Below are positions 1 through 64,000 of a stretch of DNA of 64,000 nucleotides, in pieces. The position numbers and the translations under genes were made by a program. The notes under the pieces are model-generated. The model ran no database searches and had not been told where the DNA came from. It saw nothing but the letters and a program-made list of their open reading frames with translations. Position 1 is the stretch's first letter; each line of letters starts with the position of its first letter. This DNA is from a virus, in the IMG/VR virus record IMGVR_UViG_3300011115_000874, positions 96,799-160,798 of that record. One strand, 5' to 3'.

Positions 1-384
1 AAGAGTGTTTGAAAGTTTAAATAGTAAGTCGGTTGCATATCTATTTTTTTGGTAGGTATGCATATATTCTTTTGTTTTTTCTTTTATATAGGGTTGAGAA
101 GAATACTCTTTTATTTTGGGTAAAATATGTTCTTTATTATCAATATAATATTGTTTTATTCTACTTTTATTTTTCTTATAATATTCTTTCTCAGTCTTGT
201 TAATCTTATCTTTATTCTTTTGACGATATTCTTTAACAGCCTGTTTCTTTTGCTCTTTATTTTCTTGGTACGATTTTTTAGAATATGTTTTTGAACTTTC
301 AATATGACACTTTTTACACTTATTTTGTTTAGCATAAAACTCAACATCAGGTTTTGATTCACAACACGTTAAACATTTTCTCAT
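1..384 (-). CDS. Zinc-finger, Lys-rich endonuclease-like protein (3' end outside window)
   Basis: Open from the ATG at 384 to the window edge, 128 codons with no stop. It starts MRKCLTCCESKPDVEF and continues with CKKCH, so two CxxC-type knuckles lie at residues 4-7 and 23-26, followed by a long Lys/Tyr/Gln-rich helical stretch (for example KEYYKKNKSRIKQYY) and, at the edge, DLLFKLSNTL. This layout resembles small phage proteins annotated as HNH-type or zinc-finger endonucleases, but the catalytic part would lie beyond the window, so that is inference. The start overlaps the stop of the gp62 gene (ATGA). A late-type ATATTTATAA element lies 9 bases upstream, inside the end of gene 62. A 68-codon reading of the same region in another frame is a shadow. 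Confidence 0.6.
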   Translation of the reverse strand, partial: MRKCLTCCESKPDVEFYAKQNKCKKCHIESSKTYSKKSYQENKEQKKQAVKEYRQKNKDKINKTEKEYYKKNKSRIKQYYIDNKEHILPKIKEYSSQPYIKEKTKEYMHTYQKNRYATDLLFKLSNTL

Positions 385-812
385 GATATTTTATTATAAA
401 TATTCACAAGGAGTTTTTTTTGTTCTTTCTCTTCAACACCTAAGCTAGTTAGGATACTTTTTACACCTGATTCTCTTAATATGTCAATATACTCCTCTGC
501 CTCACCAAATGAACATTCAAAATAGTTAGCAATATGTTTAAGCAATGATTCTTGCTTTTTCTTTTTAGAGGATTTGATGTATTTGAAGAACATATTATTT
601 TTAGGTATCATATATAAATATATATTATATGTTTTCTCCTTATCAGTATATGGAAAAGTCTGCACTAAATTCACGAATTCTATGTACTCAGGATTCATAC
701 TGAGGAAACGATGAATCATATAACAATTAAATGACTCTTTGTCTTCCTCAGTAAATGATTCCCATTTTGATTTATTATAGGTAATTTCCTTTAACCAATC
801 AAATATTGTCAT
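381..812 (-). CDS. 62: Clamp loader small subunit, gp62-like
   Basis: A 143-residue protein that most likely forms the sliding-clamp loader with gp44, loading the gp45 ring for the gp43 polymerase. The family is poorly conserved. The match rests on size, on the pattern FDWLKEI, then YMIHRFLSM at about residues 31-39, then a basic KYIKSSKKKK stretch at about 77-86, and on context: the gp44 gene lies just upstream. In T4, genes 44 and 62 are adjacent; here a GIY-YIG gene and an 80-residue ORF separate them. The start codon overlaps the end of the 80-residue ORF, which suggests translational coupling. The stop overlaps the start of the zinc-finger gene. Confidence 0.72.
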   Translation of the reverse strand: MTIFDWLKEITYNKSKWESFTEEDKESFNCYMIHRFLSMNPEYIEFVNLVQTFPYTDKEKTYNIYLYMIPKNNMFFKYIKSSKKKKQESLLKHIANYFECSFGEAEEYIDILRESGVKSILTSLGVEEKEQKKLLVNIYNKIS

Positions 813-1041
813 ACTCTTCTCTAACTTCTTTAGGTAACAATTCTACTAATACTTTTCCTGTCACTACATCATAGAAGCATGGAATAGGCATAATAGAATC
901 TTCTGTTGTTCCAGTTAAAAACTTAGATACCTTACGTAAAATTACTCCCTCAGCAAATACATGATTTCCATCTGGTGAAATAATAGGTTGGGTTTGCTTA
1001 AAGTCTACATTGACATTAAGCGGTTGTTTTGGTTCACTCAT
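799..1041 (-). CDS. Small hypothetical protein, 80 aa
   Basis: Not recognised. The protein is mixed beta/charged with no membrane segment or cysteine cluster and ends in the acidic LLPKEVREEYDNI. Its ATG sits in the common leader context AAATAAAGTTATG, and its stop overlaps the gp62 start by 14 bases, so it is probably co-translated with gp62. Lying between clamp loader genes, it may serve replication, but that is context only. Confidence 0.6.
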   Translation of the reverse strand: MSEPKQPLNVNVDFKQTQPIISPDGNHVFAEGVILRKVSKFLTGTTEDSIMPIPCFYDVVTGKVLVELLPKEVREEYDNI

Positions 1042-1045
1042 AACT

Positions 1046-1705
1046 TTATTTATTATTAATTATTTTATATTCCCAAATATAATTAAAGGAGGTGTATTTT
1101 CCTAATTTATTTTTATCCCTTTGTCTAATTATATTTTTATCATTATTACGACAACAATTATTTATAGCAGTATAACTTAAATTTAAAACTTGAGATGCTA
1201 GTTTTCCAGTTTCCCACTCTTTTATAATATTACCATTTAAATCTTTTTGTAGTACTGGGCGGCCAAATGATTTAGATGATGACTTAGATAAGTTTTTTCT
1301 CCATTCATTATTTTTAGAATGGCCTTCCATTGCTTTACTTATAGATTGTTTATGGTCTTGGCTTAATGGTATTCCTTTATGAGCCATAGATATTTTATTT
1401 TTAGTAGTTTTTGATAATGGTTTATATTTTCTTCCTTCCCATGAACCATAAGCCTTATTTGTTCTATTATAGAATTCAGGGTTAGATTTTACATCAAAAA
1501 GATTTAACCAATATTCTTCTCTTTGCCATAATTCTTCTTTGCTATTACAGTGTTCTAAAATTTCTTTTTTAAAATTTTTTCTACCATATTTTTTTATAGC
1601 CTTTTTTAAATCTAAGCCACTTCCTAAGTATTTAGGATTATTATTTACATCTTTACCAATATATTTTTTATTGTTGGTAAGATTTATTGTTTGATATATT
1701 ACCAT
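1046..1705 (-). CDS. GIY-YIG homing endonuclease
   Basis: A 219-residue protein with an N-terminal GIY-YIG nuclease domain. It begins MVIYQTINLTNNKKYIGK, which gives the paired strands of the GIY-YIG core, and continues with GSGLDLKKAIKKYG and an E-x-x-W element (KEELWQREEYWLN). A middle Lys/Ser-rich linker with KISMAHKG resembles NUMOD3 DNA-binding repeats, and the C-terminal third (RPVLQKDLNGNIIKEW, then a KLASQVLNLSYTAI helix) resembles an IENR1/NUMOD1 unit. The gene is free-standing, not inside an intron: both neighbours are intact. It sits between genes 44 and 62, has its own upstream ATATTTATAA element, and is probably mobile and selfish. Confidence 0.88.
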   Translation of the reverse strand: MVIYQTINLTNNKKYIGKDVNNNPKYLGSGLDLKKAIKKYGRKNFKKEILEHCNSKEELWQREEYWLNLFDVKSNPEFYNRTNKAYGSWEGRKYKPLSKTTKNKISMAHKGIPLSQDHKQSISKAMEGHSKNNEWRKNLSKSSSKSFGRPVLQKDLNGNIIKEWETGKLASQVLNLSYTAINNCCRNNDKNIIRQRDKNKLGKYTSFNYIWEYKIINNK

Positions 1706-1722
1706 AATTATTTAGTTATCAA

Positions 1723-1732
1723 TTATAAATAT
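1723..1732 (-). promoter_or_regulatory. Late-type element ATATTTATAA before GIY-YIG gene
   Basis: Exact copy of the recurrent decamer (TTATAAATAT on the plus strand), 17 bases upstream of the endonuclease ATG. The flanking replication genes lack it. A promoter role is inferred from recurrence and position. Confidence 0.45.
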
Positions 1733-1756
1733 ATCAACATTGATAAAGAAATAATC

Positions 1757-2677
1757 TTAAGTAATGATTTTAAGTATAGAAGCAATCAAGGCACAAACAT
1801 TGATTTCTTTATCAATTCTAAAGTTAGCATGATACATATAACTTTCTATTTCAATAACAATCATTGCTTTTGCTAAATCATTATTACCATACTCATCTAA
1901 ATTATCATATAGGAATCTATAAATCTCTTCAAAATCATCCAAATTACTATCAGCAAGTATTTGTCTAATGTTTTTAAAACTAGATTTAGATGGTGATTTA
2001 AGTTCCTTTAATACTCCATCTTTATAACTGTTTGATGCTAATACTGTTTTATCTATTTTAAGAGTACCTTCAACATTATTTACTTGACAAGTATTTAATA
2101 TTTTTCTAATATCAGGATAATGTTTATTAACTACTAATGCTAAGTCTCCTAATTCATAGTTAATATTTTCTTGCTCTAAAATAGTAGATATATGTTGTGC
2201 TACTTCTTTTTTAGATGGAGGAGTAATCTTTAATACTTGGCAACGAGATTGAAGTGGATCAATTATTCGTTCAAGGTAATTACATGTTAAAATAAAACGG
2301 GTGGTGCGAGAATATGTTTCAATAATATTCCTAAGTGATGCTTGTGCTTGAATAGTTAAGAAATCTGCTTCATCTAAAATAATAATTTTAATAGGCTTAA
2401 ATGAAGCACTAGAAGCAAAACCTTGAACTTTATCTCTAATAGTATCAATACCTCTTTCATCTGAAGCATTAATATAAAGATAATCACAGTCAAAATTGTT
2501 TACAATTAATTTAGCTAATGTTGTTTTACCTGTACCAGGTGTTCCATACAATAGTAAATTTTGTAAATCGTTGTTTTTTAGATATTGATGAACAATTTGT
2601 TTTAACTGTTCATTACCAACATACTCGTCTAATGTTTTAGAACGATATTTTTCTACAAATAAACTATTTTCTTTCAT
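1757..2677 (-). CDS. 44: Clamp loader ATPase large subunit, gp44-like
   Basis: AAA+ ATPase of the replication-factor-C/DnaX type that opens and loads the gp45 clamp. Walker A GTPGTGKTT lies at residues 45-53, Walker B is IIILDEADF near residue 100, and the sensor/arginine-finger motif is DPLQSRCQV. These are followed by the helical lid and collar domain typical of the family. At 306 residues it is close to T4 gp44 (319). I chose the ATG at 2677: a longer reading to 2713 would translate the upstream terminator hairpin (MAFGPFF...), and the same artefact appears before gene 45. It is preceded by the terminator plus start-proximal cassette described separately. Confidence 0.93.
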   Translation of the reverse strand: MKENSLFVEKYRSKTLDEYVGNEQLKQIVHQYLKNNDLQNLLLYGTPGTGKTTLAKLIVNNFDCDYLYINASDERGIDTIRDKVQGFASSASFKPIKIIILDEADFLTIQAQASLRNIIETYSRTTRFILTCNYLERIIDPLQSRCQVLKITPPSKKEVAQHISTILEQENINYELGDLALVVNKHYPDIRKILNTCQVNNVEGTLKIDKTVLASNSYKDGVLKELKSPSKSSFKNIRQILADSNLDDFEEIYRFLYDNLDEYGNNDLAKAMIVIEIESYMYHANFRIDKEINVCALIASILKIIT

Positions 2678-2692
2678 ATAACCAAATATAAT
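2678..2692 (-). promoter_or_regulatory. Start-proximal promoter-like element of gene 44
   Basis: The minus strand reads TTATTATATTTGGTTATATG up to the start codon. TATATTTG fits the Bacteroidota -7 consensus TAnnTTTG, with a TTTG 20 bases further upstream. A near-identical TATATTAGGTTATATG precedes genes 45 and folE. If it is a promoter, the transcript would be almost leaderless. The role is inference. Confidence 0.4.
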
Positions 2693-2712
2693 AAAAAATG
2701 GCCCGAAGGCCA
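2693..2712 (-). terminator. Rho-independent terminator, TTCG tetraloop
   Basis: Minus strand: stem TGGCC, loop TTCG, stem GGCCA, then six T. It ends the operon carrying the 84-residue gene's upstream neighbours only if read before gene 44; it lies directly ahead of the gene 44 start and is part of a cassette found three times in this window. Confidence 0.75.
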
Positions 2713-2739
2713 AATTTTAATATAATATGTTTTTAAAGA

Positions 2740-2994
2740 TTATTTACCAATTCTAGGTTTAATATCAGATGGGAGAGGTCCTGTACTTTTAATACTAAAC
2801 TTAGAAAGAAATTTGTTTTTAAGAGTTGATTTTTGTTCTGGGGTTAATTTATTTTTCTTTGAAAAATAATCTATAACAGATTCAGTTGCATCTTCATCAC
2901 CTATGTATTCTTCAAAATCCTTAATAAACTTATTTTCAGATAATACTTTAGTAATTTCTTCTTTAATAATATGTTTTAACTCAGATACTTTCAT
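2740..2994 (-). CDS. Small tagged protein (MKVSELKHIIKEE), possible capsid cargo
   Basis: An 84-residue protein of unknown function. Its N-terminus MKVSELKHIIKEEI is nearly the same as that of two other proteins here (16797-17312 and 17316-17672), while the rest is unrelated: acidic (FEEYIGDEDATES), then a basic end SIKSTGPLPSDIKPRIGK. The tag is an amphipathic helix with an I-K-E site, which resembles T4 capsid-targeting sequences cut by the prohead protease. Packaging is therefore an inference. The start follows the stop of the 170-residue gene after two bases, so the two are co-transcribed. Confidence 0.6.
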   Translation of the reverse strand: MKVSELKHIIKEEITKVLSENKFIKDFEEYIGDEDATESVIDYFSKKNKLTPEQKSTLKNKFLSKFSIKSTGPLPSDIKPRIGK

Positions 2995-2996
2995 AA

Positions 2997-3509
2997 TTAA
3001 TATTTTTTACCTAATTCTAATATTTTAGACAAACCAATTAAAGCAGCACCAACACCAGCAGTAAGACCAAGACCAGAAAGAAATGCTACATTACCAGGCA
3101 TATCATTAAATATTGCTTTCATTAAAAACATATTCATAAAAGGAACAAGGTTTGAAGCATATAAAACTTTTCCTAAAGTACCAGAAACTTTAGCTATTTT
3201 ATCTTTTGGACTTAAAGCTTCATCAATCTCAGCTACAACACTTTGAATTTTAGGTTCAATCTTATCAACTGCAGTTTCAATAGATGTGCTAGATGTTATA
3301 CCTAAATCAGCTAATGCTGATTGAAGATTAACTTTTTCTTCATCTGAAAGTTTATCAACCATTGCTTCTATTGATGGATCTGATTCTACTTTATCTTCAA
3401 TTTTTTCAGCAGCGGCTATTGCTTTAGCATCTTCTTCAGTTAATTCTTTATATTGGCTTTCAGTGATCAAACCAGCTATTTTTTGCATTTTATAAAATTC
3501 TCTATTCAT
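2997..3509 (-). CDS. Tagged protein with hydrophobic C-terminus, possible capsid cargo
   Basis: A 170-residue protein, not recognised. It opens with FYKMQKIAGLITESQYKEL, the same tag as the protein at 58809-59651 (FLKMQKLAGLITESEYK), with an I-T-E site as expected for prohead protease cleavage. An acidic helical middle follows (EKIEDKVESDPSIEAMVDKL), then a C-terminal region with two hydrophobic segments (about residues 120-137 and 143-165, for example GLGLTAGVGAALIGL) that could be membrane-active. A packaged protein acting at host entry is one guess. It lies downstream of groEL and an 85-residue gene. Confidence 0.6.
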   Translation of the reverse strand: MNREFYKMQKIAGLITESQYKELTEEDAKAIAAAEKIEDKVESDPSIEAMVDKLSDEEKVNLQSALADLGITSSTSIETAVDKIEPKIQSVVAEIDEALSPKDKIAKVSGTLGKVLYASNLVPFMNMFLMKAIFNDMPGNVAFLSGLGLTAGVGAALIGLSKILELGKKY

Positions 3510-3531
3510 AGTATTAGTTTAATTATACATA

Positions 3532-3789
3532 TTAATAGTCTCCGTACATGTTAAATTTCTTTGGTGGAATTGGTTTTATTTCTGCTACAGTTGTTGAAAT
3601 AGCATACAATTCACCTTTTATAGGTGATAATCTAAAATCACATGGGTGTTGAGTTTCTTGAAAGTAACCTTCTAATGCCTCAGTTAATGAAGGATATACT
3701 GTATTAGGGTCGCTTAGCAGCGCCCAACTGTCTCCAGGTGGGCGTCGCTTAGCGATTAATACTAATTCTTCTTTGACTTCAGTAGCCAT
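3532..3789 (-). CDS. Hypothetical protein, 85 aa, coupled to groEL
   Basis: Not recognised; no cysteine pair or transmembrane span. Its ATG overlaps the groEL stop (TAATG), so its translation is probably coupled to that of the chaperonin. The sequence begins MATEVKEELVLIAKRRPPG and ends PPKKFNMYGDY. Confidence 0.6.
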   Translation of the reverse strand: MATEVKEELVLIAKRRPPGDSWALLSDPNTVYPSLTEALEGYFQETQHPCDFRLSPIKGELYAISTTVAEIKPIPPKKFNMYGDY

Positions 3790-5405
3790 TAGAACATACC
3801 TCCCATTCCGCCCATCATATCATCCTGTTTTTTATCTTCAGGTTTATCTACGACAGTACATTCTGTTAATAGAATTGTTCCAGCTACTGATGCTGCGTTC
3901 TCGATTGCGGTACGAGTAACTTTAGTTGGATCAATAATACCTGCGTCTTTCATGTTAACGAATTTTTCAGTTAATAAATTATATCCTTTCCAGTTATCAC
4001 TACCACCTAATTTATTAATCAAATAATAAGCCTCTTGTTCTGTAGAACCAGCGTTAGTAAGAATTTTCATAAATGGTGCACCACATGCTGTGTAAACAAT
4101 TTGGCCACCTACTGATTTACGATTCTTGATTGCTTCACGAGCGTATAATAAAGCAGCGCCACCTCCAGGTACAATACCTTCTTCAATTGCGGCTTTAGTT
4201 GCTTGAAGCGCATCATCAACTCGGTCTTTCTTTTCTTTGACCTCAGTTTCAGTATTTCCACCTACGTGAACAATAGCTACTCCTCCGACAAATTTCGCGA
4301 GTCTTTCTTGTAGTTTTTCTTGTTCGAAAGGTGTTTTTGCTTTTTCGATTTGGAGCTGTAACTCTTCAATACGTGCTTGTATTCGTTCAGATTCTCCTCT
4401 TCCGTCAACGATTGTTGTTTCATCTTTTGTAATTGTAACTAATCGGGCTTCACCAAACCATTTTGAATCAAAACGATCTAATTTCATACCCTTATCAGTA
4501 CTAAATACCTCACCTCCTGTTAAAATTGCAATATCATCTAAAATAAGTTTTCTACGGTCACCAAAGTCAGGAGCTTTAACTGCTGCTACTTTAATAGTAC
4601 CTCTCATTTTATTAACGATAAGTGTTGCTAATGCTTCACCATCAATGTCTTCTGCAATGATAAGTAATGATTTACCTTGTGATGAAACGCTTTCTAACAA
4701 TGGTAACAATTCTTTGATTGAAGTAAATTTCTTATCAGCAATCAAAATCATAGCATTCTCAAGTGTACAACTCATTGTATTGTTATCTGTAACAAAGTAA
4801 TGAGATTTGTAACCACGATCAAACTGCATACCTTCTACTGTTTCAAGATATGTTTCACCTGATTTAGATTCTTCAATGTAAACAACTCCTTCACGACCTA
4901 CTTTATTCATTGCTGTAGCAATCAATTCTCCTACTTCAGGATCGTTATTACCTGAGATAGTAGCTACTTGTTTTAGTTGATCTTCAGAGCTAATGTCTTG
5001 TGAGATACTCTTGCGTAATTCTCCAATTACATCTTTAACTGCGGCATCAATATCACGCTTGATAGATACTGCATTTATTCCGTTGTTTAAGTGCACTAAA
5101 CCGGCTTTAACCATTTCTTGAGCCAACAATGTAGATGTAGTAGTACCATCACCTGCACCTTCAGCTGTCTTAATAGCTGCTTGTTTTACAAGTTGTACAC
5201 CCAATTCTTCAATTGGATCTTCAAGTGAAATGTTTTTAGCTACTGTTACACCATCTTTTGTTGATTGTGGGTAACCATTTTGATTTGCTATAACCACATT
5301 ACGACCATTTGGACCTAATGTAGACGTAACTGCGTTTGCTAGCTTGTCAATACCAGTTACGAGTTTTTTCCTTGCTTCAGGACCGAATTCGATAATTTTA
5401 CTCAT
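3789..5405 (-). CDS. groL: Chaperonin GroEL (Hsp60)
   Basis: Full-length 538-residue chaperonin that would form the folding barrel with GroES. ATP-site residues are visible: GPNGRNVVI, then KDGVTVAK, then the GAGDGTTTSTLLA loop near residue 85. EGMQFDRGY marks the apical domain entry, VDDALQATKAA carries the hydrolysis aspartate, and GGGAALL follows. It ends in the GGM-rich tail DDMMGGMGGMF. No domain is missing, so it should be active. The groES gene lies immediately upstream (TAATATG junction) as in bacterial groESL operons. T4 itself encodes only a GroES substitute (gp31) that works with host GroEL, so a phage carrying both subunits is notable. The likely client is the capsid protein (known for T4 gp23), which is inference here. 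Confidence 0.97.
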   Translation of the reverse strand: MSKIIEFGPEARKKLVTGIDKLANAVTSTLGPNGRNVVIANQNGYPQSTKDGVTVAKNISLEDPIEELGVQLVKQAAIKTAEGAGDGTTTSTLLAQEMVKAGLVHLNNGINAVSIKRDIDAAVKDVIGELRKSISQDISSEDQLKQVATISGNNDPEVGELIATAMNKVGREGVVYIEESKSGETYLETVEGMQFDRGYKSHYFVTDNNTMSCTLENAMILIADKKFTSIKELLPLLESVSSQGKSLLIIAEDIDGEALATLIVNKMRGTIKVAAVKAPDFGDRRKLILDDIAILTGGEVFSTDKGMKLDRFDSKWFGEARLVTITKDETTIVDGRGESERIQARIEELQLQIEKAKTPFEQEKLQERLAKFVGGVAIVHVGGNTETEVKEKKDRVDDALQATKAAIEEGIVPGGGAALLYAREAIKNRKSVGGQIVYTACGAPFMKILTNAGSTEQEAYYLINKLGGSDNWKGYNLLTEKFVNMKDAGIIDPTKVTRTAIENAASVAGTILLTECTVVDKPEDKKQDDMMGGMGGMF

Positions 5406-5406
5406 A

Positions 5407-5709
5407 TTATTGTTCTGTTGTTTTTATAATTGCTAAAACTTGATTTTCAGGACATACCCAATACTCTTGACCTTCCAATTCAATTTTGTTAGGACCCATA
5501 CTTGGTAACATTACTTCCATTCCTACTTCTAATACTGTAGGAATAAATGCTCCTGAGTAAGATGATTGACCTGGGCCTACAGATACGATAGTACCAATAA
5601 GTGCTTTTTCTTTACCCATGTCGGGTACAATGATGGAACCATACATTCCTTCTTCTTCTTCACGGGGTTTAACTATAACCGCGTTAAACGTTGCTTGTAA
5701 CTGTTTCAT
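5407..5709 (-). CDS. groS: Co-chaperonin GroES
   Basis: A 100-residue Hsp10. The beta-barrel core (FNAVIVKPREEEEG) is followed by the mobile loop MYGSIIVPDMGKEKAL, which binds GroEL, then GTIVSVGPG, and ends with YWVCPENQVLAII. Length and motifs match bacterial GroES rather than T4 gp31. I start at the ATG at 5709, directly behind the upstream stop (TAATATG). A GTG at 5718 would add three residues but overlaps the upstream gene. Confidence 0.94.
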   Translation of the reverse strand: MKQLQATFNAVIVKPREEEEGMYGSIIVPDMGKEKALIGTIVSVGPGQSSYSGAFIPTVLEVGMEVMLPSMGPNKIELEGQEYWVCPENQVLAIIKTTEQ

Positions 5710-5710
5710 A

Positions 5711-6031
5711 TTATTCACTAAAATTAACTATTTGATTGATTTCTTCTTTTACTCGTTTCCATTCAGTAATATACTCATGAATAGTATTATACTCTTGACG
5801 TTTTTCTACTTTTAGTTTAGCGATTGAATTTAATGCTGAACCAAAATTAGTATGGAATGAAATAGATTTGACTGCTTCTTTAGTCCGCGTTTTGCGACCT
5901 CTTCCTTTTGTGTTTGTACCTGGGTAGACAGTTTCGTAGATTGTGTAACTGTTTGCATCACGACCGATGAAATACGGTTCGATAGACGGGTCTTTGATCA
6001 GTGTAACTGACGATAAATCGTTTTTTTCCAT
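5711..6031 (-). CDS. Hypothetical phage protein, 106 aa
   Basis: Function unknown. The protein starts MEKNDLSSVTLIKDPSIEPYF, carries a basic KGRGRKTRTKEAVKS segment, and ends in a helical region IHEYITEWKRVKEEINQI. I chose the ATG at 6031 because it sits in the frequent AAATAAAAGTTATGG leader; a longer reading to 6058 would enter the leader. It heads the groESL operon. Confidence 0.65.
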   Translation of the reverse strand: MEKNDLSSVTLIKDPSIEPYFIGRDANSYTIYETVYPGTNTKGRGRKTRTKEAVKSISFHTNFGSALNSIAKLKVEKRQEYNTIHEYITEWKRVKEEINQIVNFSE

Positions 6032-6063
6032 AACTTTTATTTTATTGTAATATAACATTTTTT

Positions 6064-6079
6064 GCTTGGGTAGCCAAGC
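6064..6079. other. Hairpin GCTTGG/CCAAGC between gene 45 and the groESL operon
   Basis: Perfect 6-bp stem with a 4-base loop. On the minus strand A residues, not T, follow it, so it is not a classic intrinsic terminator for these genes; it may stabilise mRNA ends. The ATATTTATAA decamer abuts it at 6084-6093. Confidence 0.4.
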
Positions 6080-6099
6080 TTTATTATAAATATGTCAAC

Positions 6100-6825
6100 T
6101 TATTGTTCTTTTGCAACAATATAGTAAGTACTTTGTAACTCTTTGTTAGAGAATGTGAGTTTCATTAAACCATTTTGATTTATATATAAAGTACCAGATT
6201 CAGAACCTTTATTAGCAACTAATATTTCCTTCAACAAATCAGAACCATATACTAAATTAAATATTGAAGGTACATTAATAGTTGGATTTTGGATGGAATA
6301 AGTAACTTTATTAGCATATTCAACATCGCCTCCGAAAGTAAACTCTAAACCGTTTAAACCCAACCTAACAACAACGTTATCGCTATTTGTTAATGCGTTT
6401 TTAGATTTAACTAACGCTGTTATTGCTTCATCATCAATTGCTACTTGAACCTCATGGTCTTCAGAACCATTATATTTACCTGTTTTAGGAATGGTTAATA
6501 AGTCAGCTAAAGCATAATTTAGATTAAACTGGTTGTCTGCTATTAATAGTTTAGTTATTACTTTACCTTCTTTAGCATAACCAAGATCCAAATCACCTCC
6601 TGTGATAGATAATAGTTTATCTAGTTGAGTAGTGTTATTAATTCCTATCTCAGATTCAGGTAATGGAAAACCATTATAAGTTACTGTTCCTAACATTTCA
6701 CGAGTAGGAGCAGTAAAATTAATAGTTAGCTTTTTATTAGCGTCTATTTCCCATTTAACATTTTCTATTTGACCATTTAAATGGTACTTTTCAATAATTG
6801 CTTGTAGCTGTAGTTTCGATATCAT
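6100..6825 (-). CDS. 45: Sliding clamp, gp45-like
   Basis: A 241-residue PCNA-type clamp that tethers the gp43 polymerase and in T4 also takes part in late transcription. The match comes from overall pattern (MISKLQLQAIIEKYHLNGQ, then VTYNGFPLPESEIGI, and the C-terminal LVYGSDLLKEILVANKG with STYYIVAKEQ), length (T4 gp45 is 228) and position beside clamp loader and polymerase genes. The start is taken at 6825; the longer reading to 6861 runs through the terminator hairpin. Its leader TATATTAGGTTATATG is shared with folE and, with one change, gene 44. Confidence 0.88.
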   Translation of the reverse strand: MISKLQLQAIIEKYHLNGQIENVKWEIDANKKLTINFTAPTREMLGTVTYNGFPLPESEIGINNTTQLDKLLSITGGDLDLGYAKEGKVITKLLIADNQFNLNYALADLLTIPKTGKYNGSEDHEVQVAIDDEAITALVKSKNALTNSDNVVVRLGLNGLEFTFGGDVEYANKVTYSIQNPTINVPSIFNLVYGSDLLKEILVANKGSESGTLYINQNGLMKLTFSNKELQSTYYIVAKEQ

Positions 6826-6840
6826 ATAACCTAATATAAT
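6826..6840 (-). promoter_or_regulatory. Start-proximal promoter-like element of gene 45
   Basis: Minus strand ATTATATTAGGTTATATG up to the start, identical in its last 16 bases to the element before folE. Placed directly behind a terminator, it is likely to drive or set the start of gene 45 mRNA. Inference. Confidence 0.4.
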
Positions 6841-6860
6841 AAAAAATGACCCAAAGGCCA
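6841..6860 (-). terminator. Terminator hairpin before gene 45
   Basis: Minus strand TGGCC, loop TTTG, GGTCA (one G-T pair), then six T. This is a degenerate copy of the TGGCC-TTCG-GGCCA terminator at 2693-2712 and 16747-16768. Confidence 0.65.
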
Positions 6861-6868
6861 AACTAAGT

Positions 6869-7375
6869 TTAGATTACGTCTTTTACTGTGTCTGCAAATT
6901 CTTTAAAGTCCTCATCATCTGCTAGCATAAATTTATATTTGTCTGCTTCTTGTTTTGAGTATATAAAATTATTACCTTCTTCATCACGATATGAACTATA
7001 CAAATCATCAACATCCTCTTCTTTAAAACATTCTGTTCCTTCAGGAACATATAATTCTATACCATTTATTAAGCTTTGTAATCTTCTTCCAAAGAACATT
7101 CTATCAGCGTCTGTTTTAGAATCAGTATTAAAACCTATATCTTGCATTTTGTTAGTGAATTTGTCTCCTCCACTTTTAGTTGTTCTTTCAAAATCTTGCA
7201 TTTGTTGATATTCTCCCCACAATGCTATCATCACTTGTGGTTCAGTAAGTGTTCCACTATCTAATCCTATATCTCGAGTCCCACTACTACCTTCAGTATA
7301 ATATATATTAAAAGGTAAAACAAGCATTTCAAGGTTAGCTAATGCTTCTTTTAATAAGTTTGTTAATTTAATCAT
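6869..7375 (-). CDS. Tagged protein, 168 aa, possible capsid cargo
   Basis: Not recognised. It begins MIKLTNLLKEALANLEM, an amphipathic helix with an L-K-E site like the other tagged proteins in this window. The remainder is acidic and soluble, ending KFMLADDEDFKEFADTVKDVI, with a single cysteine. Upstream, an ATATTTATATT variant of the late element ends two bases before the ATG. A gene of late type inside the replication block would fit a packaged protein; this is inference. Confidence 0.55.
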   Translation of the reverse strand: MIKLTNLLKEALANLEMLVLPFNIYYTEGSSGTRDIGLDSGTLTEPQVMIALWGEYQQMQDFERTTKSGGDKFTNKMQDIGFNTDSKTDADRMFFGRRLQSLINGIELYVPEGTECFKEEDVDDLYSSYRDEEGNNFIYSKQEADKYKFMLADDEDFKEFADTVKDVI

Positions 7376-7389
7376 GAATATAAATATGA

Positions 7390-9972
7390 TTAAAAAGCGA
7401 AAAATTTAGCTACGTTAGCATTTAATGGTGGGAACTCCCACTTTAAATCTTTATAAAGTTCCTTTAATTTGTTTAGTAGTAATGATTCAAAAATTTCATC
7501 TACATCAATATATGTCTTAACAAATTTTTCAATCTCATCAGGTACCTTAGCATTTGGTAATCCAATTGTATCTAACTTATAAGGATTAGCTTTTAAGTTA
7601 ATTATGAATATCTTATCACCTTCTACTACTGATTCGTATTGTTTATCTAAACGTTTGAATTTTAATAAGTCATTGTAACGAACAGCTGCTTTAGTATTAC
7701 TAGGTGCTTTCAATCTGAATGTGCTAAACATTTCACCTGCTCTAGGAGCGTTCCTATATGATGCTATTTGTTTTACACCTGTTGGTTTGCCTAATTCTCG
7801 AGGATCTAATGTCTTAACTAATTTATAGAAATCAATAATGGTTTGATCTATTTCTGTTTTAGACTTACCAAACAAAATATCTTTAATTAGTTGTTCACCA
7901 AAGCCTTTAAATCGTTTATTCATGTTAGACTTCATCAACTCAAGTCCTTTCATGTCTAGCTCTTCAACAGCAACACCTTCCTTATTAGTAATATACATTG
8001 CATATCTTCTCTTACCTGTAACTAAGATACCTTTAGCAATTACCTCTTGTTTTAATTGGAAATAATGTTTTTTAGGATTAATATTAAATACTTTCTTACA
8101 TAACTCATTTAAATAGTAGTTAGACTCATCTTGAATTTCAGTAGCCATTTTTAATATTAATTCATCTTTTTGTTCAGGTGTTGAATTAGGATACCTATGT
8201 TTTAGTAAGTCACCTAACTCAATATACATGGAGTCAGTATCACTAATACAAATAAACTGTTTATCAGTATTTAACTCAGTATTAAGTTTATTATTAGCAA
8301 ACACAATTGATTCCTGTGTAAGTCTTTGTCCGCTGTTAGTAATAGCAGCACTACAAATTAAATGTCCGTCTGTATATCTCCATCCATTCTTAGCAAATGT
8401 GCCATACATAGCGTTTTGCAAGATCTTAAATGCATGTTGGAACAAATCATATAGTTTATAATTAGCCCAATCTTCAGATTTACCTGCTGTTTTCTTTAAA
8501 CCTCTATAATGTTCTCGTTTTTCAAACCAACCTTCTAAAATCTTAGCAACTACACTTTGTTCATCAGTCCTAAACATAGCACCTGAAGCTGATAATGTGA
8601 ATTCATTATCTTCAATTATCTTAATCAGCTTGCCAATTGATATTTGAGCTGCTTGTAATGTGTAATTTTTTTTATTTAGTTTTTCAATTGTTATTACTTC
8701 ACTAGGATCTCGTTCCTTAAGTTTTTCTAAACTATGATTTTGTTCATAGGTTGGATTTAAAGTAACAATTCTACCTACTAATGTTTCAATTCCTAAATTA
8801 AGTGACTTAATGATTGAGGGATATAGTGAAGTAAAGTCTAAGTCAATTACATCAAAGTATAGACCTGGTATTGGTTCTAATAAGTAACCACCTGCATATG
8901 TTGAGTTAGTTGCCTTACGAGATGGGTTATGAGTTGTTGGTTTATTAGGTGAAATAATACCTTCACGTCGTAAGTGCTTTAATATAGCACCTTCATTCAT
9001 TACAGTGTTATAATAAATTGACTCATAAGGTATATTACAAATATGAGAAATCATAACTGTCAATTCAATAAACTTTAATTTGTCTTCTAGTTTTTCTAGA
9101 ATCTCAACGTCTCGTAAGTTATAGTCAATAAAAGTATTTAAATCATTTTTAAACAATGTATTCAAATTACCTTCATATTCAATCTTACCTAACCCAACAT
9201 ATTTGGTTCCAATGTCACCTAATTTATATGATGGTTCTTCTTTCATAATGTACTTCTTATGAAGTAACATATAATCTAGATGATTCACACCTCCAATTTT
9301 AACTTGGTTTTCACCATTAAAATCACGTGCCTCAACTCTACCTATTGGTGATAACCGGCTTACCTCGTCTGTACCTACAACTTGCGACATTCGGTAGTAT
9401 AAGTACGGTAAGTCGAAGTAAGCCGAGTTATAGCCGACTAATATGGTGGGATCTAACTCTTCATACTTAGATAAAAACTTACCTATTAATTCTCGTTCTG
9501 AGCCACAAGGTATAATAATTTTATCGTCCTGGTTCGTTTCAGGTATTTGTTTTGACTTATCAACAATAAAACATATCTTTTGTTTAGTAGTCACATCTAT
9601 CAGAGCAATAGATGTTAAGGGCATAGGAGCAGACCTAATATATTCAGGTGTTAGTGCTCCACCCATTTCAATCTCGATATCTATATAGACTATATTATGC
9701 CAAGATGGAACTACATCATCAAATTTATAATATAGTTCTCGTAACACATATAATGACTTGTCGATATCTTTTTCTAGTAGGTCAGGATCGTTTTTATCTA
9801 ATTTCTTAGTAGGTATAGCCCATCCTCCAGTTAGTACTGGTTTAGCCCCTTCTTGTTGTTCATTTACTCTTTTCCAGTAAGTAGGCTGGAATTGGAAATC
9901 CATCCAGCCTTGCTTATCGTCTCGTAAATGGTAAGTATAAGTTTGAAAGTCATAATAAATACTTTGATACAT
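7390..9972 (-). CDS. 43: DNA polymerase, family B, gp43-like
   Basis: An 860-residue replicative polymerase with proofreading. The exonuclease Exo I motif is IVYIDIEIE (D98, E100), and VGYNSAYFDLPYL gives Exo II. The polymerase motif A is DLDFTSLYPSIIKS, motif B is KILQNAMYGTFAKNG, and motif C is ISDTDSMYIE with both catalytic aspartates. The C-terminus ANVAKFFAF ends in an aromatic pair, as in T4 gp43, whose tail docks on the clamp. Length is close to T4 gp43 (898). Both active sites look intact. It is the main replicase; a second polymerase-like gene lies at 26160-27437. Confidence 0.96.
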   Translation of the reverse strand: MYQSIYYDFQTYTYHLRDDKQGWMDFQFQPTYWKRVNEQQEGAKPVLTGGWAIPTKKLDKNDPDLLEKDIDKSLYVLRELYYKFDDVVPSWHNIVYIDIEIEMGGALTPEYIRSAPMPLTSIALIDVTTKQKICFIVDKSKQIPETNQDDKIIIPCGSERELIGKFLSKYEELDPTILVGYNSAYFDLPYLYYRMSQVVGTDEVSRLSPIGRVEARDFNGENQVKIGGVNHLDYMLLHKKYIMKEEPSYKLGDIGTKYVGLGKIEYEGNLNTLFKNDLNTFIDYNLRDVEILEKLEDKLKFIELTVMISHICNIPYESIYYNTVMNEGAILKHLRREGIISPNKPTTHNPSRKATNSTYAGGYLLEPIPGLYFDVIDLDFTSLYPSIIKSLNLGIETLVGRIVTLNPTYEQNHSLEKLKERDPSEVITIEKLNKKNYTLQAAQISIGKLIKIIEDNEFTLSASGAMFRTDEQSVVAKILEGWFEKREHYRGLKKTAGKSEDWANYKLYDLFQHAFKILQNAMYGTFAKNGWRYTDGHLICSAAITNSGQRLTQESIVFANNKLNTELNTDKQFICISDTDSMYIELGDLLKHRYPNSTPEQKDELILKMATEIQDESNYYLNELCKKVFNINPKKHYFQLKQEVIAKGILVTGKRRYAMYITNKEGVAVEELDMKGLELMKSNMNKRFKGFGEQLIKDILFGKSKTEIDQTIIDFYKLVKTLDPRELGKPTGVKQIASYRNAPRAGEMFSTFRLKAPSNTKAAVRYNDLLKFKRLDKQYESVVEGDKIFIINLKANPYKLDTIGLPNAKVPDEIEKFVKTYIDVDEIFESLLLNKLKELYKDLKWEFPPLNANVAKFFAF

Positions 9973-9990
9973 AACCTTTATTTAAAAATT

Positions 9991-10329
9991 TTAAGTTATT
10001 ACTAACGTGAATACTCCTGTTCCTTTTAATCTATAATTTGTCCCAGTAATAGCTACTGATGGGGTGAATGTAATAACTGTGGTTCCAGGTTGTATAACAG
10101 CTGAAGCAACATACGGGGTTTGTATAAATCCTGATAATGCGGGGGCAGACCATGATCCATTAGCACAAGCTTGAGGAATATTAATAAATGTTCCATTATT
10201 ATCTGGTATTGTTTCTAAAGTGAAATATGATGAACCACCAGTATTAGTAAAAGTAAATGTTTTTAATCCTAATAAGTTCTCTCCAACTGTTCCTATTCCG
10301 TATAATTGTGCTGATGTATAAGATGCCAT
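9991..10329 (-). CDS. Small beta-rich, virion-like protein, 112 aa
   Basis: Function unknown. Composition is Thr/Gly/Ser-rich without charged clusters (TFTNTGGSSYFTLETIP, then NYRLKGTGVFTLVIT), like small beta-structured virion or fibre proteins and unlike its enzymatic neighbours. A late-type variant ATATTTATGATAAA lies just upstream, which fits late expression inside an early block. Inference only. Confidence 0.55.
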   Translation of the reverse strand: MASYTSAQLYGIGTVGENLLGLKTFTFTNTGGSSYFTLETIPDNNGTFINIPQACANGSWSAPALSGFIQTPYVASAVIQPGTTVITFTPSVAITGTNYRLKGTGVFTLVIT

Positions 10330-10354
10330 TATTTATTGTTTATCATAAATATGG

Positions 10355-10849
10355 TCACTTGTCTAGAAACTGTTTAAGATTAGGTCTAAAATAGTTTATT
10401 GATTTCATTACCTTACGATCTCGAGAGCGATATACTACATAGTAATCACCTTGTTTTTCATAATGGCAACGTTCACCTTGTTCTTGTTCTCTAAGACGAA
10501 CAGTGAAATTAGCTTCCTCTTCTGTCTTACAAGCTTTACTCATGTTTGAAGCTTGAACCTCAGCATACGCGGGTAAGATTTTATCTTTTAGACCATGAAG
10601 CATAGCTCCATTACCTAATGAAACATAAGTAATATCACAAAGTGCATCTAACACTTCTACAACATTTCCTGTTTCACAAGCGTGTTTATATTCCTCTAAT
10701 TCCTCTAGAATAAAATCATAAACAAACATCCATTCTTTTTTATCTGGGATAGTAGGTTCATAGTTATTTGGTTTACCCATTGTAGCGTTAAATTCCTCTA
10801 CCTCGCTAACAAATGGAACATAATTTTCTTTAGATTGAGACATGGCCAT
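10355..10849 (-). CDS. MazG/HisE-like nucleotide pyrophosphohydrolase
   Basis: A 164-residue protein with the all-alpha NTP pyrophosphatase signature: FILEELEEYKHACETGN (EExxE-like metal-binding helix, residues about 46-62), then EVLDALCDITYVSLG, where E..D of the second helix completes the metal site. The family hydrolyses nucleoside triphosphates to monophosphates; phage members may trim dNTP or alarmone pools. The C-terminal part (about residues 110-164) is extra and unassigned. The start overlaps the end of folE by 20 bases, so it belongs to the nucleotide/7-deazaguanine operon. ATG at 10849 or 10843 is possible. Confidence 0.75.
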   Translation of the reverse strand: MAMSQSKENYVPFVSEVEEFNATMGKPNNYEPTIPDKKEWMFVYDFILEELEEYKHACETGNVVEVLDALCDITYVSLGNGAMLHGLKDKILPAYAEVQASNMSKACKTEEEANFTVRLREQEQGERCHYEKQGDYYVVYRSRDRKVMKSINYFRPNLKQFLDK

Positions 10850-11525
10850 TATTTATTTTAAGTGAATCAAAAAATTCTTTACGTGCTAAATTATCGTTTT
10901 CCATAAACACACCTGATGCTTTAGTAGTAACCATTGCAGCACCTTGATGTTTAATACCTCTACAACTAACACAATTGTGAGTTGCAACTACAGTAACAAT
11001 AACACCATGATTACCTTCACAAACTTTATTTACTGCTTGATGAATTGCTGCTGTTAATTGTTCTTGGATAGCACCTCTACGACCAAAGTGTTCTACAATA
11101 CGATTTAATTTAGATAAACCAATTACTCGACCTTCAGCACCTGCAATGTAACCAATATGTACTACACCTCTAATTGTTTGGTGATGGTGTGAACACATTG
11201 AAGTTAATTGAATATTACGTTCAATAATTACCCCATCATAACCATCCGATGGGAATGAAGTAATATCAGTAAATCCATTATAGCGACCAGCCCATAGATC
11301 ATTAACATATGCTTTAGCTACACGACGAGGTGTATCAGCAGAGTTAGGATCGTTTTTCCAATCACATTTTAATGCTGTTAAGAAGTTACCAAAATGTTCA
11401 GTTGCTTCTTCAATCATTTGTTGCTTTTCTTCATCCGTTAATGGGCGATCTAAAGCTGATCCATTTGCTAGACCTGTATTCACACACTCAATGTCGTTGT
11501 GAAATTTTCTTCTATTATTTTCCAT
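10830..11525 (-). CDS. folE: GTP cyclohydrolase I (FolE)
   Basis: A 231-residue enzyme converting GTP to dihydroneopterin triphosphate, the first step towards 7-deazaguanines (and folate). The zinc and catalytic motif MCSHHHQTIRG is at about residue 110, RVIGLSKLNRIVEHFGRR follows, and the second motif is HNCVSCRGIKHQGA, with the third zinc cysteine near 188. All catalytic elements are present. With queD, queE, queC and a dpdA-like gene just upstream, its product most likely feeds DNA modification. It has its own start-proximal element TATATTAGGTTATATG, the same as gene 45. Confidence 0.96.
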   Translation of the reverse strand: MENNRRKFHNDIECVNTGLANGSALDRPLTDEEKQQMIEEATEHFGNFLTALKCDWKNDPNSADTPRRVAKAYVNDLWAGRYNGFTDITSFPSDGYDGVIIERNIQLTSMCSHHHQTIRGVVHIGYIAGAEGRVIGLSKLNRIVEHFGRRGAIQEQLTAAIHQAVNKVCEGNHGVIVTVVATHNCVSCRGIKHQGAAMVTTKASGVFMENDNLARKEFFDSLKINNGHVSI

Positions 11526-11541
11526 ATAACCTAATATATTA
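11526..11541 (-). promoter_or_regulatory. Start-proximal promoter-like element of folE
   Basis: Minus strand AATATATTAGGTTATATG to the start. It matches the element of gene 45, but without the preceding terminator hairpin, so folE may have a separate transcript within the modification cluster. Inference. Confidence 0.4.
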
Positions 11542-11549
11542 ATTTATTT

Positions 11550-12059
11550 CTAGACTGCCAAAATATATGGCAAACTCCTTTTCTTACCTAAATCATCATC
11601 CATTCCAAACCCAACTACCCATTCATCCTCAAGAACAAAACCGTAAAGTGAACCTGTAGGCATATCTACTTCATTAATATAACGTTTAATTAAAGTGACC
11701 ATTTGAACACTTGCTGGGTCAAATTGGTAGAAATGATTTGCTAATGCATTCATTGTTATTCCTGAGTCGTAAATGTCATCTATAAGATAAACATGCTTAC
11801 CAGTTACATCTACTGATTTGTCTAGTATCATATTTAGGTCACCTCGTTCTTTACCTTCATATGATCTTACTTTTACAAAATCACATTCTGGATCTAGTGA
11901 GGATAATTTTTCAACTAGTTTAGAATAAAAAACAAACCCACCATTTAGTACACATACTAAAACAATAGGAATTTTTTCTGATTTATGGCGATTTAAAATT
12001 TGTGTAGCGATAGAATCAATTCTTGATTCAATAATTCTATTTTCAAATAATACTTTCAT
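11550..12059 (-). CDS. hpt: Hypoxanthine/guanine phosphoribosyltransferase
   Basis: A 169-residue type I phosphoribosyltransferase. The PRPP-binding motif is VYLIDDIYDSGITMN at about residues 90-104, the N-terminal flexible loop region is VLNGGFVFYSKLV, and the base-site region is FVLEDEWVVGFGMDD near the C-terminus, all as in bacterial Hpt. It salvages hypoxanthine or guanine to IMP or GMP. In this cluster it could raise GTP for FolE or recycle host guanine; that link is inferred. The start overlaps the end of the thioredoxin gene by 17 bases. Confidence 0.9.
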   Translation of the reverse strand: MKVLFENRIIESRIDSIATQILNRHKSEKIPIVLVCVLNGGFVFYSKLVEKLSSLDPECDFVKVRSYEGKERGDLNMILDKSVDVTGKHVYLIDDIYDSGITMNALANHFYQFDPASVQMVTLIKRYINEVDMPTGSLYGFVLEDEWVVGFGMDDDLGKKRSLPYILAV

Positions 12060-12318
12060 GTAATTCTTTTATTGAGTGTAATCCTGGGTAATGTTTAATT
12101 TTTCCTTTATTAGATAATATTACGTGTGGGTAATAATCTACTGAAAATGCTGTTTCTAAATCTGTGTCTTCATTAATAAAAATCATTTCGAATCCAAGTT
12201 TATCAGCAATTTCCTGGATCATAGGGCGAGCTACTTTACATCCTCCACACCATTCAGCATAGAAGAATGTGACAGTATTTTTTGTTTTAAGCGCCTCAGT
12301 TAATAATTTTTTATCCAT
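12043..12318 (-). CDS. Thioredoxin-like protein, WCGGC active site
   Basis: A 91-residue thioredoxin fold. FFYAEWCGGCKVARPM carries the redox CGGC pair, and the cis-proline region is VDYYPHVILSNKG. It is short but complete. Located between queE and hpt (TAATG overlap with the queE stop), it is one of two thioredoxins in this block; the likely electron acceptor is ribonucleotide reductase encoded upstream, or an enzyme of the cluster. Confidence 0.88.
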   Translation of the reverse strand: MDKKLLTEALKTKNTVTFFYAEWCGGCKVARPMIQEIADKLGFEMIFINEDTDLETAFSVDYYPHVILSNKGKIKHYPGLHSIKELHESII

Positions 12319-13100
12319 TATACTTCTCGTTTAGTGTCAAATGCAATAATATGTTCTCTACCTGTAAAATTATAACCATTGTCTCTACAGAAATCCATCA
12401 CCATAGGATATACTCGAATTAATTCATCTCTTGTATCACCAGGAGGCATTAACCAAGTTTTACGTTTTGGAATATCCATCTCAACTCTAAATGCTTCAAT
12501 CTCAGTCCATGCTTCAGGCATTTCGATAGGATTGCAAACTGGTTTAAAATGATAGTCATAATGGTATTCTAATGTTTTTCTTATCGTTTCTTTATCCAAA
12601 CGGTGTTTATTATGTTGGTCCACCATTTTTTGGTCTGCGACTTTACCTTGCGGTGTAAGAGTCCCAATTGCAGGAACACTGTTACTGAACTTAGGACTAA
12701 GAGATATAAGGCCAATAGGGAAGTCAGTTTCAACGAAATGACTACCTTCTGTTTCAATTGTAATAAATAAGCCACGTTTTTCTGCTAAATGAGTTAATTC
12801 GTTTACTAGATCAGGATGCATTGTAGGTGAACCACCTGTTAACATCATTTCTCTAATATGAGGGTTATTGTCATAAATAGCTATAATATCATTAAATGTA
12901 TATTTTCCTTTCTCAGGATGAATACTTGTATACCAACTATCACACCACCCACCATCACCAAACCAACATCTATGAGTACATCCTGTAGTTCTAATAACTA
13001 CTGTAGGCATCCCAGCTCTACTACCTTCTGATTGTACAGCTGTATACAGCTCTACAATAGGTAATTTTTTATTATAGTCTTCTATTCTTCCTGGTTTCAT
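12318..13100 (-). CDS. queE: 7-carboxy-7-deazaguanine synthase (QueE), radical SAM
   Basis: A 260-residue radical SAM enzyme making CDG from carboxytetrahydropterin. The start PIVELYTAVQSEGSRAGMP is the QueE signature, and the cluster cysteines lie in GCTHRCWFGDGGWCDSWY at C41, C45 and C53. The spacing is CX3CX7C rather than the usual CX3CX2C, so five residues are inserted. Further motifs are MLTGGSPTMHP (the GGEP-like SAM loop, here GGSP), ITIETEGS, and LSPKFSNS (SPK). The gene overlaps queD by four bases (ATGA) and the thioredoxin by one. Confidence 0.92.
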   Translation of the reverse strand: MKPGRIEDYNKKLPIVELYTAVQSEGSRAGMPTVVIRTTGCTHRCWFGDGGWCDSWYTSIHPEKGKYTFNDIIAIYDNNPHIREMMLTGGSPTMHPDLVNELTHLAEKRGLFITIETEGSHFVETDFPIGLISLSPKFSNSVPAIGTLTPQGKVADQKMVDQHNKHRLDKETIRKTLEYHYDYHFKPVCNPIEMPEAWTEIEAFRVEMDIPKRKTWLMPPGDTRDELIRVYPMVMDFCRDNGYNFTGREHIIAFDTKREV

Positions 13101-13579
13101 ATTTCTTCGTAAATTGAGCTGTTATTATCATTTTCAAAACACTCTACTTTAATACATTTACAACGACCAGCATCTGTTTTAGCTAATACTTCATTAAAGT
13201 GTTCATACACTAAACGAGCATTACTTTCAGCACCCATCTTTTCTAAGAAATGTACTTTACATAGTCCTTCCATTTGCATTTGCTCAAACAAATCACGATA
13301 TGGATCATCTGCTTGAATTAATGTTGTATGATCCCACATATGGTCCATCCAATCCTTTAAGCCATTACCTTTAGGTGGTGTTTTAAATCCACCATAATCA
13401 ACAATCCAATTCATATCATCTAATTGTTCATCAATATTAGGTTCATTAGATGCAAACCATACTTTAAATTTTAAAGCATAACCATGTAATAGCTGGCAGT
13501 GTGAATGTGCTGCTTTATATTGTCTGATTGCTACTGAGTAGTTTTCAAATAATTTAGTTGATATATATCTTGTTGCCAT
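13097..13579 (-). CDS. queD: 6-carboxytetrahydropterin synthase-like (QueD)
   Basis: A 160-residue PTPS-family enzyme converting dihydroneopterin triphosphate to carboxytetrahydropterin. The catalytic cysteine and zinc motif is AAHSHCQLLHGYALKF near residues 24-39; the usual HGH is HGY, so one histidine zinc ligand is replaced by tyrosine. DDMNWIVDYGGF matches the D-M-x-x-D-F element, and GAESNARLVYEHF and KVECFEND fit the C-terminal half. The variant is probably an established subfamily rather than a dead copy, since neighbours are intact, but I cannot test this. It lies two bases after the thioredoxin gene. Confidence 0.88.
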   Translation of the reverse strand: MATRYISTKLFENYSVAIRQYKAAHSHCQLLHGYALKFKVWFASNEPNIDEQLDDMNWIVDYGGFKTPPKGNGLKDWMDHMWDHTTLIQADDPYRDLFEQMQMEGLCKVHFLEKMGAESNARLVYEHFNEVLAKTDAGRCKCIKVECFENDNNSSIYEEI

Positions 13580-13580
13580 A

Positions 13581-13835
13581 TTATTCTCCGTTTAACCAAT
13601 TAACAATTTGTGAGTGTGATTTTACTCCTGTAAAACGTCTTAATTCTTGTCCGTTTTCAGCTAGTACTACTGTAGGTACATTTCGTATATTAGCAACCTC
13701 TAGTATTGCTGGGTCAACATAATCAATATTTTGTTTATGGACTGGGATCTGTCTTGCAATTTCATCCATAATTGGGCCCAATGTCTGACATGGAGTGCAC
13801 CAATTTGCTGTGTAGTAGTATAATTCTTTAGGCAT
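13581..13835 (-). CDS. Thioredoxin, WCTPC active site
   Basis: An 84-residue thioredoxin/glutaredoxin-fold protein: YYTANWCTPCQTLGPIM holds the redox pair, RNVPTVVLAENG the cis-proline, and FTGVKSHSQIVNWL the last helix. Its sequence differs from the WCGGC protein at 12043-12318, so the two are not a recent duplication. It sits immediately before queD. Confidence 0.88.
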   Translation of the reverse strand: MPKELYYYTANWCTPCQTLGPIMDEIARQIPVHKQNIDYVDPAILEVANIRNVPTVVLAENGQELRRFTGVKSHSQIVNWLNGE

Positions 13836-13992
13836 TGTCTTCAGTTTCTGGATTTTGTCGTTGTAATTGTTCTTTTAGCATAGCCATAAATTTACGTTCC
13901 ATGACTAATTTATTTTTAGCAACAGTTTCATTACGCTTTGCAATACGTTTGTTGTGGGCTTTCTTACCACCTCGTTTTTTAGATGTTGGCAT
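13828..13992 (-). CDS. Small basic protein, 54 aa
   Basis: Found by translating the gap between queC and the thioredoxin gene. It starts MPTSKKRGGKKAHNKRIAKR and ends QRQNPETEDNA. The first 30 residues are strongly basic and could bind nucleic acid, and the rest is helical. The start overlaps the queC stop by 14 bases and its stop lies within the thioredoxin start, so the chain is continuous and translation is probably coupled. Similar short K/R-rich phage proteins exist but have no assigned function. Confidence 0.6.
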   Translation of the reverse strand: MPTSKKRGGKKAHNKRIAKRNETVAKNKLVMERKFMAMLKEQLQRQNPETEDNA

Positions 13993-14791
13993 TATTATGA
14001 TTATTTAAAATTGTTTTTACATGTTCTACTACTGTTTCCCAACTTACTGGGCCTGTCTCATCAGCATATTCAACTGGATCTGGTTTGCCTAGTTTCATAA
14101 ATGCTTCAACTCGTTCTACAGATGATGCTGATTTATAATCGCTGTACCAGTTAAGAAAGTAATAAATTGGTTTATATGATGTATTAGTGCGCTTATACAC
14201 TTCATTAAAGTTTAAACCAAGTTTATTTACACATTTATCTCCATCTTCTAAAATACCAAACTTATCAGTATTAAGATAAGGAGTATAATGATATACTTTT
14301 TCAGCACCCCAGTTACCTGCTTTAAATGCTTCAAAATCAGCATCTCTAAATTCTTGACGACAGTCAGGATAAATAGCATGATCACCAGCATGAATACCCA
14401 TTGCGATAGCACATTCAGTATCTTTTTGTTCAGCAATTGATAATGCGACTGCTTGAATAATAGAACTAAATATTTTATTACGATTTGGAACTACTGTTGC
14501 TTTCATATTTTCTTCAGCATAATGTCCTTCAGGTACTTCTTCACCTCCAGTTACTAAAGCTGAGTTTAGTAGTTGTGATAATCCATCTAATTTAATTACT
14601 TGATGTTTTACATTTTGTCCTTTTTGATTTATGTATGATACTAAATCTTTAGCACGCTCTAATTCTACATTATGTTTTTGTTCATAATCGAATGATAGTG
14701 CTGTAACTTCATAGCCATTGGCAAGTAGATGAAGCAATAGTGTGGAGCTATCCATTCCTCCACTTAGTGATAACACTGCTTGTTTCTTCAT
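13979..14791 (-). CDS. queC: QueC-like 7-deazaguanine nitrile/amide synthase, zinc site lost
   Basis: A 270-residue ATP pyrophosphatase of the QueC family, which converts CDG to preQ0 through the amide ADG. The PP-loop is LSLSGGMDSSTLLLHLL (residues 8-24), VVPNRNKIFSS matches VPGRN, and GIHAGDHAIYPDCRQEF matches the G-x-x-x-D-x-x-x-YPDCR block. At the C-terminus, where QueC has TCY...CGxCxxC, this protein reads TSYKP then YSDYKSA: all four zinc cysteines are replaced while spacing is kept. It may make a different product or need no zinc. I start at 14791 (TAAAATG behind the upstream stop); a reading to 14821 overlaps that gene. Confidence 0.88.
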   Translation of the reverse strand: MKKQAVLSLSGGMDSSTLLLHLLANGYEVTALSFDYEQKHNVELERAKDLVSYINQKGQNVKHQVIKLDGLSQLLNSALVTGGEEVPEGHYAEENMKATVVPNRNKIFSSIIQAVALSIAEQKDTECAIAMGIHAGDHAIYPDCRQEFRDADFEAFKAGNWGAEKVYHYTPYLNTDKFGILEDGDKCVNKLGLNFNEVYKRTNTSYKPIYYFLNWYSDYKSASSVERVEAFMKLGKPDPVEYADETGPVSWETVVEHVKTILNNHNNANI

Positions 14792-14792
14792 T

Positions 14793-15056
14793 TTAACAAT
14801 ATTTTTTATATAAATTTTCAATAATTTCTATTTCTTCATTACTCATTGAGTAAAACTTTGAAGATAATCCAATTAATTTATCATGGAATTGAGATTCCAA
14901 TAATGATGTAGTTGGTGGGATATCATAACCTTCTAATTTGGTTGTTATGGTTGTATATCCATCATCTTCTAGCCATTCGGCCATTTTTTGTTTTTCATAA
15001 GAACCCATGTTATCATAAACATCATCTAAATCTACGTCAATACTAATCCAACTCAT
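14793..15056 (-). CDS. Hypothetical acidic protein, 87 aa
   Basis: Not recognised. MSWISIDVDLDDVYDNMG is strongly acidic, followed by KQKMAEWLEDDGYTT and a C-terminal helix SNEEIEIIENLYKKYC. It lies between the dpdA-like gene and queC, with an AAATAAAAGTTATG start context, and its stop abuts the queC start. Its place suggests a link to the modification system, but nothing in the sequence shows one. Confidence 0.6.
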   Translation of the reverse strand: MSWISIDVDLDDVYDNMGSYEKQKMAEWLEDDGYTTITTKLEGYDIPPTTSLLESQFHDKLIGLSSKFYSMSNEEIEIIENLYKKYC

Positions 15057-15061
15057 AACTT

Positions 15062-22595: not shown

Positions 22596-23642
22596 TTATT
22601 TAAAACTGTTTAAAACTTTGAATGTGTCTCTAATCCAATACTCTACATTTTTGATTGTGTGATGTAACCCATCTTCGTTATATAACTTAATAAACTCAGC
22701 TGATTTTGTTCTTTCAATTGGTTGTTCAATTATACTCTCGATATGCTTCTTCTCACCCTCATCTAATAACGGATTACCTAAATCCATAATCAAATAATTG
22801 TTCCTAATACTCTCGTTATTAAAAACCACCCTAGAATAAATAATATTGTCTTTGTATTTAGACTCACTTATTTCAAAAACCTCTTCTAAAGTCATTTCTC
22901 TTTCTGCTAATTCAGGAAATAATTTAAATAACTTTTTAGGTCCTAGTCCCTGTACTCCAGGTATTTTATCTGAATTATCACCCATTAATGTCTTATATAA
23001 GATAAAATTATGAGCTGGGAGGCCAAATTTTTCTTTTACTAGTTTTGGTGTGTAATACTCTTTAGCTATAGGACTGTAGACTGTTATGTTATCGTTTACT
23101 AATTGTAAGAAATCTTTATCCGCCGACACAATCGTACATTTACTATCGTATTTAGTTGCCATATAACGGGATAAATGCGCTATGATGTCATCTGCCTCGA
23201 CTTTATCGAGCATAATAAGATTAACGGGTAAACACCTTAAATAGTGAATGAGTCGAGAAATTTGATTTACTTTAGATTCATGTTCTTCATCTAAATCATC
23301 AAATGTATCATGGTTAGTCATTCGGGTTTGATTCCTACCTGATTTGTATTCCGGGAGCAAGTTCTTCCTGTTTATGGAAGAACCCACTCCGTCGAATACA
23401 ATATACACAGATGTAGGTTTATTTGTGTTAATTAGAAAACTTAATGATCTTAAAAAACCACCTAAACCACCAACATGGACTCCGCTCTGATTAACATAAT
23501 TCAATACTGCAAAGTTTCTTAAAAATAGATTTAAACCATCTATAATTAGTACTTTATCATGTTTTGAAAATGTACCTGTAACTTCATCATCGTCTCCTGA
23601 TTTAATGTCATCTAATAACCGGAATAAATCTTTTTTATCCAT
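22596..23642 (-). CDS. 5'-3' exonuclease / RNase H, FEN family
   Basis: A 348-residue flap-endonuclease-like protein, equivalent to T4 RNase H (rnh), which removes RNA primers. Metal-site acids are in VLIIDGLNLFLRNF, YIVFDGVGSS, DKVEADDIIAHL and TIVSADKDFLQLV; the helix-hairpin-helix is GDNSDKIPGVQGLGPKKLF. The start at 23642 directly follows the uvsX stop (TAAAATG). The C-terminal 80 residues are less conserved. Confidence 0.9.
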   Translation of the reverse strand: MDKKDLFRLLDDIKSGDDDEVTGTFSKHDKVLIIDGLNLFLRNFAVLNYVNQSGVHVGGLGGFLRSLSFLINTNKPTSVYIVFDGVGSSINRKNLLPEYKSGRNQTRMTNHDTFDDLDEEHESKVNQISRLIHYLRCLPVNLIMLDKVEADDIIAHLSRYMATKYDSKCTIVSADKDFLQLVNDNITVYSPIAKEYYTPKLVKEKFGLPAHNFILYKTLMGDNSDKIPGVQGLGPKKLFKLFPELAEREMTLEEVFEISESKYKDNIIYSRVVFNNESIRNNYLIMDLGNPLLDEGEKKHIESIIEQPIERTKSAEFIKLYNEDGLHHTIKNVEYWIRDTFKVLNSFK

Positions 23643-23643
23643 T

Positions 23644-24729
23644 TTAATCCTCGTCAATTATTGTAATATTCTCTTTACTTTCTTCCCATTCTGATTTATC
23701 TTCAGCAAGACCAATACCATCAATACTACCTAAAATATGTACCCATTCATGGGCATGTTGTTTTTTATAGTCAGTAATATCTTTGTTATCATCTTGAATA
23801 AAACCGTGAATTGTAGCTACAACTGTATTTTTAGTTTGTAATCCTGTAACGTGATTCTTATCTACTGCTACTTTAGTACGAACTGCAAATTCAACTTCTT
23901 TACCATCCTTAGTTGCTTTTAATTTACTTGTACCACTATTAGTAATATTACCAAATGTTAATACAATAGAAGCATCTAAAAACATTGTCTCACCATTTTT
24001 CATTTTCATTTTTGGTTGAGCAAACATATTTTCAGCTGGTGCTATCCATATTTTGTTAACTGCTACCATTGAGTTTGTGTATGGTGATGATTCTTTCCTT
24101 GATAATGGGAAGCGTTGGTTAATAAAATTACCAAACTGTTGTGATACTGCACCTGCATTCCACATCGGATTGTTTTTATTCTGCTCAACACTCATCTTAC
24201 AAGGTATAGAACCGATTGAGTCCCAAAAGAAACATAAGTCATAAGGTAAATTACCTTTCTTTTGTTCGTCTAACAAGTCAGCTATAAACTCTGCTACATC
24301 TTCAATAGTTCCTAATGAACTTCTATCAGTGTATAGGAAAAATCCTTTATAGTCTATAATTTCACCTGTTGCTTCATCAACAATATCATCAACTTGGAAA
24401 CCCATTTGTTTAGCATGTTCCCAAGACCATTTCATCTCTGTAATAATGAACACAGGCAAAATGCCCATTTTCTGGGCATTAATTGCTAGTTCTAATAACG
24501 CAGTTGTTTTACCTGTATTACTGTGTCCTCTTAAAAGATTAATATGTCCTATTGCTGCACCTGGAAGTGAAGTTGAATCTTGTAATGCTTCAGAAAATGG
24601 AATCCATCTCTGTTCTTTAAACTTAACAGTTGTGTTAAGTAGTTTTTTCTCTTTAAATTTATCTAGGTTAAAACTAGATTTCATTTCAGCAGAGACCGCT
24701 GTCATTAAAGATTCTTTCTTTTTGGCCAT
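23644..24729 (-). CDS. uvsX: Recombinase UvsX (RecA-like)
   Basis: A 361-residue strand-exchange protein. Walker A is RGHSNTGKTTALLEL at about residues 68-76, FIITEMKWSWEHAKQMG follows, Walker B-like is LCFFWDSIGSIP, and FGNFINQRFPLSRK and TNSMVAVNKIWIAP cover the DNA-binding loop and sensor region. An acidic tail ends SKENITIIDED. Length is near T4 UvsX (391). It lies between gp32 and the 5' nuclease, consistent with recombination-dependent replication. Confidence 0.92.
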   Translation of the reverse strand: MAKKKESLMTAVSAEMKSSFNLDKFKEKKLLNTTVKFKEQRWIPFSEALQDSTSLPGAAIGHINLLRGHSNTGKTTALLELAINAQKMGILPVFIITEMKWSWEHAKQMGFQVDDIVDEATGEIIDYKGFFLYTDRSSLGTIEDVAEFIADLLDEQKKGNLPYDLCFFWDSIGSIPCKMSVEQNKNNPMWNAGAVSQQFGNFINQRFPLSRKESSPYTNSMVAVNKIWIAPAENMFAQPKMKMKNGETMFLDASIVLTFGNITNSGTSKLKATKDGKEVEFAVRTKVAVDKNHVTGLQTKNTVVATIHGFIQDDNKDITDYKKQHAHEWVHILGSIDGIGLAEDKSEWEESKENITIIDED

Positions 24730-24745
24730 ATAAGTTTTTATTTAT

Positions 24746-25606
24746 TTAGAATGGTGAACCTTCGCCTTCGCTTTCTCTTTCTTCTTCGTCATCAAACAAA
24801 GCATCAAACTTATCTGCTTTAGATACCTTAGCTACTGGTGCTGCTTTCAAACTATAGTTTGTTTTAGGCTCCTCTTGTGCTTTAGCTATGATCGGATCTT
24901 CATCTTCATCTATTACTACTGCTACTGTCTCTTCCTCTTCTGGGTTTAAGAAATTAGCTAAAATAGTTTTAAGATCATCAAACGCTGTTTTACGTTGTAG
25001 TTCAAGAACATTTGGTTGTTCAGTTAACCACATTTTGATAGTTTCTTTATCAGAACCTAATGGTGATGTTTTAGGTTTAACACGAATTGATGATTTCAAT
25101 CCTTGACGACCACCAATATCACCTGTTACTACGTCAACTGTAAAGTCACGTCCTTCGCTAATGTCAGTGAAATCTCCATAATCCTCATCCTCAGCAATAC
25201 CTAATAATTGCATATAGATTTCTTTTCCGAACTCCCAAAGACGAACACCTTTTTCTTCTTCACCACGAACAACTACAGGAGCAAAAACTCTCATTTTTGG
25301 ATCTAATTTCTTAGCCAACTGCCAGTTTTCTTTTTCTGATGTAGTACGGAGTGATTTTGCAAACTCAACTATTGGATCTTTTTCACCCCAGTTAGTTAGA
25401 GCATAAATTGGGAATTTTGAGAACCCGTAGTGTACGAACACTTCTTGGAATGGGTTACTCTTGTTTAATACTGAAGGTACCACTCGGATTTGATACTTAC
25501 CTTCTGCTTTAGGCTTCCAATAATACTTGGAATAGTCAACCTTTTCTTTCTTGGCGCCTGATGACTGTAGAGAGCTTAATCTCTGTTTAATCGCATTGAT
25601 GTCCAT
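24746..25606 (-). CDS. 32: Single-stranded DNA-binding protein, gp32-like
   Basis: A 286-residue protein with the gp32 layout: short basic N-terminus (INAIKQRLSSLQSSGAKK) for cooperative binding, an OB core with YYWKPKAEGKYQIRVVPS, then PFQEVFVHYGF and SPLGSDKETIKMW, and a long acidic C-terminal tail (PEEEETVAVVIDEDEDP up to DDEEERESEGEGSPF) that in T4 recruits replication partners. The zinc ligands of T4 gp32 are not evident: there is no cysteine in the core. Confidence 0.88.
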   Translation of the reverse strand: MDINAIKQRLSSLQSSGAKKEKVDYSKYYWKPKAEGKYQIRVVPSVLNKSNPFQEVFVHYGFSKFPIYALTNWGEKDPIVEFAKSLRTTSEKENWQLAKKLDPKMRVFAPVVVRGEEEKGVRLWEFGKEIYMQLLGIAEDEDYGDFTDISEGRDFTVDVVTGDIGGRQGLKSSIRVKPKTSPLGSDKETIKMWLTEQPNVLELQRKTAFDDLKTILANFLNPEEEETVAVVIDEDEDPIIAKAQEEPKTNYSLKAAPVAKVSKADKFDALFDDEEERESEGEGSPF

Positions 25607-25726
25607 TTTTATTTGGTTTTAAATTGTTACTATTTAATATACTACATTTTTCTTAATAGGCCAAGTTAGCTAATACAAGCTCTTAAAATGCCTTTTCTCG
25701 TAGTGTTTTCTTTAACGTTACGTACC
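25607..25726. other. 120-base leader region of gene 32
   Basis: The only sizeable gap in the replication block. The minus strand contains TTAGCTAACTTGGCC, a partial match to the GGCC terminator cassettes but without a complete stem, and GTAGTATATTAAATAGTAAC before the gp32 start. T4 gp32 regulates its own translation through its leader; nothing here proves that. No ORF seen. Confidence 0.35.
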
Positions 25727-26170
25727 TTATAATTCAATGATCTTGAATACCTTTGTATTCAATTGTTTTAACTCGTTATGTTGGGTTAATAATATGCTAT
25801 TTCTATAATGGGGCCAATTTACTCTATAAGCCATATCAACTACTCCATCATTTAACTTTTTAATAAGTTCATTTAGAGCGTTTATAGTATAAAGTGTATT
25901 GGTTTCTTTTTTACGATGAACTAGAATTGTGTTCTCGGGGATTGTATTTACGTTACCTTGATCGACATTGTAAGTGACAACATATTCATTTGTGCTTTTA
26001 ACAAACAATACAAACATCTTGTTATACATGATAGTGTAGACTGTAGATAATTCACTTACCAACTCATCTAATTCCTCACCACTTGTGAATGTGCAAAATA
26101 ACTTATTATTCAAATCCTTAATATTAACGTTGTTCGCGTCATACATATCGTATCCTGGTTTAAAAGTCAT
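25727..26170 (-). CDS. Hypothetical protein, 147 aa
   Basis: Not recognised. It is mixed alpha/beta with YNKMFVLFVKSTNEYVVTYN and ENTILVHRKKETNTLYTINA. The start at 26170 overlaps the stop of the polymerase-like gene by 11 bases; an ATG at 26185 would add five residues. The tight coupling suggests a job linked to the polymerase-like protein. Confidence 0.6.
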   Translation of the reverse strand: MTFKPGYDMYDANNVNIKDLNNKLFCTFTSGEELDELVSELSTVYTIMYNKMFVLFVKSTNEYVVTYNVDQGNVNTIPENTILVHRKKETNTLYTINALNELIKKLNDGVVDMAYRVNWPHYRNSILLTQHNELKQLNTKVFKIIEL

Positions 26171-27437
26171 AATCCGTCCCTCCATTAATTTTTATTGATA
26201 ACTTCATTTCCTTAAATATATTTTTGATTTGTTCTAATTCTTGCTCTTCATCTTCATCCCAATCAAGTAGAAATGAGTCATATGTGTATAAAACTATTTT
26301 AGTATTTTTACCTGTTAATATCTTATGAATTTTAAGTAGTATACCTATATTTGTTGATGTTTCTAGGTTTTGCAAGATATAATTAAATAACTTTTGTGGA
26401 TTCATATTTTCCAACTTGCCCTTTTCAAACTTATAATTTGATATAGGAGCGTTAATAAAGCCTTGTTCATTAAACAACTTCCATTGTTCTTGAACATAAG
26501 TTTGTATTTTTTGAAAGAATGGGAGTGATTTGTATTCTTCAAATACTCCTCCATATAACTGTTTAAATGTTAATTCTTTTGCTTTAGCGTAATCTACGCC
26601 ATACATGCTAGCAAAATCAGCGTGAATATCAGGGTTATCAAATTCATGAGAAACCAGTTGTCCAGCCAAAGTCGGATGGTATGCAGAAATATCAATTTCA
26701 AGAAATTCATTGTTTTGTGGTATAAAGCTTGCTCTTGAGTGGTTGTCTTTCTTTAGAGCAGCGAAGTTAATGCTATTAAAGGCATTGGATGGGCGTCTTG
26801 TTGTAGTATTGAGGTTATATTGAGTAAACACCCTACTATCACGTATCGAGTATAAGCTATTATTTGGTTCATAGTATTTATAAAACTTGTCTTCATTAAT
26901 TTTAATTCCGTTCTTTTCAATTCCAAAAAATGCTAAAGCACCTTTATTATAGAATTTAACATATTCTGGTTTTGGCTCCAATATAATTTGTTGGAGTTGA
27001 GTATAAATATTCTCACAAACCTCATAATGCTTAACTATTGGAATTATTTTGTTAATATCTGTTTTATTAGGATGTTTCCTATAAAAGATATCAAATACAG
27101 GTTCAGATGGTGTTTCTATATGTTTAATAGAAGAAATATCTGTTACTTTGTTTAATTGAAAGTAGTATAGAAATGATTTTTTATCCCTAACATATATTGT
27201 ATCTATATGTTTTAATAATTTTTCAATGTATGTTTTTCCAAGTGACATTGTTTCACTGTGGTCAATACAGAACATATATCCTTTAGAATCATAAGTTGGT
27301 CTAATATAGACTAAACATACATCATTTAAAGCAGGATGAATTTGATTATGATAGGGAATAATCTCAACAAAGACTTCTTTATAGTCTTGATTAAAAAATT
27401 CTCTTAATTGATCTTTAGTTTCTACTAACCAATACAT
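26160..27437 (-). CDS. Divergent family A DNA polymerase-like protein
   Basis: A 425-residue protein whose C-terminal 215 residues follow the family A polymerase order. TTTRRPSNAFNSINFAALKK (211-230) parallels TGRLSS...PNLQN; FLEIDISAYHP (245-255, D249) parallels motif A DYSQIE; NPDIHADFASMYG (268-280) parallels DIHT..A..FG; KELTFKQLYGG (287-297) gives K, F, Y and G of the O-helix KxxxFxxxYG; VLYTYDSFLLDW (382-393, D387) stands in for motif C HDE. The O-helix arginine is Tyr and HDE is YDS. The N-terminus shows no clear exonuclease acids. Both metal-binding aspartates are kept, so activity is possible. It accompanies, not replaces, gp43. Confidence 0.72.
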   Translation of the reverse strand: MYWLVETKDQLREFFNQDYKEVFVEIIPYHNQIHPALNDVCLVYIRPTYDSKGYMFCIDHSETMSLGKTYIEKLLKHIDTIYVRDKKSFLYYFQLNKVTDISSIKHIETPSEPVFDIFYRKHPNKTDINKIIPIVKHYEVCENIYTQLQQIILEPKPEYVKFYNKGALAFFGIEKNGIKINEDKFYKYYEPNNSLYSIRDSRVFTQYNLNTTTRRPSNAFNSINFAALKKDNHSRASFIPQNNEFLEIDISAYHPTLAGQLVSHEFDNPDIHADFASMYGVDYAKAKELTFKQLYGGVFEEYKSLPFFQKIQTYVQEQWKLFNEQGFINAPISNYKFEKGKLENMNPQKLFNYILQNLETSTNIGILLKIHKILTGKNTKIVLYTYDSFLLDWDEDEEQELEQIKNIFKEMKLSIKINGGTDYDF

Positions 27438-27474
27438 AACCTTTATTTTCTAATAATATAGTAATAAAGATTTT

Positions 27475-27735
27475 TTAAGCCAAGTTATTATAAATAGAAA
27501 ATGCAGTTGTATGATCTTGAAGCATTAATGATATAAAGTAATCTAATTTAGAATCATCTAAATAAAAATCTCTAATCATTTGATCAAATTCATCAATTCT
27601 ATTTTCTATAGATACTATTTTTTGAGATAAATCAGATGGGTTATTAAATAAAGTAAAACGTACTTTAGCATCCATAGTATCAAGTAATTCTAAGATATAA
27701 TTTGTACTTAGTTGTGTAAATCTATTTTGTATCAT
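27475..27735 (-). CDS. Hypothetical protein, 86 aa
   Basis: Not recognised; helical, acidic (IENRIDEFDQMIRDFYLDD), no cysteine. It lies at the boundary between late fibre genes and the polymerase-like gene, 9 bases after the fibre stop. Confidence 0.55.
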   Translation of the reverse strand: MIQNRFTQLSTNYILELLDTMDAKVRFTLFNNPSDLSQKIVSIENRIDEFDQMIRDFYLDDSKLDYFISLMLQDHTTAFSIYNNLA

Positions 27736-27744
27736 ATTTTATAC

Positions 27745-29598
27745 TTATGTGTTAAATATTCCAAAACTATATTGATTAACTGTAGGTCCATTAGCTATAC
27801 TAGTACTTATTTGAAGTGAAATTTCATCTCCTAATATAACTGATGCACTGTTAATTATATTAGAATATAAACCTGCTGCTTGCCCTCCAGAAATATTTAT
27901 TTTAACATTAGTAGCTACACCATTAACTCTAATAGTGAATGTAGTAAAACTAGTAGCAACAGCGGCACCATTAGTTCTTATATAAATATTTTTTAATGTA
28001 CCAGCCTGTGGTGTTACTATTTGACGTTGTGTTTCATTAGCAGATACTAATGTAGTTCCAAAAGGTAAATAAGTAACTATGGGATTGGTAAAACCAGAAC
28101 CCGCCGCATAGTTACCAAATATAATCAAAGCAGCATTTGGGGCTGTTGATGCAGTGGCTACAGACATAGAACTAGTTTGACTGTTTAAAACAAAACTTGA
28201 AGTTTGTGAGTTTGTCACAAATGAACTAGTTTGGGATGTTAAAACATATGGTTGTAACATAGAACCAGTTTGGCTATTTAAAACAAAACTAGATGTTTGA
28301 TCGTTAGTAACAAAAGATGAAGTTTGAGCGTTAGTAATAAAGCTACTTGTTTGACTATTTAGGACAAATGAAGAAGTTTGAGCGTTAGTGACAAAACTGC
28401 TTGTTTGAGCATTTGTTACAAATGAACTTGTAGCACTATTTAAAACATAATTTGGAGCTAAAGACGTAGTAGCAGCATAACTACTACTAACAGCATTTAA
28501 AGCATTTGTAGCCCAACTTGATGTTCCAAAAACAGAACCTGTTAATGGACCTAAAAATACTCCACCAGTTATAGCTGATTGTATGCTCAAGCTTCTTGCG
28601 GCAGGGTTTATAGTTATATTAGTAGCTGTAAATAAAGTTTCTACTGTTGGGGTTGCATTATTGGTGTCAACAAATGTTAAAAAATAATTAGCATTAGTAC
28701 TATCAGTTTGTGTGAGTATTCTAGATGCTGTTAAAGCATTTGTAGCCCAACTTGCAGTACCAAATAATGAACCTGTAAATGAACCACTAAATGAACCTGT
28801 GTTTGATAAAAATTGATCTACACGATTTGCTGTTACTATTAAAGAAGGAATACCTGGCACTACTCCAAATGCTGGTTCAGCGTGTAAACGTACATTTGCA
28901 TCTGGTGAGTACCACATTAGTTGGAAGTAATCACCTGCAGCCGCATTTACAAAGAAATTCCATGCTGCAACGTAATGTGCTCCATTTCCTTGGAGTTGTA
29001 CTGATGTTGCAGTATCTGTTAAATTTGTTCCATTTTTTCTAATCCATATCCATATCTCATCAGTTCCACTATCTGTTTTATCTACTTGAGCAGAAAACTG
29101 TATATCATACACACCAGCATTTGCTACTTTAATATATGTGTTAAAAGGATTTGTTGACCCAGAAATAGATACACCATTTGTAATGTCTGTTGTATTAAGA
29201 GACATTGAACGAGCAGTACTAGCAACATTAGTTTGAATTGTTGTGTCATAAAAAGATCCATAAGATCCTGTTGCTGTATTAAATCCTCCTCCACCTGCTG
29301 TTGAACTAATTGTAACTTGTCCAACTCCGGTAGTTGGCGATAGGGATATGTTTGGTCCTGCTAATAATTGAGTTACACCACCGTTAGCTGCGTATGAAGC
29401 TGTCCCTAATAATGAACCTGTAAACCCAAGAGTAGAAGTTGTTGAACCAGTTACTATTAATGATCCTGTTATTCTAGCAGAACCGGTATATGGAAATGCT
29501 GCTCCACCACCTCCATTCAAAGCAAAGGAAGCTGTAGTAGCATAAGATGCACTTTCTGCATTTATTAGATACCCATTTATTTCACTTATATTAGCCAT
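27745..29598 (-). CDS. Tail fibre/appendage protein with 9-residue repeats
   Basis: A 617-residue Ser/Thr/Ala/Gly-rich structural protein. It starts INGYLINAESASYATTASFA and carries SLLGTASYA/FGTSSWATNA spacer motifs common in myophage fibres. From about residue 385 a run of nine-residue units, TSSFVTNAQ with variants TSSFVLNSQ, is repeated about nine times. The last 120 residues form a distinct beta-rich end (YLPFGTTLVSANETQRQIV, then NQYSFGIFNT), possibly the receptor-binding tip. Function in adsorption is inferred from composition and from neighbours. Confidence 0.75.
   Translation of the reverse strand: MANISEINGYLINAESASYATTASFALNGGGGAAFPYTGSARITGSLIVTGSTTSTLGFTGSLLGTASYAANGGVTQLLAGPNISLSPTTGVGQVTISSTAGGGGFNTATGSYGSFYDTTIQTNVASTARSMSLNTTDITNGVSISGSTNPFNTYIKVANAGVYDIQFSAQVDKTDSGTDEIWIWIRKNGTNLTDTATSVQLQGNGAHYVAAWNFFVNAAAGDYFQLMWYSPDANVRLHAEPAFGVVPGIPSLIVTANRVDQFLSNTGSFSGSFTGSLFGTASWATNALTASRILTQTDSTNANYFLTFVDTNNATPTVETLFTATNITINPAARSLSIQSAITGGVFLGPLTGSVFGTSSWATNALNAVSSSYAATTSLAPNYVLNSATSSFVTNAQTSSFVTNAQTSSFVLNSQTSSFITNAQTSSFVTNDQTSSFVLNSQTGSMLQPYVLTSQTSSFVTNSQTSSFVLNSQTSSMSVATASTAPNAALIIFGNYAAGSGFTNPIVTYLPFGTTLVSANETQRQIVTPQAGTLKNIYIRTNGAAVATSFTTFTIRVNGVATNVKINISGGQAAGLYSNIINSASVILGDEISLQISTSIANGPTVNQYSFGIFNT
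28170..28445 (-). repeat. Tandem 27-base (9-codon) repeats in fibre gene
   Basis: About nine imperfect copies encoding TSSF(V/I)(T/L)N(A/S)Q. Copies differ at third positions, so the array is not fresh. It is likely a rod or trimerising spacer whose length can vary by recombination. Confidence 0.7.
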
Positions 29599-29601
29599 AT
29601 A

Positions 29602-30573
29602 TTATATTTTTATCCAAGTATTGTCAGGTCTAAATTTCATAATCCATTGGTGAGTATCTCCAGCATTATTATAATAAGCATGTCCTAAAAGTCTTACATA
29701 ATTAGTTGTAGGAGCAATAGTTGACATAGATGCTAGACTTCCACTTTCTATATAAATAGGTAAACCATGGTCTACACCAGGAACATATGGTCCTACTCCA
29801 GTATCAACATCATTTACAGTAACATGACCTTCTAATAATACAGATCCATTTCCTGGTTTACCCACAATGACACATATTCCTAACATTTTAGTACTAGTTG
29901 ATGTTGTTTGGTTTACTTGGTACCATTTACCATCAGTAGATTCTAAGTATACTAAATCTGATACTTTAACAGTAGTATATAAATTAGCCTCAATTATATC
30001 TCCAGCAAAACTAGAAGAGTCAGATGAAAATCCTTCTTGTACACCAGATTTTGGTTTTGCACTAGCATGATAAAAATCAGAATAAGTATATACTTCATTA
30101 TCAAATCCAAAAGCAAAATTACTACCGGGTGAATATAAATATCTACCTTCCCAATCTATAGAGCTATTACCAGAAGTATCAAGTAAATTTCTATTTTCCC
30201 AATCTATAGAAACATTAGTAGAAGAGTCAATCGCATATCTACTTAACCAATCTACACTAGTAATAGCAGTACTATCAATTAAAGTTCGATTAGTAGTATC
30301 AATTTTATTAGTTACTGATAAATCACCATTTATAGTTACAAGAGCTGAAGCTGAGGCGTATTTAAAATTAGAATCACCTCCAAAAGAACCTAATTGATTA
30401 AATTGAATATTAGTATTAGCACCACCTGGTGTTCCCCCACCACCTCCCCCAGGAGCATAAGAAGCAGATATAGCATAACTAGCAGTGCCAGTTAAGTCAC
30501 CATAAAAGTTACCATAAAAATTACCGTAATAATTTCCAGTACCACTAACATCTATAGGAAAATATTCTGCCAT
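29602..30573 (-). CDS. Tail fibre/structural protein with SIDWE repeats
   Basis: A 323-residue virion-type protein. The N-terminus is Gly/Tyr-rich (GNYYGNFYGNFYGDLTG), followed by SYAPGGGGGG. Residues about 105-150 hold three units of the type SVDWLSRYAIDSS, SIDWENRNLLDTS and SIDWEGRYLY. The C-terminal 150 residues read like a capsid-decoration-type barrel (SDLVYLESTDGKWYQVN, then VLLEGHVTVND). Probably part of a tail appendage with the next gene; no family assigned with certainty. Confidence 0.65.
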   Translation of the reverse strand: MAEYFPIDVSGTGNYYGNFYGNFYGDLTGTASYAISASYAPGGGGGGTPGGANTNIQFNQLGSFGGDSNFKYASASALVTINGDLSVTNKIDTTNRTLIDSTAITSVDWLSRYAIDSSTNVSIDWENRNLLDTSGNSSIDWEGRYLYSPGSNFAFGFDNEVYTYSDFYHASAKPKSGVQEGFSSDSSSFAGDIIEANLYTTVKVSDLVYLESTDGKWYQVNQTTSTSTKMLGICVIVGKPGNGSVLLEGHVTVNDVDTGVGPYVPGVDHGLPIYIESGSLASMSTIAPTTNYVRLLGHAYYNNAGDTHQWIMKFRPDNTWIKI

Positions 30574-31092
30574 TTATTTATAGTATTTAAAATAGTCTTC
30601 TTTTAAGTAAGATTGAAGACCATAAACATTACTTTTTTGTTCTGCTACTAAAACCATATTTCTATTTGTAGTATAAGTAGCATCTTTATCACCTACAAGT
30701 TGCCATTGAATTTGGAATTTAATATATAATGTAGTATTAACATTATTATATTGATCTTTAGTTAGTTCATCAAATAAAAATTCATTTCGTTTTTTAATAA
30801 AATAACGAGTAAATACTCCTACTTCATAATCTTTAGGAGTAGGATATAATGGAGGAACGTTTGTAGTAATTGAAGGTTTAGTGGAAGGAGGTGGAGGAGA
30901 AAATATAGTAGGAATAATTTCAATATTGTCACCATCACTAGGAAATTTACCAGTATATGTTTTACCATTATATAATTTATAGTAATATCCTGAATAAGAA
31001 GGACCATTGTTGTTGTAATTTTCAATAGTCTTATATTCGTCTCCATTAGTTTGGAGATTTTGTTGGATTTTATTTTTAGGATAGTAAGCCAT
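30574..31092 (-). CDS. Baseplate/fibre-associated structural protein, 172 aa
   Basis: Not recognised. Tyr/Asn-rich start, a motif YYKLYNGKTYTGKFPSDGDN, then a Pro-rich linker (SPPPPSTKPSITTNVPP) and a basic C-terminal domain. It lies between the hub gene and fibre genes and starts seven bases after the hub stop, so a connector role is plausible. Confidence 0.5.
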   Translation of the reverse strand: MAYYPKNKIQQNLQTNGDEYKTIENYNNNGPSYSGYYYKLYNGKTYTGKFPSDGDNIEIIPTIFSPPPPSTKPSITTNVPPLYPTPKDYEVGVFTRYFIKKRNEFLFDELTKDQYNNVNTTLYIKFQIQWQLVGDKDATYTTNRNMVLVAEQKSNVYGLQSYLKEDYFKYYK

Positions 31093-31098
31093 TTGCTT

Positions 31099-34000
31099 TT
31101 AAAATGAATTATATCTTTTCATAGCTGTGTTATATATAGCTAATTTTTCATTAAATTTAGTTGTACCTTTAGTATAACTAGCTTTATCGGAAGGAGACCA
31201 CCATTTTTGTATATATGCTTCAGTCCATTTATCTCCATCTGTCCCATCAAATCCTTTAGCTTCAACTCTGCTTATCATGAATTTTAAGAATCCGTCATCA
31301 TCTGGGAAAACAGCGAATTCTCTATTATTACCTCCATTATCTATTTTTCTATATCGGGCAGTAATACCTCCTGCTCCCCATCTTCCACTATCAGTTTGTA
31401 CTCCAGCATAGTTGTATCCACCTGCTGAGCTAAAAGCGTCACCTGATTTTCTTGCTTCTGCTGTCATCACAGCAAATACTGCTCTAGCTATGCTATCATT
31501 AGTAAGTGCTTTTAATCTTTTTACTGTATCTGCGTATGATAAAAGAGTTGGTGGTGGTGGATCAACAATTGAAAGTTCAGGGTAACTTGTTTCTTGGTTA
31601 CTAGATCCAGGAGATTTAGGAACTGTTACAGATGTAATATTTTTAGCAGTTGGTGGGTTAAATATTTTAGCAGTATCATATTTTGGACCACATATGCTAT
31701 TTAAAGTAGTTGTCCATTCACCATCAGATACCTTATGTGAGACCCCAGAACATATAAATTGAATTTTGTCTTGGTATGCTTTAGGAAGTAATGTAGTGTC
31801 TATAGTGTATGTTTCGTATATTTTAACACCACTTAATCCCAACATTGTTAATTCTAAGTCAAATGGAATAAAACCAATACCTGGTATTTTACCTTGATTA
31901 GTAAACTCACCAATTTCCATTTTAAATAAATCAGTTATACCACCTCTTAAACTACTAACATCATTATCTGTTAATGTAAATGAATGTACTTTATTATTAA
32001 AGTTTTGAAGATTAGTGACATTCTGTAAGAATTTAGCTTCTACACTACTTCCTGAATCTATAGTAGCATTTGGGTTTACTCTATCAGTAATTATTCTATC
32101 TGTTAAACCAATATTCCATCTACTTAAAGCTGTAGCATTTTCACCAACAACATTACCATTAGATTGGGCTCCAATTGTGGTCATTGTAGCAAAATTATTA
32201 GATAATTTAGTTTTAAAGTTTACACTTTTAACAAAACTACCTTTAGTATTTTTTAATATATTAGCATTAAATTGGACTATACCTGATTCTTCTCCATTAT
32301 TTTCATATAAGCCAGGAATAAATGTGTCATCAATTATTTTAAATTTATTTTTGTCCTCATCATATATTGTAATAAAATTATTAACATTACCTAAAGCATT
32401 TTGCACTCCAGTCATTAAGTTATCTAAAAACTTATATAATGATATTTTAGATTCTTTTATATCAATATTCTTATCTAATGTTGAAGCTATATACTCCATA
32501 TTAATATAAGTATGCATTAAATTACCTACATATGGTTTATTTGGATCTTTAAACCCAGTATCTTTAATTTGAGTATAAAGTTCTGATCCTGGTTGTACAA
32601 GTGCAGATGGATTGTATGCTAGGGCAAAATTTGGATTTCTATATTCTCTAACTACTATAGATTTTTTATATATCTGTTGTTCAAAATATGATTCTGCTTT
32701 AGCTATTTCAGCTATTAACTCAGGATCATTATTTGCTAAAGTAACAAACTCAAATCCAAAACTACCACCTTTTCCTGAGTCAACAAATGAGGTTGAAGAT
32801 CCATTAGATGTTACAACAGTGAATGGTCCATATTTTCGATGATATCTTTGAACAGTAGCAACTGGTTGGGGGTTTAAATCTACACTTACAATATATTTAG
32901 TATTTAATTGAGGTGTTGTTGGGGCAGCTAATAACCCAAATGAAGATCTAGCACTTTTAATAGTATTATATCCTTCTTTTAGTTGAGCGTTATCGCTTTG
33001 TGCTTTTGTAAAAGCAGTTTCTAATTCAGTAACTAAGGTATTATTATTAAAAATAACAGGTAATGATTGAGGAATATCACCAATTTGTGGATTTAATGCT
33101 ACTGGTTCATCTCTCCAACCAAATTCATTGTTATATAATGCTTGTCCAACTAATTTTAAATATGAATCCTCTAAGTCACTACCTCTACTTCCTCGGTTAC
33201 TAGCATCATTAGATTGAGGTGGGTCTTGTGTTAGATAAGTGTAAGTAGTCTCTATATAATATGGCCCTGAAATAGTTCCATTATTTATCTCATTTAAATC
33301 TATAGGTATTAAACATACTTTAGGATCTATTGAACAATGTCTTGGAAATGTAAAGCAATAGTTATTATTATAGTTATAATCTATTTCAAATAAAGGTGGA
33401 TTACCTAATAATTCTTTTTCTTCACCTACAACATCTGTTTGAGTTGAATTTGATTTAGAAGTATCATAATATAATAAAAATGACTCTATTATTCTTAATA
33501 AAGTACCAAGTTTCATATAATACTGTCTACTACCCCAAGTTCCTCCTGAAAGTGTCCAAGGGAATTCAAACATTAATATTTCTCTCCACGTTAAGTGGTC
33601 TGTAGCGTTAGTAACAGCTGCTTGTGAATCTCTATTAACAACAGCTTTAAGATTAGCTATTGCTTCTATATTATAATTATGCATTGGATAATATGATCCA
33701 TCACCTACACCTACTGGGCCTACTCCATGAGCGTATTCTTTCCCGGGAGAAAATTGACCAGCAGGGTAAACTTGACTAGTTATTAGTGTTAAAATTCTAT
33801 TTATTGTAGATTTATAATAATTAGTTTGAATTGAAGATGGAGGTGGTTTTGCTTCTTCATTAAGTTTATTAGGATCAGGAGGAGCTACAGTTGGAGTACC
33901 TTGAGGTACTGGAAGAGTAGTATTAATTTTTAAGGATTCAATAACATCACCTGATGATCGGGCTGTTACTGTTATGTCATATCCTCCATCTGGTCTTAAA

Positions 34001-34665
34001 GTCCATGAAAAGTTGGTAACTAGACCAAAAAATGCATCGTAATTACCATCAGATTCTTTTTTAGTTTTTTGAACTGCTTTTAATATATCAGTTTGAGATG
34101 CACCTTTTAAAAATAACTCAGATAAATCATGTCTTGATTGAACTAATTCTCCATCATTATTAAAATACACACTATGACCCCATTCTAACAATACACTATA
34201 TTTTAGTCTCATATATAAGACTTCTAATATCTGGAATTGTTGAATATTATGACATTTAATTTCAATATTAGCTTCACGTAATGAACCTCGGTTCATTGCT
34301 TTAACATCCATAGATACAATACCTGGGGGTGGGACAAATCCATAATCTGTGTTTGAAGCAAATCCGTATGATGATTGATCATTATAACCAATTCCACTAG
34401 TAAATCCATTTGATGTTCTAGCTGAAAATAATTTGAATTGTTTTGCTAATTCACTTCCAGCATATTTATCTTGTCCTGCTAATCCAAGATTAGTCAATGC
34501 TTCTCCATTTACGTTAACACCAGATGTTAATCTAATGAAAGCAGTATTTGTATTCTTAAATTTTAGAGTATCTGTGTCTTGTAAACCAAGACTTAATTTT
34601 TCTTGTCTTTTGGCTATTTGTTTTTTAACATACGGCTCAAAACTTCTCCCTATAATATTTGCCAT
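31099..34665 (-). CDS. Large baseplate hub protein with C-terminal cell-wall hydrolase-like domain
   Basis: An 1188-residue protein, the longest in the window. The first 250 residues (SFEPYVKKQIAKRQEKLSLG, later EIKCHNIQQFQILEVLYMRL and GGYDITVTARSSGDVIE) look like a myophage baseplate hub. The middle is long and Asn-rich. After a Pro-rich linker (SIVDPPPPTLLSYA), the last 130 residues form a separate domain, with VMTAEARKSGDAFSS (candidate catalytic Glu), GGYNYAGVQTDSGRWG and FAVFPDDDGFLKFMISR, which resembles glucosaminidase/lysozyme-like domains. In T4 the hub gp27 and lysozyme gp5 are separate; here both jobs could be in one chain. Domain naming is by eye. Confidence 0.68.
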   Translation of the reverse strand: MANIIGRSFEPYVKKQIAKRQEKLSLGLQDTDTLKFKNTNTAFIRLTSGVNVNGEALTNLGLAGQDKYAGSELAKQFKLFSARTSNGFTSGIGYNDQSSYGFASNTDYGFVPPPGIVSMDVKAMNRGSLREANIEIKCHNIQQFQILEVLYMRLKYSVLLEWGHSVYFNNDGELVQSRHDLSELFLKGASQTDILKAVQKTKKESDGNYDAFFGLVTNFSWTLRPDGGYDITVTARSSGDVIESLKINTTLPVPQGTPTVAPPDPNKLNEEAKPPPSSIQTNYYKSTINRILTLITSQVYPAGQFSPGKEYAHGVGPVGVGDGSYYPMHNYNIEAIANLKAVVNRDSQAAVTNATDHLTWREILMFEFPWTLSGGTWGSRQYYMKLGTLLRIIESFLLYYDTSKSNSTQTDVVGEEKELLGNPPLFEIDYNYNNNYCFTFPRHCSIDPKVCLIPIDLNEINNGTISGPYYIETTYTYLTQDPPQSNDASNRGSRGSDLEDSYLKLVGQALYNNEFGWRDEPVALNPQIGDIPQSLPVIFNNNTLVTELETAFTKAQSDNAQLKEGYNTIKSARSSFGLLAAPTTPQLNTKYIVSVDLNPQPVATVQRYHRKYGPFTVVTSNGSSTSFVDSGKGGSFGFEFVTLANNDPELIAEIAKAESYFEQQIYKKSIVVREYRNPNFALAYNPSALVQPGSELYTQIKDTGFKDPNKPYVGNLMHTYINMEYIASTLDKNIDIKESKISLYKFLDNLMTGVQNALGNVNNFITIYDEDKNKFKIIDDTFIPGLYENNGEESGIVQFNANILKNTKGSFVKSVNFKTKLSNNFATMTTIGAQSNGNVVGENATALSRWNIGLTDRIITDRVNPNATIDSGSSVEAKFLQNVTNLQNFNNKVHSFTLTDNDVSSLRGGITDLFKMEIGEFTNQGKIPGIGFIPFDLELTMLGLSGVKIYETYTIDTTLLPKAYQDKIQFICSGVSHKVSDGEWTTTLNSICGPKYDTAKIFNPPTAKNITSVTVPKSPGSSNQETSYPELSIVDPPPPTLLSYADTVKRLKALTNDSIARAVFAVMTAEARKSGDAFSSAGGYNYAGVQTDSGRWGAGGITARYRKIDNGGNNREFAVFPDDDGFLKFMISRVEAKGFDGTDGDKWTEAYIQKWWSPSDKASYTKGTTKFNEKLAIYNTAMKRYNSF

Positions 34666-34666
34666 A

Positions 34667-34969
34667 TCATGAGTTTAATTCGTTATAACTTGTTAATATT
34701 GGATTTACATCAATTGGTATTCTAAGTTGAGTACCTTCAGGTATAAATATTGAATTTTGTGGTAAAAGACTATTTGCTATTGAAATAATCCACCATAATG
34801 ACGAATCACCATAATATTGGTTAGCTAATAAATCATATCTATCACCTATAGTTGTTATAACATATATATCAGTATTAGACAAAGGAACAGTTGGGTATTT
34901 AGAATCTCTATAATACCTAACTTTCATTGTTGGATCTTTTTCTATTCTTATATATTGATAACGATTCAT
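34667..34969 (-). CDS. LysM-domain baseplate protein (gp53 / tail protein X-like)
   Basis: A 100-residue protein. VITTIGDRYDLLANQYYGDSSLWWIISIANSL and then FIPEGTQLRIP is the LysM pattern of phage baseplate proteins such as T4 gp53 and P2 gpX. Only one base separates its stop from the next start on the hub gene side. It likely joins baseplate proteins around the tube. Confidence 0.75.
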   Translation of the reverse strand: MNRYQYIRIEKDPTMKVRYYRDSKYPTVPLSNTDIYVITTIGDRYDLLANQYYGDSSLWWIISIANSLLPQNSIFIPEGTQLRIPIDVNPILTSYNELNS

Positions 34970-34980
34970 AGTATTATATT

Positions 34981-37191
34981 TTATACTCTAGGTCCAGCTG
35001 TTGCGTTTGGATTTAATAAAAAATTACCTTCTATACCAGTTGGTATAGCATCTACTGGTAATTGAGGTCCTTCTTCTCCTGTATTTTCAGTCATATTTGA
35101 AAATTGGCTTGCAAAGTTAGGAAGAGTTGACCTTCCACTTTGTGCAGTTGAAGAGATGTCTAATTGTATTGGAGGTGCTGATGAGACTTCTAGAATTCCT
35201 TTTTCTTGTACTATAGTACTAGTGTTTTCAAAACTAGTGTAAGTTGGGGATTTATAAGGATTAGAAGCTATAAATGAGTTAGTATATTCACCTGCTTCTT
35301 TTGATTGGAAATCTTCAGGTTTTTGTCCTTCTTTATATTGACTAGCTATATCAGGTCTATCTACAATAGCATGTGTTCTGTTTCCAATAAATGCCTCTCC
35401 TCTTTGTGGTGTGTAGAATACTTGAGATGATACTTCATTTGTTAATGGTATTAAATTACATGTAACTTTAATACCTTTAGGAAGTTGACCTACATATAAT
35501 GAATCTTGTCCATTTAAAAATTTCCTTCCATCTATATCTCTATCAATATCAAATCCCATTTCCATAATAGGAGTATAAGCTAAAGATTTAACTACTACTA
35601 ATGATCTTCTTAGGTAATCACCCATTGTAAAATAACATAAATTACCTCTCATCAAACCAGCATCTGAGTAATCAGGCATTGTTGTCCATGATAATGCATT
35701 TAGTTTTTGGTAACTAGATATAACATCAGCTCTTGATAGATTAGGTACAACAAATGTTAATGAAAATTCTCGACTAAATCCTTTATACTTATAAAAATTT
35801 TCTGCTCTACCATTATATCTGTAAGCGTCCCATTCCCCAGTAAAAGAATCATTAAAGTCTTCAACATATGCTCTAAAATCAATTAATGTATTTGTACCTC
35901 CATTATTATTAACTAAAGTAAAATTAAAATCTATAATATCTTCTCCTTTAATACCTATTTCTCCTTGATCAGGAGATATTGCTAAGTTAGGGTTAAGAAT
36001 TCGAGTTGTACCATTTCTAGAATTACTTTTAAAATATGTTTTGCTAGTATTATAACCATGTCCATATAAACTATTTTCTCTATTAAACCCAGCATAATCT
36101 GTACTAGGAATATCAGGAATAGATTCTCTAAAATCTAAAACAGTTCCTTTAGAATTAACAGTTATTTTACTAATATTTTTAATTTGATTATATGTTAAAT
36201 AACCTGGAGTAGCTGATGTGAATGTGTTTGATGTATTAACATTTCTATTCATTATATCACTAGCAGCTTCAGCTTCCCCAAATAATTCTGTTGAGGATAC
36301 TGATCGGTCTACAAGTACTTTATATAATAATGATACTCCTGTTCCATTTTTAAATAATCCATTTAGGTTATACACATCACTAATAACTTCCTTTGGATTA
36401 TAATTCCATAATGTACTAACACTTAAAGGTGTTAACGGTACACGAGAAGAATAATCTGGAATTGATCGTTTTATAGGTATTTTTACATTGGGAGTTGAAT
36501 TCCAAAGTTTTATGTTTGTTTTGCCAATACCTAAAATTGATCCTGGGCCTCCACCATATGAAAATAATATTTGGGAATTAGGAGTAGTATTTAAACCATA
36601 CTCACTAATTGATAAAATATCATCAAACTTTCCTTGTTTATTAGTATTAAATAACCCAGTTAATCTATTTATATTAATTTCGTCATTTAGTTTAGTTACT
36701 CTAAAATAACCATCGTTTCCACCACTAAAATATCCTCTTTTAAATACATTAAAACCTTGTTTGTTTAAATGGTAACCAATTGATAATACTCCGGCTTGAG
36801 CTATTGTACCTAAAGGATTATATATTCTAGTAAAACCATTTACTACTTTAACGTTTTGTCTTTCTAATAACTCTTGTTTAGCAATAAATAAAACACCATT
36901 AACAGAAGCTCCTGGGCCAAATGGGTTAAAGAATTTAGTTAATCTTTTTACATCATTAATTGAACTAACAGGATTTAAGTACCCATTACGTAATAAAAAA
37001 TCTGGTGATGAAGGTGCTTCTCCATCAGGTATAGGAGTTGTAATATATGGTTGGTTACTTGAACCACCACCTTTCCTATCATGTCCATATCTTAAAGATT
37101 TAGCAGAAAAATTACCTAAACCCCCTTGTTGTCCTTTAGAGTTATAATAGTAAAAGTCAGGTAAATTTGTTACTAAATTGATTAACCCCAT
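34981..37191 (-). CDS. Baseplate protein, possibly tube-cap (gp48/gp54-like)
   Basis: A 736-residue structural protein. Most of the first 400 residues are Asn/Gly/Tyr-rich and unassigned. Residues about 440-620 (WDAYRYNGRAENFYKYKGFS, FVVPNLSRADVISSYQKLN, MGDYLRRSLVVVKSLAYTP, QLPKGIKVTCNLIPL) have the feel of the tube-like fold used by T4 gp48/gp54, which cap the baseplate and start the tube. The C-terminus is low-complexity. Its place between tape measure and hub fits. The specific equivalence is uncertain. The start overlaps the stop of the 93-residue gene by one base. Confidence 0.6.
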   Translation of the reverse strand: MGLINLVTNLPDFYYYNSKGQQGGLGNFSAKSLRYGHDRKGGGSSNQPYITTPIPDGEAPSSPDFLLRNGYLNPVSSINDVKRLTKFFNPFGPGASVNGVLFIAKQELLERQNVKVVNGFTRIYNPLGTIAQAGVLSIGYHLNKQGFNVFKRGYFSGGNDGYFRVTKLNDEININRLTGLFNTNKQGKFDDILSISEYGLNTTPNSQILFSYGGGPGSILGIGKTNIKLWNSTPNVKIPIKRSIPDYSSRVPLTPLSVSTLWNYNPKEVISDVYNLNGLFKNGTGVSLLYKVLVDRSVSSTELFGEAEAASDIMNRNVNTSNTFTSATPGYLTYNQIKNISKITVNSKGTVLDFRESIPDIPSTDYAGFNRENSLYGHGYNTSKTYFKSNSRNGTTRILNPNLAISPDQGEIGIKGEDIIDFNFTLVNNNGGTNTLIDFRAYVEDFNDSFTGEWDAYRYNGRAENFYKYKGFSREFSLTFVVPNLSRADVISSYQKLNALSWTTMPDYSDAGLMRGNLCYFTMGDYLRRSLVVVKSLAYTPIMEMGFDIDRDIDGRKFLNGQDSLYVGQLPKGIKVTCNLIPLTNEVSSQVFYTPQRGEAFIGNRTHAIVDRPDIASQYKEGQKPEDFQSKEAGEYTNSFIASNPYKSPTYTSFENTSTIVQEKGILEVSSAPPIQLDISSTAQSGRSTLPNFASQFSNMTENTGEEGPQLPVDAIPTGIEGNFLLNPNATAGPRV

Positions 37192-37472
37192 TATCCAGGT
37201 AGATTATTCAAATAAGGTAATGGTTGTCCACTTGGTGATACTGATGGAGGTACTCCTCCTAAATCTAATAATGATGGTGTAGGTAAAAAGTTACCTGTTC
37301 CATCTAAGTATTGTTGATAATCTCCGTTAACAGTGTTAAGGTTATCACCAGTTATTGAATAACTGTCATGCATTTGAGAAGCATTTGTAGCTAAAGGGTT
37401 TATAGATGGTGTGTTACCATTATAAACGGTAAGGTTTGATCCTGGCCCTTGAAGTAAGTCTAATAGTCCCAT
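37191..37472 (-). CDS. Small structural protein, 93 aa
   Basis: Not recognised. MGLLDLLQGPGSNLTVYNG, then Asn/Pro/Gly-rich and likely disordered, ending GQPLPYLNNLPG. It has a late-type element 22 bases upstream and is coupled to the baseplate gene that follows. Confidence 0.55.
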   Translation of the reverse strand: MGLLDLLQGPGSNLTVYNGNTPSINPLATNASQMHDSYSITGDNLNTVNGDYQQYLDGTGNFLPTPSLLDLGGVPPSVSPSGQPLPYLNNLPG

Positions 37473-37494
37473 ATTGTTTGTTTTTTAATGTTTA

Positions 37495-37504
37495 TTATAA
37501 ATAT
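37495..37504 (-). promoter_or_regulatory. Late-type element ATATTTATAA
   Basis: Exact decamer 22 bases upstream of the 93-residue gene, in the gap behind the tape measure gene. Confidence 0.45.
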
Positions 37505-37510
37505 TTAATA

Positions 37511-39901
37511 CTATGGAAGTTGGCTAGAAATTTTATTATTTTCATTATTAATACCATTAGTTAATTCTCTTTCATTTAATTTAACAGAAGTATTAACTTG
37601 TAATGGAACTTTAACCATTGCTCCCGCAACAGCTGCTGCTATGATTGATGCCATTTGATTAGGATCTACATTCATTCCACCATTTCCACCTTTATTTCCA
37701 CCACCTGGGTTGATTCCTACTTCATTTTTACCTAATAAATCAGTTCCTACTTTAATGTTACCATCAGCTCCATACATTAATTTATCTTTAGGATCTAATT
37801 GAACAGATCCAAAGTCTCCTGATAAGATTGGGGTTTTTCCTGTTGTATCAATATCAGCATCTTTCACACTAGGGGCTTTTGTAGCAGAAGAAATCATATA
37901 ACCTACTGCCCCTGCTGCTGCTAAACCAGCTCCTAATAACCAAGGATTTACAGCAATTTTAGCGGCTGCAATACCACTTTCTAAAGTTAATATTGATACT
38001 AATTTAGTTATAATTGGAGCTAAACTTTTTCCAAATGCCATTGTGCTTGCAACTATTTGATTAGCCATAATAATTCCAATCGCTCCCATTATCCCGTATA
38101 AAATTGTACTATTACTTATCATATCTGCCAACATAGCTAATGGGGCAGCTAGTATTTCACCCATTTTAGCCATAGAATTGTTAATTGATTCTTGGATTGA
38201 TAGGCGTTTCATATCTGATAATTCTACATCAGCTAGTTTTGCTGCTTGTTCTTCAGACAAACCATTAGCTAACTGTTGATTATAGATCATTTTAGACATT
38301 TCTTCTCTACTTAAACCTAAAGTTTTAGCTATGGCATCTTGTTGGATACGATTGCCTGAAGAGAATGAAGCGATAATTTCCTGGTTATTGCCTATTTCTT
38401 TGGTTAAACCCGCCATATCGTTGTTTAATGCATACAATCTAGCTTGTTCTAAATTAATTGACTTACCAGTTAATAATTCCGCTTCTAATTCTGCTGATAT
38501 ACTATCTTCAAAATTAAGTAATGATTCTGCTACTTTATCTACATCACTTAAAGTTAATCCTAATTTTTTAGCTTCAGATGCGGTTTGAGCCATTGCTACA
38601 GCATCACCCTTAAATGATAAAGCCATATGATCAGATATGTTAGACAAATCTTTAAGTACAGCTTTACCTGATATTCCAGTTTTATTTAATTTATTAAAAT
38701 TAGATACTGTAGCTATAATTTTTTCATTATTATCTTTTAATTCATTACCATTTACTTTTGCTATACGAGCTAATTTACCCGCTTCTTCACTAGTCATTCC
38801 CATTAACTCAACCATCTCAGTAGCTTCCCCAATAGTTTCTGGGGTGAATATAGCCTCAGCAACCAAACCAAATTGTTGGGTCATAGCTGTTGCTTGTTTA
38901 ATATTTTGAGCCATAGTTGCTAAACCAGTACTAGAAGCATCTATATAACTATAACTAAGACCTGTTTCTCTAGTGTATTCAGTTTGAGCTTTATTTAAAG
39001 CAAAGAATTGTTCAACCATTTTGGCTAACATAAAATCCATCATGTTAGTCATAGTCAATTGTTCTTTTAAAGATATTGCTATATTTTTATACTTATTAGT
39101 TTGAGTACCTAATAATTTATTTTGTTCTTCTAAAGATTGTTTTAAATTATCATTAGCCGCTTTATCAGTACCATATCTTGTTTTTAACTGTGAGTATAGA
39201 TTCTTTTCTGCAAATGATAGTTTACTATATGGTTTACTTTGTAATTCTTGTAATTTATTTATATCACTAATTACGTCTTGATTAAGTTTTAATTGGAATC
39301 TAGCTTCTTTAGTTTTTTGGATAGCATCAGATATAGGTTTAGCTATACCTGAGAAACCCATTTTTTCTAAAGCTTTACCTACTCCTTCTAAACCACTTCC
39401 TAATAAACCTATTTCCTTATTAACTTCTTTTTGAATTTCTATAGTTCTATTTAAAGCTTTATTAAAATTTTCTTGTTCATCTAAAGCAGCTTTAGCATCT
39501 CTTAAATTATCTTTACTTAATTGACCACTTTTTATAGCTAATTTTAATTCTTCAAATTTTACTCTAGCTTGATTTTGGAGATTTTTTAGTTGTTTTTCAG
39601 TTAAAATAGTTTCTCCTCTTCTATAATCTACAACTTGTCTAGAAATATCAGATATGCCTCTTAAAGATTTTTTAGCACTATTTAGATATAAATTTTGTTT
39701 AGACATTTCATTGACACTGTCTTTAAAACTTTTAGATATATAATCTAAATCACTAGATGCTTCTCTAAGTTCGTATCTTAAAGCTTTAACAGCAAGTATG
39801 GCTTTATCTAAATCTTTAGGATCAAATGGGGTTAAAGGTTTTTCTCCTAATTGCCTTCTAAGATCTGCTATTTCTTTATTTAAAGCGGTTATATCAGCCA
39901 T
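37511..39901 (-). CDS. Tail tape measure protein
   Basis: A 796-residue protein. The first 300 residues are strongly helical coiled coil (ITALNKEIADLRRQLGEKPL, and NKEIGLLGSGLEGVGKALEK). The centre is a helical array. Residues about 565-690 are hydrophobic and glycine-rich (ILYGIMGAIGIIMANQIVA, GAGLAAAGAVGYMISSATK), as in tape measures that enter the host membrane. The position after the chaperone overlap and near tube and sheath is the classic one. By the usual 0.15 nm per residue rule the tail would be near 120 nm, an estimate only. Confidence 0.85.
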   Translation of the reverse strand: MADITALNKEIADLRRQLGEKPLTPFDPKDLDKAILAVKALRYELREASSDLDYISKSFKDSVNEMSKQNLYLNSAKKSLRGISDISRQVVDYRRGETILTEKQLKNLQNQARVKFEELKLAIKSGQLSKDNLRDAKAALDEQENFNKALNRTIEIQKEVNKEIGLLGSGLEGVGKALEKMGFSGIAKPISDAIQKTKEARFQLKLNQDVISDINKLQELQSKPYSKLSFAEKNLYSQLKTRYGTDKAANDNLKQSLEEQNKLLGTQTNKYKNIAISLKEQLTMTNMMDFMLAKMVEQFFALNKAQTEYTRETGLSYSYIDASSTGLATMAQNIKQATAMTQQFGLVAEAIFTPETIGEATEMVELMGMTSEEAGKLARIAKVNGNELKDNNEKIIATVSNFNKLNKTGISGKAVLKDLSNISDHMALSFKGDAVAMAQTASEAKKLGLTLSDVDKVAESLLNFEDSISAELEAELLTGKSINLEQARLYALNNDMAGLTKEIGNNQEIIASFSSGNRIQQDAIAKTLGLSREEMSKMIYNQQLANGLSEEQAAKLADVELSDMKRLSIQESINNSMAKMGEILAAPLAMLADMISNSTILYGIMGAIGIIMANQIVASTMAFGKSLAPIITKLVSILTLESGIAAAKIAVNPWLLGAGLAAAGAVGYMISSATKAPSVKDADIDTTGKTPILSGDFGSVQLDPKDKLMYGADGNIKVGTDLLGKNEVGINPGGGNKGGNGGMNVDPNQMASIIAAAVAGAMVKVPLQVNTSVKLNERELTNGINNENNKISSQLP

Positions 39902-39933
39902 AATATATTATATAATATAAATATGTAAAAAGC

Positions 39934-39960
39934 AAAAAATACCCACTGTTTAGTGGGTAT
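39934..39960 (-). terminator. Terminator between chaperone and tape measure genes
   Basis: Minus strand ATACCCACT, loop AAAC, AGTGGGTAT, then TTTTTT. It begins at the stop codon of the second chaperone frame. It could reduce transcription into the tape measure gene, which has its own ATATTTATATT element at about 39914-39924. Confidence 0.8.
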
Positions 39961-40265
39961 TAATATTTAGCTACTTTTTTACTATTATCTAATTTGCCTT
40001 TAAAATGTGATGGTAAATTTACTTTACCTTCTTTAATCTTTTGAGATTGAGATGCTAAGTCTTCATTTTGGGATTTATTTTTTTCTTCATAAAATTCTTT
40101 TATTTTATGAAAAGTAAATTTCCGAAGCCAAATAGGCATATTATAAACTGTCTCCCAATTATATCCTCCTTGACCATGAAAAACTATCTCATGTATTTGA
40201 GTAAATAAACTAGATCTAACTTGAGGGACTATATCAGGCGTCAGGCCAAAAAAAGTTAAGTCCAA
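39960..40265 (-). CDS. Second frame of tail assembly chaperone (gp51-like/gpGT-type extension)
   Basis: This frame is open from 40307 but contains no ATG or GTG before residue 43; the nominal start at 40265 is TTG. It overlaps the end of the upstream gp26-like gene by 32 bases, across a run of seven T at 40248-40254 (minus strand). A +1 or -2 slip there would join the two frames (..NFF to GLTPDIV..). The product part is basic (KEFYEEKNKSQNEDLASQ, then KGKLDNSKKVAKY). Expression as a fusion C-terminus is more likely than independent start. In T4-type phages gp26 and gp51 occupy this role as separate genes. Confidence 0.6.
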   Translation of the reverse strand: MDLTFFGLTPDIVPQVRSSLFTQIHEIVFHGQGGYNWETVYNMPIWLRKFTFHKIKEFYEEKNKSQNEDLASQSQKIKEGKVNLPSHFKGKLDNSKKVAKY

Positions 40266-40965
40266 TTGGAATTGAGACTTTTTCGTTGCTTCCGTCGGGA
40301 AAAAAGGTCAGATCTACGTCTGGTTGCACCTCCTTTATATACTCCCTTAATGCTCTGGAGTCACGAGCTAAGAAAATATTGTCTACAAATTCTCTAATAG
40401 ATTTTGTATCACGATCACCATTTATTGATGTGATGATATATTTTAAACGAGTAGATAATTCTGCTGAAGAATTTTTATTAATTTTCTTTAAACCTTCTAA
40501 TTCAGCATTAATTTTCTTTTCTTCTTTACCTGTCAATAATCTAAAAGTAATATCAATATTTGTTGCTGGAAGTGTGAATGAGAATTCATTAACTCCTTTT
40601 TTAAATAAAGTAGTATTTAAAGGTTTATCTTTAATTGTAGTTAAGTCAATATTATACTCTTCTCCTCCCCAATTAAATTTATAGTCTTTACCGTATCCTA
40701 AAATACGAGCTGCTACTAAAATAGCGTTTTTATCACCAATAACTAAATCTTCATAGTCTATATCAGAAATAATAAGTGATTTAACTAATTCATCTAATAC
40801 TATACCTTTGCTGATGTAGTTTTGGTTGGTTAGAATGTCTTCTTCTCTAGCTGTCATATACTTCATTTCAATTTTACCACTTGATAAAGGAGATGATTCA
40901 GGATAGACTAAACCTTGTGAAGGCAATTCAATAATTTCTGTTGGAGTTGCAAATTTATTTTCCAT
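40234..40965 (-). CDS. 26: gp26-like baseplate/tail assembly protein (T4_baseplate family)
   Basis: A 243-residue protein. ELPSQGLVYPESSPLSSGKI and then EMKYMTAREEDILTNQNYI is the recognisable signature of the T4 gp26-type family, followed by ISKGIVLDELVKSLII. It ends abruptly, PIGLNFFWPDA, just past a T7 run. T4 gp26 acts in baseplate hub assembly; placed between tube and tape measure genes, this copy looks like the first half of a tail assembly chaperone. A frameshift fusion of about 330 residues is proposed. Confidence 0.8.
   Translation of the reverse strand: MENKFATPTEIIELPSQGLVYPESSPLSSGKIEMKYMTAREEDILTNQNYISKGIVLDELVKSLIISDIDYEDLVIGDKNAILVAARILGYGKDYKFNWGGEEYNIDLTTIKDKPLNTTLFKKGVNEFSFTLPATNIDITFRLLTGKEEKKINAELEGLKKINKNSSAELSTRLKYIITSINGDRDTKSIREFVDNIFLARDSRALREYIKEVQPDVDLTFFPDGSNEKVSIPIGLNFFWPDA
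40248..40254 (-). other. T7 slippery run, candidate programmed frameshift
   Basis: Minus strand AACTTTTTTTGGCC. Zero-frame codons are AAC TTT TTT TGG; the downstream frame reads TTT TTT GGC. Moving into it needs +1 or -2, both on phenylalanine codons where re-pairing is easy. The -2 type is known in Mu-like tail genes. Confidence 0.5.
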
Positions 40966-41011
40966 ATCTTTTATTTGTTATAACTTTAATGTCGTATATA
41001 AATATATAAAG

Positions 41012-41040
41012 AAAAAAGAAGCTCGCAAAATTTGCGAGCC
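41012..41040 (-). terminator. Terminator after tail tube gene
   Basis: Minus strand GGGCTCGCAAA, short loop, TTTGCGAGC, then TTCTTTTTT. It separates tube from the gp26-like gene. Confidence 0.8.
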
Positions 41041-41062
41041 CTTTTAAAATATGATTTTAAGA

Positions 41063-41551
41063 TTAGAAATTCAATACAGCGTAGTCAATAGCTAATGTCA
41101 TTGTAAGGTTTACAGCGGTATCTACAGTGTCCCAGTTATATTCGCCAAAATTAGCTTCTTTAATAAACGCACCTTTTAATATCCATTCACTTACTATATC
41201 ACCTACAGGTCCTAATACATTAATTGTTAAATCTTTTTTATAGAAATCAGAATATCCATCTCTACCTGTTACTGATTCGTGATGTAAACGTACCCATTCT
41301 ATTACCGATTGTGCTCCAGATGGAGTGATAGGATCAAATAATGTTAATGTAACATCATTCCATACACTCTTTCCTTTTACTTTACGTAAAATATTAATGT
41401 GGTTTAAAGGTACTTCACCTTGAGTTAAAGTAACAGCACTAACTCCTTTAATTATATAGCTAGGAATACCATCCATATAAAGGATAAATCGGTTAGCTTG
41501 TTTTGGTTCAAATGCTGTGAAAAATATTTCGTTTGAGTCTAGTATTGCCAT
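41063..41551 (-). CDS. 19: Tail tube protein, gp19-like
   Basis: A 162-residue tube subunit. FTAFEPKQANRFILYMDGIP at the start, then VTLTQGEVPLNHINILRKV and WNDVTLTLFDPI, then the typical end NLTMTLAIDYAVLNF. Length equals T4 gp19 (163). The gene follows the sheath gene with a late-type element 13 bases upstream; as a high-copy protein it needs strong expression and has its own terminator behind it. Confidence 0.93.
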   Translation of the reverse strand: MAILDSNEIFFTAFEPKQANRFILYMDGIPSYIIKGVSAVTLTQGEVPLNHINILRKVKGKSVWNDVTLTLFDPITPSGAQSVIEWVRLHHESVTGRDGYSDFYKKDLTINVLGPVGDIVSEWILKGAFIKEANFGEYNWDTVDTAVNLTMTLAIDYAVLNF

Positions 41552-41564
41552 GTCTTTTTATTTA

Positions 41565-41574
41565 TTATAAATAT
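41565..41574 (-). promoter_or_regulatory. Late-type element ATATTTATAA before tail tube gene
   Basis: Exact decamer 13 bases upstream of gene 19; the extended minus-strand match is ATATTTATAATAAATAAA. Confidence 0.5.
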
Positions 41575-41589
41575 CTATATAATTAATTC

Positions 41590-43311
41590 TTATGCTGGGA
41601 AAGTTGCTCCAGTTGGGGTAATATTGAAATCTAAGTAAATAAATTCAGCAGTTTTAGTAGGTTGTAAATAAATTTGTCCTACCATTTGATTTTGATCAAT
41701 CACTGTTGGTGTATTATTAGTATCATCCATTATTACTCGGAACGCATACAATCCTTGTCTTTGTTGAACACTTTCTAAGTATGGGTTAACTTGAGCTAAG
41801 AAATTATTTCTTGTAGCAGCTGTGTTTTGTTCAAACACTAAGTTTTGAGCAACTTGAGATATATATGATTTAAGAGAAATCAATAAACGACGAACATTTA
41901 CACGATCTAAAGCTGACGCTTGAGTTTGTAATGTTTTTTGTCCATAAACTACTACTCCAGTTCCTGGGAATGTAGCAATTGGATTTACTTTTCCGTTATA
42001 TAAAGTATCTCTATCACCTTGTGCTAAACGTCTTTCAGCTCTAATTACAGTACTTAATCCACCTCTGTTTATACCTGCTGGTGCAAACCATGGTTCAGAA
42101 ACACTATCATTATAAGCATATACTCCAGCTATTACAGTTGAAGCAGGTACCCATACGTTTTGTCCTGAGTCTGGGTCTTGTACTTGACACCATGGCCAGT
42201 AAGTAGCGGCATATGAAGTATTTCTAGAAGAAGCTTGCTGAGTTATGTCACTTACTAATTGTCCATAAGCAACCATATCTGCTACTAAAATATTATCACC
42301 ACGATTTTGAGTGTTAGTCAAAGCTGTAGTTATAGTGCTAGTATAATCTTTATTATATATACCTGGCATTAATAATATATTGTATTTGTAGTCGTCTTGG
42401 TTAGCTAATAAAATTAAACTAGATGTATAATTAGAACCTACTAATCCTTGAGTATTTGTGCTATTAATAGTTTGGTAGAAATTAGCTCCACCTGTAATTG
42501 CTCCAACTGCTCCACCAAATGATCCACTAGCAACTGATGGTAATGATGAGGTGTATAGAGGATTTGGTGTACCATCATTTTGGAAATAATATGGTGTAGT
42601 AATATTAATACTCTTTACACGCACATAATTTGAACGGTTAGGGAAACTACCTGTTAATTGTAGATAAGCAGTTCCTGTACTTGTATCTGTTTGGTAAGTA
42701 TATTTATAATCTCCAATTATTTTAGATACATAATTTGGTGAAAATGGATCTAATGATAAACCAGCGTATGTTTCTAAAACTGTTGGGTTTAAATTAGTAT
42801 CATTACCTTGACGAATTATTAAATCAAATGTTCCAGAAGAACTATTTGAAGCAACAACCTGCCATCTTACATTATCAGCTGAACCACTTGGTAATGAACC
42901 ACTAATTTCTGTACTTGTACTGTTTGCTATTGTTCCTTCAGCAATTGTTTCTAATACTAATACAGTAGAAGATCCGGTGTTTAAAATAGCACTACTAGTA
43001 GCAGAAGTATAAGTTCCATTTACAACACGAGTAACTAACAATGAAGTTCCCCCATTAGCAAAGTAATTATAAGCTGCTATAGATGTAAAATATGTGTAAG
43101 TGTTACTAGTACTAACAGTACTACCACTAGTAAAGGTAGTACCAAATTGTTGTTGATATTGAGAGTAAGAAGTAACTACTGTAGGTATTCCTACTCGTCC
43201 TTTTACAGTTGGGCCGATAATAGCTGCCCCAGCGGTTACAGGACCTTGAGATACAAATGAAGTGTCATTTTCTCTCGCTAATACGCCTGGTGATATTAAA
43301 GTTTCTGCCAT
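41590..43311 (-). CDS. 18: Tail sheath protein, gp18-like
   Basis: A 573-residue contractile sheath subunit. The N-terminal ETLISPGVLARENDTSF and GAAIIGPTVKGRVGIPTVV are diagnostic, with SYSQYQQQFGTTF. The C-terminal LLISLKSYISQVAQNLVFEQN and EFIYLDFNITPTGATFPA close the inner domain. The middle (about 90-320) is a variable outer insertion rich in Ser/Thr. Length is near T4 gp18 (659). Confidence 0.94.
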   Translation of the reverse strand: MAETLISPGVLARENDTSFVSQGPVTAGAAIIGPTVKGRVGIPTVVTSYSQYQQQFGTTFTSGSTVSTSNTYTYFTSIAAYNYFANGGTSLLVTRVVNGTYTSATSSAILNTGSSTVLVLETIAEGTIANSTSTEISGSLPSGSADNVRWQVVASNSSSGTFDLIIRQGNDTNLNPTVLETYAGLSLDPFSPNYVSKIIGDYKYTYQTDTSTGTAYLQLTGSFPNRSNYVRVKSINITTPYYFQNDGTPNPLYTSSLPSVASGSFGGAVGAITGGANFYQTINSTNTQGLVGSNYTSSLILLANQDDYKYNILLMPGIYNKDYTSTITTALTNTQNRGDNILVADMVAYGQLVSDITQQASSRNTSYAATYWPWCQVQDPDSGQNVWVPASTVIAGVYAYNDSVSEPWFAPAGINRGGLSTVIRAERRLAQGDRDTLYNGKVNPIATFPGTGVVVYGQKTLQTQASALDRVNVRRLLISLKSYISQVAQNLVFEQNTAATRNNFLAQVNPYLESVQQRQGLYAFRVIMDDTNNTPTVIDQNQMVGQIYLQPTKTAEFIYLDFNITPTGATFPA

Positions 43312-43333
43312 GGTTTATGTTATGTTTGTTTAA

Positions 43334-43343
43334 TTATAAATAT
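43334..43343 (-). promoter_or_regulatory. Late-type element ATATTTATAA before sheath gene
   Basis: Exact decamer 22 bases upstream of gene 18. Confidence 0.5.
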
Positions 43344-43360
43344 CTTAAAAAAAGTCAAAA

Positions 43361-43612
43361 TTATGAAACCGGGATGAACTCTCCTTTTTCTAAGTCAATA
43401 TTTCCATCACCATATTTTTCTTGAAGTTCTTTAGCTATTTTTGTTTCTTCTTCAATTTGTTTTTGAAGTTGTGATTTAAGAGATTGTTTGTCTAAATCTA
43501 AAAGTTGAATACGATACTCTACTGTTCCTAACGCTTGAACTAAGTTTGATTGATTTGTTTGAATTGTCTTTAAAGATTGAATTTCTTCTTGTGTTAAAAC
43601 TTTGTTTTCCAT
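43361..43612 (-). CDS. Small coiled-coil protein, 83 aa
   Basis: Residues 7-65 form one continuous heptad-type helix (VEYRIQLLDLDKQSLKSQLQ), followed by GDGNIDLEKGEFIPVS. Not recognised. It stands between tail completion and sheath genes with its own late-type element, so a virion assembly or scaffold part is plausible. Confidence 0.6.
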   Translation of the reverse strand: MENKVLTQEEIQSLKTIQTNQSNLVQALGTVEYRIQLLDLDKQSLKSQLQKQIEEETKIAKELQEKYGDGNIDLEKGEFIPVS

Positions 43613-43637
43613 AAAATTTATTTTTTGTTATTGTTTA

Positions 43638-43647
43638 TTATAAATAT
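43638..43647 (-). promoter_or_regulatory. Late-type element ATATTTATAA before 83-aa gene
   Basis: Exact decamer 25 bases upstream of the start; it overlaps the stop codon of the gp15-like gene. Confidence 0.45.
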
Positions 43648-44528
43648 CACGAGGGAGTTGGTAAGTTATTAATATCTACTACTGTTTCTGATGTTACTAC
43701 TAGTTTATTTCTATTTGAAAATTTACTTACAAATGTTGTACCTTTTTGTATTGTATCAGGAATAATATACCCGTGCATTTTTAAACTAAATGTACTTTTA
43801 ACTACTCTTTCCTTATTATCAGATAATTCAACTGTAGAAGCAAATGAGTCAATATTTGTTTTAAATTTAAAACGCTCAGGATCACCCCAATAAGCGTCAG
43901 ACGCGTATTCTACTGCTTCAATAATTTTATTTAATTGTTCATTATAATAAGTAAATACAGCACAATCATATGTTACTGTTAAATAATCAGGTACAACTGT
44001 AGCGTATAATGTTTGTTCTGGTTTAATTCCATTAAGGATATTAAATTTACTATAAGCGTTTTGTTGGCTATATTTTTTATTAGTTATAGCTATATTATTA
44101 GGATGATTAGCATCTAGTTTATTAGCTAAACCTCTATTTTTTTCAATGTTATTTCTTTTAAACATTAAAAGTGGAGCCATTATTCTACTTTGTAAATCTC
44201 TTATATATCCAAATTTTTGGAATGAAGCCCATTTTTCAGGTGAACCATATATTACAGGAACTGGGAGTGATTCTCCATTCTGTAGTACAGTGGGTCTAAT
44301 TACATTTTCAAAATAATACATTACAGCCCAGTCTAAATCTTCTAAACCAATTGAAAATGGTTTTGTAGTATCATCTTTAAATGATGTTTGAGTTGCTCTA
44401 TTAACATTATTAGTATCATTAGGATTACCAGTAGGAGAGAATCCAACACCACCAGGGGTAAGTGGTTCTTGTAAAGATTCACTTATCTCTCTTTGTGTTT
44501 TAGGTGTTACTTTTCTTTGCTTAGCCAT
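43647..44528 (-). CDS. 15: Tail completion / sheath stabiliser, gp15-like
   Basis: A 293-residue protein. VPVIYGSPEKWASFQKFGYI, LYATVVPDYLTVTYDCAVFTYY, NEQLNKIIEAVEYASDAYWG and STFSLKMHGYIIPD follow the order seen in T4 gp15 (IPVTYASKEH; IFTRYEDDMFQIVEQI; LTFEVNGWMYP). It would form the ring capping the tube and sheath. The start overlaps the gp14-like stop by one base. Disordered first 60 residues. Confidence 0.75.
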   Translation of the reverse strand: MAKQRKVTPKTQREISESLQEPLTPGGVGFSPTGNPNDTNNVNRATQTSFKDDTTKPFSIGLEDLDWAVMYYFENVIRPTVLQNGESLPVPVIYGSPEKWASFQKFGYIRDLQSRIMAPLLMFKRNNIEKNRGLANKLDANHPNNIAITNKKYSQQNAYSKFNILNGIKPEQTLYATVVPDYLTVTYDCAVFTYYNEQLNKIIEAVEYASDAYWGDPERFKFKTNIDSFASTVELSDNKERVVKSTFSLKMHGYIIPDTIQKGTTFVSKFSNRNKLVVTSETVVDINNLPTPS

Positions 44529-45037
44529 TATAATCTTTGTTTAATCAAATTTATACGATCAGCAGGAATGTAATGAGTTTCACACACTACACTTACATTA
44601 TAACCAAATTGATCTAAACCTGGGTTTAATGGGTTAGTACTATATGGATAATCAGGATCTTTACCTGCAAAGTATTGTTTAGTATTTGTATTATCAACTT
44701 CAAAATATGATTCTTGATATAAGATTACATCTCCTACTTCAATATGAGTATTAGCATCTACTAAATCATCTCTTAAGAATGCTACTTTAATACTCCAGTC
44801 AAAGTCAACACCAAACTCACTTGTAGGACTTGTATTATCCCCTACTTCAATTAAAGAGTTTAATAATATTGGGCCATCAAAAAACTTACCACCAGATGAT
44901 TCACCATACATGTTTATTTTAGTTTGATCTAAAACATACTTGTAAATAGCAACTTGTTGGGTGATAATATCTCCTAACAACTCACGGTTGATTTTTCTGA
45001 ACATTGATATGTCTCTCGCTGAGCCAAATATTGCCAT
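44528..45037 (-). CDS. 14: Neck protein, gp14-like
   Basis: A 169-residue protein; NTHIEVGDVILYQESYFEVDN parallels the T4 gp14 segment KEGDLIYFPMDNSLFEI, and ETHYIPADRINLIKQRL ends it. It is shorter than T4 gp14 (256). Gene order 13-14-15-18-19 supports the call. It shares one base with each neighbour. Confidence 0.68.
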   Translation of the reverse strand: MAIFGSARDISMFRKINRELLGDIITQQVAIYKYVLDQTKINMYGESSGGKFFDGPILLNSLIEVGDNTSPTSEFGVDFDWSIKVAFLRDDLVDANTHIEVGDVILYQESYFEVDNTNTKQYFAGKDPDYPYSTNPLNPGLDQFGYNVSVVCETHYIPADRINLIKQRL

Positions 45038-46215
45038 TATCCAATAAATATTGTCATTGGTACATTTAATATTTCTTGTCTTCTAAATTCACTCTCATCT
45101 TTTCTTCTTTCAAGTTGAGATTTTTTAGACATATCTGTTAAGTATAATCTTAATCTTTCTAATAATGCTGCTTTATCTGTTGTAGCTGAGGTTAGTAAAT
45201 CAGATTGATTTAGGGTTAAGTTTTGATCAGGAATAGGAACAGTAGAGTATTTACCTCTAACATATCCTAACATTTCTTTACATAAAGCTAAACAATATTC
45301 AAATATCCATTGACGCCCAATAGAGTTAATTAAACTATAAGTTGGGTTTGTATATGGAGCATTTGAAGGATTTGTTACTAAATAATTTGGATTATTAGGA
45401 TCTCCTCCAGGTTGAGCGATACTGTTATTTATTCTATCTTGTACTTTAATATATTCAAACCATAAAAATCCATCTCTAACATCATTATATGATGGTATAG
45501 GGAATACTTTTATTTTATTATTAATAATATTAAATGTGTAAGCAGATAAACGGATTGTGTTACTCATTTCTAAACCTTGAATTACCGCCGCATCATATGC
45601 TACAGGCATCATTAAGTATCCACCTCCATATCCTCCACCATATAAACCACCATACATTCCAACTGCTGGTACTCCTCCTAGCCCTGCAAATCCTCCAAAT
45701 GGAGCATACATTTGACTTACAGCTGGGAGTGATTGGTAGAATACAGATTTAATTTCTATTCCACCTGATATACTTTGGCTTATAGCCCAATCTGCTAAGT
45801 CATATTCTTGTTGTCCTGGGGTTAGGGCTAATGCTCCACTATAATAAGTTACATTTCCCCCTGCACCTGCTTCTTCAGCATATTGTTGAGACAAACGTAC
45901 TATAGTTGCCATATTAGGCGTAATAAGCGCGTTATTTACACTTGTATCCGCCGGTGCACCCTCTAACGTTAACATATTATCCATCGCTTGAAAAGCGTAG
46001 ATTTCGTTACCATATGTAGTAATTGCTTCTTCAAAAGCAGCATAGAAGTTTAAATCTTGCAATTCAACTTCCATAATAGGATATCCTAATCGACGAGCAC
46101 AAAATGTTACTACTTTGTCAGCATCTGTTTGAAATTGATAATCATAGTCATAGAATCCAAATGGTGTTTGACCAGGGAAAAATGAACTAGAACCCGGATA
46201 TATAGGAATATTCAT
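45037..46215 (-). CDS. 13: Neck protein, gp13-like
   Basis: A 392-residue protein. DADKVVTFCARRLGYPIMEVEL, then FYAAFEEAITTYGNEIYAFQ is the pattern of gp13-type head completion proteins. A glycine/tyrosine-rich insert lies at about residues 175-205 (GGLYGGGYGGGYLMMP). The C-terminus is helical with basic DMSKKSQLERRKDESEFRRQ. Likely joins the portal to the tail. Confidence 0.72.
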   Translation of the reverse strand: MNIPIYPGSSSFFPGQTPFGFYDYDYQFQTDADKVVTFCARRLGYPIMEVELQDLNFYAAFEEAITTYGNEIYAFQAMDNMLTLEGAPADTSVNNALITPNMATIVRLSQQYAEEAGAGGNVTYYSGALALTPGQQEYDLADWAISQSISGGIEIKSVFYQSLPAVSQMYAPFGGFAGLGGVPAVGMYGGLYGGGYGGGYLMMPVAYDAAVIQGLEMSNTIRLSAYTFNIINNKIKVFPIPSYNDVRDGFLWFEYIKVQDRINNSIAQPGGDPNNPNYLVTNPSNAPYTNPTYSLINSIGRQWIFEYCLALCKEMLGYVRGKYSTVPIPDQNLTLNQSDLLTSATTDKAALLERLRLYLTDMSKKSQLERRKDESEFRRQEILNVPMTIFIG

Positions 46216-46228
46216 GTGTTAGATTTTG

Positions 46229-46238
46229 TTATAAATAT
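46229..46238 (-). promoter_or_regulatory. Late-type element ATATTTATAA before neck operon
   Basis: Exact decamer 13 bases upstream of gene 13; starts the 13-14-15 run. Confidence 0.5.
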
Positions 46239-46250
46239 AACGCAGAGGAA

Positions 46251-46598
46251 TTATATAATTGGTTCTTCTGGGGTTGGCTCAGGAGTTGGTTCTGGAGCAG
46301 GTGGAGAATATTTTGTAAATGTAGATGCGCTATTAATAGCATTAGCATCTTTAAGATTATCAATCACATAAGTATCTAAAGCATCAATCAATTGAGTGTA
46401 TGCATCTGTGATTGCAGGATCATATGTTAAAGTAGCTTTATCAATACTTTGATATCCTACTGCACCATTGTTAGCAATGAATACATCCATTGCAATTTGA
46501 CCTGCATATTGAAGGTGTGGTACTAATGTTAATAGAGGAGATTCGTAAATCAATCCTGTTTGTGGGTTTTGGAAAAATCCGGTTACTTGTACTGCCAT
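46251..46598 (-). CDS. Small structural protein, 115 aa
   Basis: Not recognised. MAVQVTGFFQNPQTGLIYESP and LTLVPHLQYAGQIAMDVFIA suggest a virion beta/alpha domain. It ends in a Pro/Glu tail, PAPEPTPEPTPEEPII. Preceded by a late-type element 12 bases upstream. Confidence 0.6.
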   Translation of the reverse strand: MAVQVTGFFQNPQTGLIYESPLLTLVPHLQYAGQIAMDVFIANNGAVGYQSIDKATLTYDPAITDAYTQLIDALDTYVIDNLKDANAINSASTFTKYSPPAPEPTPEPTPEEPII

Positions 46599-46610
46599 TG
46601 TTTTATTTTA

Positions 46611-46620
46611 TTATAAATAT
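46611..46620 (-). promoter_or_regulatory. Late-type element ATATTTATAA
   Basis: Exact decamer 12 bases upstream of the 115-residue structural gene. Confidence 0.5.
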
Positions 46621-46626
46621 ATTAAT

Positions 46627-47319
46627 TTATGATAATCCAAATCTAGTTTTTGTAGCGTTGTAGTTTTGGGAGATTTCTTGTTGGAAGAGTGCTCTGTTGT
46701 AAATTTGAGTAGTATAAATATTACCTTGTAAATATGCTGTTGTCTTATTTCTAATAGTAGCATATCCTAATTCATATAAGCCTGATCCTAGTACTGTGGA
46801 ATTAGTAAATATTCTAGAGGTTTGTTCAATTCCATTTAAGTATGGGATGTTAGTTGATCCGTTTCTGGTTAAAGTAATATTATTAATAGATGCAGGTATA
46901 TTAGTTGTTGATGATATTACATATGATGTGATGCTACCGCTAGCATAATATGCTGTTAATTCTCTAGTGCTACCAAGGGTATTAGCTGTAATTAATAATG
47001 CAGGAGAAGTTGCATAGTTGTTTGAGAATATAAAGTGCTCTTTATCTCCAGAATTGTTTAATTTAAACCATATACTTATTGTAAAATCATTTTGTGTTAA
47101 GTTTTTTGTTCCTAAAGTACAATAATCATTAGTACCATCAAATACTATACTTCCGCCATTATTACTATCAAAAGTAGGCCCATTAATTAAACTTCCACTT
47201 AATGCGGGATTACCTAAACTAAACCAGTTAGTACTACCACTAGTATAACTCTTTGTATTACCAGCATCTAATGCTAATACTAATCCATTAGTAACTATAG
47301 GGGGTGATCCGTAATACAT
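46627..47319 (-). CDS. LamG-type (concanavalin-like) adhesin, 230 aa
   Basis: A single laminin-G/lectin jelly-roll: TNGLVLALDAGNTKSYTSGS at the start, IVFDGTNDYCTLG, FTISIWFKLNNSGDKEH, and the conserved end NRALFQQEISQNYNATKTRF. Such domains bind glycans on virion surfaces. It is paralogous to the protein at 48726-49472, with a differing middle. Likely a receptor-binding or decoration part. Confidence 0.8.
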   Translation of the reverse strand: MYYGSPPIVTNGLVLALDAGNTKSYTSGSTNWFSLGNPALSGSLINGPTFDSNNGGSIVFDGTNDYCTLGTKNLTQNDFTISIWFKLNNSGDKEHFIFSNNYATSPALLITANTLGSTRELTAYYASGSITSYVISSTTNIPASINNITLTRNGSTNIPYLNGIEQTSRIFTNSTVLGSGLYELGYATIRNKTTAYLQGNIYTTQIYNRALFQQEISQNYNATKTRFGLS

Positions 47320-47320
47320 T

Positions 47321-48724
47321 TTATAATGTTGTTAAAAATATTGATGATTGATCGTCTAATTGATAGTCATAGGTAGCTGCGAATCTTACAATATGTGGAG
47401 CGTCCATAGCTGCCGTTAGATCTACTTTTGAAAATTGTATTTTATTAGTACCTGCACTAAATAAAGTTTGAAATGGTGTCAAGTTTGTTGGTGTGATTTG
47501 ATTGCCAGTTTTAGTTCCATTTATGAAGGTATTGATAGTTGATCCATTAAATGATAAAATACACTTAAAACGTTTTTGACTATTAGCAGGAGAGAATGTA
47601 AAGCTACCTAAATTTTGTTGAGCATTTTGATTCCAAAAATTTACTGAGGTTGAGTTAAGTCTTCTAAGATACCAAATTAAGGGTGATCCATTAACATCAC
47701 CTGTGCTAGCAGCATAGTCACCTTGATACTCTATATCAAAGAATATTGTCCATTGTGATGTGCTAGAGCTTATAAATGGTGATAAAACATCATCTACTGA
47801 TCTGCTTGCTGTTACGGCTGCAGTTGGGATGAGGGAAGTAGCAAATGAATAATTCTCAAGTTGTATCCCGTAAAAATACATTGTTTTACCGGTGAAATCA
47901 GTTGACCATACTGTCGATGATGTATTAGGAGCTACGTAAACACCTAAATTAAAACTAGCATTTGCGTTAGCATTTAGTGTAAATGGTGCCATAATACATC
48001 TATACCAACCATTACCCCAATCTTCAATTTTAGCTCCAGTTGTTGGGGTTGTGCCATTACTAAGATTAAAGTAGCTTGTACCAGTGCCTGTACCTGTTTG
48101 ATTCGCATAATTTACAGATAAAATACTATTACTTCCAGCTTTAGCAAATATTGAACCACATATGCTTGAGCCACTCAAAATTCCTTGTGGTATAATATAG
48201 TATATTCCCCAACTACCTACACTTCCAGATCCTCCAGTAACTTTTGCAGCATTATAAACTCCTTCTGGGCTTGTAGTATCAACAGCAACAGAGCGCGTAG
48301 GTTGTGTGGTACCAAATGTAATCATATTTGTACCCATTGTTTGTGAATACAAATGCCAATTTTTTGAAGCTGGTTCTATTAACAATCCTTTAAACTGGTT
48401 TGGTGTACCCGTAATATATGTTAATCTTGGTTCGTTAGCAACTGCAAATTTTATGGTTCCATTACTACTAAGATAACTTCCACTATTGCTAGATCGTGTA
48501 GCTGTAAAATTACTACTAGCAGTGTTGGGTGTAACAGCGTATGAAAATCCTGTCTTTTTAGTAGAAGGAAATAATAATAAAGAAGGATTATATGCTAAAA
48601 GTCTGTTGTATTGGTCTATAAATTGAACTGTGGGTATAGCTTCGTATGCGCCTCCATCTGCTATAGCCCTTCTTAAGTAAGACTGATAGTTATTGTCTAA
48701 GGGTATTTTTGTATTTACAGCCAT
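47321..48724 (-). CDS. Fibre/spike protein with carbohydrate-binding-like domain, 467 aa
   Basis: Structural protein placed between two LamG genes. The start (MAVNTKIPLDNNYQSYLRRA) is followed by FTATRSSNSGSYLSSNGTIK and PRLTYITGTPNQFKGLLIEP, a pattern common in phage head-fibre and tail proteins. A jelly-roll-like region (SICGSIFAKAGSNSILSVNY, then FNLGVYVAPNTSSTVWSTDF) and WTIFFDIEYQGDY follow. Probable glycan-binding adhesin; exact role unknown. Confidence 0.68.
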   Translation of the reverse strand: MAVNTKIPLDNNYQSYLRRAIADGGAYEAIPTVQFIDQYNRLLAYNPSLLLFPSTKKTGFSYAVTPNTASSNFTATRSSNSGSYLSSNGTIKFAVANEPRLTYITGTPNQFKGLLIEPASKNWHLYSQTMGTNMITFGTTQPTRSVAVDTTSPEGVYNAAKVTGGSGSVGSWGIYYIIPQGILSGSSICGSIFAKAGSNSILSVNYANQTGTGTGTSYFNLSNGTTPTTGAKIEDWGNGWYRCIMAPFTLNANANASFNLGVYVAPNTSSTVWSTDFTGKTMYFYGIQLENYSFATSLIPTAAVTASRSVDDVLSPFISSSTSQWTIFFDIEYQGDYAASTGDVNGSPLIWYLRRLNSTSVNFWNQNAQQNLGSFTFSPANSQKRFKCILSFNGSTINTFINGTKTGNQITPTNLTPFQTLFSAGTNKIQFSKVDLTAAMDAPHIVRFAATYDYQLDDQSSIFLTTL

Positions 48725-48725
48725 A

Positions 48726-49472
48726 TTATGTTATATTAAACCTCCCTTTTGTTGCGTTGTAGTTTTGGAGTACTTCTTGGGCTGAAAGTACTCTATCGTA
48801 AACTCTTACTGGGCCTATGCTTCCTGAAAAGAAGATATTATTGTTGTTGTTATCTCTTCCAAAATTCAATTGATTTGTAGGCCATGGAGATGTTCCCGTC
48901 CAAGCACTAGCTGCATTAGTTGATTGTCCTCTTAATATTCCATCTACGTATAAAGAGACTGTGCTACCATTAGTCTGTGTAATAACTTGATGCCACGTAT
49001 TATCAAAGTAGTTTGCACCAGCAGGAGTTGTTATTGAAATAGCTCCCGATGGGCTAGAGTTAAATACAGTACGCATTTGTCCTGCCGGGTTTATAGTGCA
49101 CATAATTCCGTATGTAAACCCAAATATACCAGATCCACCTGCCTGCCCTGATCCTGTGCCTGCTGTTTTAAACCATGCCTCAAGTGTAAGTTCAGGCTTT
49201 GGCCAAAAACCTGCAGTTTGAGGGTTGTTTGATACTAATACAGCGCTTCCAGTACCATTAAATACGAAACATCCACCTCCTTCAGGTGAATATTGGGGTA
49301 ATGTTACTGTACTGTTTTGGTTTTGTAATGTAGAAGATGTTATGTTAGTGTATCCGGGATTTAAGTTCCTAAGCGTAGTGCTACCTGATGTATATGATTT
49401 GGTGTTAGCCGCATCAAAGTACATTATTAATCCATTAGTAACTATTGGAGGTGTATTTTTGTATATAGCCAT
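48726..49472 (-). CDS. LamG-type (concanavalin-like) adhesin, 248 aa
   Basis: PPIVTNGLIMYFDAANTKSY begins the LamG fold, with CFVFNGTGSAVLVS, LTLEAWFKTAGTG, WHQVITQTNGSTVSLYVDG and the end DRVLSAQEVLQNYNATKGRF. First and last 25 residues closely match the 230-residue LamG protein, while the interior has diverged. Probable glycan-binding fibre component. Confidence 0.82.
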   Translation of the reverse strand: MAIYKNTPPIVTNGLIMYFDAANTKSYTSGSTTLRNLNPGYTNITSSTLQNQNSTVTLPQYSPEGGGCFVFNGTGSAVLVSNNPQTAGFWPKPELTLEAWFKTAGTGSGQAGGSGIFGFTYGIMCTINPAGQMRTVFNSSPSGAISITTPAGANYFDNTWHQVITQTNGSTVSLYVDGILRGQSTNAASAWTGTSPWPTNQLNFGRDNNNNNIFFSGSIGPVRVYDRVLSAQEVLQNYNATKGRFNIT

Positions 49473-49474
49473 AA

Positions 49475-52162
49475 TTAAGCAAAACTTGAACTTCTATATC
49501 TTGTTCCATCGTATATAAATAGCAATGATCCACTCCAATATGCACTTCCTGTTTGTGGAGCAACTGATTGAGATAATGGTAATATAAAGCTACCACTTAT
49601 CCTCATTGTTCCGTAGATGTTTACTTGTGAACCTGTCTTTTCAAATACTTTGTTTGGGAAGTCATATATGTTAACGTCCCAGTTACTTGTAGCCTCTATA
49701 ATTGGAATACCAGATACATCATTTACCATGTAAATGCTTCCTGATGTTACATCTGTTACTGTTAATTGGCTTCCTGCACTTGTTGATCCAAAATCAGCTA
49801 TTACATTATTTCCTCCAGTTGCTGTAGCTGCATTACTTGAAGTGAATGTTGCTGCTACTCGGAATGCTGTTTCTGTTTGTGATCCTGTTGTTTGGAAGAA
49901 TGTAGGTGTAATACTTACACCATAATATTGTCCTCCAACTATATTACTAGCGGATATAATAGGTGATATACTAAATGCAGATTGTGATACTGCAAGTGAC
50001 ATTGTAGGTGAAGTAAATGCTACTTGACCATTGTCTAGCATAGTCAATAAAGTTGTTGGTGTACTGTTTCGTACTAAAAATGTATTTGTAGCATTTGTTG
50101 CTCCTGATCCTATTACATCTAGGGCAGCGTTTGGAGATTGTTGATTAATACCAACTGTCTTAGCAAATTGACCTACAGTTATTCTACCAGCAGATGCTCC
50201 ATTACCCACCATCTCTAATCTTCCATTTCCTGCTGATATACTAAAATCAGCTGATGATCCGCCTACGTTTTGTATTCTAATTGCAGCGCTTGATGAATTG
50301 GCTATATGGATATTAGCACTTGGGTTATTTGTTCCTATACCAACATTACCACTTGAGCTAACAAGCATTAATGAAGCAGTGCCTTGATTAAAAATTACAC
50401 TACCACTTGTTGTTTCAATTGCTCTATAATCAGCAGCAGAAGTAAGTGTTGGAGAAATAAATAAACCTCTTGTAATACCATTTGCACCACCAGTTTGATT
50501 AATAGTAGGAAGAATAGAGTAAGCTGAGTATGTAGCAGTTCCACTTGTTGGACTAAAACCACCACTAAAACTTAATCCGGTTTGGGTCCCAGTTGTTGAA
50601 GTAAATGTTGCTCCAGTAAGTAATAAAGTAGTTTGTGAAAATGTAGCATACCCAAATGAACTGTGAATTGAAAAAGCTCCTATTGATAAGTTACCAGATC
50701 CATTAATTTGTGAATTTTGTGCAAATACCATTGGTCCATTAACTCTCGCAGTTCCATTTATATCTAAACTATAAGCAGAAGATCCAGTTGTATTAATACC
50801 AACATTTCCACTTCCACTTACAAATAGTATGCTTGAAGATGCTGGTGAGTCTATTCTTAATAAAGCAGAGCCTGATGAGCCTGATACGTGTAATTGTGCA
50901 GATGGCGCTATGGTTCCTATCCCCATTCTTCCAGATCCATCTACAACAAACTTAGGAGTTGTAGAATCGCCTATGTGTACTTGGAATTGTTTAAAGGCAT
51001 CTGAAGTGCCACCTTCAAATTTAAATCCAAATCTACCAAAGAAGTCAGCTGATGATGCTGCGTTTGTATAAAAATCCCATACACCTCTGTTTTGGTTAGC
51101 ATTAGCTGAGCTTATATCATATCTAGCTAATAGTCCTTGGTTTTGGTATTGATGGTAAGAACCGTATAAATCTAAATTATATTGTGCTGAGCTTGTTCCT
51201 ATACCAACAAATCCATTATCTAATACTACTAATGAGGCTGATGCGTTAGTGTTTTCAACTCGGAGTGCTGTTGTAGCTGATGTTGCGCCTGATCCTTTTA
51301 TTTTTGCATTTCCATTCACATCTAGCTTAAACCCTGCATCTGTTGTTGTGTTAATTAGGAAGTTTCCTGTTGTAGATGCAACACGTACTTTTTCACTTCC
51401 ACCTACTAAAAATTGTATTGTTGGGCCATTAATTAATGCTTGTGCTCCATTTGCTCTAAAATAGTTAACAGCTGTATAAGCTAATTCTGAGTAAGTGGAG
51501 TTATTTAAAGTAAGATATGAACCACCACTTAATAATCTTACAGTTCCACTTACATCCAATGTGTTTGTAGGTGTAATTGTCCCAATACCAACATTACCAC
51601 TACTACTAACAAATAATAAATTACTACCAACTAATAATTGAGTAGCATTTGAACTAGATACTGTTAATGAACCCGTTATTGTTAAACTACCTGTTGGTAC
51701 TACAACAGTACCATACAAAGTTTGAGTATCATTAGCACTATCTCCTAACTGGTTTGAACCAGTAGATAATACAGTTTGATTAACTACTAAAGTACCAATA
51801 GAAGCAGTTCCTAACACTGTTACATTTCCTGTTACTATTGCTGAAGACATTGTTGTTGCTCCAACTACATCTACACTTCCAGAAAAAATTGCAGGACCTA
51901 TATTTGTAAATGTAGATGATCCTGATACTAAAAACGAGCCTGTTACTTGTATGCTAGAGGTAGTAGCGTAAACGCCTCCTCCCATGTTAGCAAATGGTTC
52001 TGATGGTCCTGCTACACCTTGTGGTCCTACTGGTCCTTGAGGTCCAGGATTATTTACTTCTATAACACTAGTAATAGGTTGAGGAACAATAATTTGATTT
52101 TCCTCTGTTACTACTGTTACATTAGCTATATCGGTTTGACTATTTATACTATTATTCTGCAT
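49475..52162 (-). CDS. Giant tail fibre protein A, 895 aa
   Basis: Ser/Gly/Thr-rich fibre. After a short N-terminus comes a collagen-like stretch (NPGPQGPVGPQGVAGPS), then many units of the form LFVSSSGNVGIGT alternating with TGSLTITGSLTVSSS, as in long beta-helical fibres. It ends PQTGSAYWSGSLLFIYDGTR. Large blocks match the neighbouring fibre gene (52202-54640). No S74 chaperone domain is visible at the C-terminus. Role in host recognition is inferred. Confidence 0.82.
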   Translation of the reverse strand: MQNNSINSQTDIANVTVVTEENQIIVPQPITSVIEVNNPGPQGPVGPQGVAGPSEPFANMGGGVYATTSSIQVTGSFLVSGSSTFTNIGPAIFSGSVDVVGATTMSSAIVTGNVTVLGTASIGTLVVNQTVLSTGSNQLGDSANDTQTLYGTVVVPTGSLTITGSLTVSSSNATQLLVGSNLLFVSSSGNVGIGTITPTNTLDVSGTVRLLSGGSYLTLNNSTYSELAYTAVNYFRANGAQALINGPTIQFLVGGSEKVRVASTTGNFLINTTTDAGFKLDVNGNAKIKGSGATSATTALRVENTNASASLVVLDNGFVGIGTSSAQYNLDLYGSYHQYQNQGLLARYDISSANANQNRGVWDFYTNAASSADFFGRFGFKFEGGTSDAFKQFQVHIGDSTTPKFVVDGSGRMGIGTIAPSAQLHVSGSSGSALLRIDSPASSSILFVSGSGNVGINTTGSSAYSLDINGTARVNGPMVFAQNSQINGSGNLSIGAFSIHSSFGYATFSQTTLLLTGATFTSTTGTQTGLSFSGGFSPTSGTATYSAYSILPTINQTGGANGITRGLFISPTLTSAADYRAIETTSGSVIFNQGTASLMLVSSSGNVGIGTNNPSANIHIANSSSAAIRIQNVGGSSADFSISAGNGRLEMVGNGASAGRITVGQFAKTVGINQQSPNAALDVIGSGATNATNTFLVRNSTPTTLLTMLDNGQVAFTSPTMSLAVSQSAFSISPIISASNIVGGQYYGVSITPTFFQTTGSQTETAFRVAATFTSSNAATATGGNNVIADFGSTSAGSQLTVTDVTSGSIYMVNDVSGIPIIEATSNWDVNIYDFPNKVFEKTGSQVNIYGTMRISGSFILPLSQSVAPQTGSAYWSGSLLFIYDGTRYRSSSFA

Positions 52163-52177
52163 TAAGCTTCAGGTTTA

Positions 52178-52187
52178 TTATAAATAT
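52178..52187 (-). promoter_or_regulatory. Late-type element ATATTTATAA before fibre A
   Basis: Exact decamer 15 bases upstream of the fibre A start, between the paralogous fibres. Confidence 0.5.
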
Positions 52188-52201
52188 GAAGGTAAATTAG
52201 G

Positions 52202-54640
52202 TTATGCTATAAATGTCCAACCTGTAGATTTGTTTATGTATAATCCTTCTGTTGCGTCTGTACAGTATACCATTAGTCCTACTGCTGGTGATGTGATTGC
52301 TAATCTTTGAGCGTTAGTCATGCGAGAAGGTAAGAAGCCTTTTGTAGTAGATTTTACTTCAAGTAATGCAGATGCTGAACTTAAGAAACTGTAATCTTGT
52401 GATATAACAACTCCTTTTGCAGCTGAAGGGATAATCAAACGAAGGTCATTACCACTTCCTACATCCATAGTACCAGTGTATATTGTAACACCAGATACAT
52501 TGCTTGTTGCACTTGGATTTATATTTCCACAAGTTAATACACCGGTTCTAACTGTTCCATTCACATCTAAATTATACTGTGCTGATCCTGTGTTTATACC
52601 TACAAATCCATTATCTAATACTACTAATGATGCAGATGCGTTGGTGTTTTCAACACGTAAAGCAGTTGTAGCACTTGTAGCGCCTGATCCTTGCACCTGA
52701 AGTTGTGCTGTTGGTACTGTAGACACTCCTCCCACATACATTGAATTTCTTACATTCACATATGGTGTAGCACTGTTACCAGTAAGTATGAGTTGTGTAC
52801 GGTACTGTGAGGTAGATGTATCATAAGCACTTAGTGCTGTAGAAGAAAATCCACTCAATACAGAATCATTTCCAACGAATACACTCTTGCCATCATTTCC
52901 GTTTGAGTATAAACCATATGGAGCTTGTACAGGACCATCATTTCTTACCGTTAGTAGACTTGTTCCAGCGCTGTTTTGTAATGATAACGCGTTACCACTT
53001 GCAAGTGTTATTCCACTACCTTGTATACTTAATGACCCAGTTATACTCTGCGACCCAGTATTAGTCAACATTCTATGCCACCCAACTTGAGAACCACTAT
53101 TATAATAGTATAATCCTTCGTTTGTTGATCCTGTTAAGTATGTTATTAAACCTTGAGCAGGAGATGTGATTGAGGCTGTTGTTGCTGTGCGTGGTGGGAG
53201 GAAGCCTTTTGTTGTGCTGTCTACTTGTAATAATGCTGATGCTACAGCAAGTACTGTTGGTTGGCCTTGGGTTACTCTAACATTTTGAGCTGTGTTATTT
53301 TGTGATGCTATTAGTTGTAGGCCGCTTCCATATGATCCTAGTATTTTGCCTTCATTACCAATAAATAAAGTATTACCAACTGATACACTTCCATTTACTT
53401 CTAATTTATTTCCTACGCCTGAATCTATAGATGTGCCTATACCTACAAAACCACTTGAACTAACAAATAATAATGAAGTAGATCCACTTTGTAATAAAAC
53501 ATTACCCGCAGTGGTTTCAATCGCTCTAAAATCTGCTGCTGCCGTTAGCGTTGGATTGATGTAAAGACCTCTTGTTATTCCATTAGCACCACCTGTTTGG
53601 TTTATGGTAGAAGATACTCTTAAAATATTGAAAACTCCTGTTCCTGAAGTTGGTGAAAAAGTTCGGTTAAATCCTAAACTACTTCCCAACATCATTACAC
53701 CACCTTCACCCGATGTATATTGTCTATCGGCTATACCAGGTGAAGTTACATAACTTTGATAACCACTAATAGTACTACCAACATTATCTCCTATTCTTAC
53801 TGATGTACCTGCTGTTGTAATATTTGTAAGTGCCGTTGTTGGATCTACTGATAAAACAGAAGGCAAACCTGCGCCAAAGAATATTGAATTAGCTCTTGCG
53901 CTACCGCTTACATCGAGCTTGTACCCTGCGTCTGTTGTTGTGCCGATGCCAAAATTACCACCGTTGAAATAACTAAAATTTGAAGTAGACCTTATTGCAA
54001 ATCGAATAACCCCACCAGCATACAAAAACATTTCAGCGGTGTTGTTACTTGCTCCATCTCTCGTTACTTGAAACAATGTTCCGCTTGTAGCACTTTGTAA
54101 CAAAATACCTTCGTCATTAGCGTTTGCTTTTACTGTCAAAGCTTTTGTTGGCGTAGCTGTACCAATACCCAACCTTGCGTTTGTATTATCCCAAAAGAAA
54201 CCAGCGCTTGAAGTTCCAAATGAGACACTTCCACTTACAGTCAAACTACCTGTTGGTATAACTACTGTGCCATACAACGTCTGGGTGTCATTAGCATTAT
54301 CTCCTAATGTATTAGAGCCTGTAGAATTAATTGTTGTATTAATTTGTAATACATTGATAGAAGCAGTACCTAATACTGTTACATCTCCTGATACAACAGC
54401 TGATGACATTGTAGTAGGACCTGTTATAATTGCACTACCTGAGAATATGGCTGGGCCTATGTTTGTAAAAGTAGAAGATCCAGATACTAAAAATGAGCCT
54501 GATACCTGTAGGCTACTTGTTGTAGCCCAAATGCTTCCACTTACATTATTGAATGGTTGTGTTGATCCAGAAGGACCAGTTGCACCTTGTGGTCCCGTAG
54601 AACCTTGTGGGCCGGGATTATTTATTACAATAGTACGCAT
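52202..54640 (-). CDS. Giant tail fibre protein B, 812 aa
   Basis: Paralogue of fibre A. The collagen-like start NPGPQGSTGPQGATGPSGS leads to ATTSSLQVSGSFLVSGSSTF, nearly the same as in A, and then to repeated VSSSG(F/N)VGIGT units. Its C-terminus differs (SALLEVKSTTKGFLPSRM, then GLMVYCTDATEGLYINKS), a pattern common to Bacteroidota phage and prophage fibres, and a KGFLPPRTATTASITSPAQG copy occurs internally. The stop shares one base with the 133-residue gene's start side. Likely adsorption fibre. Confidence 0.82.
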   Translation of the reverse strand: MRTIVINNPGPQGSTGPQGATGPSGSTQPFNNVSGSIWATTSSLQVSGSFLVSGSSTFTNIGPAIFSGSAIITGPTTMSSAVVSGDVTVLGTASINVLQINTTINSTGSNTLGDNANDTQTLYGTVVIPTGSLTVSGSVSFGTSSAGFFWDNTNARLGIGTATPTKALTVKANANDEGILLQSATSGTLFQVTRDGASNNTAEMFLYAGGVIRFAIRSTSNFSYFNGGNFGIGTTTDAGYKLDVSGSARANSIFFGAGLPSVLSVDPTTALTNITTAGTSVRIGDNVGSTISGYQSYVTSPGIADRQYTSGEGGVMMLGSSLGFNRTFSPTSGTGVFNILRVSSTINQTGGANGITRGLYINPTLTAAADFRAIETTAGNVLLQSGSTSLLFVSSSGFVGIGTSIDSGVGNKLEVNGSVSVGNTLFIGNEGKILGSYGSGLQLIASQNNTAQNVRVTQGQPTVLAVASALLQVDSTTKGFLPPRTATTASITSPAQGLITYLTGSTNEGLYYYNSGSQVGWHRMLTNTGSQSITGSLSIQGSGITLASGNALSLQNSAGTSLLTVRNDGPVQAPYGLYSNGNDGKSVFVGNDSVLSGFSSTALSAYDTSTSQYRTQLILTGNSATPYVNVRNSMYVGGVSTVPTAQLQVQGSGATSATTALRVENTNASASLVVLDNGFVGINTGSAQYNLDVNGTVRTGVLTCGNINPSATSNVSGVTIYTGTMDVGSGNDLRLIIPSAAKGVVISQDYSFLSSASALLEVKSTTKGFLPSRMTNAQRLAITSPAVGLMVYCTDATEGLYINKSTGWTFIA

Positions 54641-55041
54641 TATACTGTTACTTGGTTACTTAAGCTAATTTGTCCTTCTAATAATCGTACTGTTAGTGGG
54701 CAAGCTCCACTCCCTGAGTATATTTCTAAGTCGTATTTAGCTGTAGTAAATGTGAGTAAAGACGAGGTACAAGCAGCTATATATATTCCGATGGAACCAC
54801 TAGTAGGTGGTGTACTTCCATTGCTTCCGCTAAAATTTAGGCCAGTACCATCGGCGTTTAGAGAACTAGATAATGTAATATATACTGTTCGAGATGCATT
54901 AGAAGCATAATCAGATGCAATTTGCATCCGTCCTGAATATCCAGTTAAGTCAACTGGGTTATTGGATGAATCTTTGTATTGTATCTCAAAGTTTGTAGTT
55001 GTTCCTTGTTCTATTGTAAATGAATATCTTCCTGCTCCCAT
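54640..55041 (-). CDS. Small beta-sandwich structural protein, 133 aa
   Basis: Not assigned to a family with confidence. RYSFTIEQGTTTNFEIQYKD, then NNPVDLTGYSGRMQIASDY and a C-terminal YDLEIYSGSGACPLTVRLLE has the pattern of upper-baseplate/fibre-adaptor (BppU-like) domains. Its place directly upstream of the fibre genes fits an adaptor that anchors fibres. Confidence 0.6.
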   Translation of the reverse strand: MGAGRYSFTIEQGTTTNFEIQYKDSSNNPVDLTGYSGRMQIASDYASNASRTVYITLSSSLNADGTGLNFSGSNGSTPPTSGSIGIYIAACTSSLLTFTTAKYDLEIYSGSGACPLTVRLLEGQISLSNQVTV

Positions 55042-55063
55042 GTGTATTGTTTAGCAATAAATA

Positions 55064-55759
55064 TTAGTCTCTATAATCTGAGTATAGTTTAAGTATAGGT
55101 TCTACAATTTCATGGCGATGGTTTGTTTTAAGGGTAACTACTTTTACTCCTTTAATATCTGCCTCTAATCGGGTGAAGAAACCAATACCACTATCTTTCT
55201 TTTGTTTTAAGTCTGTTTGAGTGATGTCTCCACAAAATATCATTTTTCCACCTTTACCTAAACGACCTAATATCATTTCGGTTTGACCATGAGTAATATT
55301 TTGACATTCGTCTACTATCACTACTGCGTCTGGGAATGTTCTACCTCTCATAAATGCAAATGGTACAATTTCAATTTGTCCATCTGCTACCATTTTTTCT
55401 ATCTTAGTCTTATCATATAACATATGTAAGTTAGCATAGATAGGAGCCAACCAAGGATCCATTTTTTCTTTTAAGTCACCAGGTAAGAAACCTATTTCTT
55501 CTTTTGCTACTGTGGGTCTAGTGATGATGATTCGTTCAATGTCTTTTCTAAACATTAAATCTAAAGCTACTTGACAAGCAACTAAGGTTTTACCTGATCC
55601 AGCCATACCTTTTAATAGTGTGACAGGATGATCTAAGATGACTTGCTTTGCTTCTTTCTGTTCCTCGTTTAAAGTTATTTTAAAATTAATCGGGTTTTTA
55701 GGCTTTCTTTTTTCTTTAAAAATGTTTTTAGCCTCCTCACTTCTGTTGAAATCTGTCAT
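55064..55759 (-). CDS. phoH: PhoH-family ATPase
   Basis: A 231-residue P-loop protein. The Walker A is LLKGMAGSGKTLVACQVAL, IIITRPTVAKEEIGFLPGD is the diagnostic PhoH block, Walker B is AVVIVDECQNI, and KMIFCGDITQTDL and LKTNHRHEIVEPIL complete the helicase-like core. PhoH is frequent in marine phages and its role is unsettled. It follows the capsid gene but has its own ATATTTATACT element. Confidence 0.93.
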   Translation of the reverse strand: MTDFNRSEEAKNIFKEKRKPKNPINFKITLNEEQKEAKQVILDHPVTLLKGMAGSGKTLVACQVALDLMFRKDIERIIITRPTVAKEEIGFLPGDLKEKMDPWLAPIYANLHMLYDKTKIEKMVADGQIEIVPFAFMRGRTFPDAVVIVDECQNITHGQTEMILGRLGKGGKMIFCGDITQTDLKQKKDSGIGFFTRLEADIKGVKVVTLKTNHRHEIVEPILKLYSDYRD

Positions 55760-55786
55760 GACTTATTATTTGAGTATAAATATCAA

Positions 55787-55812
55787 CAAAAAAGCCCAGA
55801 TTACTCTGGGCT
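55787..55812 (-). terminator. Terminator after major capsid gene
   Basis: Minus strand AGCCCAGA, loop GTAA, TCTGGGCT, then TTTTT. Strong stem, 30 bases behind the capsid stop, as expected for a highly expressed gene. Confidence 0.88.
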
Positions 55813-55840
55813 CAATTGTTAGATATTATCTAGGTTATCC

Positions 55841-57514
55841 TTAAAGGGTGTTTAAACCATTTACATAGATCTTACCATAGAATTCAGGACGTAACATCTT
55901 CTTAGCGAAACGAGTCAACAATCCTTTACGTGGAGTGAAGGTGTTTGGATCGTAGATAAGAGGAGTCATGATCAACGGAATGTATGGAGCAAATACAGCA
56001 CCTGCTTCTAGGAACTGCTTACCACGGAAACCTAATAAGATAGTGTTTTCTGTCATGTAAGGGTTCTTATAAACAGTGTAACGGCTGTTAAATTGACCAG
56101 CTTTTTGTACACCGAATGCATATTCCATATCTTCAGCACCGTTGCTATTTGCAGCGAATCCTGGGATTGATTCCAAGATAGTTGAAATAGTTGGAGATAC
56201 TACCATGAAATTTGCACCACCACGAAGGGTTAATTGGTGAATACGGTTACTGATCTTGTTAACTTTAGTACCTAAAGTTTGGAACCAAGCACCTTGAGTG
56301 TTGTAGAAACCTAATGACTGTGTGTAATCAGTTCCAGCAGCGTTCAATGTGTTGTTATTAATAGCTGACCAGTATTCAGTATTACCTGCTGGGGCATCTT
56401 CAATCAACATATCAAGAATTTCAAGATCAATCTCTAAAGAGATGTACTCGCTCATGATGTTAGTTAATTCAGCTTCAGCATCTAAGTTTTGGTAAGCGTT
56501 CAAATCTTGAGCAAATTCTGGCGTCCATGCTGCTTTTAACTTTTTAGTCTTAGCAGTAATTGCTTGAGATTGCATAGAAATGTTAATTTCTGGGATAGAT
56601 GAACTAATACTAGTACCTAATGAGTTAGGGTTAGCGAAAGTTGAGTTATCTTCGAAATCACCACGATACTGATCAGTAGTAGCTTTGTTATAGAATACAG
56701 TATACACTTGAGTAGCAGCTACAGCTGTAGAAGCAGTAACGAAGAATGTGTAAGTAGTAGTAGCTGGGTTGTAGTTGTGGAATGCAGATATGTTACTTGC
56801 AGCTCCTAAAGCAGACCCACTAATAATAAATCCACGTGCAGCATCAGCATCAGCGTTTGGTAATCTAGAAGAAGAAATAGTAAATTTCTTTAAACGTACT
56901 CCATCTTGTGCGGATGCAGATAAAGAAGAATCAAATCCTACTTCAGCCCAAGAAGCTGAGGTGATCGAAAAATCAGCAACTGAAGTACCTATAGTGAAAG
57001 TACTTGGACCAGATGATGTTTGGTTAGTAGTGTAAGTAAAACGACCAGCACCATATAAACCACCTTCAGCAGCTGGGGTAGCGAATGGAGTTGTGCTAGA
57101 AGGGTTACGAGTACCATACAAAGATTGACCACTAGTAAATGGATTCTTAGTAGTACCATATTGGAAATCTAAGAAGAATACAAGACCAGAAGGTAAGTTC
57201 ATTGGTTGAACACTAACGAATTCTTTCGCTGAGATCTGACCAAATACTTTACGTACTAATGGTAATGCAATTCCAGCCCAGTTCTCACCAGAAGTACCTG
57301 ATGTGAAGAAAGATGCGTTACCTGTAGCAGTAGCTTCTACTACTAATTGCTTTGCTTGATTTTCCAACATCAAAGCCATGTTGTTTTTGTTTACGTCTTC
57401 GCCTAAACCTTCCAAAAGGCCGGTTTTGTTCCATTTGTTTGCTAATCTAGCAGCGTCACCTTGAAGTGACTTCCATGGATTTGCGGACTCGACTAATGAT
57501 TGAATTGTGTTCAT
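55841..57514 (-). CDS. 23: Major capsid protein, gp23-like
   Basis: A 557-residue HK97-fold capsid subunit of the T4 type. LPLVRKVFGQISAKEFVSVQP and MNLPSGLVFFLDFQYGT align with the T4 gp23 start of the mature protein; KLKAAWTPEFAQDLNAYQNL and YISLEIDLEILDML match the T4 segment with AELTNIM; IYDPNTFTPRKGLLTRFAKK ends it. A propeptide of about 60 residues ends QLVVE, the likely prohead protease site (V-V-E, a slight variant of I/L-x-E). A terminator follows. The residues after the cut (TGNASFFTSGTSGENWA) recur in the 162-residue protein at 61193-61681. Confidence 0.95.
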   Translation of the reverse strand: MNTIQSLVESANPWKSLQGDAARLANKWNKTGLLEGLGEDVNKNNMALMLENQAKQLVVEATATGNASFFTSGTSGENWAGIALPLVRKVFGQISAKEFVSVQPMNLPSGLVFFLDFQYGTTKNPFTSGQSLYGTRNPSSTTPFATPAAEGGLYGAGRFTYTTNQTSSGPSTFTIGTSVADFSITSASWAEVGFDSSLSASAQDGVRLKKFTISSSRLPNADADAARGFIISGSALGAASNISAFHNYNPATTTYTFFVTASTAVAATQVYTVFYNKATTDQYRGDFEDNSTFANPNSLGTSISSSIPEINISMQSQAITAKTKKLKAAWTPEFAQDLNAYQNLDAEAELTNIMSEYISLEIDLEILDMLIEDAPAGNTEYWSAINNNTLNAAGTDYTQSLGFYNTQGAWFQTLGTKVNKISNRIHQLTLRGGANFMVVSPTISTILESIPGFAANSNGAEDMEYAFGVQKAGQFNSRYTVYKNPYMTENTILLGFRGKQFLEAGAVFAPYIPLIMTPLIYDPNTFTPRKGLLTRFAKKMLRPEFYGKIYVNGLNTL

Positions 57515-57545
57515 TTTTTTAAATCGGTTTTTGTTTTTATTAATT

Positions 57546-58607
57546 TTATTTTCTTAAACCAGCTAATCTTTGCATACGAGCAAATGCATCGTTTACTTCG
57601 ATAATTGGTTGTTTTGTTTGAGAAGGAGCGATACTTTTTGAAGCTGATCCTAGTGATTCTTTAATTGGTGCTTTCTTAGCTACTGCTTTGAAAGATTCAG
57701 CTAATGTTTCGAATACTAATTTAACTTCTTTTACAGTTTCAGCTCTGTCAAACGTGTTTAAAACCTTTACTTTTTCTGATTCGGTAAGATTCTTAGCTTT
57801 GAAGATTTTGTTCGTGTAAAGCAACTTAGCGTTTAATAGATTAACTTCATTAAGTTCGTTTCTTAACTCACTGATAGTTTCTTCCATTTCAGTAGTGTCA
57901 GCCATTTCATCCATTGGTTTCTCTGCTTTTCTTTCTTTAAAGAATTTCCATATTGCTTTAGCGGCAGCAGTTGTGATTCCAGCAGCAGCTAATATCATAG
58001 CAGCTTTTCCAGCATCTGGGGATTCCATTGCTCTAGTTATCATGTTAGATATTCCTTCAACAGATTCTCCTACTTGTTCTTCTTTTTCTTCACCCATAAG
58101 TTCGTTTAAAAGTTCATCTAATTCAACTTCTTCTTCATCTCCAACTTCAACTTCTTCTCCGTCTAAGTCTTCAACATCTTCTAAGTCTTCTTCAGATTCT
58201 TCTTCTTCACCTTCTCCAGGCATAAGCTTACCAGTTTCGATCATGTCATCAATAACTTTCATTACTAATTCTTCAATTTCTTCATCTGACATTTCTTCAA
58301 GCATTAGATCTTCATCTATCTTGTCTGTGTCATCTTCAGAAACCATATCATCAGCTTCGTCAGTCATTTCTAACTCTGCAAGAATTTCATCTAGATTAAA
58401 AGACTCTTCTAATCCTTTATCTTCCTTGTCAGTTGTTTCATACATACCCTCTTGTTCCATTTCATCTTCCTCGTTTAGTCTTTCAGCAAACATAGCTGTA
58501 AGTTGTGGAGTGAACGCTTCTTCAAGAGCAGCTTTTGCATTCGCGATAGCAGTTTCCTTAATGGTCTTAGCCTCAGCGATTGCTTCTTTGAGCATTTCTC
58601 TGTTCAT
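57546..58607 (-). CDS. 22: Prohead core scaffold, gp22-like
   Basis: A 353-residue protein, highly acidic in residues 40-175 (EEEESEEDLEDVEDLDGEEVE) and helical, as expected for a scaffold that is digested during maturation. Several L/I-x-E sites (LKEAIAE at the start). A short hydrophobic stretch, AAMILAAAGITTAAAKAIW, lies near 200. The C-terminus FARMQRLAGLRK matches the FLKMQKLAGL tag on proteins at 2997-3509 and 58809-59651. Position between protease and capsid genes equals T4 gene 22. The leader has GAGGA, one of few SD-like sites. Confidence 0.85.
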   Translation of the reverse strand: MNREMLKEAIAEAKTIKETAIANAKAALEEAFTPQLTAMFAERLNEEDEMEQEGMYETTDKEDKGLEESFNLDEILAELEMTDEADDMVSEDDTDKIDEDLMLEEMSDEEIEELVMKVIDDMIETGKLMPGEGEEEESEEDLEDVEDLDGEEVEVGDEEEVELDELLNELMGEEKEEQVGESVEGISNMITRAMESPDAGKAAMILAAAGITTAAAKAIWKFFKERKAEKPMDEMADTTEMEETISELRNELNEVNLLNAKLLYTNKIFKAKNLTESEKVKVLNTFDRAETVKEVKLVFETLAESFKAVAKKAPIKESLGSASKSIAPSQTKQPIIEVNDAFARMQRLAGLRK

Positions 58608-58749
58608 TTTTTGTCCTCAATTAAATTGTTTTGGAAATACGTTTATTAAGAAACGTAATAGATTTTTTATTAATAGATGCTACATATAGATTCAGGGGTA
58701 GCATATTTGAGCATACATATATATGGATTTATGTAAAGTCGCCTTTTAT
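58608..58749. other. 142-base leader of the scaffold/capsid operon
   Basis: The longest non-coding stretch besides the terminator that precedes it. The minus strand is AT-rich, with ATCCATATATATGTATGCTC and, near the start, TTGAGGACAAAAAATG. Likely holds the promoter of genes 22-23; no ATATTTATAA decamer is present here. No ORF seen. Confidence 0.4.
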
Positions 58750-58780
58750 AAAAAAGAAATGCCTCTCTTTCGAGAGGCAT
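58750..58780 (-). terminator. Strong terminator before scaffold gene
   Basis: Minus strand ATGCCTCTC, GAAA tetraloop, GAGAGGCAT, then TTCTTTTTT. It isolates the portal-protease transcript from the scaffold/capsid transcript. Confidence 0.9.
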
Positions 58781-58784
58781 CAGT

Positions 58785-58803
58785 CCTAAAATACTATTTT
58801 AGG
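58785..58803 (-). other. Second hairpin CCTAAAAT/ATTTTAGG
   Basis: A perfect 8-bp stem with a 3-base loop between the stop codon of the 280-residue gene and the strong terminator. No T tract; may protect the mRNA 3' end or help termination. Confidence 0.6.
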
Positions 58804-58808
58804 AGGAG

Positions 58809-64000: not shown

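What the first reader, a model, noticed from the sequence alone, without database searches (positions are those of the whole stretch)
13979..14791. QueC homologue with all four zinc cysteines replaced at conserved spacing
Bacterial QueC ends with TCY...CGxCxxC. Here the aligned segment reads TSY...YSDYKSA, so Cys becomes Ser, Tyr, Tyr and Ala while the ATP loop and the YPDCR block remain. Loss with kept spacing suggests selected change, not decay. It might stop at the amide (ADG) or form another C7 group; that is inference.
Basis: partly seen in the sequence, partly recalled or inferred. Interest (0 to 1): 0.75.

Follow-up and report, generated by a model that had tools for sequence, protein, structure and literature searches.

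The report
Zinc-free QueC in a large phage
A phage enzyme that helps replace guanine in the phage's DNA has lost the four zinc-holding cysteines thought to define its family, and the same loss turns up across an order of marine archaea and in a second, unrelated phage lineage, which suggests the enzyme's nitrile-making job does not need zinc.

Summary
The gene is real: a PF06508 (QueC) protein in a folE–HGPRT–queE–queD–queC–dpdA cluster of a complete-looking 160.8-kb phage genome. All four zinc cysteines are gone. Spacing is kept only inside the last three; the preceding loop varies. The change is fixed: 121 of 121 distinct orthologues read S/D/S/S, the catalytic residues are kept, and the protein has only three cysteines.

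The interpretation (stops at the amide, or makes another C7 group) is not supported. Sister sequences in 34 of 34 sampled Poseidoniales loci are also zinc-less, in genomes with an archaeosine TGT, which takes preQ0. A second phage clade (R5C/Iggy/RHEph06) lost the zinc independently (one origin rejected, p-AU 0.007). Members of both phage clades carry intact QueF, which consumes the nitrile. Conversely, Campylobacter phage CP220 (100% dADG) keeps all four cysteines.

Best reading: a zinc-independent QueC that still makes preQ0, feeding a DpdA transglycosylase. This rests on sequence and genome context; no activity was measured, and this phage's final DNA base is unknown.

The parts
13979..14791 (-). 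Zinc-less QueC homologue (270 aa)
   Evidence: PF06508 135.8 bits; TIGR00364 131.0 bits, below its 150.3 cut-off; AlphaFold2 pLDDT 95.3, nearest solved folds QueC 2pg3/3bl5, Cap9, QatC
14111..14179 (-). Former zinc site: S205-Y206 ... D218-x2-S221-x2-S224-V-E-R227 in place of C-Y ... CxxCxxC..R
   Evidence: alignments; 121/121 orthologues; coordinates
14747..14764 (-). ATP pyrophosphatase loop SGGMDS (residues 10-15)
   Evidence: S10 G11 G12 D14 S15 invariant in alignment A3
14360..14371 (-). YPDC substrate block (residues 141-144)
   Evidence: A3: Y141 and D143 invariant, P142 and C144 at 90% or more
15062..15868 (-). DpdA-type DNA guanine transglycosylase (268 aa), one small ORF away from queC
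   Evidence: 36% identical to immuto DpdA, about 34% to CP220 homologue; AF2 pLDDT 95.0; Foldseek hits TGTs and DpdA 7ui4; homologue in 44 of 46 related records
13097..13579 (-). QueD-like (PTPS)
   Evidence: PF01242 41 bits, phrog_2389
12318..13100 (-). QueE-like radical SAM, CDG synthase
   Evidence: PF04055, TIGR03365 52.6 bits, phrog_2076
10830..11525 (-). FolE, GTP cyclohydrolase I
   Evidence: PF01227 143.6 bits
11550..12059 (-). Hypoxanthine-guanine phosphoribosyltransferase-like; likely guanine salvage (inference)
   Evidence: TIGR01203 121.2 bits; in the cluster of 28 of 38 related loci
10355..10849 (-). PRA-PH / MazG-like nucleotide pyrophosphohydrolase
   Evidence: PF01503, phrog_671
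13581..13835 (-). Thioredoxin-like protein within the cluster
   Evidence: PF00085 49.7 bits; 32 of 38 related loci
12043..12318 (-). Second thioredoxin-like protein within the cluster
   Evidence: TIGR01068 42.9 bits; 25 of 38 related loci

Best explanation
This is a zinc-independent variant of QueC that most likely still carries out the whole QueC reaction: CDG + ATP + NH3 to ADG, then ADG + ATP to the nitrile preQ0. The CxxCxxC zinc clamp has been replaced by a fixed set of polar residues (Ser205, Asp218, Ser221, Ser224), presumably holding the same C-terminal hairpin and helix together by hydrogen bonds, while the ATP loop and substrate-binding residues stay. FolE, QueD and QueE make CDG, QueC converts it, and the neighbouring DpdA exchanges it for guanine in finished DNA; HGPRT probably recycles the released guanine. 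Shown: sequence, fold prediction, conservation, phylogeny, gene context. Inferred: catalytic product, structural role of the substitutions, identity of the final DNA base (dPreQ0 more likely than dADG here), HGPRT role.
For: Every residue that E. coli mutagenesis showed to be essential (Y35, R99, Y131, Y189; PMC13329287) is present: Y36, R104, Y141, Y206. S/D/S/S in 121/121 orthologues, serine kept across codon families. Motif-excluded tree: the window clade is sister to Poseidoniales archaeal QueC (99*), which is also zinc-less in 34/34 sampled loci, is the only strong QueC found in two of the three MAGs checked (the third has two copies), sits with folE, queE and queD and accompanies archaeosine TGT (TIGR00432 449.6 bits against a 350 cut-off). 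Second, independent zinc loss in the R5C/Iggy clade (two changes, one-clade tree rejected, p-AU 0.007). QueF with catalytic residues intact in 11 records of that clade and in 7 of 46 records (about three lineages) of the window's clade. Model pLDDT 95.3 with the former zinc region at 96-98.
Against: No activity has been measured for any zinc-less QueC here. PMC13329287 treats zinc as required for QueC function. Score is below the TIGR00364 equivalog cut-off. Hosts could supply preQ0 from their own QueC, weakening the QueF and Iggy arguments (though not the Poseidoniales one). The window phage itself has no QueF in a genome closed by a 127-bp terminal repeat, so its own need for the nitrile is not shown. 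Residue 37 of this copy is Glu where 120 of 121 have Gly. One of three Poseidoniales MAGs gave no TGT match.
Confidence: 0.72

Rival explanations
1. The zinc-less enzyme catalyses only the first half-reaction and releases ADG, which DpdA puts into DNA.
For: CP220, with a homologous DpdA, has 100% dADG (PMC8306585); the window genome has no QueF, so it has no demonstrated need for the nitrile.
Against: CP220 QueC keeps all four cysteines, so dADG does not need zinc loss. The same zinc-less motif is found with intact QueF and in archaea that need preQ0. The known catalytic positions are the same in QueF-bearing and QueF-free members.
Confidence: 0.15
2. The protein binds a metal by other ligands (for example Asp218 with His or Ser), so it is not zinc-free but zinc-remodelled.
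For: Asp218 is invariant in the clade; C187 (65/67) and C188 (60/67) are highly conserved, although Val replaces the second here.
Against: The window protein has three cysteines, one of them in the substrate motif; some Poseidoniales homologues have one or two cysteines in the whole protein. Ser is a poor zinc ligand (general knowledge). The three zinc-less groups use different residues at the four sites (SDSS; SSSD or SSTD; A/S, T/V/L, D/N, T/S/N), which fits packing better than a defined metal site.
Confidence: 0.12
3. The gene is an inactive remnant; the host's QueC supplies preQ0.
For: Bacteroidota commonly encode a zinc-type QueC (several, motif), so a host copy is likely.
Against: Open frame, 105 positions conserved in at least 98% of 121 orthologues, catalytic residues intact, gene context kept.
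Confidence: 0.04
4. The QueC scaffold has been repurposed, as in Cap9 or QatC, to attach CDG to a protein.
For: Cap9 and QatC are among the top structural matches (Z 19.6 and 18.6, close to QueC 18.5).
Against: Full QueC catalytic signature kept, neighbours are the complete CDG pathway and DpdA, and no CBASS or Qat partner appears among ten cluster proteins scanned with PADLOC. By the cited papers Cap9 and QatC keep a zinc site.
Confidence: 0.03

Closest known systems
Canonical QueC (PF06508 cluster 1; E. coli QueC, B. subtilis 3bl5, Erwinia 2pg3)
   Same: Fold, ATP loop, YxQxHxxE, VPxRN, YPDC, essential Tyr after the first zinc site, queD/queE/folE neighbours
   Different: All four zinc cysteines replaced (S/D/S/S), longer loop in the former zinc site, longer C-terminus
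Flavobacterium phage vB_FspM_immuto_2-6A QueC (NC_055915, gp28)
   Same: 63% identity, identical S/D/S/S motif, same pathway with DpdA, phosphoribosyltransferase and pyrophosphohydrolase
   Different: immuto also encodes QueF and a formyltransferase, which the window phage lacks, and has a family A polymerase there instead of family B
Poseidoniales (marine group II archaea) QueC
   Same: Sister group on the tree (99*), zinc-less, in a folE-queE-queC-queD cluster
   Different: S/S/[S/T]/D with canonical spacing; many appear fused to MsrB; chromosomal, presumably for tRNA archaeosine
R5C / RHEph06 / Iggy phage QueC clade
   Same: All four zinc cysteines replaced by polar or small residues; phage DNA-modification clusters; some with QueF
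   Different: Independent loss on the tree; exact spacing kept; different substituents (T-[AS]-Y ... G.DHA[TS])
Campylobacter phage CP220 QueC
   Same: Phage with homologous DpdA and the same pathway
   Different: Keeps all four cysteines; its DNA is 100% dADG (PMC8306585)
Cap9 and QatC
   Same: Same fold (Z 19.6 and 18.6)
   Different: Protein-modifying defence enzymes, different neighbours, zinc site present

Membership tests
[quoted passage not shown]
   135.8 bits, cut-off 22
[quoted passage not shown]
   131.0 bits against 150.3; immuto 122.1 and Poseidoniales 136 also below
[quoted passage not shown]
   residues 10-15
[quoted passage not shown]
   Y36/Q38/H40/E43, V101-N105, Y141-C144, Y206
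[quoted passage not shown]
   S205, D218, S221, S224
[quoted passage not shown]
   2pg3 and 3bl5 first in Foldseek; Z 18.0-18.5
[quoted passage not shown]
[quoted passage not shown]
   needs an enzyme assay or complementation
DpdA DNA guanine transglycosylase (window 15062-15868) | TGT fold | tested here: met
   pLDDT 95.0; TGTs and DpdA 7ui4
DpdA DNA guanine transglycosylase (window 15062-15868) | Sequence homology to phage DpdA in a 7-deazaguanine cluster | tested here: met
   36% to immuto DpdA, about 34% to CP220 homologue
DpdA DNA guanine transglycosylase (window 15062-15868) | Assignment to the DpdA3 subfamily (complete G replacement) | not tested
   subfamily name recalled from Cui et al. 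2023, which was not held in the library
Cap9 / QatC defence enzymes | CD-NTase or Qat partner genes beside the QueC-like gene | tested here: not met
   ten cluster proteins scanned with PADLOC, no such partner; neighbours are the CDG pathway and DpdA

The most novel reading that the evidence does not exclude
QueC does not need zinc to make a nitrile: a zinc-free branch, in which the four cysteines are replaced by a Ser/Asp cluster, serves tRNA archaeosine in the order Poseidoniales and DNA modification in large immuto-type phages, and a second phage lineage reached the same state independently. The zinc site would then be a replaceable structural clamp rather than part of the chemistry.
Probability: 0.68. 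Interest if true: 0.6.

Novelty: new variant of a known kind. Interest (0 to 1): 0.5.

Why it matters
Zinc is treated as a hallmark of QueC and as required for its function (PMC13329287). Natural zinc-free QueCs, found in two separate phage lineages and across an archaeal order, give ready-made material to test what the zinc does, and a warning that annotation rules built on the cysteine motif, or on its loss, may misjudge which 7-deazaguanine a phage puts in its DNA.

Tried and rejected
Cysteines moved elsewhere: rejected as a four-cysteine site (three Cys in all). Zinc loss as the cause of dADG: rejected as a general rule by CP220 and by QueF co-occurrence. Zinc loss as one event: rejected (p-AU 0.007). 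PF14489 hits of about 16-33 bits and 17-23 bits were not counted as QueF by themselves (probably FolE, a related fold; FolE itself scores on QueF-II); the 26-bit hits in G037/G038/G041/G044 were counted after reading their residues (ESKS, Cys, FHE). The key papers on new phage 7-deazaguanines (Cui 2023) and on phage Iggy (Olsen 2023) are not held in the library, so their content is used only as cited by other papers or marked as memory. No coordinates of the predicted models could be read, so distances between residues were not measured.

Full report
What was checked. The window is part (96799-160798) of a 160,798-bp virus record whose ends share a 127-bp direct repeat, so the genome is probably complete. 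On the minus strand lies a cluster: nucleotide pyrophosphohydrolase, FolE, an HGPRT-like protein, a thioredoxin, QueE, QueD, a second thioredoxin, QueC, a small ORF and a DpdA-type transglycosylase. The DpdA-type protein is homologous to the annotated DpdA of Flavobacterium phage immuto and to a CP220 protein, and its predicted structure (pLDDT 95.0) matches tRNA-guanine transglycosylases and the DpdA structure 7ui4.

The observation. The QueC homologue is real, and all four zinc cysteines are missing. Aligned on the conserved V/L-E/L-R that follows the motif, the replacements are Ser205, Asp218, Ser221 and Ser224. The last three keep the CxxCxxC spacing; the stretch between the first and second site does not, being 6-30 residues long in the clade. 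The other motifs expected of QueC are present, including all four residues that were essential in E. coli (Y35, R99, Y131, Y189 in PMC13329287; here Y36, R104, Y141, Y206).

It is fixed by selection. In 121 distinct orthologues from IMG/VR and immuto, all 121 read S/D/S/S. The first serine is encoded by TCN in 94 and AGY in 27, two codon families not linked by a single synonymous step. The predicted structure is confident throughout (mean pLDDT 95.3), the former zinc region included, and its best solved matches are QueC, Cap9 and QatC.

Where else it happens. A motif-excluded tree puts the window's clade beside QueC from Poseidoniales archaea. Those are chromosomal genes, in a folE-queE-queC-queD cluster next to genes that read as cellular (an ABC permease, MsrB, a SpoU-type methylase and, in L169, a ribosomal L31e-like protein; these neighbour names are my reading of the sequences). 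All 34 fetched Poseidoniales-order QueCs are zinc-less with S/S/[S/T]/D at canonical spacing. Two of three genomes checked have a single strong QueC; the third has two copies. Two of three gave a TGT match, and the one scanned is archaeosine TGT, 449.6 bits against a cut-off of 350. In a sample of 145 genomes of that order, 140 have a PF06508 match, most of them strong. Of 80 cellular hits nearest to the window's QueC, 75 keep the zinc motif; the five without it are three Poseidoniales-type archaea, one contig of the phage's own type in a MAG and one truncated gene. A second phage group (Dinoroseobacter phage R5C, Rhizobium phage RHEph06, Pseudomonas phage Iggy and some 35 IMG/VR loci) also lacks all four cysteines, with exact spacing, while its close relatives L134 and L147 keep them. 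The tree needs two changes of state, and one common origin is rejected (p-AU 0.007).

What it makes. Three lines argue that zinc-less QueC still makes the nitrile. First, QueF reduces preQ0, and QueF with its catalytic residues intact is present in immuto and in relatives of the window phage (7 of 46 records; residues), and in 11 records of the R5C group, R5C itself included. Second, Poseidoniales need preQ0 for archaeosine and have no zinc-type QueC that the search found. Third, Iggy's lineage is reported to carry dPreQ0 (PMC11008142). In the other direction, CP220 replaces all its dG by dADG (PMC8306585) with a QueC that keeps the four cysteines. Zinc loss and the amide product are therefore uncoupled both ways. 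Each line has a gap: hosts may supply preQ0 in the phage cases, and no enzyme has been assayed.

What this phage puts in its DNA is not settled. It has no QueF and no formyltransferase, so dPreQ0 is the simplest product of a working QueC plus DpdA; dADG, as in CP220, remains possible for reasons unrelated to zinc. HGPRT is in the cluster of 28 of 38 relatives and may recycle guanine released by DpdA; that is inference.

Verdict. A new variant of a known kind: a zinc-free QueC lineage shared by phages and marine archaea, with a second independent case. Filed as a PF06508 member that probably works like QueC; not filed as canonical QueC, because the zinc motif and the TIGR00364 cut-off were tested and not met.

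Noticed in passing
L331-L360 and others (Poseidoniales QueC loci): Many Poseidoniales QueC proteins run on into what looks like a C-terminal MsrB (methionine sulfoxide reductase) domain, giving 360-400-aa frames (identified by reading the sequence).
   Followed up: partly
window 14681-14683 (residue 37): This copy of QueC has Glu where 120 of 121 orthologues have Gly (YGQ to YEQ), and Val at 188 where 114 of 121 have Cys.
   Followed up: no
G000:C1 about 82142-95092, just before the window: A block with GDP-mannose 4,6-dehydratase, a HAD-nucleotidyltransferase fusion and several glycosyltransferases, one fucosyltransferase-like; possibly virion or DNA glycosylation.
   Followed up: no
window 11550-12059: An HGPRT-like gene is conserved in this DNA-modification cluster (28 of 38 loci); it may recycle guanine released by DpdA.
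   Followed up: partly
window 12043-12318 and 13581-13835: Two thioredoxin-like genes are interleaved with the que genes in many relatives (25 and 32 of 38 loci); reason unknown.
   Followed up: no
L097:6040-8016 (immuto) and records G021, G031, G037, G038, G041, G044: QueF and a PurN-like formyltransferase co-occur in exactly the same seven of 46 records, suggesting a formylated preQ1-type base in those phages.
   Followed up: partly
records G008, G011, G012, G014, G023, G033, G036: Several DpdA homologues were matched with one stop codon (TGA or TAA) counted in the match; not examined, may only be the gene's own end.
   Followed up: no
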